This document shows, one piece after another, positions 1-61,567 of a DNA stretch of 61,567 nt. How positions within the stretch are numbered: the first letter of the stretch is position 1; each line of letters starts with the position of its first letter. The stretch spans positions 1-61,567 of the forward strand of contig JAHFED010000038.1 of NCBI GenBank assembly GCA_023248635.1, in the 5' to 3' direction. The position numbers were made by a program, and so were the translations under genes. The notes beneath the pieces are model-generated. The model was not told where the DNA came from. It made no database searches and saw only the letters and a list, made by a program, of their open reading frames with translations. The stretch is from Myxococcales bacterium (GTDB lineage: Bacteria > Myxococcota > UBA727 > VGSZ01).

Positions 1-1559
<1,559 letters not shown>

Positions 1560-1930
1560 GAACGCAAGGGTAGCCGAGGCCCCCGACGGGCGCGCGTTTG
1601 GCACCGACGTGGCACGGCCCAAAGTGCCGATGGTTCGAGCCGTTGGCACGGCTCAAAGTACTTCCTGCTTTGCGCCGTTGGCACGGCGCAAAGGGCTTCC
1701 TGCTTTGCGCCGTTGGCACGGCGCAAAGGGCTTCCTGCTTTGCGCCGTTGGCACGGCGCAAAGTGCCGATGGTTCGAGCCGTTGGCACAGCTCAAAGTGC
1801 TTCCTGCTTTGCGCCGTTGGCAGGGCGCAAACCCTTGGTCATTTGGGGTCGCTTCTCGCTGACACGGACGCGAGCGGTCACGGGCCAGCGACCCTGCGCG
1901 ACGGATCCACCGGCGCTTCGCCGGCGTTGC
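1560..1930. repeat. Intergenic array of six palindromic repeat units
   Basis: No convincing gene lies here. Positions 1621-1831 hold six hairpin units about 35 bases apart. The common unit is TTTGCGCCG-TTGGCA-CGGCGCAAA (9-bp stem, 6-base loop), at 1669-1692, 1704-1727 and 1739-1762, with a variant at 1808-1831. Units at 1637-1654 and 1777-1794 carry GAGCCG/CGGCTC stems (the second is imperfect) and are preceded by GTGCCGATGG. Units are joined by a conserved CTTCCTGC linker. The open frames crossing the array only translate the repeat. The divergent neighbours (lipoprotein on minus, glycosyltransferase on plus) must have promoters in or beside the array. Confidence 0.85.
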
Positions 1931-3154
1931 ATGAAGGAAGACCAGCCCCTACCGACGTCGTTGGAGATCTGTGTGTCTGAAGCTGGTCTCGAGCTCTCCG
2001 TCGTCATTCCCTGCCTCAACGAGGCACGCACCATCGGCGCGTGCGTCGATCAGGCCAGGGCGATGTTGCACAGCGCGGGGCTGAGCGGCGAAGTCGTCGT
2101 CGGCGACAACGGCTCCACCGATGGCAGCCAGGAGATCGCTCGAGGCAAAGGCGCCCGCGTCGTCGACGTCGAGCTGCGGGGCTATGGGGCAGCGATCCTC
2201 GGCGGCATCGCGGCGGCGCAGGGGCGCTACGTGATCTGCGGCGACGCCGACATGAGCTACGACTTCGGTCACGCGCCCCGCTACGTCGAGGAGCTGCGCA
2301 AAGGGCACGACCTGGTCATGGGCAACCGCTTCAAGGGCGGCATCGCCAGAGGGGCCATGCCCGCGCTGCACCGCTACCTGGGCAATCCGGTGCTGACGAA
2401 AATCGGCCAGGTCTTCTTCGACGCCTGGGAGATCGGCGACTTTCACTGTGGACTGCGCGCTTTCGACAAGGCCTCAATCGAGGGCTTGAGCTTGAGCTGC
2501 ACCGGCATGGAGTTCGCCTCCGAGATGGTGGTGAAGGCCAAGCTGCATGGCTTGAAGGTCACCGAGGTGCCGACGACGTTGGCGCCGGATGGACGCGATC
2601 GTCCGCCCCACCTGCGCACCTGGCGCGACGGCTGGCGACACCTGCGTTTTCTCCTTTGCTATTCGCCGCGCTGGGCCTTTTTGATCCCCGGCTTCGTCTG
2701 CGGCCTCATCGGTCTGGTCTTGATGTTGTTGGTGCTGCCGGGACCCCTGCACGTCGGCGACGTCGTCTTCGACATCCACACACTGGTGTATGGAGGAGGC
2801 CTGATTCTCGTGGGCGCTCAGGGTGTGTTCTTTGCGGTGCTATCGAAAATCTACACTCTCACCCAGGGTCTGACGCCGACGACGCCGACGGCCACGCGCC
2901 TCTTTCAGCGCATCACCCTCGAGCACGGGGTGATCGTGGGCCTGGTGCTGGTGCTGGCGGGCATCCTTGGCTCCGTCGTCGCCGTTTACGGCTGGGCGGA
3001 AACGGGCCTCGGACCCCAAGATCCAGGACGGGCCATGCGCATCGTGGTGCCCTCGGTGGTTGCGCTCGCGCTGGGAGCCCAGACCATCTTCTCCAGCGTC
3101 TTTTTGAGCTTGTTGGGTATGAAGACGACGCATGCCACACCGACCTTTAAATAA
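1931..3154 (+). CDS. Family 2 glycosyltransferase with C-terminal membrane segments
   Basis: About 407 aa from ATG 1931 (GTG at 1973 is an alternative just ahead of the domain). Residues 15-240 form a GT-A domain of the dolichyl-phosphate mannose synthase type: LSVVIPCLNEARTIG at the nucleotide-binding start, GDNGSTDGS, and GDADMSYDF as the metal-binding DxD region. It is followed by GNRFKGG and GAMPALHRYLGNPVLT. The remaining 150 residues hold about four hydrophobic helices, so the protein should be membrane-anchored with its catalytic domain in the cytoplasm. This class usually moves a sugar from a nucleotide donor to a polyprenyl phosphate; donor and acceptor cannot be told from sequence. 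The frame upstream of 1931 runs through the repeat array and is not protein-like. Confidence 0.88.
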   Translation: MKEDQPLPTSLEICVSEAGLELSVVIPCLNEARTIGACVDQARAMLHSAGLSGEVVVGDNGSTDGSQEIARGKGARVVDVELRGYGAAILGGIAAAQGRYVICGDADMSYDFGHAPRYVEELRKGHDLVMGNRFKGGIARGAMPALHRYLGNPVLTKIGQVFFDAWEIGDFHCGLRAFDKASIEGLSLSCTGMEFASEMVVKAKLHGLKVTEVPTTLAPDGRDRPPHLRTWRDGWRHLRFLLCYSPRWAFLIPGFVCGLIGLVLMLLVLPGPLHVGDVVFDIHTLVYGGGLILVGAQGVFFAVLSKIYTLTQGLTPTTPTATRLFQRITLEHGVIVGLVLVLAGILGSVVAVYGWAETGLGPQDPGRAMRIVVPSVVALALGAQTIFSSVFLSLLGMKTTHATPTFK

Positions 3155-3239
3155 CCGCACTATCACTGAAATAACACAGCATCATCAGGACGGCGGCCGC
3201 GGGGTCGATGCCGAGGCCGCGCCTCGCTAGACTGAGGTC

Positions 3240-4154
3240 GTGTCCACAGCGCAGAAACCCAAAGTCATTCCGCCGCCGTCGAAGCTGCCGGCCTTGGGTC
3301 CCCTCGTCATCGTCGACGGCGACTGCGCCTACTTCGGCGACGCCGCTGACACGCGCCCTTCAAAGACGGCCTTCGCGCTGCCAGGCCGGCTGCAACCCGA
3401 TGACTACCGGGCGGCCATGGGGCTGGGCATGCGGCGGTCGGGGACCCTCGTGTACCGCCCGATCTGCCCGGGCTGCCGCAAATGCCAGCCCTTTCGTCTC
3501 GACGTCGCCCGCTTTGCAGAGAGCCGTTCCCAGCGCCGGGTACGCAAGCGCTGCGACGGACTCTTCGCCGTCGACGTCGTCCGACCGGTGCTCGACGCCG
3601 AGCACCTGCGCCTCTACGCCCGCTACCAACAAGACCAGCACGACAAAGACGGCCAGCAGGCCGACGAAGAGTCCTACGCCCGCTTCTTGGTCGATTCGGT
3701 CGCCGACAGCTGGGAGCTGAGCTGGCGCGATCAGAGCGGGCGCTTGATCGGCGTCGGCATCGTCGACGTCGTCGATGACGGGATTTCGACGGTCTACTTC
3801 TACTGGGAGCCCGAGCTGCGCGATCTCTCCCTCGGCGTTTACTCCGCCCTGTGGGAGATCGACCTGTGTCGTCGTTGGAAAAAGCAGTATTATTATCTCG
3901 GATATCTCGTGCGTGGGTCCAAAACCATGAGCTATAAATCTCAGTTCGCCGGCGGCGAAGTCTGGGACGGCGAAGTCTGGCAACCCCTGCCTGGACGTGA
4001 CCTGAACGACGCTGTCGTCGAGGAAGTCTTGGCCAAGGCCGAAGCCGGATCCGTCGTCGCCGACCGTGGCAGCTTTCCCGTCGAAGTCGATGAATTCTCA
4101 GTGCTCTCGGGTGGATCAATGTCCAAAATCTATCCGACACCGGTCAAGAAATAG
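3240..4154 (+). CDS. bpt: Aspartate/glutamate leucyltransferase (Bpt family)
   Basis: 304 aa from a GTG start. Bacterial Bpt enzymes transfer Leu from Leu-tRNA to N-terminal Asp or Glu of proteins, marking them for ClpS/ClpAP (N-end rule). The N-terminal half has the family Cys pair (PICPGCRKCQPFRLDV, residues about 78-93) and RRVRKR. The C-terminal half has the GNAT-like signature YFYWEPELRDLSLGVYSALWEI, then YYLGYLVRGSKTMSYKSQF and a final WxGxxW-like motif (VWDGEVWQPL). Length is somewhat above the usual 235-250 aa because both ends are extended. It lies 85 bases after the glycosyltransferase in an AT-richer gap that may hold its promoter. Confidence 0.9.
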   Translation: MSTAQKPKVIPPPSKLPALGPLVIVDGDCAYFGDAADTRPSKTAFALPGRLQPDDYRAAMGLGMRRSGTLVYRPICPGCRKCQPFRLDVARFAESRSQRRVRKRCDGLFAVDVVRPVLDAEHLRLYARYQQDQHDKDGQQADEESYARFLVDSVADSWELSWRDQSGRLIGVGIVDVVDDGISTVYFYWEPELRDLSLGVYSALWEIDLCRRWKKQYYYLGYLVRGSKTMSYKSQFAGGEVWDGEVWQPLPGRDLNDAVVEEVLAKAEAGSVVADRGSFPVEVDEFSVLSGGSMSKIYPTPVKK

Positions 4155-4242
4155 TGCACCGTGCGCTGGCCCAGCCGCCCCTGATGCGGCCCGCGCGAGA
4201 ACGGGATTCAGGCGAGCACGACTTCGTGCCAGACCCTGTCCC

Positions 4243-5388
4243 ATGCCCGAGTCCGCAGAAGGCGCTCCCCTGGTCCTCGACGTCGAAGAGCCCCTGGCGG
4301 CCCCTGCGGCTGGCGACGCTGCTGCTCCTCGTCGTGATCCGCAGTCGAAGGCGCACCACATCGACGCCTGCCTGACCTCCGCGGTCGAATACCGAAAGTC
4401 CGCCGGCTTCGAGCGCTGCGACTTCGTCAACCAAGCCTTGCCCGAGGTCAGCCTCGAGGGCCTCGACCTCTCGCAGCCCTTGATCGGCAAGACCCTGGGG
4501 GCTCCGCTGATGATCGCTCCCATGACCGGGGGCATCGAACGCGCTCACGTGCTCAACCTGCGCCTGGCCGCCGCCGCCCAACGACACGGGTTGGCCATGG
4601 GTGTGGGCTCCCAACGCGTGGGGCTCGAGAGCGAAGAACGCGCCGCCTTCTTTCGGGTGCGCTCGGTGGCGCCGTCGATCTTGCTCTTTGCCAACTTCGG
4701 CGTCGGCCAGCTGGCCAAGGGCTGGGGCGTCGACGAAGCCCGCCGCGCCGTCGACATGATCGAGGCCGACGCCCTCTACCTGCACATGAATCCCATCCAG
4801 GAGGCAGCCCAGGGCGGCGACGTCGACTTCCGCGGCCTGGCAGCGCGCATCAAGGTCCTGTGCACGGCCCTCAACAAAGAGCGCATTCCGGTCTTTGCCC
4901 GCGAGGTCGGCTTCGGCGTCTCGGCTGAGGCCGCTCGACTGCTGATCGACGCCGGCATCTCGGGGATCGACTGCGCCGGCGCCGGCGGCACCTCGTGGTC
5001 CAAGGTCGAGGGCATCTGCGCCAAGAGCGAGCGACGCCGCAAGATGGGCATGGCCTTCGGCGAATGGGGCATCCCCACGGCCACGGCCATCCGCGCCGTG
5101 CGCAGCGTCTCCACCAAGATCCCCCTCATCGCGACCGGCGGCCTGCGCAGCGGCCTCGACCTGGCCAAAGCCATCGGCCTGGGCGCCGACGTCGGCGCCA
5201 TGGCCCGCCCCTTCCTCGTCGCCGCCGACGCCGGCGAAGAAGCCCTCGAGGCCTTCATCCAAGACACCTTGCTCGAGCTGCGCATTGCGATGTTCGGCAT
5301 CGGGGCCGCCGATCTCGACGCACTGCGTGGCACGCCCCATTTGCGTGAGATCGATCACGAGACACCTCGCACCCGGCCCCTGGGCTGA
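4243..5388 (+). CDS. fni: Type 2 isopentenyl-diphosphate delta-isomerase
   Basis: 381 aa. This FMN- and NADPH-dependent enzyme interconverts isopentenyl and dimethylallyl diphosphate in the cytoplasm. Visible family features: KAHHIDACL near residue 38, APMTGG (FMN site), GVGSQR, YLHMNPIQEAAQGGD (substrate-binding His, Asn, Gln, Glu), FAREVGFGVS, GISGIDCAGAGGTSW and a phosphate-binding IATGGLRSGLDLAKAIGLGAD. The ATG at 4243 removes a non-homologous upstream extension; the first 35 residues are still Ala/Pro-rich and poorly conserved. A possible isoprenoid-synthase-like gene lies 10 kb downstream (15151-16278). Confidence 0.93.
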   Translation: MPESAEGAPLVLDVEEPLAAPAAGDAAAPRRDPQSKAHHIDACLTSAVEYRKSAGFERCDFVNQALPEVSLEGLDLSQPLIGKTLGAPLMIAPMTGGIERAHVLNLRLAAAAQRHGLAMGVGSQRVGLESEERAAFFRVRSVAPSILLFANFGVGQLAKGWGVDEARRAVDMIEADALYLHMNPIQEAAQGGDVDFRGLAARIKVLCTALNKERIPVFAREVGFGVSAEAARLLIDAGISGIDCAGAGGTSWSKVEGICAKSERRRKMGMAFGEWGIPTATAIRAVRSVSTKIPLIATGGLRSGLDLAKAIGLGADVGAMARPFLVAADAGEEALEAFIQDTLLELRIAMFGIGAADLDALRGTPHLREIDHETPRTRPLG

Positions 5389-5673
5389 GGTGGGAGGGGG
5401 TGAGACAGTTTCGGCGATCACCCGCTTCAGGCCTGTAGCGATCGGCCTCAGCGATCGCCAGCATCCAAAAGCCGGCTCCAAAGGCACTGCGCTAAGCCCC
5501 TGAAAAGAGGAGTTCTTCTTCGCCGGTTTGGCGGAAAAGAGGAAAGCGGGATCCAGGTGGTGCAACCTGGTGCCGGTGAGAAACAGCCGACGCCGACTTC
5601 CCCCTCCGGGTTCCGATCAGATGTGTCTCGATCCGCTGTCTCGTCCTTGCGAGGCAACACTCGGATCCACACA

Positions 5674-6189
5674 ATGAGACACATGCTCGGCCGCAATCCC
5701 AAGCCAATCTGTCTCGCGGTGCTGGCTCTCGGCAGCCTGCTGCCGGCGACGGGCTGCGCGCTTCCGGTGATCGAAGGCGTCTTCGACGACCGCGACTTCG
5801 CCATCTTCAACGACGTCCCCGAGAACCGCGGGCAGAGCGGCGACCACGTGCTGCTCGTCTTCGTCGACATCGACGACACACAGCTGCGCACGGTCAGCGT
5901 CGACCTCCCCGCGGTCTCGACCCTGCCGGTGGGTGAGGACATCGATGTCAGCGAGGCCGGCGGCGACGACCGTCCCGTGCTCGAGGCCGTCGAAGGCACC
6001 GTCGTGCGCGAGCAGATCAAAGGCCGCAGCGACCTGATCACCGTGAAGGACGACGCCATCCGCGCTCGCTCGATCGGGGGCAGCTTCAGCCTGAGCGAGA
6101 GCAGCGACGACGGCGACCTGGTGGGTGCCTTCCGCGTCGACCTCGACGACGGCGGCTTTCTCGAAGGCTCCTTCACCGCCCGGAACTGA
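5674..6189 (+). CDS. Small predicted lipoprotein, unknown function
   Basis: 171 aa from ATG 5674. An N-terminal signal (RNPKPICLAVLALGSLLPATGC) places Cys28 as a possible lipidation site, but the lipobox (ATGC) is weak, so ordinary signal cleavage is possible. The mature part is acidic and rich in Asp, Val and Glu, with no Cys and no recognised domain. The pattern of alternating short beta-strand-like segments (LLVFVDIDDTQLRTVSVDL) suggests a compact beta domain. The 285-base gap upstream holds only short inverted repeats around GCGATCGCC (5413-5460) and no other gene. FabD follows 57 bases downstream, but the products have no obvious link. Confidence 0.72.
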   Translation: MRHMLGRNPKPICLAVLALGSLLPATGCALPVIEGVFDDRDFAIFNDVPENRGQSGDHVLLVFVDIDDTQLRTVSVDLPAVSTLPVGEDIDVSEAGGDDRPVLEAVEGTVVREQIKGRSDLITVKDDAIRARSIGGSFSLSESSDDGDLVGAFRVDLDDGGFLEGSFTARN

Positions 6190-6246
6190 TTTCCTCGAGG
6201 ATGGGCTAAGCGCCTTTCCAGCACACGCAGGTGCTGGAGGTGTTTC

Positions 6247-7200
6247 ATGTCCCTCGCATTGTTGTTTCCGGGCCAAGGAAGCCAGGCCGTGGGCATGGGT
6301 CGGGAGCTGGTGGCGTCGTCGACGGCGGCCCGCCGGGTCTTTGATGAAGCCGATGAGGCCCTGGGCGAGAAGCTGTCGACGTTGATCCTCGACGGGCCCG
6401 CCGACGAGCTCAAGCGCACCCGCAACACCCAGCCGGCCATTGTGACGATGTCCATCGCCTGTCTCCGCGCGCTCGAGGAAAAGGGAGCCTTCGACAACGA
6501 GCCACCTGCCTTCGCCGCCGGCCACTCCCTCGGCGAATACGCCGCCCTCGTCGCCGCCGGCTCTTTGGCCTTCAACGACGCCGTCCGCGCGGTGCGGGCC
6601 CGGGGCAACTTCATGCAGGAAGCTGTGCCCGAAGGGGTGGGGGCGATGGCGGCGGTGCTCGGCATGGAAGCCGCGACCATCCGCACCATCGTCGAGGAGA
6701 CGTCGACGACAACGGCCTATGTCGCCTGCGCGAACTTCAACGGTCCCGAACAGACCGTCATCGCCGGCAGCGTCGCCGGCGTCGACAACGCGGCTGCTGC
6801 GCTCAAAGCCCGCGGCGCCAAGAGGGTCATGCCCCTGCCGGTGTCTGCGCCCTTTCACTGCGCGTTGATGGCGCCGGTGGTGCCGCGGCTCGATGCAGTG
6901 TTGGCGAAGCTCAGCTTTGCCGCTCCGCGTTTCCCCATCGTCACCAACGTCGAAGCCGTCGCCAACGACGACGCTGCTCGGGTCCGGGGCCTGTTGATCG
7001 AGCAGGTGACAGCGCCGGTGCGCTTCACCGAGATCGTGTCCTTCTTGTTTGCGCGGGGCGTGACCGGCTTCGTCGAAGTCGGTCCAGGCAAGGCCCTGGT
7101 CGGGATGGTGAAACGCACGCCGGGGCTCATCGAGGGCAGCAAGCTCTTGAATGTCGAGGACGACAAGTCGTTGGCGGCGACACTCGCGGCGCTCAGGTGA
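6247..7200 (+). CDS. fabD: Malonyl-CoA:ACP transacylase
   Basis: 317 aa. It loads malonyl groups onto acyl carrier protein to start fatty-acid elongation. Textbook motifs are present: LLFPGQGSQAVGMG at residues 5-18, nucleophile Ser in AGHSLGEYAAL (about 96-106), Arg in RARGNFMQEAV, active-site His in VSAPFHCALM (about 204) and the closing VGPGKALVGM. A good ribosome site (GGAGGTGTTTC) precedes the ATG. It stands apart from other fab genes here, so it appears to be a lone copy rather than part of a fab operon. Sequence does not suggest a polyketide-type acyltransferase. Confidence 0.96.
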   Translation: MSLALLFPGQGSQAVGMGRELVASSTAARRVFDEADEALGEKLSTLILDGPADELKRTRNTQPAIVTMSIACLRALEEKGAFDNEPPAFAAGHSLGEYAALVAAGSLAFNDAVRAVRARGNFMQEAVPEGVGAMAAVLGMEAATIRTIVEETSTTTAYVACANFNGPEQTVIAGSVAGVDNAAAALKARGAKRVMPLPVSAPFHCALMAPVVPRLDAVLAKLSFAAPRFPIVTNVEAVANDDAARVRGLLIEQVTAPVRFTEIVSFLFARGVTGFVEVGPGKALVGMVKRTPGLIEGSKLLNVEDDKSLAATLAALR

Positions 7201-7209
7201 CTCGGCCCC

Positions 7210-7232
7210 AAAAAAAATGCCTGCCCTCAGGC
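7210..7232 (-). terminator. Rho-independent terminator of the C39-like peptidase gene
   Basis: On the minus strand GCCTG-AGGG-CAGGC is followed by A and eight T residues. It begins 22 bases past the TAG stop of the peptidase gene (7255) and lies between the convergent fabD and peptidase genes. Confidence 0.75.
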
Positions 7233-7254
7233 GCGGATGATCGGAAGCGCTACG

Positions 7255-9111
7255 CTAAAAGGTGCCGGTGGCGCCAATGAACACGTTGAAGTCGCCGTTG
7301 GGGCCGACGGCGACTCGGGCATCGGCGTGCAGGGATCCGAGCTGACTGTTGAGCACGTATTGGAACCGGGCCTGTACCTGCTCGCGCTCGTAGCCGGCGC
7401 TGGCCGAGAAGCCCCCGCTCTCAAGGCCCAGGGTGAGAGCGGTGTTGCGCACGACGGCTTCGAGGTCGCGGCTGTCCTCGGGGCCGTTTTGGGCGATGCG
7501 GCTGAAGTGCAGGTTGAAGCGAATGGCGCCGACGGTTTGGCTGGAGTCCAGCCGCCAGCTGAAGGGGTCGAGGGCGTTGTTGTTGGCGGTGCGCGGGTTG
7601 TTGGGATTGGCGATTTCTGCCGTCGTGAACCCAACCCGCAAGATGGTCAGGTCGCCGTTGCGCGAGCGCGCGCGCCATCCCATCTGCAGGTGCACGTCGA
7701 TGGGTGATTGGTCCGCCGCTGCCGGCCGCGCCGACGTCGTCCTCGCCTCCCACAGGGCCCTCCTGTCGAACCAGAGCTCGGTGATCGACAGGCCTTCTTG
7801 CACTTCGGCGGTGCGGCTGATTCTCCCGGCCTCGCGCAACGGGGTGAGGCGTTCGTCGCGCTGGGGATGCACCACCAACATCTCGTTCAAGCGCCGGCCC
7901 CAGTCGGCCGCAAACTCGCTGTAGGACACCTGGTCGAGGGCGCCGCCGCCGCTTTGGCGCGTGGCTCCTGTGGGAAAGCGATAGCCATTGATCTGCAGGT
8001 TGCCGGTGGCGTCGTCGTAGCCGGTGACGACGGCGTAGTGGCCGCCGCCGCCCTGCCAGCCCACGCTCACCATCACCGGGTAGCCGTTGGCGACGTAGGT
8101 CTTGAGATCTTCAAGAGTGCCCGGGCCGCTGATCACCGTCAGCCCGCGGTCGCGCAAGCTGCGGGTGATGTCGAGGTTGGTGCCCTGCACGAAGGGCAGT
8201 TGGGTGTCGACGTTGTCGAGGGCGACGGGGATGCCCATGCCCGTCTGTACGTCCGCCGACGCCGTCTCGCCGCAGGAGTTCTGCTGCTGGGGAAAGGCGG
8301 GCAGATGAAGGGAGGCCCGGGCCGGCAGCTCTCCCGCCGCAAAAGGCAGCCGCGTGGTCAGCACCTCGGGAGGGATGGCGACGGCGTTGTCGAGGAGGAT
8401 GCCGAAGGCCTGATCGAAAGGGCGCCGCACGGAGGGGGGAAGGAGATCGATGAAGCGATAGCCCGTAGTCGCTGTGCTGCGGAGCACGCGCGCCATGCCC
8501 GCCTCGAGCAGCTGCCCGAAAGCGGCCCGGGTAGCGACGAAGTCGTCAATGGTGCCGGCCCGCACCTGATCGAGGCCCACGGCGCGGCCGTAGACGGCGT
8601 CGGGGCTCACGACGGGGCTGGTGCCGCCGATGGGTTGGGGTCGGTTGGGAAGCACGGGCAGGACATCGGGGCTCACGTGGGGCGCCTGAACGCTCGAGTG
8701 GCGCTGTTGGGCAAGGAAGGCCACCTGGCTTTCGGGCGTCAGGCGCAAGGCTTCGGAGAGGCGAAGACGCTGCAATCCGGCCCGCGGCAACAGCGGGGCC
8801 GTGCCGTCCACCAGCGACGTCGACGTCGGCACCGTCTGAGCGGCGGCGGGCGCTGCGGCGCCCAAGGTCGCCAGTCCCATCAAGGCCGCTTGGGTGAGCG
8901 GCGAGGGGCCGCGGGACCGCAGACCCTTCGGAGGGTCGAAGCTGGTGTCGGCCTTGGGCTCGGGGGAAGGGCGGGGGGCGTCGTCGACGGCGGGGACCGG
9001 CTCGCCCGGGGTGGGGGGCGCCAAGGGCGCAGACGGCGGAGCGGGGAGGATGCGCGTGGGGACCTCACGGGGTCGGACGACGACGTGGTCGCGCGGCACG
9101 GTTTTTCGCAT
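7255..9111 (-). CDS. Papain-like (C39-type) cysteine peptidase with beta-barrel-like C-terminus
   Basis: 618 aa from ATG 9111, preceded by GGAGGGCCC. A Pro-rich N-terminus of about 75 residues comes before an export-signal-like stretch (LTQAALMGLATLGAAAPAAAQ), so the signal is unusually far in. The catalytic domain (about 255-430) reads PQQQNSCGETASADVQTGMG (nucleophile Cys), YVANGYPVMVSVGW and GGGGHYAVVTGYDD (catalytic His), then NLQINGYRF, which may supply the third residue. The last 150 residues are alternating polar and hydrophobic strands and end in Phe (GATGTF), as many outer-membrane barrels do. It may process or tether a substrate at the cell envelope; substrate unknown. The gene is transcribed away from pssA by a gap of 169 bases that shows nothing else. 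Confidence 0.75.
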   Translation of the reverse strand: MRKTVPRDHVVVRPREVPTRILPAPPSAPLAPPTPGEPVPAVDDAPRPSPEPKADTSFDPPKGLRSRGPSPLTQAALMGLATLGAAAPAAAQTVPTSTSLVDGTAPLLPRAGLQRLRLSEALRLTPESQVAFLAQQRHSSVQAPHVSPDVLPVLPNRPQPIGGTSPVVSPDAVYGRAVGLDQVRAGTIDDFVATRAAFGQLLEAGMARVLRSTATTGYRFIDLLPPSVRRPFDQAFGILLDNAVAIPPEVLTTRLPFAAGELPARASLHLPAFPQQQNSCGETASADVQTGMGIPVALDNVDTQLPFVQGTNLDITRSLRDRGLTVISGPGTLEDLKTYVANGYPVMVSVGWQGGGGHYAVVTGYDDATGNLQINGYRFPTGATRQSGGGALDQVSYSEFAADWGRRLNEMLVVHPQRDERLTPLREAGRISRTAEVQEGLSITELWFDRRALWEARTTSARPAAADQSPIDVHLQMGWRARSRNGDLTILRVGFTTAEIANPNNPRTANNNALDPFSWRLDSSQTVGAIRFNLHFSRIAQNGPEDSRDLEAVVRNTALTLGLESGGFSASAGYEREQVQARFQYVLNSQLGSLHADARVAVGPNGDFNVFIGATGTF

Positions 9112-9280
9112 GGGCCCTCCCGGACGGGTTCGTTGTCGAGGTCGGAGCAGTTGTCGGCGTCGACGTGCCCGTTCCTGCGTGACCCCTGACAAGGCGAGGC
9201 AACGTCGCCGCAGCCCCATGCGCTGGGAGCTCGATGTCATCGGTCATGGAGTTGTGGGAGGCGCTCCCACGGTCGAGCGA

Positions 9281-10231
9281 TCAGGCCGGCGCTTTTTCGG
9301 TCGTGGTGCTCGACGACGCCGCGGGGAGGGTGGCGGCTTGGGCCTTGGTCTCGAGATCTTGCAGGCGGCGCTTCTTGAAGAAGACCACCTCCTCGACCAG
9401 GCCGAGGGAGACGTAACCGCCGACCGCGAAGACCAAGGCCAGGCGCGCCTTCAAGAGCAACACCGCGACCACCACCGCCAGCAGGACGGCCAGCAGCAGC
9501 GGCAGAGTCTTCATGCGCGGGCGGAAATCCTTGAAGGTGCGGAAGCGAATGCGGCTCACCATCAAGTAGCTCAGGATGACGACGAGGACGGCGACGGAGC
9601 TGGTCTTTTCGACGGTGGTGCCCAGGTTGTGGCTCTGGGCGACGATCACGCTCACGAGCATCGAAGAGGCGCCTGGAATCGGCAGACCCATGAAGTATTT
9701 GGACGAGCCGACGCCGCGGATGGCCAGGACATTGAATCGCGCCAATCGGATCACGCCGCAGGCGCAGAAGGCGAAGCTGATGACGATGCCGGCGAAGCCC
9801 AGCGGTTCGAGGGCCCAGTTGTAGACCAAGACCGCCGGAGCCAGCCCGAAGCTCAGCGCGTCGGCGAGGGAGTCCATCTGCATGCCGAAATCGGATTGGG
9901 TGCGCGTCAACCGCGCGATGCGACCGTCGAAGGCGTCGAAGAAGGCAGCGAAGAAGAGCGCGATGCCGGCGTGGTCGAACGATGCTGGTCCAGCATTGGA
10001 TGTCGAGAGCACAATGGAATAGAAACCGCAAAATATTGATGCGACGGTAAATGCATTCGGCAGAATAAAGAGCGCGCGGCGCAGATCGAAGGGCAGCCGT
10101 CGTCGTCGCTCTCCTCTGGGCAGGGGTGGCCCGAGGGATCGTCGTCGACGCAGGAAGCGCCAGCGCGATCGGGGGCGCTCCTCCAGCGGGTGAAGCGCGC
10201 CCCGCGGGGTCGACGGGGCGTCATCGTTCAT
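9281..10231 (-). CDS. pssA: CDP-diacylglycerol--serine O-phosphatidyltransferase
   Basis: 316 aa. It makes phosphatidylserine, the precursor of phosphatidylethanolamine, at the inner membrane. The CDP-alcohol phosphotransferase signature is complete: DGRIARLTRTQSDFGMQMD continuing to SLADALSFG, i.e. DGxxARx8Gx3Dx3D. It is flanked by several hydrophobic helices (IFCGFYSIVL, AGIVISFAFCACG, and two near the end). The Arg-rich N-terminal 50 residues and a charged C-terminal tail extend it beyond the usual 240-280 aa. The start codon overlaps the stop of the small lipoprotein gene (ATGA), so the two are probably translated together. The related phosphatidylglycerophosphate synthases share the motif, but the fold order and SDFGMQMDSLAD favour PssA. 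Confidence 0.88.
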   Translation of the reverse strand: MNDDAPSTPRGALHPLEERPRSRWRFLRRRRSLGPPLPRGERRRRLPFDLRRALFILPNAFTVASIFCGFYSIVLSTSNAGPASFDHAGIALFFAAFFDAFDGRIARLTRTQSDFGMQMDSLADALSFGLAPAVLVYNWALEPLGFAGIVISFAFCACGVIRLARFNVLAIRGVGSSKYFMGLPIPGASSMLVSVIVAQSHNLGTTVEKTSSVAVLVVILSYLMVSRIRFRTFKDFRPRMKTLPLLLAVLLAVVVAVLLLKARLALVFAVGGYVSLGLVEEVVFFKKRRLQDLETKAQAATLPAASSSTTTEKAPA

Positions 10232-10518
10232 TCGACGGACTCGTTGGCGAAGCCGCAGGCGGCGAAGTCGTTGTTGTCGAGCGCCTGGCAGGTGCACTCG
10301 AGCAGCTTCTGTTCGCAGAAGTCGCGGTCGGCATCGTCGATGGTGGTGGAGCTCTGCTGGTTGGTGACGCGGTCGGCGATGCAGGCGCGGCGTTCGTTGG
10401 CGGTCGCTTCGCAGTTGCAGATGCGTTCGGCGAGGGTGACGCAGGGATCCTGACATCCGATCGAAGCACCGACGATGATCCCGAACGTGCTGACGACGAC
10501 ACAGCGAAGCAGGGACAT
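10228..10518 (-). CDS. Small Cys-rich predicted lipoprotein
   Basis: 96 aa. It opens with a hydrophobic signal (MSLLRCVVVSTFGIIVGASIGC); Cys22 could be lipidated, though the lipobox SIGC lacks the usual Leu. The mature part holds eight further Cys in the order DPC, ICNCEA, RRACIADR, DFCEQ, LECTCQ and AACGF, suggesting disulfide bonding outside the cytoplasm. No known family was recognised. An upstream in-frame start would add 14 residues that look untranslated. It overlaps pssA by four bases and is the first gene of that pair. Confidence 0.72.
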   Translation of the reverse strand: MSLLRCVVVSTFGIIVGASIGCQDPCVTLAERICNCEATANERRACIADRVTNQQSSTTIDDADRDFCEQKLLECTCQALDNNDFAACGFANESVE

Positions 10519-10881
10519 GGGCTCGGCGTAGCGCAGCACCGGCGGCGCGACAAGGAGCACGGCAGTCCCGACGTGTCAGGCGCAATGGGCGCCCGGCGTG
10601 CGCCCAAGGGCATGTCTGACTGCAACCAAGGACAGGGCGGCGCGAATGGTGCGGCTGAGCCGGCGCACTTTCCGACGGGGCGTTGCACAGCGCGGCTGAT
10701 CAACTGGGCGACAAGGGTGTCGCACAACGCGGCCGATCAACTGGGCGACAAGGGGTCGCACAGGCGGGGCCACTGGCCGACGAGGGTGTCGCACAGTGCG
10801 CCCGAGCCAACGGGCGGGTGTCGCACAGTGGTTTGCCCTCCGGCCGGGCCTGGGCGCCAAGTCCCGTGCTATGTGGCCTCG
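10519..10881. repeat. Intergenic region with imperfect tandem repeats
   Basis: No gene was identified in these 363 bases. Positions 10681-10831 contain about five imperfect copies beginning TGTCGCACA or close to it (starts near 10681, 10718, 10755, 10787 and 10819; periods 37 to 32 bases). The first two copies also share GATCAACTGGGCGACAAGGG. Open frames on both strands only translate the repeat into Arg/Pro/Ser-rich sequence. The region separates the divergent small lipoprotein/pssA pair from gatA, so promoters for both directions should lie here. Confidence 0.7.
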
Positions 10882-12312
<1,431 letters not shown>

Positions 12313-12313
12313 A

Positions 12314-12401
12314 TTCATCGCCGCCAGGCGATGAACCTGTAGACAATTCACCGACACGCGAAGCGCTGTCGGTGAATTCATCGCCTGGCGGCGATGAATT
12401 C
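12314..12401. repeat. Cluster of three palindromes between gatA and the HIT gene
   Basis: Three perfect hairpins lie side by side: TTCATCGCC-GCCA-GGCGATGAA (12314-12335), AATTCACCGACA with its complement TGTCGGTGAATT (12345-12378), and GAATTCATCGCC-TGGC-GGCGATGAATTC (12374-12401). The first and third have the same stem with loops GCCA and TGGC, which are complements of each other. They begin two bases after the gatA stop and end two bases before the AGGAGG ribosome site of the next gene, so they could act on the gatA/HIT transcript as attenuator or processing site. No T-run follows, so they are not simple terminators. Confidence 0.85.
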
Positions 12402-12413
12402 CAGGAGGTGATG

Positions 12414-12755
12414 ATGACCACGATTTTCGGAAAAATACTGAAGGGTGATATTCCCTGCACGAAGGTATACGAAGACGACTGGGTGCTGGCTTTCGACGAC
12501 GTCGCGCCGCAGGCGCCGGTGCACGTGCTCATCATTCCAAAGATTCCGCTCGTCAACCTGAACGACGTTGACGAGAGCCACGAGAAGGTGCTGGGTCGCC
12601 TGCTGCTCGCGGCCCGTATCGTGGCCGCGAAGAAGGGCGTTGCCACCGCCGGCTATCGCGTCGTGATGAACAATGGTGAAAATGGCGGTCAATCGGTCTA
12701 TCACATGCATGTGCATGTGATGGGTGGTCGGGCTTTTGCTTGGCCTCCGGGCTGA
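12414..12755 (+). CDS. HIT-family nucleotide-binding hydrolase (HinT-like)
   Basis: 113 aa. Two ATGs are adjacent (12411 and 12414); AGGAGG at 12403-12408 is better spaced for 12414. Histidine-triad proteins of this size hydrolyse nucleoside phosphoramidates and acyl-adenylates. Visible features are TIFGKILKGDIPCTKVYEDD at the start, APVHVLIIPKIPLVNLND, GYRVVMNNGENGGQSVYHMH and the active-site triad HMHVHVMGGR. The length and motif order match HinT. An in-frame extension back to 12309 would run through the palindromes and is not expected. Transcription may come from the gatA side through the hairpins. Confidence 0.93.
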   Translation: MTTIFGKILKGDIPCTKVYEDDWVLAFDDVAPQAPVHVLIIPKIPLVNLNDVDESHEKVLGRLLLAARIVAAKKGVATAGYRVVMNNGENGGQSVYHMHVHVMGGRAFAWPPG

Positions 12756-12823
12756 GCTCGTCTCGCATGCGACGGTGTCACAGCCAAGCCTGCAATTGGT
12801 CGCCGCTGTGAGCCGGCGCGAGC

Positions 12824-12828
<5 letters not shown>
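12751..12828. terminator. Nested inverted repeat between convergent genes (possible bidirectional terminator)
   Basis: A perfect 10-bp inverted repeat, GCTGAGCTCG (12751-12760) and CGAGCTCAGC (12819-12828), includes the stop codons of both the HIT gene (12753-12755) and the Hsp70-like gene (12824-12826). Inside it lies a second pair, TCACAGC (12778-12784) and GCTGTGA (12805-12811). There is no T-run, so termination by this structure is only likely, not shown. Confidence 0.5.
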
Positions 12829-14329
<1,501 letters not shown>

Positions 14330-14353
14330 CTTGTGCTCCTGCGGCCCGTGAGA

Positions 14354-14508
14354 GGCGCCGATGGTGCGAGCCCTTGGCACGGCGCCAAGTGCTCCCTGCT
14401 TTGCGCCGTTGGCACGGCGCCAAGTGCTCCCTGCTTTGCGCCGTTGGCACGGCGCAAAGTGCTCCCTGCTTTGCGCCGTGCCAACGGCGCAAAGGGCTGC
14501 CGCCCTTT
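14354..14508. repeat. Array of four palindromic repeat units (same family as 1621-1831)
   Basis: The region between the divergent Hsp70-like and YkgJ-like genes repeats the unit TTTGCGCCG-TTGGCA-CGGCGC(A/C)AA with linker GTGCTCCCTGC, starting with GCCGATGGTGCGAGCC. The last unit is inverted in its loop (TTTGCGCCG-TGCCAA-CGGCGCAAA). The linker is conserved, so this is not a CRISPR array. Confidence 0.85.
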
Positions 14509-14583
14509 GGGGTCTGGCCCGGCTCGCACCTCACGTGCAAGGGGTCGCCTGCTGCTCTGCGCGATGTGCCATGGGGTGAGACC

Positions 14584-15015
14584 ATGGGAGCATTGGAGAT
14601 CCTGCAAGAGGCCAGCGACGTCGTCGAGGGCTTTTCCTGCGACTGCTCGACCGAGTGTTGTCGCTTTGGCGTCACCGGCCGTGAGCCTTGGCTCACCCGC
14701 GCAGAATTCGACGTCGTCATCGCGGCGGTCAAAGCCCAAGGACGCCGGCTGCCCGTCGACGACGACGACGACGGCCGCTGCGCCTTCTTGGGTTCTGATG
14801 ATCGCTGCCGGATTTATGCCGCCCGGCCTTTGGGATGCCGGACTTTCTTCTGCGAAAAGACCACCCATCCCGATGGACGCCGGGGCCTGCTCCCCTCATC
14901 GACGAACAGGGCATTGCGCGCTTTTCCGCGCCAGCTGCAAGCCCTGACGCCGTCCGAGGAGTCCAGGCCCCTGGGAGCCTGGCTGCGAGCGGCGGCGAAG
15001 AAACCGCGACGCTAG
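14584..15015 (+). CDS. YkgJ-like Cys-cluster protein
   Basis: 143 aa from ATG 14584. The Cys pattern SCDCSTECCRFG near residue 20 together with CAFLGSDDRCRIYAARPLGCRTFFCE (residues about 66-91) is that of the YkgJ/UPF0153 family of putative zinc- or iron-chelating proteins. The usual family Cys order is C-x2-C-C, then C..C.iY..RP..CR.f.C; all are present. The function of the family is not settled. The C-terminal 50 residues are basic and variable. It is followed after 135 bases by the isoprenoid-synthase-like gene with no obvious promoter or terminator in the gap. Confidence 0.8.
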   Translation: MGALEILQEASDVVEGFSCDCSTECCRFGVTGREPWLTRAEFDVVIAAVKAQGRRLPVDDDDDGRCAFLGSDDRCRIYAARPLGCRTFFCEKTTHPDGRRGLLPSSTNRALRAFPRQLQALTPSEESRPLGAWLRAAAKKPRR

Positions 15016-15150
15016 GGGCGCGGAGGACGAGCCCCCGTGAGGGCACGCCGCGCCCCCGAGCGACGGGCAAGACGGAGCACCCTCGACCCCGCCCACCGTG
15101 GAGCGGAGAGGGCACTATCGCTGCTCGCACGCTCCGGCTACCCGCTGGCC

Positions 15151-16278
15151 ATGGTCGCCGTCGTCAAAGACCCGCAGCCGCCGTCGCCGCAGTCGCTGGT
15201 GAGCGCCTCGCCGCCCACGGGCCAGCCGTCGGGGGCTCTGGGTTTGAGCGAGGCGGAGCGGGTCGAGGTGGTGCGTCAGACCATGGGCCGACCCGACGCG
15301 CAGCTGCGTGCCTTTCCCAATGGCGTGCGCGACGTCGTCTTTTCGAAGCATGCGCGCTACGTGCAGCCACTCATCGAGAAGCACTGGCCCGGCAGCCTGC
15401 AGGAACGCGCGGGGATCAAGCTGCGTTTCCTCACCTGCAACCTCTACGCGACGGCGCCCTACACAGTGCTCTTCTCGGCCCAGCATCCGCCCTGGCCGGT
15501 GGCGCTCGCGCGCAGCGTGGGATCGGGGTTGGGGCTACAGGCCCAGGCTTTGTCGTCGTTATCGGGTGCGACGGTGCGCTTGGTCTCGCTGCTGCTGCCA
15601 GAGACCACCGAGAGGCGCATCCTGCAGATCGGGGCCTTCATCGCCACCATCGATCATGTCTACGACCACTGCCTCGACGGTGTCGATCCCATCGAGCGCG
15701 GGCGGCGCATGCACGGACTGCTCGACGGCAGCTGGGCCCCCGACGACGACGTTGCCCATGCTGGGGCCTTCCGCTTGGTGCGAGCGCTGCACGAAGAGAT
15801 GTCGGCGGGCATTCACGACGCCGACGACCGCCGGGAATTCGATCGGGTGATTCGAAGCCTGCGCGATTACGTCGACGCCGAAGTCAAGGCTATGACCAAG
15901 GTTCCCGATCCCTCGGGCAACTGCTGGCGCATGCCGGGGGTGCTCGGCACCATCGACGGCCTCATCTTTCCGGTGTGGCGCTTCGCTGGTGAGCGGGCGC
16001 GGCAATGGATGTATGATGTCTCTTATTTTGTCCAAGTTCTCGATGATTTCTTGGATGCGGAAAAAGACGCTCGCGATATCCGTGGCACGCCAATCCTGAC
16101 CGGCCATTGGGACGCGTCGACGCTGCAGTCGGCCTGGCAAAAGACCCTCGACGGCCTCACCGGGCTCGCCACCGAGAGCGGCAGCGACGACGCCACCTGG
16201 CTCTATTTCGTCATCGAGAGCTACCGCTTGATGGCGCTGGAGACGGCCGAAGCCATGGGCGTGGGTACGGCGGACTGA
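15151..16278 (+). CDS. Helical protein with Asp-rich motifs, possibly class I isoprenoid-synthase fold
   Basis: 375 aa from ATG 15151; an earlier ATG at 15037 would add an Arg-rich tail. I do not recognise a named family. The sequence is almost all alpha-helical in character and holds two Asp clusters in the places expected for an isoprenoid-diphosphate-binding cavity: [17 protein letters not shown] (about residues 166-182) and [16 protein letters not shown] (about 293-308), the second resembling the FQIVDDxLD motif of prenyl synthases. There is no signal peptide. It ends two bases before queC, so they may share a transcript. Alternatives are a helical protein of other function with chance Asp clusters, or a YtpB-type (DUF2600) terpene synthase. 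A structure prediction would separate these. Confidence 0.55.
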
Positions 16279-16280
16279 CC

Positions 16281-17015
16281 ATGGAACGAAGATCGGCTGT
16301 CGTCTTGGTTTCCGGTGGACTCGATTCTGCGACTGTACTCGCCATTGCGAACGAACGCGGATTTCGGTGTCATGCGATCTCCTTTCGCTATGGCCAGCGC
16401 CACGCCATCGAGCTGCAAGCCGCAGCCGCCGTGTGCCAAAGCCTCGGAGCGCACAGCCACCGCGTCGTCGACGTCGATCTGCGGGCTTTTGGCGGCTCGG
16501 CCCTCACCGACGACGGCATTGCGGTTCCCCAGGGGCGCAGCAGCCGCGAGATGCAGTCGGGCATCCCGGTGACCTACGTGCCGGCGCGCAACACGATCTT
16601 TCTGAGCTTTGCGCTGGCCCTCGCCGAAGTCGAAGGCGCCCGCGACATCTTCGTCGGCGTCAACGCCGTCGACTACTCCGGCTATCCCGATTGCCGCCCG
16701 GAGTACCTCGCGGCCTTTCAGACCCTGGCCAACCTCGCCACCCGCATCGGCATCGAGGCCAACGACGTCGACGGCCGCATCCGCATCCAAGCCCCGCTGG
16801 TGAGCTTGAGCAAGGCCCAGATCATCAGCGAGGGCACGCGCCTGCACGTCGACTACGGCCTCACCTGGTCTTGCTACGACCCGCAACCCGCAGCGCCGAC
16901 GCTTGAGCCGCTGGCACGGCTCAAAGTCCGCGCCTGCGCCGTCTGCGACAGCTGTTTGATCCGCAAACAAGGGTTCAGCGACGCCGGCGTCAACGACCCC
17001 ACGCCCTACGTCTGA
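16281..17015 (+). CDS. queC: 7-cyano-7-deazaguanine synthase carrying a repeat-encoded insertion
   Basis: 244 aa. QueC converts 7-carboxy-7-deazaguanine to preQ0 with ATP and ammonia on the queuosine path. The PP-loop is at residues 6-17 ([12 protein letters not shown]), followed by [48 protein letters not shown] and the zinc-binding Cys set TWSCYDPQP and [14 protein letters not shown]. Between the first Cys and the CxxCxxC cluster there are about 12 extra residues, [12 protein letters not shown], encoded by 16895-16927, which matches the palindromic repeat family of this genome. The zinc ligands themselves are kept, so the enzyme is probably active. hemF follows 11 bases later. Confidence 0.93.
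16895..16927 (+). repeat. Palindromic repeat inserted in frame within queC
   Basis: The stretch has the repeat core TTGAGCCG-CTGGCA-CGGCTCAA preceded by GCCGACG, matching the intergenic copy near 59553 (GCCGATGCTTTGAGCCG). It is read as residues about 205-216 of QueC. Confidence 0.8.
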
Positions 17016-17026
17016 AGGGAGAGCCG

Positions 17027-17962
17027 ATGCGCACAGCCATGAGCGAGATGATCCAGGCGGCCCAAGACGCGTTGACGACGTCGATCGAGCAGCTCGATGG
17101 TCGCGGCCGCTTCCACGAAGACCATTGGACCAGGCCCGAGGGCGGCGGCGGACGCTCGCGCGTGCTGCAAGACGGCGCCGTCTTCGAAAAGGCCGGCTGC
17201 GGCGTCTCGATGGTGCACGGCGAGCTTTCCAAAGAGGCCGTCGCCCAGATGGGCGGTGGACAGGGCCTGCCGGCGGACTTCCCGCGCACTTTTTTCGCCG
17301 CCGGCATCAGTCTGGTCTTTCACCCGCGCAATCCCCACGCGCCCACGATGCACGCCAACGTGCGCTACTTCGAGCGCGGCGACGGCTCGGTTCCCGGCAG
17401 CTGGTGGTTCGGCGGCGGCGCCGATCTTACGCCCAGCTATCTATACGACGAAGACGTCATCCACTTTCATCGCACCCTGCAGCAGGCCTGCGATCGTGCG
17501 GATCCATCATTTTACGGCAGATACAAAAAGTGGTGCGACGATTACTTTTTCATCAAGCACCGCGAAGAACGGCGCGGTGTCGGTGGCATCTTCTTCGACG
17601 ACCTCCGAGATCGCACACCGACTCAGTTGCTGTCTTTTGTCAAAGATATGATCCACAGTGTGATTCCAGCCTATGTTCCTATCATCGAAAAGCGCGGAAA
17701 TCAAGCGTACAGCGATCTGGAGAAAAACTGGCAACAGATTCGCCGCGGTCGCTACGTCGAATTCAACCTTGTCTATGACCGCGGCACCGTGTTCGGCTTG
17801 AAGACCGGCGGCCGCACCGAGAGCATCTTGATGTCGCTGCCCCTGACGGCGCGCTGGGAGTACGACCACCACCCGGCTGTTGGCTCACCCGAAGCGGCCC
17901 TGCTCGCGGTGCTGCACACGCCGCGGGATTGGCTCTGCTCGGAGACACCGCGAGCATCTTGA
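17027..17962 (+). CDS. hemF: Oxygen-dependent coproporphyrinogen III oxidase
   Basis: 311 aa. HemF oxidatively decarboxylates coproporphyrinogen III to protoporphyrinogen IX in aerobic heme synthesis, in the cytoplasm as a homodimer. Family landmarks: [56 protein letters not shown], the signature [51 protein letters not shown] and [16 protein letters not shown]. Length is the family's normal 300 aa. GGGAG lies just ahead of the ATG. The stop is 75 bases before a strong bidirectional hairpin. Presence implies aerobic or microaerobic life. Confidence 0.96.
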
Positions 17963-18034
17963 GCAGCAATCATGATCACCCGCGAGTCCGGATCAAGTCA
18001 TCATGAGCTCTCGCGTTGATTCACGGCTTGGATG

Positions 18035-18075
18035 AAAAAACGAACCGCCTCCCCTTGGGAGGCGGTTCGTTGCTT
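18035..18075. terminator. Strong bidirectional terminator between hemF and the response regulator gene
   Basis: A perfect 13-bp stem, CGAACCGCCTCCC (18041-18053) and GGGAGGCGGTTCG (18057-18069), has a CTT loop. Read on the minus strand it is followed by TTTTTT, a classic intrinsic terminator for the gene pair ending at 18093. On the plus strand the T-tract is weaker (TTGCTTT). Confidence 0.85.
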
Positions 18076-18092
18076 TGGAGCTTCGCCGCCCA

Positions 18093-19457
18093 CTACTCGT
18101 GCCGCGAGGTGATCCCCCAGCTCAGCAGCTTGCGGTAGAGCGTCTTGGGATCGATGCCGAGCACCTCAGTGGTCTTTCTGCGGTTGCCACCCATGGCCTC
18201 GAAGACGCCGACGACGTGACGCCTTTCGACCTCGTCGAGGCTCAGCAACTCGGGCGCGGGCATCGGCGACGGACGCTGGGGACGGGTCACCTTCTCCGGC
18301 AGGTCGTCGACGCCGATGTTTTCGTATTTGGCCAGGGCCACCGCGCGCTCCATGGCGTTTTGCAGCTCCCGCACATTGCCCGGCCAGGGATAGGCCGACA
18401 GCGCCGCCGCCGCCGTCGGCGACAACCCCTGCACCGGCCGCTGCATGCGCGTGGCGGCCTCAGAGACAAAGCGCTGGGCCAGGCGCAGCAGGTCGTCGCC
18501 GCGCGCCCGCAGGGGGGGCAGGTGCACGTGCACGACGTTGAGGCGCGAGGCGAGGTCTTCGCGGAAGGCACCCTCGTGGATGAGGTCCTCGAGATCTTTG
18601 TCGGTGGCGACGACGACGCCATCGGGACGGGGCACCTTGGTCCCCGTCGCCGGCGACGACGACGCCGCCAACGACGCCCGGGTGCGCTCCTGCAGGGCCT
18701 GCAGCAGCTTGGGTTGCAGGGGCTTGGGCAGCTCGCCGATCTCGTCGATGAAGAGTGTTCCACCGGCGGACTGGGCCCAGGCGCCGCGTTCACCAAAGAG
18801 CTGCTCTTCGAGGTGCTCGGCCGGCACGGCGGCGCAGTGGACGACGACGAAGGGGCCTTCGGCGCGCCTTGAAGATCGGTGCAGCGCGCGGGCGACCAGC
18901 TCTTTGCCGGTGCCGGGCTCGCCGGTGACGAGGACGGGCACGTCGAGGTCAGCGACCTGGGCGACCAGCTCGCGCACGCGGTGGATGCCTTCGCTGGTGC
19001 CGCCGATCTCGCCGACGTCGCCGCCGTTGGTCTTGCGCAGCCGCTTCACCTCGACGGAGAGGTGGCGGTGCTTCACGGCGCGGGTCAGCGCGGCGATGAA
19101 CGGGGCCTGGTCGATGGGCTTGGTGACGAAGTCCCAGGCCCCGGCGCGCAGGGCAGCGACGGCGCTGGCGAGGCTGCCAAACCCAGTCATGACGATCACC
19201 GGCACATCGGGCCGCGCCTGCGACACCCGCTCGCACACGACGTTGCCGTCGAGTCCGGGCATGCGCAGATCGGTCAAGACGACGTCGACGTCGGCGGCGT
19301 CCACTTGTTCGATGATGTCGCGCTTGAGATCGGCGATGACGATCTCGATCCCCCGCGGGACCAACATCTCCTTCACCATCACGCTCATGGCAGTGTCGTC
19401 TTCGACGATGAGAACCCGTCCACCCTGGTTGGCTTGGTTTGGCGACATCATGTTCAT
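18093..19457 (-). CDS. NtrC-like response regulator without the GAFTGA loop
   Basis: 454 aa from ATG 19457. The receiver (residues about 14-130) is complete: VLIVEDD, phospho-acceptor Asp in VVLTDLRMPG, MTG and Lys in FVTKP. The AAA+ domain has Walker A GEPGTGKELVARALH, Walker B GGTLFIDEIGELP and FREDLASRLNVVHVHLPPLR. The loop that contacts sigma-54 (usually LFGHEKGAFTGA plus about ten residues) is cut down to LFGERGAWAQSAGG, so GAFTGA is missing. The C-terminus keeps a Fis-type helix-turn-helix (GNRRKTTEVLGIDPKTLYRKL). It therefore binds DNA and ATP but probably does not open sigma-54 promoters. Its start overlaps the kinase stop (ATGA), making a classic two-gene unit. Confidence 0.9.
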   Translation of the reverse strand: MNMMSPNQANQGGRVLIVEDDTAMSVMVKEMLVPRGIEIVIADLKRDIIEQVDAADVDVVLTDLRMPGLDGNVVCERVSQARPDVPVIVMTGFGSLASAVAALRAGAWDFVTKPIDQAPFIAALTRAVKHRHLSVEVKRLRKTNGGDVGEIGGTSEGIHRVRELVAQVADLDVPVLVTGEPGTGKELVARALHRSSRRAEGPFVVVHCAAVPAEHLEEQLFGERGAWAQSAGGTLFIDEIGELPKPLQPKLLQALQERTRASLAASSSPATGTKVPRPDGVVVATDKDLEDLIHEGAFREDLASRLNVVHVHLPPLRARGDDLLRLAQRFVSEAATRMQRPVQGLSPTAAAALSAYPWPGNVRELQNAMERAVALAKYENIGVDDLPEKVTRPQRPSPMPAPELLSLDEVERRHVVGVFEAMGGNRRKTTEVLGIDPKTLYRKLLSWGITSRHE

Positions 19458-20977
19458 GTGACCTCCGGTAAGAGCATGCGGAACACCGCGCCAGAACCCG
19501 GCGCAGAAGGGGAGGGCGCCTCGGCGCCAGAGCATGGCGACGACGAGGGCGACGACGTCGTGCGGTTGAGGATCTCAATGGCGCCGCCGTTTTCCTTGAC
19601 GATGCCCCAGGCCACTGCGAGCCCCAGGCCGGTGCCTTCGCCAGCGGGCTTGGTGGTGAAGAAGGGGGCAAAGACCTTGTCCCGCAGCTCGGCGCTGATG
19701 CCCGGACCCTCATCTTCGACGTCGAAGGCGGCGAAGATCTTCGTCTTCGGCGGCGGCAGTTGGTGGGCACCACTGGCCGTGACTTCAACGAGATTCGACT
19801 CCGCCTGCGGCGTGACCCGGCTGCGCACCCGCACGACGACATCGCTGTTCTTGGGTGTGGCGTGGATGGCGTTGACCAGCAGGTTGGTCAGGGCCTGCTG
19901 CACCTGGGCGGCATCGATGTGGGCCCGCACGGGTTGGGCGTCGTCGCCTTCGACGCTCAAGCGCACCGAGCGATCGGCGGCGATGGTCTTGAGCAGCTCA
20001 CAGGTGCTGCGGGCCAAGCCCCCGAGGTCGACGTCGGCCCGGTTGGGCTGCTCGGCGCGCGCGAAGTCGAGCAGCTGACGCACGATGCGAATCACCCGCC
20101 GGGTTTGCTCGTCGATGACCTTGGCCTGGCGGGCAGCGTCGTCGACGTCGGCGGCGTCGCCGATCATCTGCGCCCGCCCCAGCACCACGTTGAGCGGGGT
20201 ACCGAGCTCGTGGGCGATACCGGCCGCGAGCGTGCCCACCGTCGACAAGCGCTCGGCATGGCGGAGGTTGTTCACGGCACGCAGGCGGTCTTCGGCTTCT
20301 TGCTGCACGGCCTGCTGCGCGGTGGCGAGGCTGTGGCTCATGGCGTTGAGCTCGACGGCCAGCACCCCAAAGGGATCGGTGCCGGTGACCGGGATGTCGC
20401 CGGCCAGGTCACCACGGGCGACCCGCCGCGCTTTGTCGACGAGGATCTGCACCGGCTCTCCGTCGGCAAACCACCCCATCATCGAGCCGAGAGTCGTGGC
20501 CAACAGCAGGGCGATGAGCACGACGGCGCCAGCGCGCTCCACCGGCCCGGCGACGTAGACGGGGGCGGCGATGGGTTCGTCGAGGCGGAGGCTGCCCAGC
20601 AGGCCGTCTTCGAGCGCCAGGGGGGACCAGGTGACCAGCACCCGGTGTCCATCGCGTTCTTCGATGTGCTGCACCTCCCGGCCGGCGCGCAGGCTGGGGA
20701 CGACGTCTTCGGGCAACTGCGAGGCGTTCCAGGCACTCAGGTCGGGCCCGGGGCGCTGGCTCAGACGACGAACGAGCTGAAAAGCCGCCGGCCTCCCGCC
20801 CGTCTGCCATTCGTCGAGCACATCGATGCGCAGGGCCCTCGACAGGGCGAGGTGCTCACCCATCATCTCCGCGCGGGTGTTCGAGGCTGCGCGCTCGGCC
20901 CGGATGAGCACCAGGGCGCCGAGCACCAGCGCCAAGCCGATCAACGAGCCAGCCATGAGCTTGAAAGTCACACGCAC
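19454..20977 (-). CDS. Membrane sensor histidine kinase
   Basis: 507 aa. An N-terminal transmembrane helix (about 7-25), a periplasmic domain of roughly 125 residues without a recognised ligand fold, and a second helix (about 150-172) are followed by a HAMP-like linker. The HisKA segment holds the phosphorylated His in GTLAAGIAHELGTPLNVVLG. The ATPase domain shows the N box (LTNLLVNAIHAT), G1 (DVEDEGPGIS) and G2 (KPAGEGTGLGLAVAWGIV). A 35-residue Ser/Ala/Pro-rich stretch interrupts the last strands. It should phosphorylate the response regulator encoded directly after it. The signal sensed is unknown. Confidence 0.92.
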   Translation of the reverse strand: MRVTFKLMAGSLIGLALVLGALVLIRAERAASNTRAEMMGEHLALSRALRIDVLDEWQTGGRPAAFQLVRRLSQRPGPDLSAWNASQLPEDVVPSLRAGREVQHIEERDGHRVLVTWSPLALEDGLLGSLRLDEPIAAPVYVAGPVERAGAVVLIALLLATTLGSMMGWFADGEPVQILVDKARRVARGDLAGDIPVTGTDPFGVLAVELNAMSHSLATAQQAVQQEAEDRLRAVNNLRHAERLSTVGTLAAGIAHELGTPLNVVLGRAQMIGDAADVDDAARQAKVIDEQTRRVIRIVRQLLDFARAEQPNRADVDLGGLARSTCELLKTIAADRSVRLSVEGDDAQPVRAHIDAAQVQQALTNLLVNAIHATPKNSDVVVRVRSRVTPQAESNLVEVTASGAHQLPPPKTKIFAAFDVEDEGPGISAELRDKVFAPFFTTKPAGEGTGLGLAVAWGIVKENGGAIEILNRTTSSPSSSPCSGAEAPSPSAPGSGAVFRMLLPEVT

Positions 20978-21031
20978 GTGACGACGTTACAGTGCGAATT
21001 TCTGAGCGGATCACTTCGGGTAATTCTCCCG

Positions 21032-21069
21032 AAAAAAAAGCGCCGCCTCCAAAAAGTCCCAGCGCTTTT
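21032..21069 (-). terminator. Probable terminator after the LysM gene
   Basis: On the minus strand AAAAGCGC pairs with GCGCTTTT across an 18-base loop and is followed by further T residues (eight in all). It lies about 125 bases past the LysM stop and before the histidine kinase start, separating the two transcription units. Confidence 0.55.
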
Positions 21070-21194
21070 CTCCCTGGAAAATCAACCGAGAGGCCTGCGT
21101 CGGGCGATTTCTCGACGACAGATCACCCGAACGTCGGCGCGCAGGGCATGTGTGCTCCTCGTTCAGCAAGCGACCCGCGTGCGAGACGTTCGGC

Positions 21195-22346
21195 TCAGCG
21201 CACGCGCATCTCGGCGCGATCGCCCGGGACGATCTCGCGGCTGGCCTGCAGCAGAATTCCCGTCGACACGTTCTTGCTGGTCTCGACGATGAGAATCTCG
21301 CCCACGTCCTCGTCGGCGAGCCCGGAATACTCCTTGGTGAAGGGGTCTCCGGCGCGCACGACGACGAAAGAGTTGCCGACCTGCACCCCATCGCTGCTGC
21401 CCTTGTCGAGCAACACCACGTAGTTGTCGCCGACGTAGCTGAGGGTGATGGGGCCGGCGTCGACGATGTAGCCCTTGATGGCCTTCGTGTTTTCCACGGC
21501 CCTGACCTGGTCAGTGTCGGTGGGAAGCCCGGCCACGAAGTCGCCACGCTCGATGGGCTCCCAGCTCTGGACGATGGTGCCCAAGGCTTGCTCGCGCGAG
21601 AGCAGATCGATCCGGACCTCACCCAGCAAGGTCACGACCTTGCCGAGGTTGGCGCCGGTGACAGGGTGGCGCAGGTCGCGCGTGGCCCGAAAGATCTGCA
21701 AAACGTCGCCGGGCTTGCCCTGCTTTTTCAACTTCACGTAAGCCCGATCGCTGGCCGAGAGCATCTGCTTTTCCTCGGGCGAATTCAGCACCTGGCCGGC
21801 TTCGTCGAGCTTGTCGCTGGGAATGAAGAAATCGCGGCGCCGGCGGTCGGCGCCGACGTTCTTGAAGCGGTCGCCGACGTCGTCGCCTTCGAAGCCGCCG
21901 CCTTGGATGTCCTCGAAGTCGGGCTCCTCTTCTTCCTTGGCGGGCGGTGGGGTCTCGATGGCAACGTCGCCGGGGTAGAAGCGAATCTGGTTGCCTGGGT
22001 GGATCCAGTTCGGGTTGTCGAGGTCTTGGTTGTAGGACCAGATCTTCGGCCAATACCAAGGGTTGTTCAGGAAGCGCTGGGACAAGTTCCACAGCGTGTC
22101 CCCGGGCTGCACCGTGTGAACCTCCGGGGCCGACGAAGACGACGCATCGTCTTTGTCCTCATTGCCCCCTTTGTCGTCGCCGCCGTAGCCGGGTTCGGGG
22201 CCGTCGGCTTCAGGGGCTTCGGGGGCTTCGGGGGTGTCGCTGCTGGCGGCACCCAGGCGATCGGCCGCCGCGCGCGCGGTGTTTGAGTCTTGGGCTGACG
22301 CCGGCGCCGCCAACGAGCAGAGGATGAAAACAGGTAGCGCGCGCAT
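21195..22346 (-). CDS. Secreted LysM-domain protein
   Basis: 383 aa from ATG 22346, with GGGAG upstream. A signal peptide (MRALPVFILCSLAAPASAQ) precedes an acidic, Ser/Gly-rich spacer. The LysM domain starts near residue 80: VHTVQPGDTLWNLSQRFLNN, WYWPKIWSYN and WIHPGNQIRFYPG, a form that usually binds peptidoglycan. The remaining 250 residues are beta-rich and contain two similar modules around LLGEVRIDLLSREQALG and GEILIVETSKNVSTGIL. This layout (LysM near the start plus a long tail) is frequent in deltaproteobacterial envelope proteins of unknown role. Longer upstream starts are not protein-like. Confidence 0.88.
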   Translation of the reverse strand: MRALPVFILCSLAAPASAQDSNTARAAADRLGAASSDTPEAPEAPEADGPEPGYGGDDKGGNEDKDDASSSSAPEVHTVQPGDTLWNLSQRFLNNPWYWPKIWSYNQDLDNPNWIHPGNQIRFYPGDVAIETPPPAKEEEEPDFEDIQGGGFEGDDVGDRFKNVGADRRRRDFFIPSDKLDEAGQVLNSPEEKQMLSASDRAYVKLKKQGKPGDVLQIFRATRDLRHPVTGANLGKVVTLLGEVRIDLLSREQALGTIVQSWEPIERGDFVAGLPTDTDQVRAVENTKAIKGYIVDAGPITLSYVGDNYVVLLDKGSSDGVQVGNSFVVVRAGDPFTKEYSGLADEDVGEILIVETSKNVSTGILLQASREIVPGDRAEMRVR

Positions 22347-22509
22347 GGCCGACTCCCGTGGAGTGATCTTGGCTCGGACGATAGAGAGCCCGCAGTCCCC
22401 CTCCAAATTTTTGGCAAAGAGCCGGGCGCTGCGTCGTCGCTGTCGCAGGGCCCCTGGTCCTCGGGCTGGAAAGGGAGACAAGCACGGGAAACCCTGACAA
22501 GAATGCCGG
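22347..22509. other. Divergent promoter region
   Basis: This 163-base gap separates the minus-strand LysM gene from the plus-strand TPR gene and must hold both promoters. I could not pick out convincing -35/-10 pairs. An AT-rich patch around AAATTTTTGG (near 22410) is the likeliest melting region. Confidence 0.35.
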
Positions 22510-23898
22510 GTGACCGACACCGACGACATGATTGCGACGGTCCCCTCGCCCAGCGACCCCGCGCTCGACCCAGCACCGGCCTCCGCGGATCCCAAGGCGC
22601 TGCCGCGCCGAGATCCCCTCACGCTCAAGGTCCCACCCCGCCCCGCCAAAGACGTCGAAGTCGAGAGTGTCCGCTGGTGGCGCATGCGCGGGCTGCCCGG
22701 GGGCGTGCTGCTCCCCGCCGCCGCCGACGACGACAGCGGGGCGCTGGAGCTGGCGCCGGGTGCCGCTGGTGAGATCGAGCAGCTTTTGGGCGAGGCCCAG
22801 CCAGGAGCCGCTTTGGAGCGCCTCTCCAAAGAGATGGACCTGTCGGCGAGCGTGAAACGGACGCTGCAGGCCCGCGCTTGGCTGATGGACGGCAAGGTCG
22901 ACGACGCCCGCGCGATCCTTGGCGCTGATGCCCCCCCCCTCGGCGACGCCGCTTTGGCCCTGGCCGAAAACGACATCGCTCGCGCCGAAGCGAGGGTGGC
23001 CAGCGTGCGCGCCCAGCAACCCCGCGACGTCGGCGTTGCCTACCTCCACGCCCTGGTGCGCGTCGCGCGCGGCGACATGGCGCAAGGGGCGGAGCTCTTG
23101 AGCGCCGTGGCGCGGGCCGTGCCCAGCCACGCTGTCGCCCGCTTCCAATTGGGCCAGATCTTGTTCTCCCAGGGCGATCCTGCGCGCGCCGGCACTCTCT
23201 ACGAGATGGCCTGGCAGCTTCAGCCGGGCTTCGTGAGCCCCCCCCTCGCCCTCGCCGACATGTTGGTCGAGAGCCGCCAATACGGCGAAGCCCTGGGCAT
23301 CCTCGAGAGGGTCTGCGCGGCGGTACCGAGCTCGCTGCCCCCCCGACAGCTGCAGTTGCGCATCCTCGTTGAAATCGGCGAGCGGGCGGCGGCGGTGGAG
23401 CTCGGCAAGAGCCTGCACGAGCAGGTTCCCGACGACCCCGACACCACCTTGCTCTACGCCGACGCCCTGACCGACGCCGACCAGACCGTCGAAGCCGAGG
23501 CCCTGTTGCAGCAGGTGCTCGAGCTGCCGGGGCTCGATCCCAACCAGGCCGTACGGGCGCGACGCCTGCAGGCCCGCATCGCTCTGGTCGAGCACCGCGC
23601 CGACGAAGCCATCGCCACCCTGACCGCAGCCGCCGAAGTCGCGCCGCCGTCGTCGTGCGGGGAGGTCTGTCTCGAGCTGGTCCACATCGGCGCCGCCCAG
23701 AACCGCGACAAGGAGATCGACCTCGGGCTGCTGCTGCTGCGGCGCTCCAGCGATGTTTCTTCGTTGGTGTCGGGGGCCCTGCTCGCCCGCCAACACCACC
23801 TTCTCGAGCACGCCAAGGCCCTGGCCGAACGCGCGCGCTCCCTCGTGCCGGGGACGGCGGCTGCCGCCCAGCTCGACGGCTTCATCGCCGGACTTTGA
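22510..23898 (+). CDS. TPR-repeat protein
   Basis: 462 aa from a GTG start. The first 80 residues are Pro/Ala/Asp-rich and probably unstructured. From about residue 100 the sequence is a series of paired helices with the TPR pattern, for example AVARFQLGQILFSQGDPARAGTLYEMA, PPLALADMLVESRQYGEALGILERV and TLLYADALTDADQTVEAEALLQQVL. No signal peptide, so it is likely cytoplasmic and mediates protein contacts. The next gene starts four bases after its stop, so the pair with the radical SAM enzyme is probably co-transcribed, and the TPR protein may act with that enzyme, though nothing in the sequence proves it. Confidence 0.82.
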   Translation: MTDTDDMIATVPSPSDPALDPAPASADPKALPRRDPLTLKVPPRPAKDVEVESVRWWRMRGLPGGVLLPAAADDDSGALELAPGAAGEIEQLLGEAQPGAALERLSKEMDLSASVKRTLQARAWLMDGKVDDARAILGADAPPLGDAALALAENDIARAEARVASVRAQQPRDVGVAYLHALVRVARGDMAQGAELLSAVARAVPSHAVARFQLGQILFSQGDPARAGTLYEMAWQLQPGFVSPPLALADMLVESRQYGEALGILERVCAAVPSSLPPRQLQLRILVEIGERAAAVELGKSLHEQVPDDPDTTLLYADALTDADQTVEAEALLQQVLELPGLDPNQAVRARRLQARIALVEHRADEAIATLTAAAEVAPPSSCGEVCLELVHIGAAQNRDKEIDLGLLLLRRSSDVSSLVSGALLARQHHLLEHAKALAERARSLVPGTAAAAQLDGFIAGL

Positions 23899-23901
23899 CC
23901 C

Positions 23902-25032
23902 ATGGGCCTGGACGTCGTCGACAACGCTCCGCCGGATCCGAGCCCCGCGCCGGTCGCTGATTGGCACCTGCAGCTCAAGCACGCCGCCCGCACCGCCGCC
24001 GACCTGCGCGCCGCCGGACTGCGCCTCAGCGACGACGAAGTGCGCGGCCTCGCCCACCTGCAGGCCCAGGGCGGACTGCCCTTGGGCGTCACCCCTCATT
24101 TCCTGGCGCTGCTCGATCCCGACGACGTCAACGACCCCCTGCGTCTGCAGGTCATCCCCCGCGCCGCCGAATTCCTGCCGACCCCCTGGGACCGCCGCGA
24201 TCCCCTCGGTGAAGAAGAGCTTGAGGCGGTGCCGGCCCTGGTGCACCGCTACCCCGACCGCGTGCTCTTGTTGGCCACCGATCGCTGCGCCGCCTACTGC
24301 CGCTTCTGCACCCGCAAGCGCCTGGTCGGACAGGGGCCGACGCCCTCATGGGAACATCTGGAACGTGCTTTTCAATACATCACTGAACACCCAGAAGTCC
24401 GCGAAGTCATCGTCTCGGGCGGCGACGCCATGATGCTCGGCGACGACCGGGTAGCCCTGCTGCTCGCGCGCCTGCGGGCCATCGCCCATCTCGATGTCAT
24501 TCGCATCGCCAGCCGCATGCTCGCTTTTTGCCCTCAGCGCGTGACCCCGGAATTGGTTTCGCTGCTGAAAAACCCCGACGACGACGGACCCGTCACCTAC
24601 TGGTTGTCCCATTTCAATCACGAAAAAGAGCTACATCCCACGGCGACACAGGTGGCAATCGCTCTCTTGATCGACGGCGGGGTGCCGGTGCTGAACCAGA
24701 CCGTGCTCTTGCGCGGAGTCAACGACAGCCGGGACACGCTGCTGCGCCTCTTCCGCCTGCTGACCCGTCGACGGGTGCGGCCCTACTATTTGCACCAGTG
24801 CGACCTCGCGCCCGGCACCGACGCCTTCCGGGTGCCCATCGACGACGCCCGCGCCCTCTATGCTTCTTTGCGCGGCCACCTCTCGGGGTTGTCGATTCCC
24901 ACTTTCGTCATCGACATCCCGGGGGGCAAGGGCAAGGCGTCCCTGGGATTCGACCCCGTCGTCGCCGTCGACGCCGACAGCGTCACCCTGCGCAGCTACC
25001 GCGGCGAGCTGGTGAAATACCCGCGGCGCTGA
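23902..25032 (+). CDS. Radical SAM aminomutase of the KamA family
   Basis: 376 aa. The [4Fe-4S]-binding motif is TDRCAAYCRFCTRKR (CxxxCxxC, residues about 130-140). Downstream are EVIVSGGDAMML (SAM contact), VLNQTVLLRGVND, RPYYLHQCDLAPGTDAF and the PLP-lysine loop DIPGGKGK, so all elements of lysine 2,3-aminomutase chemistry are present. Length lies between EpmB (about 340) and clostridial KamA (about 416). It could make beta-lysine as an osmolyte or for elongation factor P; no epmA or ablB acetyltransferase is in the window, so the role stays open. It follows the TPR gene by a few bases. Confidence 0.88.
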   Translation: MGLDVVDNAPPDPSPAPVADWHLQLKHAARTAADLRAAGLRLSDDEVRGLAHLQAQGGLPLGVTPHFLALLDPDDVNDPLRLQVIPRAAEFLPTPWDRRDPLGEEELEAVPALVHRYPDRVLLLATDRCAAYCRFCTRKRLVGQGPTPSWEHLERAFQYITEHPEVREVIVSGGDAMMLGDDRVALLLARLRAIAHLDVIRIASRMLAFCPQRVTPELVSLLKNPDDDGPVTYWLSHFNHEKELHPTATQVAIALLIDGGVPVLNQTVLLRGVNDSRDTLLRLFRLLTRRRVRPYYLHQCDLAPGTDAFRVPIDDARALYASLRGHLSGLSIPTFVIDIPGGKGKASLGFDPVVAVDADSVTLRSYRGELVKYPRR

Positions 25033-25073
25033 GCCGAAGCCGCCGGGGTCGAAGGCGTGTCTGAAGCGCTCGA

Positions 25074-25143
25074 GCCGTCGATGTTTGGGCCGCTGTTGAT
25101 GGCTCAAGTGCTTCCTGATTTGAGCCGCTGCCACGGCGCAAAT
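25074..25143. repeat. Degenerate copies of the palindromic repeat
   Basis: Two decayed units occur between the KamA-like and amidase genes: GAGCCG...TGGCTCAAGTGCTTCCTG and TTTGAGCCG-CTGCCA-CGGCGCAAA. The CTTCCTG linker is recognisable. Stems have mismatches, which suggests older insertions. Confidence 0.65.
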
Positions 25144-25204
25144 GTGGCATCTGGAGCCTGCGATCGCGCCCTGGGGTCGCTTCACCGCTGCGTCGGAGGC
25201 TTCG

Positions 25205-26878
25205 ATGTCCCAGTACCACCGTGATCCTGTCAAAGCCCCGCGCGTGAAGGGGCTGGCGCTGAAGGCCTTCGTCGCCGCCCTCGAGAGCCCCCTGGGCGAC
25301 GTCGTCATCGCCAAGATCATGGCCGACAGCGGCTTCGTGCGTTTTCGGGACCAGGATCCGGGTGCGGTACCCCCGCTTCAGTTCCCCCTGCCTCATCCCG
25401 ATCCCCTGCCCAAGGGCGGCAAGCCCCAAGAGATGGCCGCTGCCGTCGTCGACGCGACCTCTCCCGCCGGTGCTGAGGGCCCAGAGACCGTGGCCCGCTT
25501 CGTCGCCGCCTACCGCGAGGGTGCGTCCCCCGTCGACGTCGCCGCCCGCATCGAGGCCTCAGTGCAACGCTTCGCCGCCGACGGCATGGGCTTCTTCATC
25601 GCTCGCAAGCCCGAGGAGCTGGCCAGAGACGCCGCCGCCTCTGCTGCCCGCCACCTCGCGAAAAAGGCCCTGTCGGTGCTCGACGGTGTGCCCTTCGTGA
25701 TCAAGGACGAGCTCGACGTCGAGGGCTACGCGACCACCCTGGGCACCTCGTGGCGCAACGAGATTGCGACCAGCGACTGCACCATCGCCGCCCGCCTGCG
25801 CGCCGCCGGGGCCTTGTTGGTCGGCAAGGGCAACATGAACGAGATCGGCATCAATCCCATCGGGCTCAACCCCCACTGGGGCGTGTGTCGCAACCCCTGG
25901 GACAAAACCCGCATCACAGGCGGGTCGTCGTCGGCGTCAGCGGCAACGGTGGCGGCGGGCTTGGCTCCGATCAGCATCGGGGCCGACGGCGGCGGCAGCA
26001 TCCGCATTCCCGCCGCCTTGTGCGGCGTCGTCGGGCTCAAAGCCACCCACGGGCGCATCCCCGAGACCGGCATTCCGCCGCTGTGTTGGACCCCCGGCCA
26101 CGCGGGACCCTTCGGCCGCACCGTCGCCGACGTCGCCGCCGCCTACGCCGTCATCGCCGGCAGCGACGGCCACGATATTTCCTCGCGCACCCAACCGTCG
26201 CCCTCGCTGCAGGACTTCGCCAACCTCGACGTCAAAGGACTGCGCATCGGCGTGTGCTGGCCCTGGCTCGAAGACGCCGACCCAGACGTCGTCAACCGCA
26301 CCAAGGAAGGCATCAAAGCCCTGAGCGCCCGCGGCTGCGTCGTCGTCGAAGTCGCCCCCATGGATCTGAACCGCGTCTTGTGGACCCACGCGACCATCAT
26401 CTTGAGCGAGATGGCCACGGCCATGCGCACCGAGATCGACAAGGGCGTCGCCCGCTTCGCCTACGACACCCGCACCAACCTCGCCATCGCCCAGCGCTTC
26501 TCGGCGCTCGACTACGTGCACGCCCTGCGGCACCGCCACGCCATCACCAAGGAGACCCTCGAGACCTTCCAGCGCGTCGACGTCATCGCCTCGCCCACCA
26601 CGGCGACGACGGCCCCGCCCATCCCCGAAGACACCCTGCCCGACGGCGACAGCAACCTCCCCGTCGTCGACGGCCTGATGCGCTTCATCCGGGTTGGCAA
26701 TCTCGTCGGCTACCCGGCCATCAGCGTGCCCTGCGGCTTCGACGCCAAAGGCTTGCCCGTCGGGTTTCACCTGATGGGCCGCGCCTACGAGGAGCACACG
26801 CTCTTGCGCCTCGCGCGGGTCGTCGAGATGGCCTCGGAGCAACGCGTGCCCCGCAGTCACGCGACCGGCCTGCGCTGA
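25205..26878 (+). CDS. Amidase-signature hydrolase
   Basis: 557 aa from ATG 25205. The catalytic triad of the amidase-signature family is clear: Lys in GVPFVIKDELDVEGY (about residue 165), cis-Ser in ITGGSSSASAATVAAGL (about 240) and nucleophile Ser in GADGGGSIRIPAALCG (about 260). A 100-residue N-terminal extension that is absent from GatA, and GNMNEIGINPIGLNPHWGVCRNPWD, place it among the longer fungal/bacterial acylamidases (fatty-acid-amide-hydrolase-like). No signal peptide. The substrate is unknown. It is not a subunit of the tRNA amidotransferase. Confidence 0.87.
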   Translation: MSQYHRDPVKAPRVKGLALKAFVAALESPLGDVVIAKIMADSGFVRFRDQDPGAVPPLQFPLPHPDPLPKGGKPQEMAAAVVDATSPAGAEGPETVARFVAAYREGASPVDVAARIEASVQRFAADGMGFFIARKPEELARDAAASAARHLAKKALSVLDGVPFVIKDELDVEGYATTLGTSWRNEIATSDCTIAARLRAAGALLVGKGNMNEIGINPIGLNPHWGVCRNPWDKTRITGGSSSASAATVAAGLAPISIGADGGGSIRIPAALCGVVGLKATHGRIPETGIPPLCWTPGHAGPFGRTVADVAAAYAVIAGSDGHDISSRTQPSPSLQDFANLDVKGLRIGVCWPWLEDADPDVVNRTKEGIKALSARGCVVVEVAPMDLNRVLWTHATIILSEMATAMRTEIDKGVARFAYDTRTNLAIAQRFSALDYVHALRHRHAITKETLETFQRVDVIASPTTATTAPPIPEDTLPDGDSNLPVVDGLMRFIRVGNLVGYPAISVPCGFDAKGLPVGFHLMGRAYEEHTLLRLARVVEMASEQRVPRSHATGLR

Positions 26879-27088
26879 GCGGTCGCGCAGGATCGCTTCT
26901 CTGTGACTGCCGGCTGGCCCGGTAGCAGCCGAAGGCCCTGCCGCCTCTCAAAGCAACGTTGACACGTCGTCGGCGCCGCCCTACCGCGGACGAGCCTGAG
27001 GTCGCGGCCAGTGGATTGGCTGCTTGCGGGCAGAACTGTTCATTGCTTCCCGCGCTGACGCGTTGGAGGCCTCGCGGAGCGAAAAGTC
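26879..27088 (+). promoter_or_regulatory. metK upstream leader
   Basis: The 210 bases before metK hold a hairpin CGGCTG-GCCCGGTAG-CAGCCG near 26910-26930, and a TTGACA hexamer at 26959-26964 with a weak TACCGC 17 bases further on. I could not fit the sequence to the conserved core of SAM-I, SAM-II, SAM-IV or SAH riboswitches. SAM-dependent control would be expected for this gene but is not shown. Confidence 0.3.
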
Positions 27089-28366
27089 ATGGCGCGCAAC
27101 TCCTTGTTCACATCCGAGTCGGTCACCGAGGGTCACCCGGACAAAATGGCGGACCAGGTCAGCGACGCCATCGTCGACGCCATTCTGGGCGCGGAAAAGC
27201 ACCCGGGCCAAGCGCGCATCGCCGTCGAAACCCTCTTCAAGACCGGCCTGTGTCTGGTCGCCGGCGAGGTGCGCACCAACGCCCGCATCGACGTGCCCGG
27301 CATCGTGCGGCGCACCATCAACCGCATCGGCTTCGACCACTCCGACAAGGGCTTCGACGGCACCACTTGCGCGGTGCTCAACGCCATCGAAGGACAAAGC
27401 CCCGACATCGCTATGGGCGTCGACATCGGCAAAGGCGACAAGGTCAAGCGCGGCAAAGAAAAGAAAGAGCAAGGGGCCGGCGACCAAGGGCTGATGTTCG
27501 GCTTCGCCGTCGACGAAACCCCAGAGCTGATGCCCATGCCCATCGCCTACGCCCACGCCGTCACCCGCCGGCTGGCCGAGGCCCGACGCTCCTCGCTCAA
27601 GTGGCTGCGCCCCGACGGCAAGAGCCAGGTGACCATCCAATACGTCGACGGCCGCCCGGCCTTCATCGACACCGTGGTGGTCTCGACCCAGCACGACGCC
27701 GACACCTCCCTGACCAAGCTGCGCGAAGCCGTCATGGACGACGTCATCCTCAAGGCTCTGCCCAAGCCGATGCTCACCAAGCAGACCAAGTACTTCATCA
27801 ACCCGACCGGCAACTTCGTCGTCGGCGGTCCCATGGGCGACGCCGGCATTACCGGGCGCAAGATCATCGTCGACACTTACGGCGGCATGGGTCGGCACGG
27901 CGGCGGCGCCTTCTCGGGCAAAGATCCCTCCAAGGTCGATCGCTCGGCGGCCTACATGGCGCGCTACGTCGCCAAGAACGTCGTCGCGGCCGGTCTTGCT
28001 CGCCGCTGTGAGGTGCAGGTCGCCTACGCCATCGGCGTCGCCGAGCCCGTGTCGGTCATGGTCGACTGCTTCGGCACCGAGGTCGTCGAGGCCGAGCGCA
28101 TGGAAAAGGCCATTCGCAAGCTCTTCCCCTTGCGTCCGCTGGGCCTCATCGAGCACCTGAAGCTCTTGAAGCCTTGCTACGAACGCACCGCGGCCTATGG
28201 GCATTTTGGTCGTCCCGAGTTCACCTGGGAAAAGACCGACCTGGCCCGCGAGCTCGCCGACGAATGCGGGTTCAAGAAGGGCGCAAAGAGCATCAATGGT
28301 AACGGCCACCACCTCAAGGCCAGCGAGAGCGCCAAGAAGGCGACGCGGAAGCAAGCCGAAGCCTGA
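27089..28366 (+). CDS. metK: S-adenosylmethionine synthetase
   Basis: 425 aa. MetK makes SAM from methionine and ATP in the cytoplasm. Motifs: [20 protein letters not shown] at residues 7-26 (catalytic His), [24 protein letters not shown] (ATP site), [39 protein letters not shown] and the P-loop-like [19 protein letters not shown]. It is about 30 residues longer than E. coli MetK because of a basic insert ([12 protein letters not shown], residues about 118-129) in the flexible loop region and a Lys/Ala-rich tail. It supplies the cofactor used by the radical SAM gene upstream, but they are separated by the amidase. Confidence 0.97.
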
Positions 28367-28372
28367 GCCACC

Positions 28373-28693
28373 ATGAGTCGGGTGCTGCTCTCGGTGTGTG
28401 AGCGCTGCGAGCAGTCGCGGTCGTCGACGGGAGAAGCGCTCTTGGAGGCCATCAAGCGCATCCGCCGCGAGCGCGGCCTCAAGGACCTTTTCAAGGTCGA
28501 GGCCGTGCACTGCCTGAAGTGCTGCGATCAGCCCTGCGCCCTCGAGCTCTCCGGTAAGAGGCGCTCGACCTACACCCGGGTCGACGTCGGCGTCGACGAC
28601 GCGGAAGCCGTGGTCGAAGCTGCTCAGCTGTACGCGGCCTTGCTGCCGGGCCAGGAGCTGTCGGAGCGCCAGCTGCCCGGAGATTCGGACTAG
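28373..28693 (+). CDS. DUF1636-like metal-binding protein
   Basis: 106 aa, starting seven bases after metK and likely co-transcribed. Four Cys in two pairs, LSVCERCEQSR (residues 9-12) and HCLKCCDQPCALEL (about 47-55), resemble the DUF1636 family and thioredoxin-like [2Fe-2S] ferredoxins. The segment between them is helical. Function of the family is unknown; a metal- or cluster-binding role is an inference from the Cys arrangement. No signal peptide. Confidence 0.78.
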   Translation: MSRVLLSVCERCEQSRSSTGEALLEAIKRIRRERGLKDLFKVEAVHCLKCCDQPCALELSGKRRSTYTRVDVGVDDAEAVVEAAQLYAALLPGQELSERQLPGDSD

Positions 28694-28969
28694 CTAGCGC
28701 AGGGAGACCGATCCCTCGGCGAGTCTCTCGATGACGAGCTCACGGACGATGCGCGAGAGGCGCTGGTGGAAGGCTTCGTCGACGTGGCGACCCGATCGGC
28801 GTTCGATCCATTCCGCCGCCAGCGCCGTGCAGCGGGCCAGGCGCCCCTCATCGAGCGCCGCAGTGCGGGCGTCGACGACGAAGAAGGCGGCGCCGAAGCG
28901 ATCGACGAGGATCGGGCAGAGCCGATGGGCGCGGCGCCAGTGCTCCAGATCGACGACGTCTGCTCGCAT
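28694..28969 (-). CDS. Small hypothetical protein
   Basis: 91 aa, tail-to-tail with the DUF1636-like gene with no spacer. It is helical and Arg/Ala-rich: DLEHWRRAHRLCPILVDRFG then VVDARTAALDEGRLARCTAL and a helical C-terminus ending LAEGSVSLR. GC-rich third positions support coding. No domain recognised. An in-frame stop lies about 14 codons upstream, with no other start in between, so ATG 28969 is the only reasonable start. Confidence 0.5.
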   Translation of the reverse strand: MRADVVDLEHWRRAHRLCPILVDRFGAAFFVVDARTAALDEGRLARCTALAAEWIERRSGRHVDEAFHQRLSRIVRELVIERLAEGSVSLR

Positions 28970-29307
28970 GCAGGCCCAGCATCGACGCCGTCGTTTCGGG
29001 CGGCCAGTTCTTCACCGATCAATTTCGGAGGATTTCTGGGGCCTGTCGTCGACGTCAGGCACCACTGTGGGTACCTTGGCGCCATGATCCCCGATCTCGC
29101 TGAACTTCGACTGCGGAGCGGGCTCGTTCAGCTCCGTCGGGGATGCTCTTTTCAAAGGTCTGATGCAGCTGATGCAGACCTCCCCCCGCGCCGGCGGAGC
29201 CGGACGCGGGGCCCCCCGCCAACTCCGCGTTCCGCGGGCCCGCTGCACGCGCATCATCCCGCGTCTTTTCCATCTCGGAACGCGGTCGAACATCAAGCGG
29301 ACGCGGG
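28970..29307. repeat. Modular structured repeat (M1-M2) upstream of a kinase gene
   Basis: No gene seen. M1 (29087-29144) folds as nested stems: ATCCCCGA with TCGGGGAT, inside it GCTGAAC with GTTCAGC, and a small central stem. M2 (29174-29310) contains a CCCCGCG/CGCGGGG stem around CCGGC/GCCGG, CCGCG/CGCGG, and a long-range pair ATCCCGCGTC with GACGCGGGAT. The same modules occur as M1-M1-M2-M2 at 57260-57677. M2 ends exactly over the possible ATG (29308) of the following kinase gene. Confidence 0.85.
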
Positions 29308-30324
29308 ATGAATCCTCCTCACCACGCCGGGACTTGGCACATGGCGGGCTGGGAAGTGCTCGGCCGCATCGCTCGCGGCAGCACGGCCGATGTGTTGGTG
29401 GCCCGCGCCGCGCTCACGGGTGACGAGACGCCGGCGTCGTTGGCCTTGGGCTTGGTAACGGCGGATCGCCGGGTGGTGCTCAAGCGCCTCTATCCCCATC
29501 TCGCCGCCGACGAAGACTTCGTGAAGAGCTTCGTCGACGAAGTGCGCTTGATGTCGCTGCTGCGCCACCGGGGCATCGTCGACGTGCTCGACCTCGACGA
29601 AGACGACGAGACCTGCTTCGCCGTGCTGGAATTGGTCGATGGTCCGTCGCTGTCGGCCGCCCTGCGCCTACACACGGCGGCGCAACACCACCCCATTCCT
29701 GTCGTCGTCGCCGCTGCCGTCGTCTCCCGCGTCGCCGAAGCTCTGCAGGTGGTGCACCGGGCTTGCGATCCAAAGACCAGCGAACCTTTGTTGCTGGTGC
29801 ACCGCGACGTCAACCCGCAGAACATCTTGGTGGGCCGCGATGGCGCGGTGAAGTTGGCGGACTTCGGCGTCGCCCGCTCGGCGCCGGGTCGCAAGAACGG
29901 CATCTTGGCGGCGCGCACCACCAATGCCGGCGTGCTCAAGGGCAAGATCAGCTTCTTATCGCCGGAACAATTGCGCGGCGGCGTCGTCGATCACCGCTCC
30001 GATCTCTTTGCTTTGGGCTCGACCCTCTACCTCTTGCTCACCGGCGCGCTGCCCTTCGTCGGCGGCAGCGATATTGAGCTCTTCGAAGCCATCGGCAACC
30101 TCACGCCGCTGCCGCCCTCGCGCGTGCGCAACGATCCCGCGGTCGCCGCCCTCGACGAATTGGTGATGGCCTTGTTGTCCAAAGATCCCGCCCAGCGTCC
30201 GAGCGGTGCCGACGAGGTGTCGGAGGCCCTCAACCGCATCGACACCGTCTCGTGCGCAACTGACAGCGACGCGCTGGTCGCAGCCTTCGTCGGCACCCTG
30301 GGGCTGCCCTCTCTGCGCGCCTGA
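29308..30324 (+). CDS. Cytoplasmic serine/threonine protein kinase
   Basis: 338 aa. A single kinase domain with all catalytic residues: Gly loop GRIARGSTADVLVA, Lys in RRVVLKRLY, HRDVNPQNILV catalytic loop, ADFGVARS and SFLSPEQLRGG. It has no transmembrane helix or sensor domain, only a short C-terminal tail, so it is probably controlled by a partner. Two starts are possible: ATG 29308, which lies inside the M2 repeat, or ATG 29341, directly before the domain (MAGWEVLGRIARG). sppA begins 51 bases after its stop. Confidence 0.88.
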   Translation: MNPPHHAGTWHMAGWEVLGRIARGSTADVLVARAALTGDETPASLALGLVTADRRVVLKRLYPHLAADEDFVKSFVDEVRLMSLLRHRGIVDVLDLDEDDETCFAVLELVDGPSLSAALRLHTAAQHHPIPVVVAAAVVSRVAEALQVVHRACDPKTSEPLLLVHRDVNPQNILVGRDGAVKLADFGVARSAPGRKNGILAARTTNAGVLKGKISFLSPEQLRGGVVDHRSDLFALGSTLYLLLTGALPFVGGSDIELFEAIGNLTPLPPSRVRNDPAVAALDELVMALLSKDPAQRPSGADEVSEALNRIDTVSCATDSDALVAAFVGTLGLPSLRA

Positions 30325-30374
30325 GCCGCACCTGGTCGCTGGTGCTTGGCGGCGCGGCTGGTAGCGTCCGGCCC

Positions 30375-32192
30375 ATGTCCGACTCCCCCTTGGCGACGCC
30401 CCCTTCGACGACGACGCCTTTCGCACCCAAGAAGAAATCGCGCGGTCCACTGCTGCTGCTGCTCTTGCTGCTGGTGCCCGTCGGGATGTGCGTTCCGCTG
30501 TGCGTGATGGGAGGAAGAGGCAGCGTCGACGACGTCACCGTGCTGGAGCTCGATCTCGAGGCTCCCATCGGCGAGAGCGGGGGCGGGGGGTCGCTGCTCG
30601 GCAATTCGGCGCCGATGACGACCCGGGATCTGGTGTTTGCCCTGGAGAAGGCCGCCGGGGACCCCAAGGTCAAGGGGCTCTACGCCCGCATCGGTGGCGC
30701 CAGCCACGGCCTCGCCACGGGCCAAGAAGTACGCGACGCCGTCATCGCTTTTCGCAAGTCCGGCAAGTTCGCCTTCGCCCACTCCGAGAGCTTCGGCGAG
30801 CTGTCTCCCGGCACCGGCGGCTACTACGTCGCTTCGGCCTTCGACGAGATCTGGTTGATGCCCACCGGCGAAGTCTCCCTCGCGCCCCTCGCCAGCGAGG
30901 GCATGTTCGCCCGCGACGCCCTGCAGAAGCTCGGGGTGCAGCCCGAGTTTGCCGCCCGCAAGGAATATAAAAACTTCCCCAATACCTTCAGCGAACAATC
31001 ATTCACTGAATTTCACAAGGAAGCGACACTGCGCCTGCTGAGCTCGGTGCAAGACACCATCACCAAAGACATCGCCGCAGCCCGCCCTGCTCTCGGCGAC
31101 GCCACGGCGGTGGGCATTCTCCTCGGAGCGGGGCCCTTCTCCGACCAGCAGGCCCTCGAGCGCAAACTGGTCGACAGGCTGGGCTATCGCGACGACGTCA
31201 TCTCCGCGGTCAAGGCCAAGGCCGGTGAAGGGGCCAAGCTCTTGTGGCTTTCAAAGTACTTCGAGAGAGCCGGATCTCCCTACGACGGCGGCGACGTCGT
31301 GGCCGTCATCACCGCTGTGGGCCAGATCTCGCGCGGCAAGAGCAACGCCGATCCCATCTCGGGCAACGAGTCCGTCGGCAGCGACACCGTCTGCGCCGCC
31401 CTGCGCGACGCCGCCAACGACGACGACGTCAAAGCCATCGTCTTGCGCATCGACTCTCCCGGTGGCTCGGTGACGGCGTCGGAGGCCATCGCCCATGAAG
31501 TGCAGCAGGCCCGCGCCAAGAAGAAGCCGGTCATCGCCAGCATGAGCAACGTCGCCGGCAGCGGCGGCTACTACATCGCCATGAACGCCGACGCCATCGT
31601 GGCCCAGCCGGGCACCATCACCGGCAGCATCGGCGTCTTTGCTGGCAAATTCGTCACCACCAAGATGTGGGAGCAGCTCGGCGTCAACTTCGAGACCCTG
31701 GCCGTTGGTGACAAAGATGTTTCGTTCTTTTCGAATGACACACCATACAGTGAAGAGGCTAAGAAGAAGCTCAACGACCTCGTAGACGATATCTATCATT
31801 CCTTCGTGACCAAGGTTGCCACCGGACGGCAAAAGACCTTCGAAGAGATCGAGCCCGTGGCCCGCGGTCGCATCTGGAGTGGCACCGACGGCAAAGAGCG
31901 TGGCCTGGTCGACGAGCTTGGTGGCTTTCCGGTGGCCTTGGGTTTGGTGCGCGCGAAGCTGGGCAAAGCAGCCGACGCCAAGCTCGAGATCAAGGATTTC
32001 CCGGCCCGCAAGAAGCCGCTCGAAGAGCTGCTGGCGCTGCTGGACTCCGACAGCGGCGACTCCTCCGAAGACCCGGGGCGGGGGTCGGCGTCGACGTCGA
32101 AGCCTGGCCTGCCCGATGCGCGCGCCCTCGCCAAGCTCTGGGCCCGCGAGCCTGCGGTGTTGTTGACCCCTTCGCTGCAGGTGTTGCCATGA
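30375..32192 (+). CDS. sppA: Signal peptide peptidase SppA (long form)
   Basis: 605 aa from ATG 30375. SppA degrades cleaved signal peptides at the inner membrane. A Lys-rich stretch then LLLLLLLLVPVGMCVPLCVMGG forms the membrane anchor. As in the 67-kDa enzyme there are two S49 domains: the first supplies the catalytic Lys (ARKEYKNFPNTFS), the second the Ser (NVAGSGGYYIAMNADAIVAQ) after VLRIDSPGGSVTASE. GTITGSIGVFAGKF and the C-terminal GRIWSGTDGKERGLVDELGG complete the family pattern. The stop overlaps the start of the next gene (ATGA). Confidence 0.95.
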   Translation: MSDSPLATPPSTTTPFAPKKKSRGPLLLLLLLLVPVGMCVPLCVMGGRGSVDDVTVLELDLEAPIGESGGGGSLLGNSAPMTTRDLVFALEKAAGDPKVKGLYARIGGASHGLATGQEVRDAVIAFRKSGKFAFAHSESFGELSPGTGGYYVASAFDEIWLMPTGEVSLAPLASEGMFARDALQKLGVQPEFAARKEYKNFPNTFSEQSFTEFHKEATLRLLSSVQDTITKDIAAARPALGDATAVGILLGAGPFSDQQALERKLVDRLGYRDDVISAVKAKAGEGAKLLWLSKYFERAGSPYDGGDVVAVITAVGQISRGKSNADPISGNESVGSDTVCAALRDAANDDDVKAIVLRIDSPGGSVTASEAIAHEVQQARAKKKPVIASMSNVAGSGGYYIAMNADAIVAQPGTITGSIGVFAGKFVTTKMWEQLGVNFETLAVGDKDVSFFSNDTPYSEEAKKKLNDLVDDIYHSFVTKVATGRQKTFEEIEPVARGRIWSGTDGKERGLVDELGGFPVALGLVRAKLGKAADAKLEIKDFPARKKPLEELLALLDSDSGDSSEDPGRGSASTSKPGLPDARALAKLWAREPAVLLTPSLQVLP

Positions 32193-34771
32193 GCTTTGGC
32201 CCGTCGGGACGCTTCCTCGTCGCCAGCCTCGTGTGTGCGTTGCAGGCTGCTTGCGCACCCTTCGCCCTCAAGGGGGAAGACTGCAGCGAGCAACCTTGCG
32301 CACCGGGTCTGATCTGTGACGACGACGGCGTCTGCGCCGATCCTCCCCCGCCGCCTCCGCCACCTTGCCTCGAAGATGCCGAGTGCGAGCTCGAAGGCGA
32401 CGCCTCGGGGCGGGTCTGCGTCGAGGGACAATGCGCCTTCGCCGCCTGCGACTTCGACCTTCAATGCGGCGCCCGCATCTGCGTGGGGGGCCAATGTGCC
32501 GACGGACAGCTCTGCCTCAACGACAACGGCTGCGCAGACCAGCTTTGCATCGGCAATCTCTGCCGCGATCCCTGCTTCAGCGACGCCGACTGCGCCGCGG
32601 GCGACGTCGTCGGCGGCTTCGGCTTGCAAACCTGCGTGGCCGGACGCTGCGAGCAACGCTGCCTGGGCGACTTCACCTGCCTCACCGGCGGCATTTGCCA
32701 AGACGGCGCCTGCCTCGATCCCGAGTGCGCCGAAGACGCCGACTGCGACGACGACACCCTCTTTTGCGACGCTGGCCGCTGCGCCAACTTCACGGCCTGC
32801 GTCGAAGACGACGACTGCTTCGATGCCAATCTCTTTTGTGACATCGCCGCGACCCCCGTCCGCTGCGCCGAACGCGAAGGGTGCCGGGCCGACAGCGAGT
32901 GTGGGCTCGGGGCCCTCTGCCTCGATCGCCACTGCCGCCCCGCCGAGAGTTGCTTCGTCGACGACGACTGCGCCGATGTCGATGACGAGTGCATCGGCAC
33001 GCGCTGCGTTTCCAAACCGGCCTGCCGCGCCGACGTCGACTGCGGCAACGGTCGCATCTGCAGCGATCTGCGCTGCATCGACGCCGCCACCGCCGGCACC
33101 GCCGCTTTCGTCGTCGTTGCCGACGCCTTTGGAGCCTGTCCCGCGCAGAATGCGCCGGCGAGCTGCACCCGCGTGGTCTTTGTCGGCGAGGAGCTCGCGC
33201 TGCAGGCCCAGGGCTTCGACGTCGTCGGCGCTGCCGTTGCTGGAGCCGTGCGCGCCAACCCCATTGGGGCAGTCACCATCGTCTCTTCCCTCGACAACCT
33301 CACCCGGGTCAGCGCCGACGCCGCCGGTCTGGCTTCGCTGGAATTTGCCAACACCACCGTCAACTTGATCATCCATGACACCACCGCACCCTTGTCGGTC
33401 GTCGTCACCGAAGAAGACGGCAACCCCGTCACCGACGTCGACGTCGACGCCGCGGGGGTCGTTGGCACCACCGACGCCGGCGGCCTGGTGACCTTCGATC
33501 CCCGGCCGCCCGCGGCTGCTGGGGGAGCACTGGTCGTCGCCCGCTTCGGCAACCGCACCACCATCGTGCCCCTCGACGACGTCGCCACGACGTTGCGGGT
33601 GGTGCTGCCCCCGACGCCCACCCCCGACGTCGCTGCTGCCGTGCGCGTGACCGTCACCTCCACCGGCGACGAAGTCGGTCCGGTCGGCATTGGTTTTGTG
33701 TTGCCGGCCCTGAACGACGCCAAAGATGTGTCCCTGCTGAGCATCTTTGGCGAGGTGACCCAGAGCCAGGTCGAGCTCCCGGTCGTCGGCGCGCTGCCCA
33801 TCGCTTTGTCGTCGGCGATGACCTTGAGCGCCACCGTGCCCCTGGTCGGTGATCAGATCATCCGCGCCCAGGCCGAGGTCGCCGTTGCCGCCGGTCCGGC
33901 TTTCGTGACCGCTTGGGAAGATCGGCGCGAGCAAGCCGACCTCGTCGCCTTTGCCCTCGCTGGCGATCCCGTGGGCACCGCTTTGGACTTCGCCGAGACC
34001 AGCGAGACCATGGACAGCGCCATCATCGCCGCCGGCGTCGTCGAGGCCACCGCCCTGGTCAGCGACCAAGGGGACCGCGACGGCGACGGCGACACCACCG
34101 AGCTCGTCCCCGACTTCGACAACGCCGCAGAGATCGATGCCCGGCCCGCCGGACCACCTCGCGAACGCACCAGCATCATTGCGGCTCCCCCCGAGGGATC
34201 GAACGAACGCGCCTTCGTCGTCGTCGGCTTCGCCCTGCCCGGCCGTTTCTTGATCGCGGGCACCGGTGTGGTGAGAGGTGCGCTGGGCTTCGAAGACGTG
34301 CTCTTGCCCGAGCCCCTCAAAGTGATCCCCGGCTCGCAGTCGCTGCAGACCGCCCCTCGCGTCGTCGTCGTCAGCGCCGTTTTCGACGACCCGCGCTTGG
34401 TCTCGCGTGCCCGCTTCAGCGCGCCGGGTTTTGCCTTGGCCCCCATCGTCGACATCGGCCCCTTGCTGCCGGCTCCCGAGGGGGCCTTCCTCTTGCGCGA
34501 CGTGCCCGATGACGGCGACGTCAGCGTCATCATCCCCGCCATCGACGCGGCCTTGTTGCGCCTGACCCTGCGCGATCTCGACGGCGGCGTCGTCTTCTTC
34601 TGGGTGGAAAACGATGGCTCGGCCCGCCTGCCTGCCGGATTCCTCGACGTCAGCCTCGAAGAAGTCCGCGCCTACGACGCCGACGCCGCCGACGCGCCTT
34701 TTGCCGTGGGCGCTGGCCCCATCGACATCGAGCGCCGCGCCCGCCGCGTGGCCATCGCCCCCGGCGACTGA
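32189..34771 (+). CDS. Large secreted Cys-rich protein with Ig-like C-terminal domains
   Basis: 860 aa. A signal sequence (FLVASLVCALQAAC) ends at Cys22, a possible lipidation site with a non-ideal lipobox. Residues 30-300 contain about ten short Cys modules of the form CxxDxxCxxGxxC with a run of Pro near residue 55, the pattern seen in Dickkopf/EGF-like repeats of myxobacterial surface proteins. The rest is Cys-poor, acidic and beta-rich, with a carboxypeptidase-regulatory-like unit (VTDVDVDAAGVVGTTDAGG). Translation is probably coupled to sppA through the ATGA overlap. A surface or adhesion role is a guess. Confidence 0.85.
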   Translation: MSFGPSGRFLVASLVCALQAACAPFALKGEDCSEQPCAPGLICDDDGVCADPPPPPPPPCLEDAECELEGDASGRVCVEGQCAFAACDFDLQCGARICVGGQCADGQLCLNDNGCADQLCIGNLCRDPCFSDADCAAGDVVGGFGLQTCVAGRCEQRCLGDFTCLTGGICQDGACLDPECAEDADCDDDTLFCDAGRCANFTACVEDDDCFDANLFCDIAATPVRCAEREGCRADSECGLGALCLDRHCRPAESCFVDDDCADVDDECIGTRCVSKPACRADVDCGNGRICSDLRCIDAATAGTAAFVVVADAFGACPAQNAPASCTRVVFVGEELALQAQGFDVVGAAVAGAVRANPIGAVTIVSSLDNLTRVSADAAGLASLEFANTTVNLIIHDTTAPLSVVVTEEDGNPVTDVDVDAAGVVGTTDAGGLVTFDPRPPAAAGGALVVARFGNRTTIVPLDDVATTLRVVLPPTPTPDVAAAVRVTVTSTGDEVGPVGIGFVLPALNDAKDVSLLSIFGEVTQSQVELPVVGALPIALSSAMTLSATVPLVGDQIIRAQAEVAVAAGPAFVTAWEDRREQADLVAFALAGDPVGTALDFAETSETMDSAIIAAGVVEATALVSDQGDRDGDGDTTELVPDFDNAAEIDARPAGPPRERTSIIAAPPEGSNERAFVVVGFALPGRFLIAGTGVVRGALGFEDVLLPEPLKVIPGSQSLQTAPRVVVVSAVFDDPRLVSRARFSAPGFALAPIVDIGPLLPAPEGAFLLRDVPDDGDVSVIIPAIDAALLRLTLRDLDGGVVFFWVENDGSARLPAGFLDVSLEEVRAYDADAADAPFAVGAGPIDIERRARRVAIAPGD

Positions 34772-34772
34772 G

Positions 34773-35573
34773 TCAGCGACGGAGAAAGCGCGTGATCTCC
34801 TCGGTGACCCGATCACCGGGCGCGCCGATCTCGGTCACCAAAGCGAAGTGATCCGGACCGTCGACGACGACGACGGGCACCTTTTCTCCCAGCACCGCCA
34901 AAACCCGCGCCATCTGCTCGGTCTGGGCGCGCATGGCGGCGTAGTCGTTGGTGCTGGTGATGAACAAGAGCGGAGTGCCGGTCTTTTGGGCAACGTCGAC
35001 GGGGGAGGCGGCCCTCAGGGTCTTGACGTCCCGGCCAAAGACCGGGTCGATGAAGCGGGCGCGGCCGCCGTCGTCTTGGCCTTCGTCGAGGGGGGAGCGC
35101 AAATCGAACACGCCCGAGAGCACGACGACGCCGGCGACGTCTTTGGGTGAGAGCTGGTGTTTGGCAAGCTGCTGGGGGTCATAAAGCAGGAGCATGGCGA
35201 GCTGTCCGCCCGCGGAATGACCGAGGAGAAAGACCTTCTTGGGATCGCCGCCCCACGACGTCGCCTGCTTTTTCACCAGGGCGAAGATCGCCGCGGCGTC
35301 GTCGATCTGCGCGGGCCAGCGGTGCTGCGGCGCCAGGCGATAAGACGCCGTGACGGCGACGAACCCGCGGGCCGCCAAGGCCAGGCCGACATGTTGGTAC
35401 TGGCTGCGATCACCTGTTTGCCAGACGCCCCCATGCAAGAAGACGACGACGGGCAAGGCGACGGCGCCGTCTTTGCGAGTGACATCGATTTTTTGCTTGG
35501 GATCGGGGCCGTAGTCCACGTGATCGGTCACGAAGCCAGCGAGCAGCGACAGAGAAAGCAACGCGGGAGCCAT
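34773..35573 (-). CDS. Alpha/beta hydrolase (carboxylesterase type)
   Basis: 266 aa from ATG 35573. A short hydrophobic N-terminus (LLSLSLLAGFVTD) may be a signal peptide. Catalytic features: oxyanion motif VVFLHGGVWQTGD, nucleophile elbow LLGHSAGGQLAML, Asp in FITSTNDYAAM and His in VDGPDHFALV. The HGGxW and AASYRLAPQHRWP-like segment (VTASYRLAPQHRWPAQ) match the BD-FAE/hormone-sensitive-lipase group of small-ester hydrolases. Tail-to-tail with the Cys-rich gene with one base between stops. Substrate unknown. Confidence 0.88.
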   Translation of the reverse strand: MAPALLSLSLLAGFVTDHVDYGPDPKQKIDVTRKDGAVALPVVVFLHGGVWQTGDRSQYQHVGLALAARGFVAVTASYRLAPQHRWPAQIDDAAAIFALVKKQATSWGGDPKKVFLLGHSAGGQLAMLLLYDPQQLAKHQLSPKDVAGVVVLSGVFDLRSPLDEGQDDGGRARFIDPVFGRDVKTLRAASPVDVAQKTGTPLLFITSTNDYAAMRAQTEQMARVLAVLGEKVPVVVVDGPDHFALVTEIGAPGDRVTEEITRFLRR

Positions 35574-35651
35574 GCCGAAGCATACGGTCCGGCGGGTTCC
35601 CTGGTTCGCCGACGCGGTTGCGGGGGCGGCTTGCGCAGCAGACACCAAGGC

Positions 35652-36389
35652 GTGGATCCCTTTCGGCCCCTCCAGCGACGGCTCGCGCCCCTCTGGTCGC
35701 ACCCTCAGTGGCCGCGCTTGCGGCTGCTGCTGCTGCTGCTGCACATCAGCGCCATCGTCGTCGTCGCCTGTCCGGCACCCGTGCGCAGCCCCTCGAAGAA
35801 GCAATGGGAAAAGCCCAGCGTCAAGGCCGAGATCCGGGGCTGGCAGCAGCGCCTCAACAGCGTCGGCGTTCGCATCGACGAAAGAGAGCTCACCGACTTC
35901 GCCTTTGAGACCGGGCGTCGTTGGAGCGTCGCGCGCAACAGCATCGTCATGCCATTTTCTGCCTATCTGAGAGCCATCGGTGCTCCCCAGGGATGGTATA
36001 TGTTTACGGCGCCGGATCGCTTTCCCCAGCGCTTCCAGCTCGAGCTGGTGCACGACGACGGCGTCACTGAACCCGTCTTCACCCTCGGCCAGAGCCACGA
36101 GCGCCCCGACCTGGTCGATCCGGCTTTTCTCGACGAGCATCGCGTGCGTCGCGCGCTGTTTCAGACCTCCTGGTCCGAGCGGGCCACGCTGTTTCAGGAC
36201 GTCTGCAGCTGGTTCGAGCGGCGGCTGGAGCAGCAGGTGCCGACGTTGAAAGAGGTGCATTGTTCTCAGATTCAATTTCAGGTGGAACATCCCTGGAAGA
36301 TCGAGAAAAAAGCACCTGACAAGAATACCCGCACGGTGCGCGTGGTGCGCGGTCAGCAGGCCAGGCCCAGCACCGAGACCCGACCATGA
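35652..36389 (+). CDS. DUF5819-like partner of the HTTM protein
   Basis: About 245 aa, with GTG 35652 chosen as the first reasonable start; the reading frame upstream is the shadow of the esterase. One transmembrane helix (LLLLLLHISAIVVV) is followed by a soluble domain holding APQGWYMFTAPDRFPQRFQ, which resembles the WxMFxxPxxxxxW segment that follows the membrane part of HTTM proteins. The C-terminus is basic. Its stop overlaps the HTTM start (ATGA), so the two are almost certainly made together. In the second HTTM gene (47439-48887) this type of domain is fused to the membrane part. Confidence 0.7.
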   Translation: MDPFRPLQRRLAPLWSHPQWPRLRLLLLLLHISAIVVVACPAPVRSPSKKQWEKPSVKAEIRGWQQRLNSVGVRIDERELTDFAFETGRRWSVARNSIVMPFSAYLRAIGAPQGWYMFTAPDRFPQRFQLELVHDDGVTEPVFTLGQSHERPDLVDPAFLDEHRVRRALFQTSWSERATLFQDVCSWFERRLEQQVPTLKEVHCSQIQFQVEHPWKIEKKAPDKNTRTVRVVRGQQARPSTETRP

Positions 36390-37354
36390 TCCCGCGTCTG
36401 CGGCAGGCCTTCGAGCGTCTGGCGGCCTTGACCTCGCGCACCGAGTCACCGGTGCCCCTGGCCCTGTTTCGCATCGGCGTCGGCTGCTCCTTGCTTTGGT
36501 TGATCGTGCCCCTGCTGCTCACCCGGGTGGGTCGCGACGTCGTCGGCTTTGCCTTTGTCGAACGCTCCTCGGGTGGCTACCGCAACCTCGCGGGCAGCTG
36601 GGGCGCCGACCTCTTCGGCGGCGCCATCCCCGAGGTCATTTTCCCGTTGTTGTGGATCTCGGCCCTGTGCGGGCTGCTGATGGTGGTGGGTCTGTTTGGA
36701 CGCCTGCCCGTGCTCGTCGCTGCCGTCGCCACCCGCATTGCCCTCTCGCAAAACATGGACGTCTCCGGCGCCGGCGACGCTCTGCTCGGCAATGCTCTGC
36801 TGCTGCTCTTGCTGGGCGACATCACCGCCACCCTCTCGCTGGACTGTCGATGGCGCACCCGACACCACCAGCCGAGCTGGATCGACCCCAGCCCCATCGC
36901 CGCCTGGCCCCGTCAGCTGGCCGCAGCCCAGCTCTGCATCGTCTACACGAGCACGGGCGTGCAGAAACTGGTGTCGATGGCCTGGACGCCCTTCGACGGA
37001 TTCTCAGCCCTCTATCAGATTCTGCAAAGTCCGCATTGGGCACGATTTCCACACCTGATCGGCGATGCCGGCGGATGGCTCGCGATCCCCTTCTCCCTGC
37101 TGACGGCGCTCACCATCACCTGGGAGGTCTCCTTCGTCGTCGTTCTCTTCAAGAGATCTCTGCGCCCGGCCTTCGCCGTCGTCGGTATCGGCGTTCACCT
37201 TGGAATTTTGATTTTTATGGAAGTCGGCATTTTCAGTGTCATCTCTTTGGCATTCTATCCGACGTTGTTTTCACAGCAGACGCTGGCCGCCGCTCGACGC
37301 CAGGTCGGGCGCTTCCGATCCGATCCGGCGGGAAGGACGCACAGGCCGACCTGA
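36386..37354 (+). CDS. HTTM-family membrane protein
   Basis: 322 aa with about seven hydrophobic helices. The opening PLALFRIGVGCSLLWLIV is the HTTM (vitamin-K-dependent gamma-carboxylase-like) signature; it is followed by WISALCGLLMVVGLFGRLPV, ALLGNALLLLLLGDITATLSLD and VYTSTGVQKLVSMAWTPFDG (tyrosine/threonine-rich loop with a conserved Lys). Eukaryotic relatives carboxylate glutamate with vitamin K, but for bacterial HTTM proteins the reaction is unproven. Partner gene directly upstream. The gene ends 30 bases before nuoE on the other strand. Confidence 0.82.
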   Translation: MIPRLRQAFERLAALTSRTESPVPLALFRIGVGCSLLWLIVPLLLTRVGRDVVGFAFVERSSGGYRNLAGSWGADLFGGAIPEVIFPLLWISALCGLLMVVGLFGRLPVLVAAVATRIALSQNMDVSGAGDALLGNALLLLLLGDITATLSLDCRWRTRHHQPSWIDPSPIAAWPRQLAAAQLCIVYTSTGVQKLVSMAWTPFDGFSALYQILQSPHWARFPHLIGDAGGWLAIPFSLLTALTITWEVSFVVVLFKRSLRPAFAVVGIGVHLGILIFMEVGIFSVISLAFYPTLFSQQTLAAARRQVGRFRSDPAGRTHRPT

Positions 37355-37384
37355 AAGCCGTGATCAGCAAAGGAGGGATGAGGA

Positions 37385-37924
37385 TCAGCTCTTCGAGGCG
37401 GCGGCGCGGCTCTTGAGATCGGCGACCAGCTTTTTCACATCGTCGTCGGTCTTGAGGTTTTCGACGTAGTCGACGCCGACGCGGCACATGGGCGCGCGGT
37501 GGCAGGAGCCGAAGCACTCGACCGTGCCGTGCAGCTCGATTTGGTGATCGGCGGTGTGGCCATGGCGCATGCCGTGTTTGCCAGCGATTGCGACGTCGAG
37601 CAGCGCGGCGGTCTTGCTCAGGGCCTCTTCGGCGCCGACCAGCGCGCAGGGCAGCTGGATGCAGAACTCGACCCGCACCGGGGCCACCGGCTCGGTGAAG
37701 AGCATGGAATAAAAGGTGGCCAATTCGACGGCGTGGCTGTGGGGAAGTCCGACGAGGTCGGCGACCTGGGCCAGGGTGTCTCTCGAGAGCCAGCCGAGCT
37801 GCGCTTGGGCCAACTTCAGCGAGGGCAGCAGCGCCGTTTTCTTGTGGGGGTAGCGCGCCACCTCGACGGCGATGGCGGCTTTGGTGCTGTCGGACAGGGT
37901 CGCTGCTGCTGTCGAGGCGCTCAT
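37385..37924 (-). CDS. nuoE: NADH-quinone oxidoreductase subunit E
   Basis: 179 aa from ATG 37924 (a TTG 12 codons upstream is less likely). NuoE belongs to the NADH-oxidising arm of complex I and carries a [2Fe-2S] cluster. The four ligands are visible: FCIQLPC (C-x4-C) and ECFGSCHRAP (C-x3-C). RYPHKKTALLPSLKLAQAQLG and HAVELATFYSMLF match the family N-terminal domain. The length fits. It is separated from nuoD by 13 kb of unrelated genes, so the complex I genes are dispersed here. Confidence 0.93.
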   Translation of the reverse strand: MSASTAAATLSDSTKAAIAVEVARYPHKKTALLPSLKLAQAQLGWLSRDTLAQVADLVGLPHSHAVELATFYSMLFTEPVAPVRVEFCIQLPCALVGAEEALSKTAALLDVAIAGKHGMRHGHTADHQIELHGTVECFGSCHRAPMCRVGVDYVENLKTDDDVKKLVADLKSRAAASKS

Positions 37925-37992
37925 GGCCGCTGCGATGCCAGAGGCGACGACGACGGACAAGGACCGCTCTCGCTCTCAGCCCCGGATCAAGC

Positions 37993-38820
37993 TCATGGCT
38001 TGAGAAGCTTGGCCGGCGGCGCGCGCATGCGACCGGTCTTGACGACGAGAAAACGGAACAACCAGGGCATCCACTGCTGCACCCAGAAGAAGGCCCGCAA
38101 CAAGAAGGGCGCAAACACCTCGCTGCGGGGGTGCAGCGCCGTCTGCCACAGCACCGCCGCGCACTGCTCTGGCGTCATCTTGGGAATGAGGGTGCCCACG
38201 CTGGGCAGGTGCTCGCGACTGCCCGGGTTGTTGTCGAAATACGACGACGTCACTTCGCCGAAGACCACGTGGGATGTCGTCACCCCCGTGCCGATGAGGT
38301 CGATGCGCAGGGCCTCGTGCAAGCCGCGCAGAGCAAAGCGCGAGCAGGCGTAGGCGGTGCTGCCCGCCCAGGGTTGAAAGGCCGCCGGCGATCCCACGTG
38401 CAAGACGGCGCCGCTCCGGCACTCGATCATCGATCCCAAGAAGGCCCCGGTGACATGAGCGGCGGCAAGAAAGGGCGCGCCCATCATCGCGTGCAGCTCC
38501 GACGACGACGTGTCCTCGAGGTATTTCCAGCTGCCCAGCCCGGCACAATTCACGATCACATCGGGCACGTGGTGGGCCGCCTTCACGCGAGCAGCCATGG
38601 CGCTGACCTCGTCGGCCTGGGAGGCATCGCAGACCTCGATCACGATCTTGCCCTCGGGTGCCTCTTTCGCCAGGGCCTCCAGCGCCGAGCGCGTGCGGGC
38701 GACAGCGACGACGACGACGCCGGCCTTGGCGAAATGTAGAGCGGTGGCCCGACCGATGCCCGAGGACGCGCCCGTGACGACGGCCAGCCGCGGTCCAGTC
38801 GTGATGAGCGGCATGCTCAC
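37993..38820 (-). CDS. Short-chain dehydrogenase/reductase with Arg replacing the catalytic Lys
   Basis: 275 aa. The N-terminal nucleotide-binding motif is [15 protein letters not shown] (residues 16-30); [13 protein letters not shown] and [10 protein letters not shown] (active Ser) follow. The active-site YxxxK reads YACSR, i.e. Arg for Lys. Arg could still lower the Tyr pKa and bind the ribose, but such variants are uncommon. A hydrophobic C-terminal segment ([20 protein letters not shown]) suggests membrane association. The start overlaps the stop of the acyl-CoA carboxylase gene (ATGA), so the pair is co-translated and lipid-related work is likely. Confidence 0.85.
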
Positions 38821-40412
38821 AGCGGAATGTTGCCGTGCTTCTTCGGCGGCAACTCATCGCGCTTGTTGCGCAGGAGCGTGAGCCCCTGACAAAGGCGGGG
38901 GCGCATGTCTTCGGGGAAGATGACCTCGTCGATGTAGCCCAGCTCGGCGGCCTTGTAGGGGTTCTGGAATTTGTCGGCGTAGTCGGCGGTGAGCTCTTTG
39001 AGCTTGGCGTCTTTGTTGGGGGCCTTGTTGAGCTCTTCGCGCATGACGATGGCGACGGCTCCGGCGGCACCCATCACCGCGATCTCGGCCGTCGGCAAGG
39101 CGAAGTTGACGTCGGTGCGCAGGTGCTTGGGCGCCATGACGCAGTAGGCGCCGCCGTAGGCCTTGCGCAGGATCACGGTCATCTTGGGCACCGTGGCTTC
39201 GGCGTAGGCATAGAGCAGCTTGGCCCCATGGCGGATGACGCCGCCGAGCTCTTGCTGGGTGCCGGGGAGGAAGCCGGGGACGTCGACGAGGGTGATGATC
39301 GGGATGTTGAAGGAATCGCAAAAGCGCACGAAGCGCGCGGCCTTGTCGGAGGCGTCGATGTCGATGGCCCCGGCCATGACCTGGGGCTGGTTGGCCACGA
39401 TGCCGACGGACTGGCCCATCATGCGGGCAAAACCGACGACCATGTTGGCGGCGAAGTGGGCCTGCACCTCGAAGAAGTGGCGGTCGTCGACGATGGGCTT
39501 GATGACGTCGCGGACGTCGTAGGGCTTGTTGGGATTGCTAGGGATGGCCGTCTTGAGCGCGTCGTCTTTGCGCTCGGGGTCGTCGTTGACCGGGCGCTGC
39601 GGCGGCTCCTCGGAATTGTTCGAGGGCATGAAGCCCAAGAGCTCGCGCACCGTGGCGATGGCCCGGGTGTCGTCGTCGACGGCGAAGTGGGCCACACCGC
39701 TGCGCGTGGAGTGGGTCATGGCGCCACCCAGCTGCTCCATGGTGACGTCTTCGTGGGTGACCTGCTTGATGACATCAGGTCCGGTCAAGAACATATATGA
39801 TGTATCTTTGACCATCACAACGAAGTCGGTCAAAGCAGGAGAGTAGACGGCGCCGCCAGCGCAGGGTCCCATGATGACCGAGAGCTGGGGGATGACGCCG
39901 GAGGCCAGGGTGTTGGCGCAAAAGATATCGGCGTAGCCCGCGAGAGAGGCGACTCCCTCTTGGATGCGCGCGCCGCCGGAGTCGCACAGTCCAATGACTG
40001 GAGCGCCGACCTTCATTGCCATTGTGTAGATTTTGCAGATTTTCTGCGCGGCCACTTCGCTCATGGAACCGCCGAAGACGGTGAAGTCCTGGGCGTAGAC
40101 CATCACGTGCCGGCCTTCGATTTGGCCATAGCCGGTCACCATGCCGTCGCCGGCGGGGTGGGTCTTTTCCATGCCGAAATCGAGGGAGCGGTGGATGCGC
40201 AGGCGGTCGACTTCGACGAAGGAGCCGGGGTCGAGCAGGATGTCGATGCGCTCGCGAGCGGTGAGCTTTCCCTGCTTGTGTTGTTTGTCGATGCGTTCTT
40301 TGCCACCGCCGGAGAAGGCGGCCTCGCTGACCTTGAGCAGGCGCGCGCGCTGTTGGCTGCGGATCGCGTCCCAATCTGCGGCTGGTTTCTTCGTTTCCAC
40401 GGCGCTGCTCAT
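38817..40412 (-). CDS. Acyl-CoA carboxylase beta (carboxyltransferase) subunit
   Basis: 531 aa, typical length. This subunit moves carboxybiotin's carboxyl to acetyl- or propionyl-CoA. Motifs: [76 protein letters not shown] (first oxyanion hole), and in the second half [20 protein letters not shown] and [19 protein letters not shown]. Residues match PccB/AccD5-type proteins more than AccD. The biotin carboxylase subunit is not in the window. The SDR gene overlaps its end. Confidence 0.93.
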
Positions 40413-40591
40413 GCTCGGTGTCCCGGGATCGAGGGAGCCGAGGGCTTAGGCATCCACTGCCGTCGACGTCAACGATCTGCGCGCCGTCGCTGCTCATCGC
40501 CTCTCAGGGAAACCAGGGAATCCCTGATCGCTCCCTGTGGCCGAGCCAGGGACGAGCGATCCCCGGTCGAGCCAGCAGGAGCGCGCAGGCC
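40413..40591. other. Gap between carboxylase gene and 51-aa gene
   Basis: No gene found. Short inverted repeats CAGGGA-ATCCCTG and several GGGA/TCCC pairs lie near 40505-40570. The promoter of the carboxylase/SDR pair is probably here or upstream of the 51-aa gene. Confidence 0.3.
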
Positions 40592-40747
40592 TCAGCGTCG
40601 TCGACGGAGGGTCTCTTTCAACATCTCGTCGGCGATGCGCGCCGCAACGCGCTCGTCCTTCACCTCAGCGAGGGCGGCGTCGTAGTAGGCGGCGGCCAGC
40701 TCGGCGATGGTGGTGCGGATGGTCTGGCGGGGCTTGGTGTGCGGCAT
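40592..40747 (-). CDS. 51-residue basic helical protein
   Basis: 51 aa, below the size often scanned. AGAGGGAGACCACC immediately precedes the ATG, giving a strong ribosome site. The product begins MPHTKPRQTIRTTIAELAAA, continues as a helix with YYDAALAEVKDERVAARIAD, and ends KETLRRRR. Third codon positions are nearly all G or C, as in neighbouring genes. It lies 180 bases upstream of the acyl-CoA carboxylase gene on the same strand and could be the leading gene of that unit. No family is recognised; the amphipathic helix and basic ends hint at nucleic-acid or protein binding only. Confidence 0.7.
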   Translation of the reverse strand: MPHTKPRQTIRTTIAELAAAYYDAALAEVKDERVAARIADEMLKETLRRRR

Positions 40748-41022
40748 GGTGGTCTCCCTCTGCGGTTGCACGGCGAGTCATTGCGGGCTTCGTGCCAGCG
40801 CGGCTCAGAACGCCTTTCGCGGCGTCGTCGCATCCGGGCGCGGACCGGCCCAGGTGAGGAATTGTGGGTCTGTGCGCCCTCGCACGCCACGGGTGTCGCT
40901 GCGCCCAACCTTGGCGTGTCTGGGGCGACCCGGCCGCGTCTGCGCAGACACAGGCGACATGTAGGCGGGCTCCGGTGTCGGCGTGCTTCCGTGCGGGCCC
41001 CGAGTGGGCGACAAGGCCAGGC
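40748..41022. other. Divergent intergenic region
   Basis: This 275-base stretch separates the minus-strand 51-aa gene from nagZ. Short open frames here are Pro/Arg-rich and unlike proteins. I see no clear promoter elements or repeats. Confidence 0.35.
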
Positions 41023-42150
41023 ATGAAGCGCCTTCCCCTGGGTCAACTCTTCGTCGTGGGCTTCGACGGCCCCGACGTCCCGCGCTCCGCCGAGGAGCTC
41101 ATCGTCGACCACGGCGTCGCTGGCGTCATCCTCTTCAAGCGCAACATCGAGGAGGGGGAGCAGGTCGTGGCCCTGAACACGCGCCTGTTCGAGCTGGGGA
41201 AAAAAGCGGGTACACCGCTCATCGTCTCCGTCGACCAAGAGGGCGGACGGGTCGCGCGCTTGCGGGGCATCGCCACCGATGTTCCGGCCATGCGCGTCGT
41301 CGGCAAGGCGGCGGAGACCGATCCCGAGCTGCCCTACCGCCTGGGCGCGATGATGGCGCGCGAATTGGTCGCGCTGGGTTTCCACTGGGACTTCGCCCCC
41401 GTCGTCGACGTCGACACCAACCCGCTCAATCCCGTGATTGGCGAGCGCAGCTTCAGCCGCGACGCGCAGGTGACAGGGGCCGTGGCCGCGCGTTTCATCG
41501 CTGGCATGCAGGGCCAAGGCATCGCTGCTTGCGCCAAGCACTTCCCGGGACACGGGGACACCGACGTCGACTCCCATCTGGCTTTGCCGCGGCTCTCCCA
41601 CTCGCTGCAACGCTTGCGCGAGGTCGAGCTCGTGCCCTTTGTGCAGGCAGCCCTTGCTGGGGTGGCCAGCATCATGACGGCGCACGTGATGTTTCCGGCC
41701 CTCGACCCCGACGAACCCGCGACCTTGTCGGCCCTGATCCTCGAGCGCCTGTTGCGGCAGGACATCGGCTACGACGGCGTCGTCGTCTCTGACGATCTCG
41801 AGATGAACGCGGTGGCCGAGCTTCATCCCGTCGAGCAGCTGGTGAAGAAGGGACTGAACGCCGGCTGCGATCTCTTTTTGATCTGTCACGACAACGACAA
41901 AGCCGCCCGCGCCGTCGAGCAGGCGCACAAGCTGGTCGAAAGAGGCGAGGTCCCGCGCGCTCGCGTCGAGCAGGCGCTGGCCCGCGTGCAGGCGCTCAAG
42001 CACAAATACGTCGGGGCCCCGGCGGCGCCGTCGTGGACGGAGGCCCGGGCGCTGCTGCGCTCGGCTCCCCACGTGGCGTTGATCGAGAAATTGTCCGGCG
42101 TCGACGTCGACGGACCCGTGCGGGGGGCCTCGTTGGTGGACCTTGGTTAG
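41023..42150 (+). CDS. nagZ: Beta-N-acetylhexosaminidase (glycoside hydrolase 3)
   Basis: 375 aa from ATG 41023. NagZ removes GlcNAc from muropeptides during cell-wall recycling. Diagnostic motifs are LIVSVDQEGGRVARLRG, FHWDFAPVVDVDTNPLNPVIG, the CAKHFPGHGDTDVDSH loop with the catalytic Asp-His pair, and the nucleophile in DGVVVSDDLEMNAV. No signal peptide is evident, consistent with a cytoplasmic enzyme. The last 50 residues go beyond the minimal NagZ. The GxxExxY-like gene is tail-to-tail without spacing. Confidence 0.93.
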   Translation: MKRLPLGQLFVVGFDGPDVPRSAEELIVDHGVAGVILFKRNIEEGEQVVALNTRLFELGKKAGTPLIVSVDQEGGRVARLRGIATDVPAMRVVGKAAETDPELPYRLGAMMARELVALGFHWDFAPVVDVDTNPLNPVIGERSFSRDAQVTGAVAARFIAGMQGQGIAACAKHFPGHGDTDVDSHLALPRLSHSLQRLREVELVPFVQAALAGVASIMTAHVMFPALDPDEPATLSALILERLLRQDIGYDGVVVSDDLEMNAVAELHPVEQLVKKGLNAGCDLFLICHDNDKAARAVEQAHKLVERGEVPRARVEQALARVQALKHKYVGAPAAPSWTEARALLRSAPHVALIEKLSGVDVDGPVRGASLVDLG

Positions 42151-42588
42151 CTAACAGACCCGCGCGAAGACCATCTCGGGCAGGCCGAAGTTGAAGGCCA
42201 GGCCGACGCGGACGCCGGAGGCTGCCAAGCCGCGCAGGGCATCGATCTTGTGGGCGTCGACGAGGGCAGTGTCTGCGCGCACCAGGATCAGCACGCGCTC
42301 TTCGACGAGGAGATCGGCGATGAGCGAGCCGACGACCTTGCCGCGGTAGACGACCGACAAGGATGCGTTGCGGTGGGCCACCAATCCGCGCGACAGGATC
42401 TCGAAGGCCAGCGCGTTCAGATAGGTGTCGGACGAGTGCCAGGCGCCCAGGGCCTCGTGCACGCGGTAGGCGGCGTCGAGGGTCTCGGCGCAGGCCCGAT
42501 CTTCCAGCAGCTCGCGCGACAGTCCGCGGGCCGCGAGCCCCTGACCCAGCAGCAGCCGAGATTGCGTCGGACCAGACGTCTGCGACAT
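42151..42588 (-). CDS. GxxExxY-like protein with altered active-site residues
   Basis: About 145 aa from ATG 42588; an ATG at 42633 is possible. The fold of the GxxExxY family (PD-(D/E)xK-like) is recognisable: helix RACAETLDAAYRVHEALG, YLNALAFEILSRGL, SVVYRGKVVGSLIADLLVEE and the closing GVRVGLAFNFGLPEMVFARV. But the naming motif reads GAWHSSDTY (Glu replaced) and the usual ExK strand reads LILVRAD, so the residues thought to be catalytic are changed. It may be a non-enzymatic binding version. No mobile-element gene is near. Confidence 0.72.
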   Translation of the reverse strand: MSQTSGPTQSRLLLGQGLAARGLSRELLEDRACAETLDAAYRVHEALGAWHSSDTYLNALAFEILSRGLVAHRNASLSVVYRGKVVGSLIADLLVEERVLILVRADTALVDAHKIDALRGLAASGVRVGLAFNFGLPEMVFARVC

Positions 42589-42656
42589 CGTGCGAGCGGC
42601 CTCCGTGCGACGGTCGTACCGAAGCATACACACAGCGATTGCAGGGGTTGGCAGCG

Positions 42657-43868
42657 GTGAAAATCCTCTACGGCGTCGTCGGCGAAGGCATGGGGCACGC
42701 GACCCGCAGTCGGGTGATCTTGGAGAACCTTTTGCGCAAGGGGCACGAGGTCCGCGTCGTCGTCAGCGGTCGGGCCCACAAGTTCATGGCCGAGAAATTC
42801 CATGGACGCAGCAACATCGTCGTCGAAGAAATCCATGGGCTGCATCTGAAGTTCGACGGCAACGACCTCGATCTCTCGGAGTCCGTGCTGGGCAATTTGG
42901 CGCTCGCGCCGGCGGGCCTGAAGAAGAACCTGGCGGTGTGGAAAAAAATCAACGACGACTTCGACGCCGACGTCGTCGTCTCGGACTTCGAGTCCTTCGC
43001 CTACTTCTTCGCGCGGGTCGAAGGCCTGCCGGTGATCAGCATTGACAACATGCAGATCATCAACCGCTGCGCCCACGACGACTTCGTGTCTCACGATCAG
43101 AGCTTCTCATTTCGTCTGGCAAAGCTCGCCGTCAAAGCCAAGCTTCCGGGGGCCTATCACTATCTGGTGAGCTCGTTCTTTTTTCCCCCGGTGACCAAGG
43201 CGCGCACCACCCTGGTCTCGCCGATCTTGCGGCCCGAGATCTTGAAAGCTCGTCGGGAACCCGGCGATCACGTCGTCGTCTACCAGACCGCCACCGCCAC
43301 CGCCGACCAGGTGTTGGCAACGTTGAAGCGCCTGCCTTATCGCTTCAAAGCTTATGGAACGGGTCGCAGCGGCGTCGATGGCAATATAGATTGCAGGCCT
43401 TTTTCGGAGCAGGGCTTCATCGACGACCTGCGCACGGCGCGCTGCGTGATCGCCGGCGGCGGCTACTCACTGATGGGCGAGGCGGTGCACTTGCACGTGC
43501 CGATGCTGTCCATCCCCATCGCTGGCCAATACGAGCAGGAGCTCAACGCCCGCTACCTGCAACAGCTCGGCTACGGACGCCTCGGCGCCGCCATCGCTGC
43601 CGACGTCATCGACGACTTCGTGTTGCACGCGCCCGACATGCAGGACGCCCTCGAGTCCTACGTACCGCGCGACAACGACATCCTCTTTGGCTGTCTCGAC
43701 GAGCTGCTGCGCGACGTCGACCTCGATGAACCGCCGCCCCAAGCTCTGCGTCACGCCAATCTCGGCAGCTACACCGAGCCCTTGTCGCGGGGCCTGGCCG
43801 ACGCCCTCGAAGACCTCGACCGCGACGACGTCGAGCAGACCGATCCGCGCACCTTGCGCCGGTCATGA
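42657..43868 (+). CDS. MJ1255-type glycosyltransferase
   Basis: 403 aa from GTG 42657. It begins KILYGVVGEGMGHATRSRVI, the donor-site loop of the GT-B family related to MurG and UDP-glucuronosyltransferases; CVIAGGGYSLMGEAVHLHVP and SIPIAGQYEQELNARYLQQLG form the nucleotide-sugar binding half. The order matches the MJ1255/VC2487 family (TIGR00661). Sugar and acceptor unknown; action at the membrane on a lipid is possible. Its stop overlaps the giant kinase gene (ATGA), so the two are translated together, which may link glycan synthesis to signalling. Confidence 0.85.
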   Translation: MKILYGVVGEGMGHATRSRVILENLLRKGHEVRVVVSGRAHKFMAEKFHGRSNIVVEEIHGLHLKFDGNDLDLSESVLGNLALAPAGLKKNLAVWKKINDDFDADVVVSDFESFAYFFARVEGLPVISIDNMQIINRCAHDDFVSHDQSFSFRLAKLAVKAKLPGAYHYLVSSFFFPPVTKARTTLVSPILRPEILKARREPGDHVVVYQTATATADQVLATLKRLPYRFKAYGTGRSGVDGNIDCRPFSEQGFIDDLRTARCVIAGGGYSLMGEAVHLHVPMLSIPIAGQYEQELNARYLQQLGYGRLGAAIAADVIDDFVLHAPDMQDALESYVPRDNDILFGCLDELLRDVDLDEPPPQALRHANLGSYTEPLSRGLADALEDLDRDDVEQTDPRTLRRS

Positions 43869-46800
43869 GCCCGGCGGGGCCAAGGAACGCAGGGGTGCGG
43901 GCGCTGCGATCGCTGGGGGCTGGTGTCGACGGCGCTGCGTTCGTTGGCCAAGACGCCCTGGGTCGGGCCTGTACGGTGCATCGCTTGCGCGCAGAGATCG
44001 CGGAGGATCCCCAGCGACGACGTCGACTGCTGCGTCGCATCGCGTTTCACCAGCAGGCGGAGCTGGAACAGGTGCCCGGCCTCCTCGCTGTGCGCACGGT
44101 CGCCCTCAATGAGAACCCCAGCGTCGTCGTCGTCGAACACGCGACGGCCTGCCTCGTTGACGAAGCTTGTTTGCAGGGGGCCGTGCTGGGCCCGGCCTTC
44201 GTGCGCACGGTGCGGCTGCTGCTCGATTTGGCCCAGGTGCTCGCGCTGGCCCACACCGAGGGCATCGTGCACGGTGGGCTCACACCTCAATCGGTGCGGG
44301 TGCGCGGCAAGGGGGTGGCCCTCTCTTTCTTGGGCTTGCGCACTTTGGAGGACGGACAGCCCGATGCCTTCGCGCAGCTGCTCTCCCCCAAAGCCGAAGA
44401 GTCCGGGGCCGTCGACGACGCCTTCGCCTTCGGTGCCTTGATCCTCTTTTTGGCCATCGGCCAAAGCGGGGCGAAGGCCCTGCTCGATCCGCGCAGCGCG
44501 TCGACGTTGGCGCGGGATCCCAGCGCAAACCATCCCCTGGTGCTGCTCGCGCGCGATCTGCTCGATGTCGAGCCGGCCTGGCGCCCGACCCTGGCCGATT
44601 GCGGGCGCCGTTTGGCTGCCCTGGCCGCATCGGCCGACGCCCCGGCCACCTTGAGCAGTGCCAACGGCTCGAACATCGGCACGGTGCGCCCGACGTCGAC
44701 GATGTCGGAAGAAGGCCCTGACAGCAGCGATCACCCGCCGCGCATCGGTCGTTTTCGACTGGTGGCCGAGCTCGGACGGGGCGCCATGGGCAGGGTGTAC
44801 CGCGGCGTCGACGAAGACTCCGGGGCCATGGTCGCTGTCAAGCTGCTCCAGCAACCGGCCCTGCCGCCGAAGAAGGCGCTGCGTCGTTTTCGCAAAGAGG
44901 CCCGGCTGCTCGCCGAGCTGCACAACCCTGGGGTGGCTCGCTATCTCGACGCTGGCGAAGACAAGGGCGTGCTCTACCTCGTCACCGAGCTGGTCGAGGG
45001 CCAGAACCTGAGCGCGCTCATCAAGAGTCGGGGGACCTTCGCCGAACGCGAGGCCATCGCGCTGATCGTCGACCTGCTGCAGGCCCTGATCGACGTGCAC
45101 GACCGCGGCATCGTGCACCGAGATCTCAAACCCGAGAACCTCATCGTCGTCGACGTCGTCGCCCCGCCGGACTCGGGCACGCGCGTCAAGCTCATCGACT
45201 TCGGCATCGCCCGCCATTTCGACGAGAGTGAGTCCCTCGCTCTGACGCGCGAAGGTGCGGTGCTCGGCACCCCGCTCTACATGGCCCCCGAGCAGGCCCG
45301 CGGCGGCGTCGTCGACGCACGCACCGACCTCTACGCCGTCGGCACCACCCTCTTCGAGCTGCTCGTGGGTCGCGCGCCCTTCGCCGGCAAGGGGATCGCC
45401 GCGGTGCTGGCGCTGCAGCTCGAAGAAGTGCCGCCCCGTGCCTGCGCGCTGCGCTCCGACGTCAGCAACGACGTCAGCCGCATCATTGCCCGCTGCCTGG
45501 AGAAGGATCCGGCCTTGCGTTTCCAGAGCGCCCGCGAGCTCCGGCAGGCCTTGGCCCCCCTCGTCGAAGCACCCGCGGCGGCCGCCTGGCCCCAAACCCC
45601 GGCCACGGGCCCCAGTGGAAGGCAGGGCTGGACCTTCACCTGGGATCTCGCGTCGTCGCCGTCGGCGCTGTGGCCCTACGTCTCGAACACCGAACGCCTG
45701 AACAAGGCCATCGGCGTCCCCGCCGTCAACGAGAGCGTCGTCGTCACCGGCGGCGACGTCGTGCGCGTCGGCAACGCGCGCCAGGCCGGCTTTGCGCTGG
45801 CTTGGAGAGAGAACCCCTACGAGTGGGTGTACGAGCGACGCCTTGGCGTGTTGCGCGAGTACCAAGAGGGACCGCTGCGTTGGTACAGCTCCACCCTCGA
45901 TCTGAGCCCCCACGAGGTGCGGGGACGGGCCGGCACGCGCCTGGTGCAGCGCATCGAGCTCGAGCCGCGGGGCCTGCTGGGACGCGCTGCCAGCTCCATC
46001 GAAGTAGGGGTGCGCACGCGCCGCGCGCTGGAGCGCACCTACCAACGCATCGACGAGCTCTTGCAAGGGCGCCTCGGCGACGCGGCCGTGCTGGACGCCT
46101 TCGAGCAGACTCCGGGCCTTCCCGTCGACAAAGAGGCGCGCCTGGCCTGGCTGGAGAAGCAGAGCGTGGCCGCCGGCGCCGACGCCGCCACCATCGCGCG
46201 CCTGGGGGATTGGCTGCGCCAGGCTTCGCCCCAGCACCTCGCCCGCATTCGTCCGGTGGCCCTGGCCCGCAGGCTGGGCCTCAACGACGACGTCACCATC
46301 AAGGCCTGCTTTCATGCGGCGGGGACCGGCCTCCTGGTGCCGCTGTGGGACTTGCTCTGTCCCATCTGCCGCGTGCCGGCAGCGATGGAGGACACGCTCA
46401 AGGCGCTCAAAGACCACGCCCACTGCGAGGTCTGCGACGTCGATTTCCCGCTGGATCTCGCGACCTCCATCGAGCTGGTGTTCAAGCTCGATCCCGCGCT
46501 GCGCGCCGCCGACGCCCAGACCTATTGCATCTCGTCGCCGGCCCACACGCCCCACGTGATGGCCCAGGTGCGATTGGCGAAAAAGACCTCCTTCGTCGTC
46601 GACGCGAGCTTGCCCGAGGGCAGCTACCAGCTGGTGGGCCGGCGCCTTTCTTTCGCGGCCGCTTTCCGGGTGCAGGGGCAGGCGGCGTCGACGCAGTGGA
46701 GCATCGCGCTGTCGCGGGGACCGGGACCCGACGACGCCCGCGCCTTCTCTCTGGGTCGCCAGCGCATCGAGTTGATGAACGACACCGATCGGGAGCAGCT

Positions 46801-47407
46801 GGTGCGGATCGAGCGCACCACCCCACGCGACGACGTCGTCACCGCCGCCCGCGCGCTGGCCAGTCCCCTCTTTCGCCGCTTGTTTCCCGGCGAAGTGCTG
46901 GCGCCGGGCGCCCTGGTGCGGGTCGCGGCCATGACGGTACTCTTGGCCGAGGTCGACGGCGGCGACGATGAGCGCGGCTTCGAGAAGCGCTACGGGCTCT
47001 TTCGCGTTTTGGAGAAAGAGATCGTCGACAGCGGTGGCACCGTGGTGAGGCTCCAGGGCGACGGCGTGCTGGCGGTCTTTCACGAGCCCGCTACCGCCCT
47101 GCGCTGTGCCCTCGCTCTGCCGGCGGTCATCGCTGGACTCGCGGCGACGACGGTGCGCTGTGCCATCCACCGCGGTCCCGCGGCAGCCGTCAGCCTGAAC
47201 GAGCACGTCGACTACTTCGGCGGCGTCGTCTCTGAGGTCTTGCAGCTCGCGAAGAAAGCGCGCGTTGGTGAACTGGTGCTCTCAGATGCCGTGAGGGGGG
47301 ATCCGGCCGTCGACGCCATCTTGGTGAAGGCGCAGGTGAAAAATCCCCCAGACGCGACCCTCGACGACGTCGGCCACCGTTTGCAGCTTCCTGCGACCGT
47401 GCGTTGA
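43865..47407 (+). CDS. Pseudokinase-kinase-SRPBCC-DUF5939-cyclase fusion
   Basis: 1180 aa, soluble. Residues 1-260 look like a kinase lobe with a broken catalytic loop (HGGLTPQSVRV for HRDxKPxN) and no DFG, hence a pseudokinase. Residues 265-273 are encoded by a palindromic repeat. Residues 293-560 are an intact kinase: LGRGAMGRVYRG, VAVK, HRDLKPENLIV (418), DFG (444), APE (475). Then an SRPBCC-like pocket (588-722, opening WTFTWDLASSPSALWPYV) and a DUF5939-like part with LLCPICRVP and CEVCDVDF. The end (1019-1175) is a class III cyclase fold (GGTVVRLQGDGVLAVFHEP) whose first metal-binding segment, LLAEVDGG, is altered, so cyclase activity is doubtful. Confidence 0.88.
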   Translation: MSPAGPRNAGVRALRSLGAGVDGAAFVGQDALGRACTVHRLRAEIAEDPQRRRRLLRRIAFHQQAELEQVPGLLAVRTVALNENPSVVVVEHATACLVDEACLQGAVLGPAFVRTVRLLLDLAQVLALAHTEGIVHGGLTPQSVRVRGKGVALSFLGLRTLEDGQPDAFAQLLSPKAEESGAVDDAFAFGALILFLAIGQSGAKALLDPRSASTLARDPSANHPLVLLARDLLDVEPAWRPTLADCGRRLAALAASADAPATLSSANGSNIGTVRPTSTMSEEGPDSSDHPPRIGRFRLVAELGRGAMGRVYRGVDEDSGAMVAVKLLQQPALPPKKALRRFRKEARLLAELHNPGVARYLDAGEDKGVLYLVTELVEGQNLSALIKSRGTFAEREAIALIVDLLQALIDVHDRGIVHRDLKPENLIVVDVVAPPDSGTRVKLIDFGIARHFDESESLALTREGAVLGTPLYMAPEQARGGVVDARTDLYAVGTTLFELLVGRAPFAGKGIAAVLALQLEEVPPRACALRSDVSNDVSRIIARCLEKDPALRFQSARELRQALAPLVEAPAAAAWPQTPATGPSGRQGWTFTWDLASSPSALWPYVSNTERLNKAIGVPAVNESVVVTGGDVVRVGNARQAGFALAWRENPYEWVYERRLGVLREYQEGPLRWYSSTLDLSPHEVRGRAGTRLVQRIELEPRGLLGRAASSIEVGVRTRRALERTYQRIDELLQGRLGDAAVLDAFEQTPGLPVDKEARLAWLEKQSVAAGADAATIARLGDWLRQASPQHLARIRPVALARRLGLNDDVTIKACFHAAGTGLLVPLWDLLCPICRVPAAMEDTLKALKDHAHCEVCDVDFPLDLATSIELVFKLDPALRAADAQTYCISSPAHTPHVMAQVRLAKKTSFVVDASLPEGSYQLVGRRLSFAAAFRVQGQAASTQWSIALSRGPGPDDARAFSLGRQRIELMNDTDREQLVRIERTTPRDDVVTAARALASPLFRRLFPGEVLAPGALVRVAAMTVLLAEVDGGDDERGFEKRYGLFRVLEKEIVDSGGTVVRLQGDGVLAVFHEPATALRCALALPAVIAGLAATTVRCAIHRGPAAAVSLNEHVDYFGGVVSEVLQLAKKARVGELVLSDAVRGDPAVDAILVKAQVKNPPDATLDDVGHRLQLPATVR
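44658..44682 (-). repeat. Palindromic repeat within the giant kinase gene
   Basis: Read on the minus strand this 25-base stretch equals the intergenic sequence at 1624-1649 (GTGCCGATGGTTCGAGCC, then GTTGGCAC) with one base deleted. It encodes linker residues 265-273 (SANGSNIGT) between pseudokinase and kinase. Confidence 0.8.
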
Positions 47408-47438
47408 CAGGGCTCGGTTCGGCATCAACCTTGGTGCC

Positions 47439-48887
47439 ATGTCGTTCCTGGTACGCTGGGTCCGCTCGATCTTCACCCTCGACCTGCGCTCGCTCGGGTT
47501 GTTTCGCATCGGTCTGGGCCTGGTCGTCGTCGTCGACGTCTGCTTTCGCGCCTTGGATGTCGAGATCTTCTACTCCGACGCCGGCGTTCGCCCGCGCCCC
47601 CTCGACCAGTTTCTTTCCGCGCCCTCGCTCTACCTCTTGAACGGCTCGGTGGCCTTTGCGGCTCTGCTCTTGGCCTTGACGGCGGTGGCAGGTCTCGCTC
47701 TCGCGCTGGGCTGGCGCACGCGTCTCTCGGCGGTGGCGACGTGGGGCCTCGTGCTCTCGGTGCAACACCGCAACCCCTCGATCACCACCGGCGCTGACGG
47801 CGTGCTTCTGCTGCTCTGCACCTTCGCCTGCTTTTTGCCGCTGGCCCATCGCTTCTCGCTGGATGCCCAGGCCCATCCCGAGCGCGCCCAACGCGACCCG
47901 GCGGTGTTTGCGACGTCGACGGTGGGACTGCTGCTGCAATTGGGTGTCATCTATGTGTTCAACGTCGTCAACAAGACTGGCGCGAGCTGGAAAGACGGCA
48001 GCGCGGTGTTGCGCAGCTTGCAAATCGATCAGCACACGACGCCGCTCGGTGCTCTGCTGCTGGCGCACACGCCTTGGCTGAGCCCACCTTTGACCTTTGG
48101 GACCCTGATCGTCGAAAGCTCGGTGCTCTTGCTCCTGGTGTCCTTCGCCCGCGATCGCATCCGCGTCGTCGTCGTCGTCGCCTTCTGGCTGCTGCACTTC
48201 GGCTTGGGGACAACGCTGTATCTCGGGCTGTTCTCGCCAGTGTGCATGGTGGCCTGGCTCGCGGTGCTGCCGCCGCTGGTCTGGCAGCGAGGTCCGCTGG
48301 CCCGCTTGGCTGCGCGTGCTGCAACGGCCACCAGCGAGACCGTGCGCAGCAGTGCCATCGCGGTCGTCGCCGTCGCCGTCGCCGTCACCCTCATCCTGGT
48401 CGTGCAGCTCTGGGTGAACGTGGCCTACACCACCCAAAGCGCGCGACCCGAGGCTGTCGCCGTCGTCGGCCGCGCCTTCGCCATCGACGAGACCTGGAAG
48501 ATGTTCGGCAGTCCGGGCATCTACGACGGCTGGTTCATCATCCCTGGCAAGCTCGCCTCGGGGCGCACCGTCGATCTCTTTCAAGACGGCGCCGAGCTCA
48601 CCGAGGTCAAGCCGCGCTACGTCAGTCACATGTACAAGACCGCGCGTTGGCGAAAGTTCATGATGAACAATTCCAACGAAAAACGGGGACGGGCCAGCCG
48701 CAAGGCCTACGCCGCCTGGTTGTGTCGCAGCTGGAATGAGACCCACAGCGACGACGATCGCCTGACCAAGCTGAGCATCGTCTTCATGCTCGAGAAAACC
48801 CGACGCGATCTGAAAAAGCCAAAAGTGAAAAAACAAGAGCTGACAAATTACACGTGTAGAACCAGCGCAGTGCCCAGCTCCGGCTGA
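47439..48887 (+). CDS. HTTM-family membrane protein with fused C-terminal domain
   Basis: 482 aa. Membrane part (residues 1-330): SLGLFRIGLGLVVVVDVCFR is the HTTM opening, followed by about seven helices including LALALGWRTRLSAVATWGLV and the loop HRNPSITTGADGVLLLLC. The C-terminal 150 residues are soluble and contain TWKMFGSPGIYDGWFIIPGK and ASGRTVDLFQDG, the W-x-M-F...DGW pattern often fused to HTTM, then a Lys-rich tail ending KKPKVKKQELTNY. Equivalent parts are separate proteins at 35652-37354. It starts 31 bases after the giant kinase gene and is probably co-transcribed with it. Confidence 0.87.
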   Translation: MSFLVRWVRSIFTLDLRSLGLFRIGLGLVVVVDVCFRALDVEIFYSDAGVRPRPLDQFLSAPSLYLLNGSVAFAALLLALTAVAGLALALGWRTRLSAVATWGLVLSVQHRNPSITTGADGVLLLLCTFACFLPLAHRFSLDAQAHPERAQRDPAVFATSTVGLLLQLGVIYVFNVVNKTGASWKDGSAVLRSLQIDQHTTPLGALLLAHTPWLSPPLTFGTLIVESSVLLLLVSFARDRIRVVVVVAFWLLHFGLGTTLYLGLFSPVCMVAWLAVLPPLVWQRGPLARLAARAATATSETVRSSAIAVVAVAVAVTLILVVQLWVNVAYTTQSARPEAVAVVGRAFAIDETWKMFGSPGIYDGWFIIPGKLASGRTVDLFQDGAELTEVKPRYVSHMYKTARWRKFMMNNSNEKRGRASRKAYAAWLCRSWNETHSDDDRLTKLSIVFMLEKTRRDLKKPKVKKQELTNYTCRTSAVPSSG

Positions 48888-48975
48888 GCGCTCCCAAGAG
48901 CTAAACCCCTGCACAGAAACGACGTCGTCAGCGTAGTGTCCTGCCTGCAGGCGCCGAGGCGCCAGAAGTGGATGC

Positions 48976-51147
48976 ATGGCGCGCGTTTTCCAACTCAAAT
49001 CTGCCGCCGTCTCGCGCCTGGGCATCGACTACGACGCCGCCCTCAACGATGAGCAGCGCGCCGTCGTCAAAGCTCCACGTGGTCCTTTGCTCGTCAACGC
49101 CTGCGCGGGCTCGGGCAAGACCCGGGCGCTGACCTACCGGCTGGCGAGGTTCTTAGACACCGGCATCGCTCCCGAGCGCATCATGCTGCTCACCTTCACC
49201 AACCGCTCGGCCAAGCACATGCTGAACCGCATCGGCGATCTCTGCGGCCCCGACGCCCTGCGGGTGATGGGCGGGACCTTTCACCACGTCGCCAACGCGC
49301 TGCTGAAACAACACGCCGAAGCCATCGGCTACGGCGAGAATTTCACCATCGTCGACAAAGAAGACGCCCGCGAGCTCATGGCCACCGCCGTCGTCGACGC
49401 CAAGATCGACACCGCCAAGGCGCGCTTTCCCAAGGCCGACGTGCTGCTCGATGTGGCGTCGACGTCGATCAACACGCAAAAGCCCGCCCGCGACGTCTTG
49501 CTGCAGCGCGCCCCGCGCTTCGTGCATCTCGCCGACGAAATCATGAGCGTGTGCCGGGCCTTCGTGAAAAAGAAGGCCGAGCTCAACGTCATGGACTTCG
49601 ACGATCTGCTGATGAACTGGTCGGTGTTGCTCGAGCAGCACGAAGGCGGCGGCGGCCAAATCGCCAAACACCTCAAAGCCAGCTTCGACGCCATCCTCGT
49701 CGACGAATACCAAGACACCAACGCCCTGCAGGGCCGCATCGTCGACGCCATGGCCGCGCCCCACCGAAACGTCACCGTGGTCGGCGACGACGCCCAATGC
49801 ATCTACGGCTTCCGCGGCGCCGCCGTCGAAAACATGAGGGGCTTTGCTCAGCGTTGGGCCGGCAGCATCACTCTTCCATTGCAGGTCAATTATCGCTCGA
49901 CGCCGGAGATTTGCACCCTGGCAAATGCTTGTCTGTCGCGCGCGCGCCAGGAATTTCCCACGCGCTTGAAGGCCATCCGTCCGACGGCATCGCTGCCGGC
50001 CTTGGTTCCTTGTCGCGATGCCAGCATGCAGGCGGAGTTCATCGCCGAGCGCATTTTGCAGCTGCGTGATGAGGGCGTTCCTCTGACCGAGATTGGTATT
50101 TTGTATCGGGCGCACCGCAACGCGCTCGAGTTGCAGGTCGAGCTGAGCCGCCGCGGAATTCCCTATCTGGTGCGCTCGGGCATGCGCTTCTTCGAGCAGG
50201 CCCACATCAAAGACGTGCTCAGCCACATGAAGCTCATCTGGAACGCCGACGACGAATTGGCTTTTCGGCGGACCATCAAGCTGCACGACGGCATCGGCAA
50301 CGCCACCGCCGACGCGCTGTGGGGATCGTTCAAGGTGCAGCTCTCGCGGGGCAAGGATGCGGGTGCGGCGGCGCGGGCACTCGTCGAGGATCCTTCGCTC
50401 GATGGGACTTTGGGTCGCCGGGCCCGGCCCGGGGTCGAGAAGTTTGCGACGGTGCTTTCGCGCATGGCCGAGCGGGATGTGAAGGACAAACCCGCTGAGC
50501 AGATTCGCGTGCTCCTCGACGGCAGCTACGCCGACCACTTGAGAAAGACCTATCCGATGCCCGACGAGCGCATCGCCGAGATCGAGCAGCTGGCCGACTA
50601 CGCGCAGGGTTTCGCCGACACCGAGAGCTTCTTGAGCGAGCTCATGTTGGTGCAGAGCTTCTCGGCGGAGGAGATCGTGAGCGCCGAAGATCCCGACGAG
50701 AGGGTGACGTTGTCGTCGGTGCACCAGGCCAAGGGCCTCGAGTGGTCGCGCGTGTTTTGCTTGTGGATGTGCGACGGCACTTTTCCCTCCGAGCTCGCTC
50801 TCAAAGACGACCACGGCGAAGACGAAGAGCGCCGCCTCTATTACGTCGCCGTCACCCGGGCCAAGGACGAGCTGTACTTGACCTATCCGCAGACCAGCCG
50901 CCTCCGCGACACCAGCATGGTGCTGCACAAGCCCTCGCGCTTCATCAGCGAGCTGCCCGCTCCCAACGATCGATCGGGCGACGACGACGGCGGCGTCAGC
51001 GGTTTGTACGAGAACTGGGTCATCGAAGTGGTGCCCCGCGCGGAGTTGCCACCCCCGAAAGAACTGCCCAAGCTCGAAGCTGTGGACGACGACGGCGCCG
51101 ACGAAGGCAGTGTCGACGACGGGGGTCGCTTTCAATTGGAGAGCTAA
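48976..51147 (+). CDS. UvrD/PcrA-type superfamily 1 DNA helicase
   Basis: 723 aa. 3'-5' SF1A helicases unwind DNA in repair and replication restart. All motifs are visible: Q-motif LNDEQRAVV, Walker A VNACAGSGKTRALTYRL, Ia LLTFTNRSAKHML, II VDEYQDTN, III VVGDDAQCIYGFRGA, IV PLQVNYRST, V SSVHQAKGLEWSRVF and VI YYVAVTRAKDELYL. An N-terminal extension of about 20 residues and an acidic tail (DDDGADEGSVDDGG) distinguish it from the housekeeping UvrD. Length is normal. No RecB-type nuclease is fused. Which of Rep, UvrD or PcrA it replaces is not evident. Confidence 0.93.
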   Translation: MARVFQLKSAAVSRLGIDYDAALNDEQRAVVKAPRGPLLVNACAGSGKTRALTYRLARFLDTGIAPERIMLLTFTNRSAKHMLNRIGDLCGPDALRVMGGTFHHVANALLKQHAEAIGYGENFTIVDKEDARELMATAVVDAKIDTAKARFPKADVLLDVASTSINTQKPARDVLLQRAPRFVHLADEIMSVCRAFVKKKAELNVMDFDDLLMNWSVLLEQHEGGGGQIAKHLKASFDAILVDEYQDTNALQGRIVDAMAAPHRNVTVVGDDAQCIYGFRGAAVENMRGFAQRWAGSITLPLQVNYRSTPEICTLANACLSRARQEFPTRLKAIRPTASLPALVPCRDASMQAEFIAERILQLRDEGVPLTEIGILYRAHRNALELQVELSRRGIPYLVRSGMRFFEQAHIKDVLSHMKLIWNADDELAFRRTIKLHDGIGNATADALWGSFKVQLSRGKDAGAAARALVEDPSLDGTLGRRARPGVEKFATVLSRMAERDVKDKPAEQIRVLLDGSYADHLRKTYPMPDERIAEIEQLADYAQGFADTESFLSELMLVQSFSAEEIVSAEDPDERVTLSSVHQAKGLEWSRVFCLWMCDGTFPSELALKDDHGEDEERRLYYVAVTRAKDELYLTYPQTSRLRDTSMVLHKPSRFISELPAPNDRSGDDDGGVSGLYENWVIEVVPRAELPPPKELPKLEAVDDDGADEGSVDDGGRFQLES

Positions 51148-51174
51148 CCGGGATCGCCCTCGGCGCGATCCTGA

Positions 51175-52383
51175 TCAGCGGTCGACGTCGCCCATGACGG
51201 GGTCGATGGAGGCGATGATCACCACCAGGTCGGCGATCAAGCCGCCGACGGCCATCTTCGAGATCGCTTGCAGGTTGGCAAACGAAGGCGTGCGCGCCCG
51301 CACCCGCACGGGCTTGCCCGAGCCGTCGCTGACGACGAGGAAACCCAATTCCCCGCGGGGGCTTTCGGTGAAGCCGTAGGCCTGGCCGGCGGGGGGCTTC
51401 ATGCCTTCGGTCCACAGCTTGAAGTGGTGGATGACGGCTTCCATCGACGTCGCCAGCTCCGACTTCGGCGGCGGCATCACTTTTCGGTCGCTGGTCTGCA
51501 CGGGACCTTTGATGTCCTTGAGCATGCGCAGCGCCTGGTCACAGATGCGAACGGCTTCACGCAGCTCACCGATGCGTACTTTATAACGGGCGTAACAATC
51601 TGCGCCCATATCGGTGATGACTTTGAAGTCGAACATCTCGTAGCCGGAGTAGGGATTCGTCTTTCTCAGATCGTGGGGGACGCCGGCGGCGCGCAGCAGA
51701 GGACCAGAGACCCCCAGGCGCACAGCGTCGTCGCCGTTGAGGATGCCAACGCCGATGGTGCGCTCTTTGAAGAAGGGATTTTCGGTAACGCAGTCTTCGT
51801 ATTCGTCGATGTGGCCGGGCATGCTGTCGACGAAGATGCGGCACTTCTTCAGCCAGTCGTCGTCGGCGTCACCCGCGAGGCCACCGGGTCGGATGAAGCT
51901 GCACATCATGCGCTGGCCCGTGAGCCACTCGAAGAGATCGAGCACGGCCTCACGCTCGCGCAGGCAGTAGAGAAAGACCGAGGTCACACCGAGGTCGATG
52001 GCGCCGGAGCCGATGGAGACCAGGTGGCTGTTGATGCGTGTGAGCTCGGCCAGCAGCACGCGCAAGATCACCGCGCGCTGGGGGATCTCGCAGCGCAACA
52101 GCTTTTCGACGGCGAGGGAGTAGGCCAGGTTATTGCCGAGGGGATTGAGATAATCCATTCGGTCGGTGACGGTGACACCCTGCACATACTTGAGCATCTC
52201 ACAGGTCTTCTCCATGCCGGTGTGGAGATAGCCAATGACCGGCGTAACCTTGCGTACGATTTCGCCGTCGAGATCGAGCTCCAGCCGCAACACGCCGTGG
52301 GTCGACGGGTGCTGGGGACCCATGTTGATGTGCAGCAGCTGGTCGCCGCCGTTGTCGCTTTGGTCTTGGGGCTGGGCGCTCAT
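51175..52383 (-). CDS. nuoD: NADH-quinone oxidoreductase subunit D
   Basis: 402 aa from ATG 52383. NuoD is the 49-kDa homologue lining the quinone chamber of complex I. Motifs: LLHINMGPQHPSTHGVLRL near the start, GYLHTGMEKTCE, DRMDYLNPLGNNLAYSLAVE, GVTSVFLYCLREREAVLD, RPGGLAGD and, at the end, SFANLQAISKMAVGGLIADL followed by IASIDPVMGDVDR. The length equals the unfused form (not NuoCD). No nuoC or nuoE is adjacent; it follows the EamA gene by 32 bases in the same direction. Confidence 0.96.
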   Translation of the reverse strand: MSAQPQDQSDNGGDQLLHINMGPQHPSTHGVLRLELDLDGEIVRKVTPVIGYLHTGMEKTCEMLKYVQGVTVTDRMDYLNPLGNNLAYSLAVEKLLRCEIPQRAVILRVLLAELTRINSHLVSIGSGAIDLGVTSVFLYCLREREAVLDLFEWLTGQRMMCSFIRPGGLAGDADDDWLKKCRIFVDSMPGHIDEYEDCVTENPFFKERTIGVGILNGDDAVRLGVSGPLLRAAGVPHDLRKTNPYSGYEMFDFKVITDMGADCYARYKVRIGELREAVRICDQALRMLKDIKGPVQTSDRKVMPPPKSELATSMEAVIHHFKLWTEGMKPPAGQAYGFTESPRGELGFLVVSDGSGKPVRVRARTPSFANLQAISKMAVGGLIADLVVIIASIDPVMGDVDR

Positions 52384-52415
52384 CTCGTCGGGGGTAGCCC
52401 CGCGGGGGGCGAAGC

Positions 52416-53324
52416 TCAAGGGCGCCGGGTCCGCAGAATGAGCACTACACCGACGATGATGACGGCGGCGGCGGCGACGACGCGGGAGGTGATTTGTTCG
52501 CCGCCGAGCAGGGCCCCCAGCATCACGGCCACCACCGGATTCACATAGGCATAGGTCGACACCCGCGACGCCGGCTCGACCTTGAGCAACCAGCCGTAGC
52601 AGCTGAAGCCCAACAGCGACCCAAACACAGCCAGGTACAAAAGCGCCAACCACGAAGCCGTCGTCGTCGTCGCCACCACCACCTGTTCACCCAGGGACCG
52701 GGCCAAAGCGAACTGCAGCACGGCTCCCACGAGCATCTGCAGGCCCGTCGCGGTGGCGTTGCTCGGGTGCGGGGGCAGGTGGCGGGGCAGCATCGATCCC
52801 AGCGCCCACGACGCCGACGCAAACACCAGCAGGAGCACGCCGCTGGTGGCGATCACGCCCGTGCTCGAAAAAGGATCGACCAAGATGCCGATGCCCACGG
52901 TGCCGAGCCCCAGTCCCAACCAGGTCGCCGGCCGGAAATCGCGCGACAACAGGGCAATAAACAAGGGCGTAATCGCGAGGATCAATGCACCTGCTCCCGA
53001 TGGCACCGTCTTCATCGCCCACATCACCGCCGCGTTGCCAAACACGAGCAAGAGCACGCCCTGACCCAAGGCCGCGAGCAGGTGACGTCGGGTGATGGCG
53101 GTCTTGTCGAAGAGGCGGCCCAGAGCGACCAGCAAGAGCCCAGAAAAAACGAAGCGCAACGCCGCCGTCGAAAAAGGCGGCAGCGTCTTTACCGCGATCT
53201 TCATTGCCAAATAAGTCGAGCCCCACACGGTGTAAAGAACGGCATAGGCCAGCAGCACCTGCACCCGAGGCGGCGTCGCTGTTTGCGTCGCTGTTTGCGT
53301 CGCTGTTTGCGTTGTTCGGGCCAT
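52416..53324 (-). CDS. EamA/DMT-family transporter
   Basis: 302 aa with ten predicted hydrophobic helices in two EamA repeats: YAVLYTVWGSTYLAMKIAV and LRFVFSGLLLVALGRLF begin the first, SGVLLLVFASASWALGSML the second, with TYAYVNPVVAVMLGALLGGE near the end. DMT proteins export metabolites or amino acids by exchange or proton drive. The N-terminus (residues 5-17) is a TQTATQTATQTA repeat encoded by a 12-base tandem repeat. It follows the MvdD-like gene by 22 bases, and so could export the product of the ATP-grasp pair. Confidence 0.88.
   Translation of the reverse strand: MARTTQTATQTATQTATPPRVQVLLAYAVLYTVWGSTYLAMKIAVKTLPPFSTAALRFVFSGLLLVALGRLFDKTAITRRHLLAALGQGVLLLVFGNAAVMWAMKTVPSGAGALILAITPLFIALLSRDFRPATWLGLGLGTVGIGILVDPFSSTGVIATSGVLLLVFASASWALGSMLPRHLPPHPSNATATGLQMLVGAVLQFALARSLGEQVVVATTTTASWLALLYLAVFGSLLGFSCYGWLLKVEPASRVSTYAYVNPVVAVMLGALLGGEQITSRVVAAAAVIIVGVVLILRTRRP
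53275..53310. repeat. 12-base tandem repeat within the EamA gene
   Basis: Three exact copies of GTCGCTGTTTGC on the plus strand encode the Thr-Gln-Thr-Ala repeats at the cytoplasmic N-terminus. Each copy change keeps the frame. Confidence 0.85.
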
Positions 53325-53346
53325 GGGCCGCTGTGCTCAGTCGCAC

Positions 53347-54345
53347 TCAGCGTTGCAACCACGCAGCGATGGCAGCGGCGATGGGCAGGCGGGCCGAGCT
53401 GAAGGCCTCGTCGAGCCAGAACCACTCGCCCCCCGCGTTGATCTCCAGAAACACCAGGCGCCCGTCGGGGGTCACGATGAAGTCGGCGGCGGCGTAGGAC
53501 AGGCCAAAGCTCTTGACCAGCTGCACCAAGGCCCGCGACGTCGACGACGGCAGCGTGTAGGGCGTCCATTTCTGCAGGAGGCCGACGCCGTCTTTGCGCC
53601 AATCGATGAGGGTTTCTTCGGAATGGCCCTGGCTGTCGATGGCCGCACAAAAGACCTCGTCGCCGACGACGGTGGCCCGCAATTCCAAGCGCTTGTCGAC
53701 GAGCGCTTGGAACTGCATCGGACACCAGCGCAGACCGCCCAGATCGCCCAGCGCGGCAACGTCGACGACGGAGGTGAAGACCACGTGCTCGAGCCCGTCG
53801 CGCATCACGGCGAAGCTCGACTGCATCTTGGTCACCACGCGCCCGCCGCAGACATCGAAGAAGGCCCGGACTTCGTCTTCGTCGTTGGAAAAGAGCGTCC
53901 TTGGGATGCTGAGACCCAGCGCGCGCGCCCGTTGCAGCTGCAGCTCTTTGTGGTCGGTGCGGCGCACGTCCTCGAGGCGATCCATCTGGGGCACGTCCAG
54001 GGCCGCGATCATGCCGTAGAGGGTGCGCCGGCTCTCGTCGACGGCGGGGACCCGCAGATCGCCCAACTCCACTGGCAAGCTGCCCCCGGCGTGAAAGCGG
54101 CGGTACCAAACCGAGACCACATCGGCGCCGTCGAAGCGACCCGCAGGGGTGACCCAGACGCGGCGGCTGTCGTCGTCGACGAAGCGGGTGCTGACTTGGA
54201 TGTCCATCGGGTAGCGATCGGTGTCGAGCCGCACCGGCACCATGCCTTGGGCCCGCAGCAGGCGCGAGACCACCTCGACGCAGGGATTGTCGTCGCTGCG
54301 GGTCACGATCAGACAGATCTTGCTCACGCGCTGCTTCTCCCACAT
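53347..54345 (-). CDS. MvdD-like ATP-grasp peptide ligase
   Basis: 332 aa from ATG 54345 (GTG 54327 also possible). The ATP-grasp enzymes MvdC and MvdD form ester and amide bonds between side chains of a ribosomal precursor peptide. The N-terminal third is a pre-ATP-grasp domain (VSKICLIVTRSDDN, VVSVWYRRF). The ATP-grasp core contains lysine RVVTKMQSSFAVM, QALVDKRLELRATVVGDEVF and the metal site VFLEINAGGEWFWLDE (Glu, Asn). This EINxxGEW pattern is characteristic of the graspetide group rather than of glutathione- or D-Ala ligases. It starts 13 bases after the partner gene. Confidence 0.85.
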   Translation of the reverse strand: MWEKQRVSKICLIVTRSDDNPCVEVVSRLLRAQGMVPVRLDTDRYPMDIQVSTRFVDDDSRRVWVTPAGRFDGADVVSVWYRRFHAGGSLPVELGDLRVPAVDESRRTLYGMIAALDVPQMDRLEDVRRTDHKELQLQRARALGLSIPRTLFSNDEDEVRAFFDVCGGRVVTKMQSSFAVMRDGLEHVVFTSVVDVAALGDLGGLRWCPMQFQALVDKRLELRATVVGDEVFCAAIDSQGHSEETLIDWRKDGVGLLQKWTPYTLPSSTSRALVQLVKSFGLSYAAADFIVTPDGRLVFLEINAGGEWFWLDEAFSSARLPIAAAIAAWLQR

Positions 54346-54358
54346 CGGCGCCACACCT

Positions 54359-55291
54359 TCACGCGCTGGTGGTGAGCACGCGTGCGAGGGATTGGGCGAT
54401 GGGCAGGCCCAGCTCGTGTTGCAAAAAGCCCCACTCCCCGGCGGGATTGATCTCCAAGAACCACTCCGCACCGTCGACGTCGACGAGCAGATCGACGGCA
54501 CCGGTGACCAGGCCGAGCTTCTTCACCAAGGCCAAGCAGCGCGCGCTGGTCTCGAGCGACAGGGTGTAGGGCCGCCAAGCTCCTGCTTTCTGGAGCCGCC
54601 AGTCTTGAGCGGTTGCTGCCAAAGCGCCCACAAAGACGTCGTCGCCGATCACTTGCACGCGCAGCTCGAGCTCTTTGTCGATGGCCTGCTGAAAGATCTG
54701 CGGGGCATGAATGACGTCGTCGACAAAGCGCAGATCGTCGTCGACGACCTTGGCTGTGTAGAAGAAGCCGGCGTCGCCTTTCATGCTGGCCACCAGGGGC
54801 GCGAGCAACTTGGTCACCACTTGGCCACCGGCGCCGTGCACGCCGTGGAAGAAGGCGCGCACCCGCTCGGCATCGTTGCTCACCAGGGTCTTGGGGATGA
54901 AAAAGCCCAGCTCCCCTGCCAGCCGCAGCTGCAGCACCTTGTCTTCGGCGGCGTCTTCGGCGTCGACGGCGTTGACGACGCGATGCCCCAAGTCCCGCAG
55001 CCAAGCGCCCATCAAGCTCCGACCCTGCGCCGCACAGCCCCAGCGCCACTGCTCATCGACGCGCAGCCCCAGCCCTGGCCAGCGACGACGACACCAAACA
55101 GCAGTGACGTCGTCGACGGCGACGCCGCCGGCGCGCAGGTGCCACTGGTTGTGCTCGATGGAGAGGGTGTGCGAGCCCGGAAAGAGATCCGAGTCCACGC
55201 GCAACACCGGGTGGCCCAAGGCGCGCACGGCGTCAGCGACGAGCTCGGGCACGTAGAAGTCGTCGCGGCAGGTCAGCAGGAGCACGGTCAT
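54359..55291 (-). CDS. MvdC-like ATP-grasp peptide ligase
   Basis: 310 aa from ATG 55291. Homologous to the next gene but clearly distinct: pre-ATP-grasp VLLLTCRDDFYVPELV and VTAVWCRRRWPGLG, then QVVTKLLAPLVASM, FQQAIDKELELRVQVIGDDV and metal motif WFLEINPAGEWGFLQHELG. Family rule: one enzyme of the pair makes the first rings, the other adds later rings or amides; which is which here cannot be decided. First gene of the presumed unit MvdC-MvdD-EamA. The 50-aa gene diverges from it across about 270 bases. Confidence 0.85.
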   Translation of the reverse strand: MTVLLLTCRDDFYVPELVADAVRALGHPVLRVDSDLFPGSHTLSIEHNQWHLRAGGVAVDDVTAVWCRRRWPGLGLRVDEQWRWGCAAQGRSLMGAWLRDLGHRVVNAVDAEDAAEDKVLQLRLAGELGFFIPKTLVSNDAERVRAFFHGVHGAGGQVVTKLLAPLVASMKGDAGFFYTAKVVDDDLRFVDDVIHAPQIFQQAIDKELELRVQVIGDDVFVGALAATAQDWRLQKAGAWRPYTLSLETSARCLALVKKLGLVTGAVDLLVDVDGAEWFLEINPAGEWGFLQHELGLPIAQSLARVLTTSA

Positions 55292-55560
55292 GACTTCGCC
55301 CTCTCTGCTCGATGGCACCGACGGGAGGGGAAGTCAGGGAGTCTCTGACACGTGGGTGGATGTCGTGGGAGCAGCCACAGTGTTTCCCAGATCAAGCCCT
55401 GGATCTGCGCAGAAAAAAAGCGCGCGCTGACGTCGACGAAAGGCTTTTTTCCCAGGGGCGGGGGCCCCGATCTGCGCTGTCCTCCTCAAGCCGGCGCCGA
55501 GCTGGTCGATGCCAGGACGCCCGGCAGGCACTCACGCGCTGCCCACAGGAGAGAGAAAAG
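55292..55560. promoter_or_regulatory. Shared upstream region of the ATP-grasp unit and the 50-aa peptide gene
   Basis: The gap carries an AGCGCGCGCT palindrome next to T7/A7 runs (55411-55430) and a second A/T run (55445-55451), possibly a terminator or regulatory hairpin. A 65-codon minus-strand frame (55334-55531) is present, but its third positions are much less GC-rich than real genes here. Confidence 0.4.
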
Positions 55561-55713
55561 ATGACCTTCCTCGCGGTGATCGTGGCCCTCCTTGCCAACC
55601 TCTTCGCTTTGTCGCCCCAGAGCGGCCACCGGCGCATTGACGACGGCCTGGCTGGCACCACCCTCTCTCAGGGTCCAAGCCTCACCACCTGCACCGGCAC
55701 CAGCTGCCGCTGA
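55561..55713 (+). CDS. 50-residue peptide, possible substrate of the ATP-grasp pair
   Basis: 50 aa. The ATG is preceded by CACAGGAGAGAGAAAAG, an excellent ribosome site, and 43 of 50 third positions are G or C, so it is very likely translated. The N-terminus is hydrophobic (TFLAVIVALLANLFAL), then SPQSGHRRIDDGLAG, and a C-terminal stretch rich in Thr, Ser and Cys (TTLSQGPSLTTCTGTSCR). The two Asp followed by several Thr/Ser would permit side-chain ester bonds as in graspetides, but known leader motifs (such as PFFxRFL) are absent. Alternatives: a small secreted or membrane peptide unrelated to the ligases. Experimental proof needed for the pairing. Confidence 0.72.
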   Translation: MTFLAVIVALLANLFALSPQSGHRRIDDGLAGTTLSQGPSLTTCTGTSCR

Positions 55714-55779
55714 GCCCGTCGCCACTCGCTGAGAGCGGGACGCTTGCGCCAGGCCCGAGCCAGAAGGCATCGTGCCTTG

Positions 55780-57228
55780 ATGCGAGCGCTGCAAAAGGCA
55801 GTGCCGGTGGCGCCCCCCGTGCGGCGCTCGGCAGGGCCCACAGATGGGGAAGCGGGGGTTCTGGTCGTCGACGACGACGTTGAACGTGGCGCTGGACTGG
55901 TGGCTGTGCTGGCCGCCGAGGGATGGGCAGCGCGGCTCACCCGCAGCGTCGCAAGTCCGGCAAATCTCGATCCGGACGTCGTCGTCGTCGCCCTGCAGGG
56001 GAAGGTGAGCGCGCCGCTGGTGGCGGAGCTGCTGCGGAGCGACCCGCGGCTGGCCGTGTTGGTGGTGGCCAGCGACCTCGATGCCGCCGCGCTGGGTTTG
56101 GGTGCGGGGGCCCACGATTTCGTCACGCTGCCGGTGGAGGCGACGGCCTTGGGGCTGCGCGTGCGACACCTCGTGGACGTGATGTTCCACCAACGTCGGC
56201 AAGAGCATGAGCGCCGGCTCGTGGGCGAGGAGCGCCTCCGGGGCGTGGCCGCGGGTCGCGGGCAGCTCGTCGGCGTCGGTCCGGCCATGAGGCCTGTGCA
56301 CGAGCTGGTGCGGCGGGTGTCCTCGAGCGACGTCGCCGTGCTGGTGCAGGGCGAAAGCGGCACGGGCAAGGAGCAGGTGGCGCGGGCCATCCACGAGGGA
56401 GGCCGTCGCCGCCATGCACCCCTCGTCGTCGTCAACTGCTCGGCCCTGCCGCCGGCGCAGCTCGAGGCGCGTTTTTTCGGAGAGCACCCACGACCCAGCG
56501 AGGGCGCTGACGCCGACGTCGCGCCGACCCGCGGCTTGTTCCTACAGGCCGACCAGGGGACGCTCTTTCTCGATGAGGTCGGCGCCCTGCCGCCAGAGAT
56601 GCAGGCCGCGCTCGTGCGGACGCTGCAGGAAAAAAAGGCGCGCCCCCTCGGCGGCGACGTCGACCTTCCCTTCGACGTGCGCCTGATCTGCGGGACCCAC
56701 CGCGATCTCGAGCCACAGCTCGCCCAGGGCCTTTTTCGCCACGACCTCCACACGATGGTCAACGTCGTCACCATCACGCTGCCGGCGCTGCGCTTCCGCG
56801 GCAACGACGTCATCGAATTGGCCCATCACTTCCTGGCGCGCTTCGTCGAGCGCGACGGCCGCACGCCTCTGGGTCTCTCCCCCGCCGTCGTCGACCGCCT
56901 CTTGGCCTATCATTGGCCCGGCAACGTACGCGAGCTGGAGAACAGCCTCGAGCGCGCCGCCGCCCTGGCCCAAAGCGATCGCGTCACACTCGACGACCTG
57001 CACGAGCGCATCCGCAGCCACCGCCTCGAAGACGTCGTCGTCGCCGAAGCCGAAGCCGACATCGTCAGCCTCGACGTGCTCGAGGAGCGCTACATCCGCC
57101 GGGTGCTCAAGTTGTTGGGCGGCAACAAGTCCAAGGCGGCCGATCTGCTGGGGCTCGATCGACGAACGCTGCACCGTCGACTCGAAAAATACGACGCCGA
57201 CCGCGCCGAAAAAAGCAGCTCTTCATGA
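55780..57228 (+). CDS. NtrC-like AAA+ regulator with pseudo-receiver and no GAFTGA
   Basis: 482 aa from ATG 55780. The receiver (about 26-135) keeps VLVVDDD but the phospho-acceptor position reads VVVALQGK (Ala for Asp) and the Lys of TKP is Leu (FVTLP), so it cannot be phosphorylated in the usual way. The AAA+ part has GESGTGKEQVARAIH, QGTLFLDEVGALP and FRHDLHTMVNVVTITLPALR. The sigma-54 contact loop is replaced by EHPRPSEGADADVAPTRGL, with no GAFTGA. A Fis-type helix-turn-helix ends the protein (GGNKSKAADLLGLDRRTLHRRL). Placed 66 bases after the 50-aa gene, it may control the ATP-grasp locus. Confidence 0.88.
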   Translation: MRALQKAVPVAPPVRRSAGPTDGEAGVLVVDDDVERGAGLVAVLAAEGWAARLTRSVASPANLDPDVVVVALQGKVSAPLVAELLRSDPRLAVLVVASDLDAAALGLGAGAHDFVTLPVEATALGLRVRHLVDVMFHQRRQEHERRLVGEERLRGVAAGRGQLVGVGPAMRPVHELVRRVSSSDVAVLVQGESGTGKEQVARAIHEGGRRRHAPLVVVNCSALPPAQLEARFFGEHPRPSEGADADVAPTRGLFLQADQGTLFLDEVGALPPEMQAALVRTLQEKKARPLGGDVDLPFDVRLICGTHRDLEPQLAQGLFRHDLHTMVNVVTITLPALRFRGNDVIELAHHFLARFVERDGRTPLGLSPAVVDRLLAYHWPGNVRELENSLERAAALAQSDRVTLDDLHERIRSHRLEDVVVAEAEADIVSLDVLEERYIRRVLKLLGGNKSKAADLLGLDRRTLHRRLEKYDADRAEKSSSS

Positions 57229-57767
57229 TCGGAAAATACCCAGATATTGCGTCTAACTTATCCCCGATCTCGGTGAACTTCGACCGCGGAGCGGTCTCGT
57301 TCAGCTCCGTCGGGGATGCTCTTCTGGGAGGTCTGATCCCCGATCTCGCTGAACTTCGACCGCGGAGCGGTCTCGTTCATCTCCCTCGGGGATGCTCTTC
57401 TGGGAGGTCTGGTGCAGACCTCCCCCCGCGCCGGCAGAGCCGGACGCGGGGCCCCCCACCAACTCCGCGTTCCGCGGGCGCGCTTCACGCGCACCATCCC
57501 GCATCTTTCCCATCTCGGAACGCGGTCGAACATCAAGCGGACGGGGGATGATGCAGACCTCCCCCGCGCCGGCGGAGCCGGACGCGGGGCCCCACCAACT
57601 CCGCGTTCCGCGGGCGCGCTTCATGCGCATCATCCCGCGTCTTTCCCAACTCGGAACGCGGTCGAACATCAAGGGGATCAGATCAGCAGCTCGTCTACCG
57701 AATCCCGCATCAGCTGCAGAAATGGCGTACGGGATCGGAATGCCCGCTCGAAGTGACACACTCGTAA
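57229..57767. repeat. Modular structured repeats M1-M1-M2-M2
   Basis: No gene found in this 539-base gap. Two M1 copies (57260-57317, 57336-57393) are followed by two M2 copies (57414-57550, 57553-57677). M1 is ATCCCCGA...TCGGGGAT enclosing GTGAAC or GCTGAAC with GTTCA(G/T)C and CCGC-GGA-GCGG. M1 ends with the linker GCTCTTCTGGGAGGTCTG, which pairs with CAGACCT at the start of M2. The last 90 bases before the FHA protein gene are lower in GC and hold nothing recognisable. Confidence 0.88.
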
Positions 57768-59492
57768 TCAACGACCGTCAGCGCGTAGAGTTAACAATGC
57801 GCAGGTCGCCTCTAGCATCATCAAAGCAACATCATCGAAGCGCCCGACCCGTCGGATCAAGATTGCAATGGCCACCGTCTGACCGCGCTCGAAGATGGGC
57901 GCCAACACCACGCTCCAACGATCTTCGACGTTGACCCGCACCGTCGTCGCCAAGCTGAGCTGACCCGGCATCGCGCGCTCCATCGCCGGCAAGGTTCCCG
58001 ACAAGAGCTGGGCTTCGTGCGCCGTCGCTGCTTCGAAGACAGGTTGGTTGTCCTTCACCTTGATGACGAGACGATGATCGGCCTTCAGCACGTCAGCGAC
58101 CAAACCGATGGCGTCGAACCTCAGCGTTTCGGGATTGCCAGCGCGTCCGGCGAACAAGGGTGCGAGCCGCGACAGCAGTTGCAGGCGCTCGAAGGCGAAG
58201 CCGGCGTCTTTTTCGGCGAGGTTCTGGGGCTGCGCCTGGCGCTGGGGCGGATGGCTCACCTCGACGTCGCCGAAGGCCCCGCGCACGGGTGAGCCGACCA
58301 TGCGACCCGCCTGCTGTGCCGGGATTTGGCTGACGGCAGCCACCGGGCCTTCGACGCGCAAAATGGTGTCGCCGATTTCCAGCCGGTCGCCGGGAAAGAG
58401 CTGCCGCGACCGGACGTCGATGCCGTTGACCCGGATGCCGTTGCGGCTCGCGAGATCTTCGACCTCGAGGTAGTCGCCGCTGCGGCGCACCAGCGCATGG
58501 CGACGGGACACGCGGGCGTCGTCCAGCGCGAAGCCTTCGCCCGCCACCCGGCCCAACAAGAGCTCGCCTTCAGGGATGTCGACGCGCACGCCCTGTTGGC
58601 GGCCGTCTTCGACCAACAAGATCGGTTGGGAGGGCTGCAAATGGCGCAGCTTGGGCAGCAAGGTGGCGCCGGCCTGCAGCAGCTCAACATAGGTCGCAAA
58701 GCGCCGCTCAGGATCTTTGGCCACCAACCTCGAGACGAACCCCTCGAGCTCGGGCGGGGCCCGCGGCGCCTGCGCCTTCAGCGAGGGAAAGGGCTCGTGC
58801 AGATGGCACGCAAGCAGGGCGTCCGCCGACGCCGTTCCGTAGGGCGGACGCCCCACCAGCAGCTCAAAGAGCGTGCAGCCCAAGGCGTAGATGTCGGCGC
58901 GGTGGTCCGCCATCTTGCCGGCCACGATCTCGGGAGCGACATAGGCCGGGTGCCCGGCGATGGTGCGGCCCTGGGCAGTCTGCGTCGCCGGCGACAGCCC
59001 GAAGGCCGTGACTTTCACTTCACCTTTGACCCGCAGCAGGTGACGAGGCCGCACGTCGCCGTGCAACACCCCCTTCTTCATCGCAGCGTCGAGCCCGCTG
59101 GCGGCGTCGAGGGCCACCCGCAAGGCCGCCTGCGGCACCAGAGTCTTTTCCCGCTTGAGCACGCTCTCGACGTCCTCGCCGTCGACCCAGTCCAAGACGA
59201 TGTAGGGCGTCGGTCCATCGCGGCCCGCCCGCAACACCGGCACCACGTGCGGGGAGGCGACGCCGACGAGGGCGCTGCCAAAGGCCAAGAAGCGTTCGAC
59301 GTTGCGGGGCTCCTCGTCGAAGGGCGGCTTCATCAGCTTGACGACGACGGTCTTGCCCAGGCTCAGGTCGACGGCGCGGTACAGGCGCGAGTTCGACGAC
59401 GACAAACGGGCTTCGATCCGGCACGTCCCGATGGTCTTTGGATCTGGCATGTTGGCGCCAGAGAGGGTGACCGGATTCTCGGAGTCGTTCAC
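57768..59492 (-). CDS. Pseudokinase with FHA domain and C-terminal GAF-like region
   Basis: 574 aa (ATG 59492; ATG 59450 also possible). Residues 18-285 are a kinase fold that keeps Lys (VVVKLMKPP) but has HGDVRPRHLL for HRDxKPxN, losing Asn, and TAFGLS for DFG, losing the Mg-binding Asp; it is very probably inactive. Residues about 300-385 are an intact FHA domain: LLLGRVAGEGF, VSRRHALVRR, SRNGIRVNG, which binds phosphothreonine. The last 150 residues resemble a GAF domain (LVIKVKDNQPVFEAA...). Such a protein would read phosphorylation by other kinases instead of making it. It lies beside the M1/M2 repeats. Confidence 0.86.
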   Translation of the reverse strand: MNDSENPVTLSGANMPDPKTIGTCRIEARLSSSNSRLYRAVDLSLGKTVVVKLMKPPFDEEPRNVERFLAFGSALVGVASPHVVPVLRAGRDGPTPYIVLDWVDGEDVESVLKREKTLVPQAALRVALDAASGLDAAMKKGVLHGDVRPRHLLRVKGEVKVTAFGLSPATQTAQGRTIAGHPAYVAPEIVAGKMADHRADIYALGCTLFELLVGRPPYGTASADALLACHLHEPFPSLKAQAPRAPPELEGFVSRLVAKDPERRFATYVELLQAGATLLPKLRHLQPSQPILLVEDGRQQGVRVDIPEGELLLGRVAGEGFALDDARVSRRHALVRRSGDYLEVEDLASRNGIRVNGIDVRSRQLFPGDRLEIGDTILRVEGPVAAVSQIPAQQAGRMVGSPVRGAFGDVEVSHPPQRQAQPQNLAEKDAGFAFERLQLLSRLAPLFAGRAGNPETLRFDAIGLVADVLKADHRLVIKVKDNQPVFEAATAHEAQLLSGTLPAMERAMPGQLSLATTVRVNVEDRWSVVLAPIFERGQTVAIAILIRRVGRFDDVALMMLEATCALLTLRADGR

Positions 59493-59550
59493 TGCGACCG
59501 GGACGCTAGCAGCCCAGCCCCCCCATCCGAAAAACAGTCTCTTCGGGTCT

Positions 59551-59647
59551 CAGTGCCGATGCTTTGAGCCGTTGGCACGGCGAGAGTGCCGCCTGCTTTG
59601 CGCCGCTGGCACGGCTCAAGTGCTGCCTGCTTGAACCGTTGGGCTCA
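59551..59647. repeat. Three palindromic repeat units reaching into a stop codon
   Basis: GCCGATGCTTTGAGCCG-TTGGCA-CGGCGAGAGTGCC, TTTGCGCCG-CTGGCA-CGGCTCAA and CTTGAACCGTTGGGCTCAG occupy the gap between the FHA pseudokinase and the Cys-rich gene. The last unit runs over the stop codon (59645-59647) of the latter. Stems carry several mismatches. Confidence 0.75.
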
Positions 59648-61564
59648 GCGAAGCAGGTAGCCGTCGAACAGGGCGGCGGCGACTTCGGCGTCGGCTTCGG
59701 GCACCAAGAGCTCGATCCTCATCCCCGTCTCGCAGGCGCAGCCATCGCACACGGGGGGCTCGGCGGCGGCGGCGACGACGACGGAGGCCGCCACCAAGCC
59801 GAGGCCGCGTTCTGCCAGGGCAAAGGCCAGCACGCCGCGCAGCAGGTCGACGTCGCTGTCGCCGCGGACCCAGACGTCCCAGGGGTTGGCACAGGCCTGC
59901 GGTGCCAGGGTCAGCAACGATGTCGCCGGACAGCTCGCGTAGTTGGTGCCGATGGAATCCTGGCAGAGGTTGTCCAAGGTGCAGCTGGCGCTGAACGCCT
60001 CCGCCGCCCCCGCAGCGTCGTTGGTCGTCGGCGTCCCACATTGTTGGCAGGCGGCCGTGGCGGGTTCGCCGTCGACGAGCAGGGGGGCTTGTTCGGCGTC
60101 GACGAGCACTTCGCTCTCGAGCGCGAAGCAGGTCTCGTCGCCGCAGGAGGTATAGATGGATGCATCGCTGACGGCGTCGAAGCAGACCGAGCAGGGGGTG
60201 CCGTCGCCGCTGTCTTCGTTGAGGCAATAGGGCGGAGGTACCGAGCCATTGCTCCCGCAGTCTCGGTACACCTCGACACCGCTGGCGGTGTCCCGACAGA
60301 TCACGCAGGTGCTGCCCTGGGGATCTTCAGGCGGAGGCGGTGCGAAGCCCGCGTCATCCTCGCCGTCTTGCACGCTGACCTCGCTCTCGGGCTCCACGTC
60401 GCAGGCAAGCCCGGTGGACACGCAGCGGGTCTCGCTGCCGGCGACGCCGTCGGCGCCGGTGACTGGGCAAGTGCGGCACACGGCGCCGTCGTCGCCGACA
60501 TCCATGGTGCAGGGCGGTGGGGGCTCGCAGCGCTCCGTGGGAGCGCCCGGTTCTGCATCCGTGTTCGGGTCGTCGGGGTCCGTCGGCGCGCCGCTGTTTT
60601 GGGCGACGCAGGCACCGTCGAAGCACACCTGGCCGCCGGTGCAGTCGGCGTCGATGCGGCAGGCGGCGGCGCCGTCGACCCCGCAGTCGTTGCGTTGGCA
60701 ATCGATGGAAACCACAGCGTTGACGTCGTCGACGCATACGATGCAGGTCTGCTCGGTGAACACGAGCTGGCCGCAGCTGCGCGGTTCGGGGATGGACTCT
60801 TGGCAGAAGCGGTCGATGGTGGTGCCGTTTTCGTCGACGCAGACGGTGCAGACGAGGCCCTCGGGTTGCACGGTCTCCTGGCAGGACACCGACGTCGTGG
60901 CGCCGAGGGGCGCGCAGGAGTGCGAGAGCAGCGCGTTGTCGTCGCCGAAGCAGTCGACGCACTCGCCCTGCTCGTTGCCGTAGGACCGGCACAGGCGGGG
61001 GTCGATGTCGACGGTTTCGCAGACGTTGGATACGACTTCGCCGTCGGTGGTGCAGCGGGTGCAGAGCCGTCCGTCGTCGCTCACGACCTGGGCGCACTCA
61101 TCGGCCCGCGGGCCACAGGTCGTCGAGACCGTGTTGCCGTCGTCGTCGAAGCAGACCGTGCAGCTTTCGCCTTCATCGAGCCCGGCTGACTCCTCGCAAA
61201 AGGCGGCCGAGCGCGCGCCCTCGCCGGTGAAGCAGTCGTCGTAAAGAATGACGCCGTCGGCGGTGACGCAAAGTTGGCAGGCGTCGCCGACGCTGTTTTC
61301 CCGCGCCTCGCACTGGGCCTCGTTGGGGGCACCGCAGATCGAATCGCCAGCGAAGGCGCAGTCGGCACAGACCACCGCTCCTTGCACGTCGATGGACTCG
61401 GGGGCGCAACCGGGGCTGCTCAGCACGGCTTCGTCGTCGACGGGGCTCGTTTTTTGGGCCTCGTCAGCGAGGTTGCAGGTGCCATCGAGCAGGCAGCAGC
61501 TCGAGAGAAGCAGCACCGGCACCAGGACGAGAAGGAAGCGCACGGCTCCTCTGTAGCAGTCCAT
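59645..61564 (-). CDS. Cys-rich lipoprotein
   Basis: 639 aa from ATG 61564, three bases from the window edge. Signal FLLVLVPVLLLSSC has the canonical lipobox LSSC with Cys23 lipidated. The mature part has about 60 Cys in irregular pairs of the type CxxCxxDDG, for example SCTVCFDDDGNTVSTTCG, LCTRCTTDG and VCTVCVDENGTT, repeated about ten times. The C-terminal 130 residues have fewer Cys and one last pair (VCDGCACETG). No enzyme fold seen. Similar in style to the protein at 32189-34771 but not clearly homologous. The Cys pairs suggest disulfides or metal binding on the cell surface. Confidence 0.85.
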   Translation of the reverse strand: MDCYRGAVRFLLVLVPVLLLSSCCLLDGTCNLADEAQKTSPVDDEAVLSSPGCAPESIDVQGAVVCADCAFAGDSICGAPNEAQCEARENSVGDACQLCVTADGVILYDDCFTGEGARSAAFCEESAGLDEGESCTVCFDDDGNTVSTTCGPRADECAQVVSDDGRLCTRCTTDGEVVSNVCETVDIDPRLCRSYGNEQGECVDCFGDDNALLSHSCAPLGATTSVSCQETVQPEGLVCTVCVDENGTTIDRFCQESIPEPRSCGQLVFTEQTCIVCVDDVNAVVSIDCQRNDCGVDGAAACRIDADCTGGQVCFDGACVAQNSGAPTDPDDPNTDAEPGAPTERCEPPPPCTMDVGDDGAVCRTCPVTGADGVAGSETRCVSTGLACDVEPESEVSVQDGEDDAGFAPPPPEDPQGSTCVICRDTASGVEVYRDCGSNGSVPPPYCLNEDSGDGTPCSVCFDAVSDASIYTSCGDETCFALESEVLVDAEQAPLLVDGEPATAACQQCGTPTTNDAAGAAEAFSASCTLDNLCQDSIGTNYASCPATSLLTLAPQACANPWDVWVRGDSDVDLLRGVLAFALAERGLGLVAASVVVAAAAEPPVCDGCACETGMRIELLVPEADAEVAAALFDGYLLR

Positions 61565-61567
61565 GTG

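Follow-up and report, generated by a model that had tools for sequence, protein, structure and literature searches.

In this study, a pair of microviridin-type ATP-grasp ligases from a draft Myxococcales genome was analyzed together with the candidate substrates encoded elsewhere in the same genome. Our results suggest that these ligases are probably the modification enzymes of a multi-core microviridin pathway whose genes are dispersed, in which they would act in trans on a five-core protein encoded on another contig and might be activated by a leader that is itself separately encoded. The window, that is, the whole stretch of DNA that was analyzed, covers 61,567 nt of contig JAHFED010000038.1 (Myxococcales bacterium, assembly GCA_023248635.1), and the genome is a draft of 135 contigs (96.7% complete, 2.9% contamination). 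Every gene named in an earlier sequence-only reading of this DNA was found where that reading had placed it. The features considered here, in the window and on three other contigs (C105, C124 and C78), are as follows:

51175-52380, minus strand: NuoD (NADH dehydrogenase 49 kDa subunit; PF00346, 354 bits), downstream of EamA, given for context only
52416-53324, minus strand: EamA/DMT-type transporter (PF00892, 123 bits), downstream of the ligases
53347-54345, minus strand: MvdD-like ATP-grasp ligase, expected macrolactone former (MdnC type)
54359-55291, minus strand: MvdC-like ATP-grasp ligase, expected macrolactam former (MdnB type)
55561-55713, plus strand: 50-aa ORF (P0001) with a hydrophobic N-terminus, matching no family
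55744-57228, plus strand: NtrC-type AAA+ regulator with a Fis-type HTH (PF00158, PF25601 and PF02954)
Contig C105, L091:1247-2827: five-core microviridin-type precursor of 526 aa
Contig C124: coreless protein of 132 aa with the C-terminal leader-like stretch RPFFARFLEHQ
Contig C78: canonical microviridin locus with an ABC transporter, a short precursor, MvdC and MvdD

On the minus strand of the window, the MvdC-like gene is followed by the MvdD-like gene (13 bases separate the stop of the former from the start of the latter), EamA and then NuoD, and the 50-aa ORF and the AAA+ regulator are divergent from MvdC/MvdD/EamA. Neither an acetyltransferase nor an ABC transporter was recognized around the ligases. 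The assignment of the pair to the MvdC/MvdD graspetide type was borne out by several lines of evidence. Both proteins exceeded the gathering score of PF21068, the MvdD pre-ATP-grasp domain (90.6 bits for MvdD and 48.1 bits for MvdC vs 27 bits), their nearest solved structures were the microviridin ligases 5ig9 (MvdD, 6.7e-69) and 5ig8 (MvdC, 7.1e-51), and the expected EINxxGEW-type C-terminal motifs were present as EINAGGEW in MvdD and EINPAGEW in MvdC. TIGR04184 aligned to residues 8-325 of the window MvdD with 355.9 bits and TIGR04185 matched the window MvdC with 248.4 bits; because both scores are under the equivalog cut-offs (475 and 425, respectively), the two enzymes are named MvdC-like and MvdD-like only.

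A motif search confirmed that the window has no PFFxRFL precursor anywhere, from which the sequence-only reading had concluded that the substrate class would be new. This conclusion is contradicted by the genome itself, which encodes the kind of different and distant precursor that the same reading had thought could overturn it. A core-pattern search of the whole genome revealed five clustered matches on C105, in a frame preceded by a strong ribosome-binding sequence. The protein scored 65.7 bits against NCBIfam NF033738 (cut-off 26) over five stretches, with the best one at core positions 31-45 of 46, and 50.5 bits against Pfam Inhibitor_I10. Its N-terminal region looks helical, its C-terminal domain is globular, and between them are the five cores, each of the form T-x-K-[F/A]-P-S-D-x-E-D, thus matching the microviridin core T-x-K-x-P-S-D-x-[DE]-[DE], and the lactam Lys is present in 5/5. 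What sets the protein apart is its leaderless state: the PFFxRFL leader is missing from it (best leader score 0.2, vs 25-35 for known leaders). A diverged leader within it was also sought, and nothing scored above shuffles. As no leader lies on the same polypeptide, we refer to it as microviridin-type rather than as a standard precursor. The domain at its C-terminus recurs at the N-terminus of several multi-core precursors. The predicted structure of this shared domain (pLDDT 84) had no Foldseek match at E<=0.001, and its best VIA-align Z score, 5.2 to CENP-N, is too low for naming a fold. The neighbors of the precursor gene, read by eye, are an RsfS-like gene and a gene for a peptidoglycan-binding-type protein; the ATP-grasp search of the genome gave no match on C105.

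Phylogenetic analysis of the ligases (30 sequences, including eight MvdDs adjoining multi-core precursors) links the window MvdD to this precursor type. It clustered with the eight MvdDs located beside multi-core precursors (support 97/99), with the L060 ligase of genome G015 as its sister (93/92), and the second MvdD of the genome, on C78, fell outside this clade. Among 24 discriminating MvdD columns, 15 were multi-like and 4 short-like in the window enzyme. The window MvdC formed a long branch whose position is not firm: the 18 short-precursor MvdCs form a group that leaves out both it and the multi-core MvdCs (94/89, not starred), and a count over its discriminating columns gave a tie, 5 multi-like vs 5 short-like. 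A scan of genome contigs with the window MvdC as a single sequence gave no match, and an alignment-based scan with MvdD gave 17 loci. In the multi-core relatives examined, the presence of MvdC went with Lys cores and its absence with Arg or Ala cores, the locus L076 having MvdC and Lys cores plus a few Arg; it should be noted that these counts are not independent, since the multi-core loci are related to each other. The present case fits this rule, with Lys in all five cores and both ligases in the window.

The window ligases, C105 and C124 lie on separate contigs of the draft with no physical link among them, and the ends of the window and C105 contigs share 0 15-mers. The window contig, C105, C124 and C78 probably come from one organism, because all four bear the same dispersed repeat, which has ∼190 copies genome-wide; the window and C105 have 105 distinct 24-mers in common. 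A precursor may also sit in an assembly gap. The PFFxRFL motif occurs at two sites in the genome. One belongs to the canonical locus on C78, where the short precursor has a PFFARFLEGQ leader and two KYPSD cores and the transporter was read by eye as a C39-type ABC protein. The other is on C124, at the C-terminus (RPFFARFLEHQKR) of a protein that ends in ...AVRPFFARFLEHQKR. In a leader scan, the C124 stretch scored 30.2, which is within the range of the known leaders tested (25-35) and far above the best of 2000 shuffles (18.6), and the frame is coding-like (GC by position 0.80, 0.51 and 0.83). Against NF033738 it reached 17.8 bits, under the cut-off of 26, with only positions 1-11 matched. Across 195 genomes of the phylum, the PFFxRFLE-type DNA pattern had 9 occurrences (reversed control, 5), of which 6 were in recognized precursors, 1 in C124 and 2, reading PFFxRFFE, in coreless frames. 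Outside the leader motif, a homolog search of its order was negative for the C124 protein. We also considered its N-terminal part as a homolog of the precursor N-domain and rejected this, as the leader motif alone aligned. The same-family genomes G001, G002 and G003 had neither a C124 homolog nor a PFFxRFLE site. G001 has a single MvdD-like ligase and coreless homologs of C105 domains; therefore, the absence in G001 is incomplete.

On the basis of these observations, we infer that the C105 protein is the precursor for the window MvdC and MvdD. By analogy with MdnC, MvdD would close each core with two esters between side chains (Thr to Asp and Ser to Glu), and by analogy with MdnB, MvdC would form one amide per core (Lys to the last acidic residue), which for the whole protein would amount to up to 15 dehydrations (∼-270 Da). 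Microviridin ligases require a leader helix of the PFFARFL type, and for AMdnC, in vitro activation is possible with a leader peptide supplied in trans (PMC5934393). Since the ligases need this helix and C105 is without one, another protein would have to supply it; the C124 protein is the most plausible source, with the leader of the canonical C78 precursor as the alternative, and the window ligases could thus act on C105 in trans. The MvdD clade, the shared C-terminal domain, the Lys cores and the C124 leader score argue for such a dispersed pathway, and the missing physical link, the not firmly placed window MvdC and the short C124 motif under the cut-off argue against it. A more specific version, in which leader and cores are separate proteins of a natural split-precursor graspetide and C124 switches on the window ligases for the five C105 cores, is put forward tentatively, as somewhat more doubtful than true.

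Other members of the locus contribute little to this picture, and we treat EamA and the regulator as neighbors rather than as demonstrated pathway parts. EamA, previously read as an exporter linked to the ligases, is probably not dedicated to them, because in the same-genus genome G003 it lies near NuoD on a 6.2-kb contig that shows no ligases there; NuoD is 85% and 83% identical in the two other same-genus genomes. The divergent AAA+ regulator was confirmed and has the sigma54 interaction domain (PF00158, 161 bits vs cut-off 20.2). A GAFTGA sigma54-contact loop is expected in sigma54 activators and is absent from its translation as read by eye, the matching stretch being FFGEHPRPSEGADADVAPT. 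Searches for sigma54 -24/-12 sites found 22 in the window vs 27 expected, with none convincing near the ligases, and 1 on C105 vs 4 expected.

Several other explanations have to be weighed against the dispersed pathway. The C78 ligase pair could modify C105 instead, and the window pair might then be spare copies acting on the two-core C78 precursor, in which case C105 would be a substrate of the C78 pair or would stay unmodified. The C78 locus is complete and has an activating leader, which suits this idea; nevertheless, we consider it rather unlikely, since it is the window MvdD and not the C78 MvdD that groups with the multi-core-associated ligases, and the leaderless five-core protein would be left without a specialized ligase. 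Slightly less probable still is that the end of the C124 protein is a chance match and that the window ligases process C105 without a leader helix, by binding its domains or cores directly. The two PFFxRFFE sites outside precursors indicate that near-matches arise by chance, C124 has neither a homolog in its order nor a link to the ligases, and the domain that C105 retains in common with other multi-core precursors might serve recognition. On the other hand, the motif scores like a known leader in a coding-like frame, it was found in a genome whose multi-core precursor is without one, and in relatives the precursor retains its leader where the 5-prime end is complete.

Two further readings appear very improbable. 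The divergent 50-aa peptide, which had been thought a possible substrate, may be a real gene, because a Shine-Dalgarno-like GGAGAG lies upstream and its GC3 is 0.86, and it is adjacent to the ligases. However, no convincing homolog was found in the 195 phylum genomes searched at E<=1 (best foreign match 0.002, short and scattered), its best leader score is negative, and it has neither a core motif nor an acidic residue past position 28, so that its role as a substrate is unsupported. We give equally little weight to a decaying or silent ligase operon with no current substrate. Such decay would agree with the long MvdC branch, with the altered conserved columns (14/73 in MvdC and 12/108 in MvdD) and with the same-genus genomes, of which G002 yielded no such ligase and G003 a weak ATP-grasp match only, but neither frame is disrupted, both have a coding composition, and D-W-R, E-L-R and E-I-N are among the ATP-grasp motifs retained.

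If the split of leader and cores is real, it would matter in several ways. Genome mining for RiPPs takes precursor and enzymes as neighbors, and leader and core as one polypeptide; these assumptions would hide substrates of this kind. In addition, multi-core cages inside a larger protein would raise the question of whether the protein, once modified, functions in one piece, for example, as a multivalent protease inhibitor. Finally, the split would provide a natural counterpart to the trans-activation of microviridin ligases, which in PMC5934393 is in vitro only. In the open-licence literature searched, we found no account of a graspetide leader that is separate in nature.

Comparison with known systems places the proposed pathway close to the microviridins. 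It shares with MdnA/MdnB/MdnC and MvdC/MvdD the paired ATP-grasp ligases near 5ig8/5ig9 and the core T-x-K-x-P-S-D-x-[DE]-[DE], and differs from a standard microviridin cluster in that the precursor is not beside the window ligases, has five cores and is leaderless. Corallotide, a group 15 graspetide of Corallococcus, also comes from a precursor of unusual size that contains five repeated motifs, but it involves one synthetase with an oxygenase partner, one conserved cluster and other chemistry (PMC13097080). Leader repositioning in fuscimiditide indicates that graspetide leaders tolerate displacement, although that case is engineered and the leader is still on the same polypeptide (PMC13003496). 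In Anabaena PCC7120, AMdnA likewise carries several microviridin cores on one polypeptide, there three cores with their own leader in one gene cluster with AMdnC (PMC5934393), whereas the five cores of C105 are embedded in a larger protein from which the leader is missing. The large multi-core precursors of L060, L072, L073, L076-L078, L080, L138, L140, L147 and L152 (Myxococcota and other MAGs) are alike in core type and in their related MvdD, and several of them have the domain found in C105; they differ in that the precursor gene immediately precedes the ligase genes and, when its 5-prime end is complete, encodes a PFF-type leader. Precursors apart from the ligases also appear to occur in relatives: in G076 and G080, each listed as one contig, a short precursor with a leader maps to 6.57 Mb and 9.63 Mb and the ligase pair found to 3.63 Mb and 0.28 Mb, respectively.

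The core residue was found to follow the presence of MvdC, one of the two microviridin-type ATP-grasp ligases: Lys occupied the core where MvdC was present, whereas Arg or Ala was found where it was absent. This relationship was examined by comparing loci L077, L078, L080, L147 and L152 with L060, L072, L073, L076, L138-L140 and L143.

Coreless proteins and multi-core precursors had in common an unnamed domain of ~105 residues, comprising four strands and one helix, for which a fold search returned no confident match. It occurs at the following sites:

L091:2282-2605, within the five-core protein of contig C105
L072, L073, L076-L078, L080, L094-L096, L103 and L118, other loci compared

The coreless L118 protein (G001:C11) is homologous to the C105 protein over the N-terminal part of the latter and also over its C-terminal part.

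In two single-contig genomes, short precursors with a leader (L105 in G080 and L107 in G076) were located megabases away from the ligase pairs. A precursor-like ORF in G033 (L075:6430-6768) adjoins a single ATP-grasp gene; its leader reads PFFAQFLN, and it has two repeats that contain Cys, KAGTCGNDCDSD and KAGKCGNDCDTD. An MvdD-like ligase is encoded at L146:6001-6930, and no precursor was recognised alongside it in this 13-kb locus.

The regulator beside the window ligases (55744-57228) is of the NtrC type, and GAFTGA is absent from its sigma54-contact loop.

Two repeated DNA elements were also observed. A dispersed repeat, GAATTCATCGCCnnnnGGCGATGAA, has ~190 copies across the G000 genome, often ~63 bases apart, and a second, GC-rich element, CCGGACGCGGGGCCCC...CCGCGTTCCGCGG, translates to RGTRSW-type ORFs. 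Their locations are:

window 12311-12401 (contig C62), C78, C105, C124 and other G000 contigs, GAATTCATCGCCnnnnGGCGATGAA repeat
window 57258-57771, window 29012-29296 and the 3-prime end of L091 (the end of contig C105), CCGGACGCGGGGCCCC...CCGCGTTCCGCGG element
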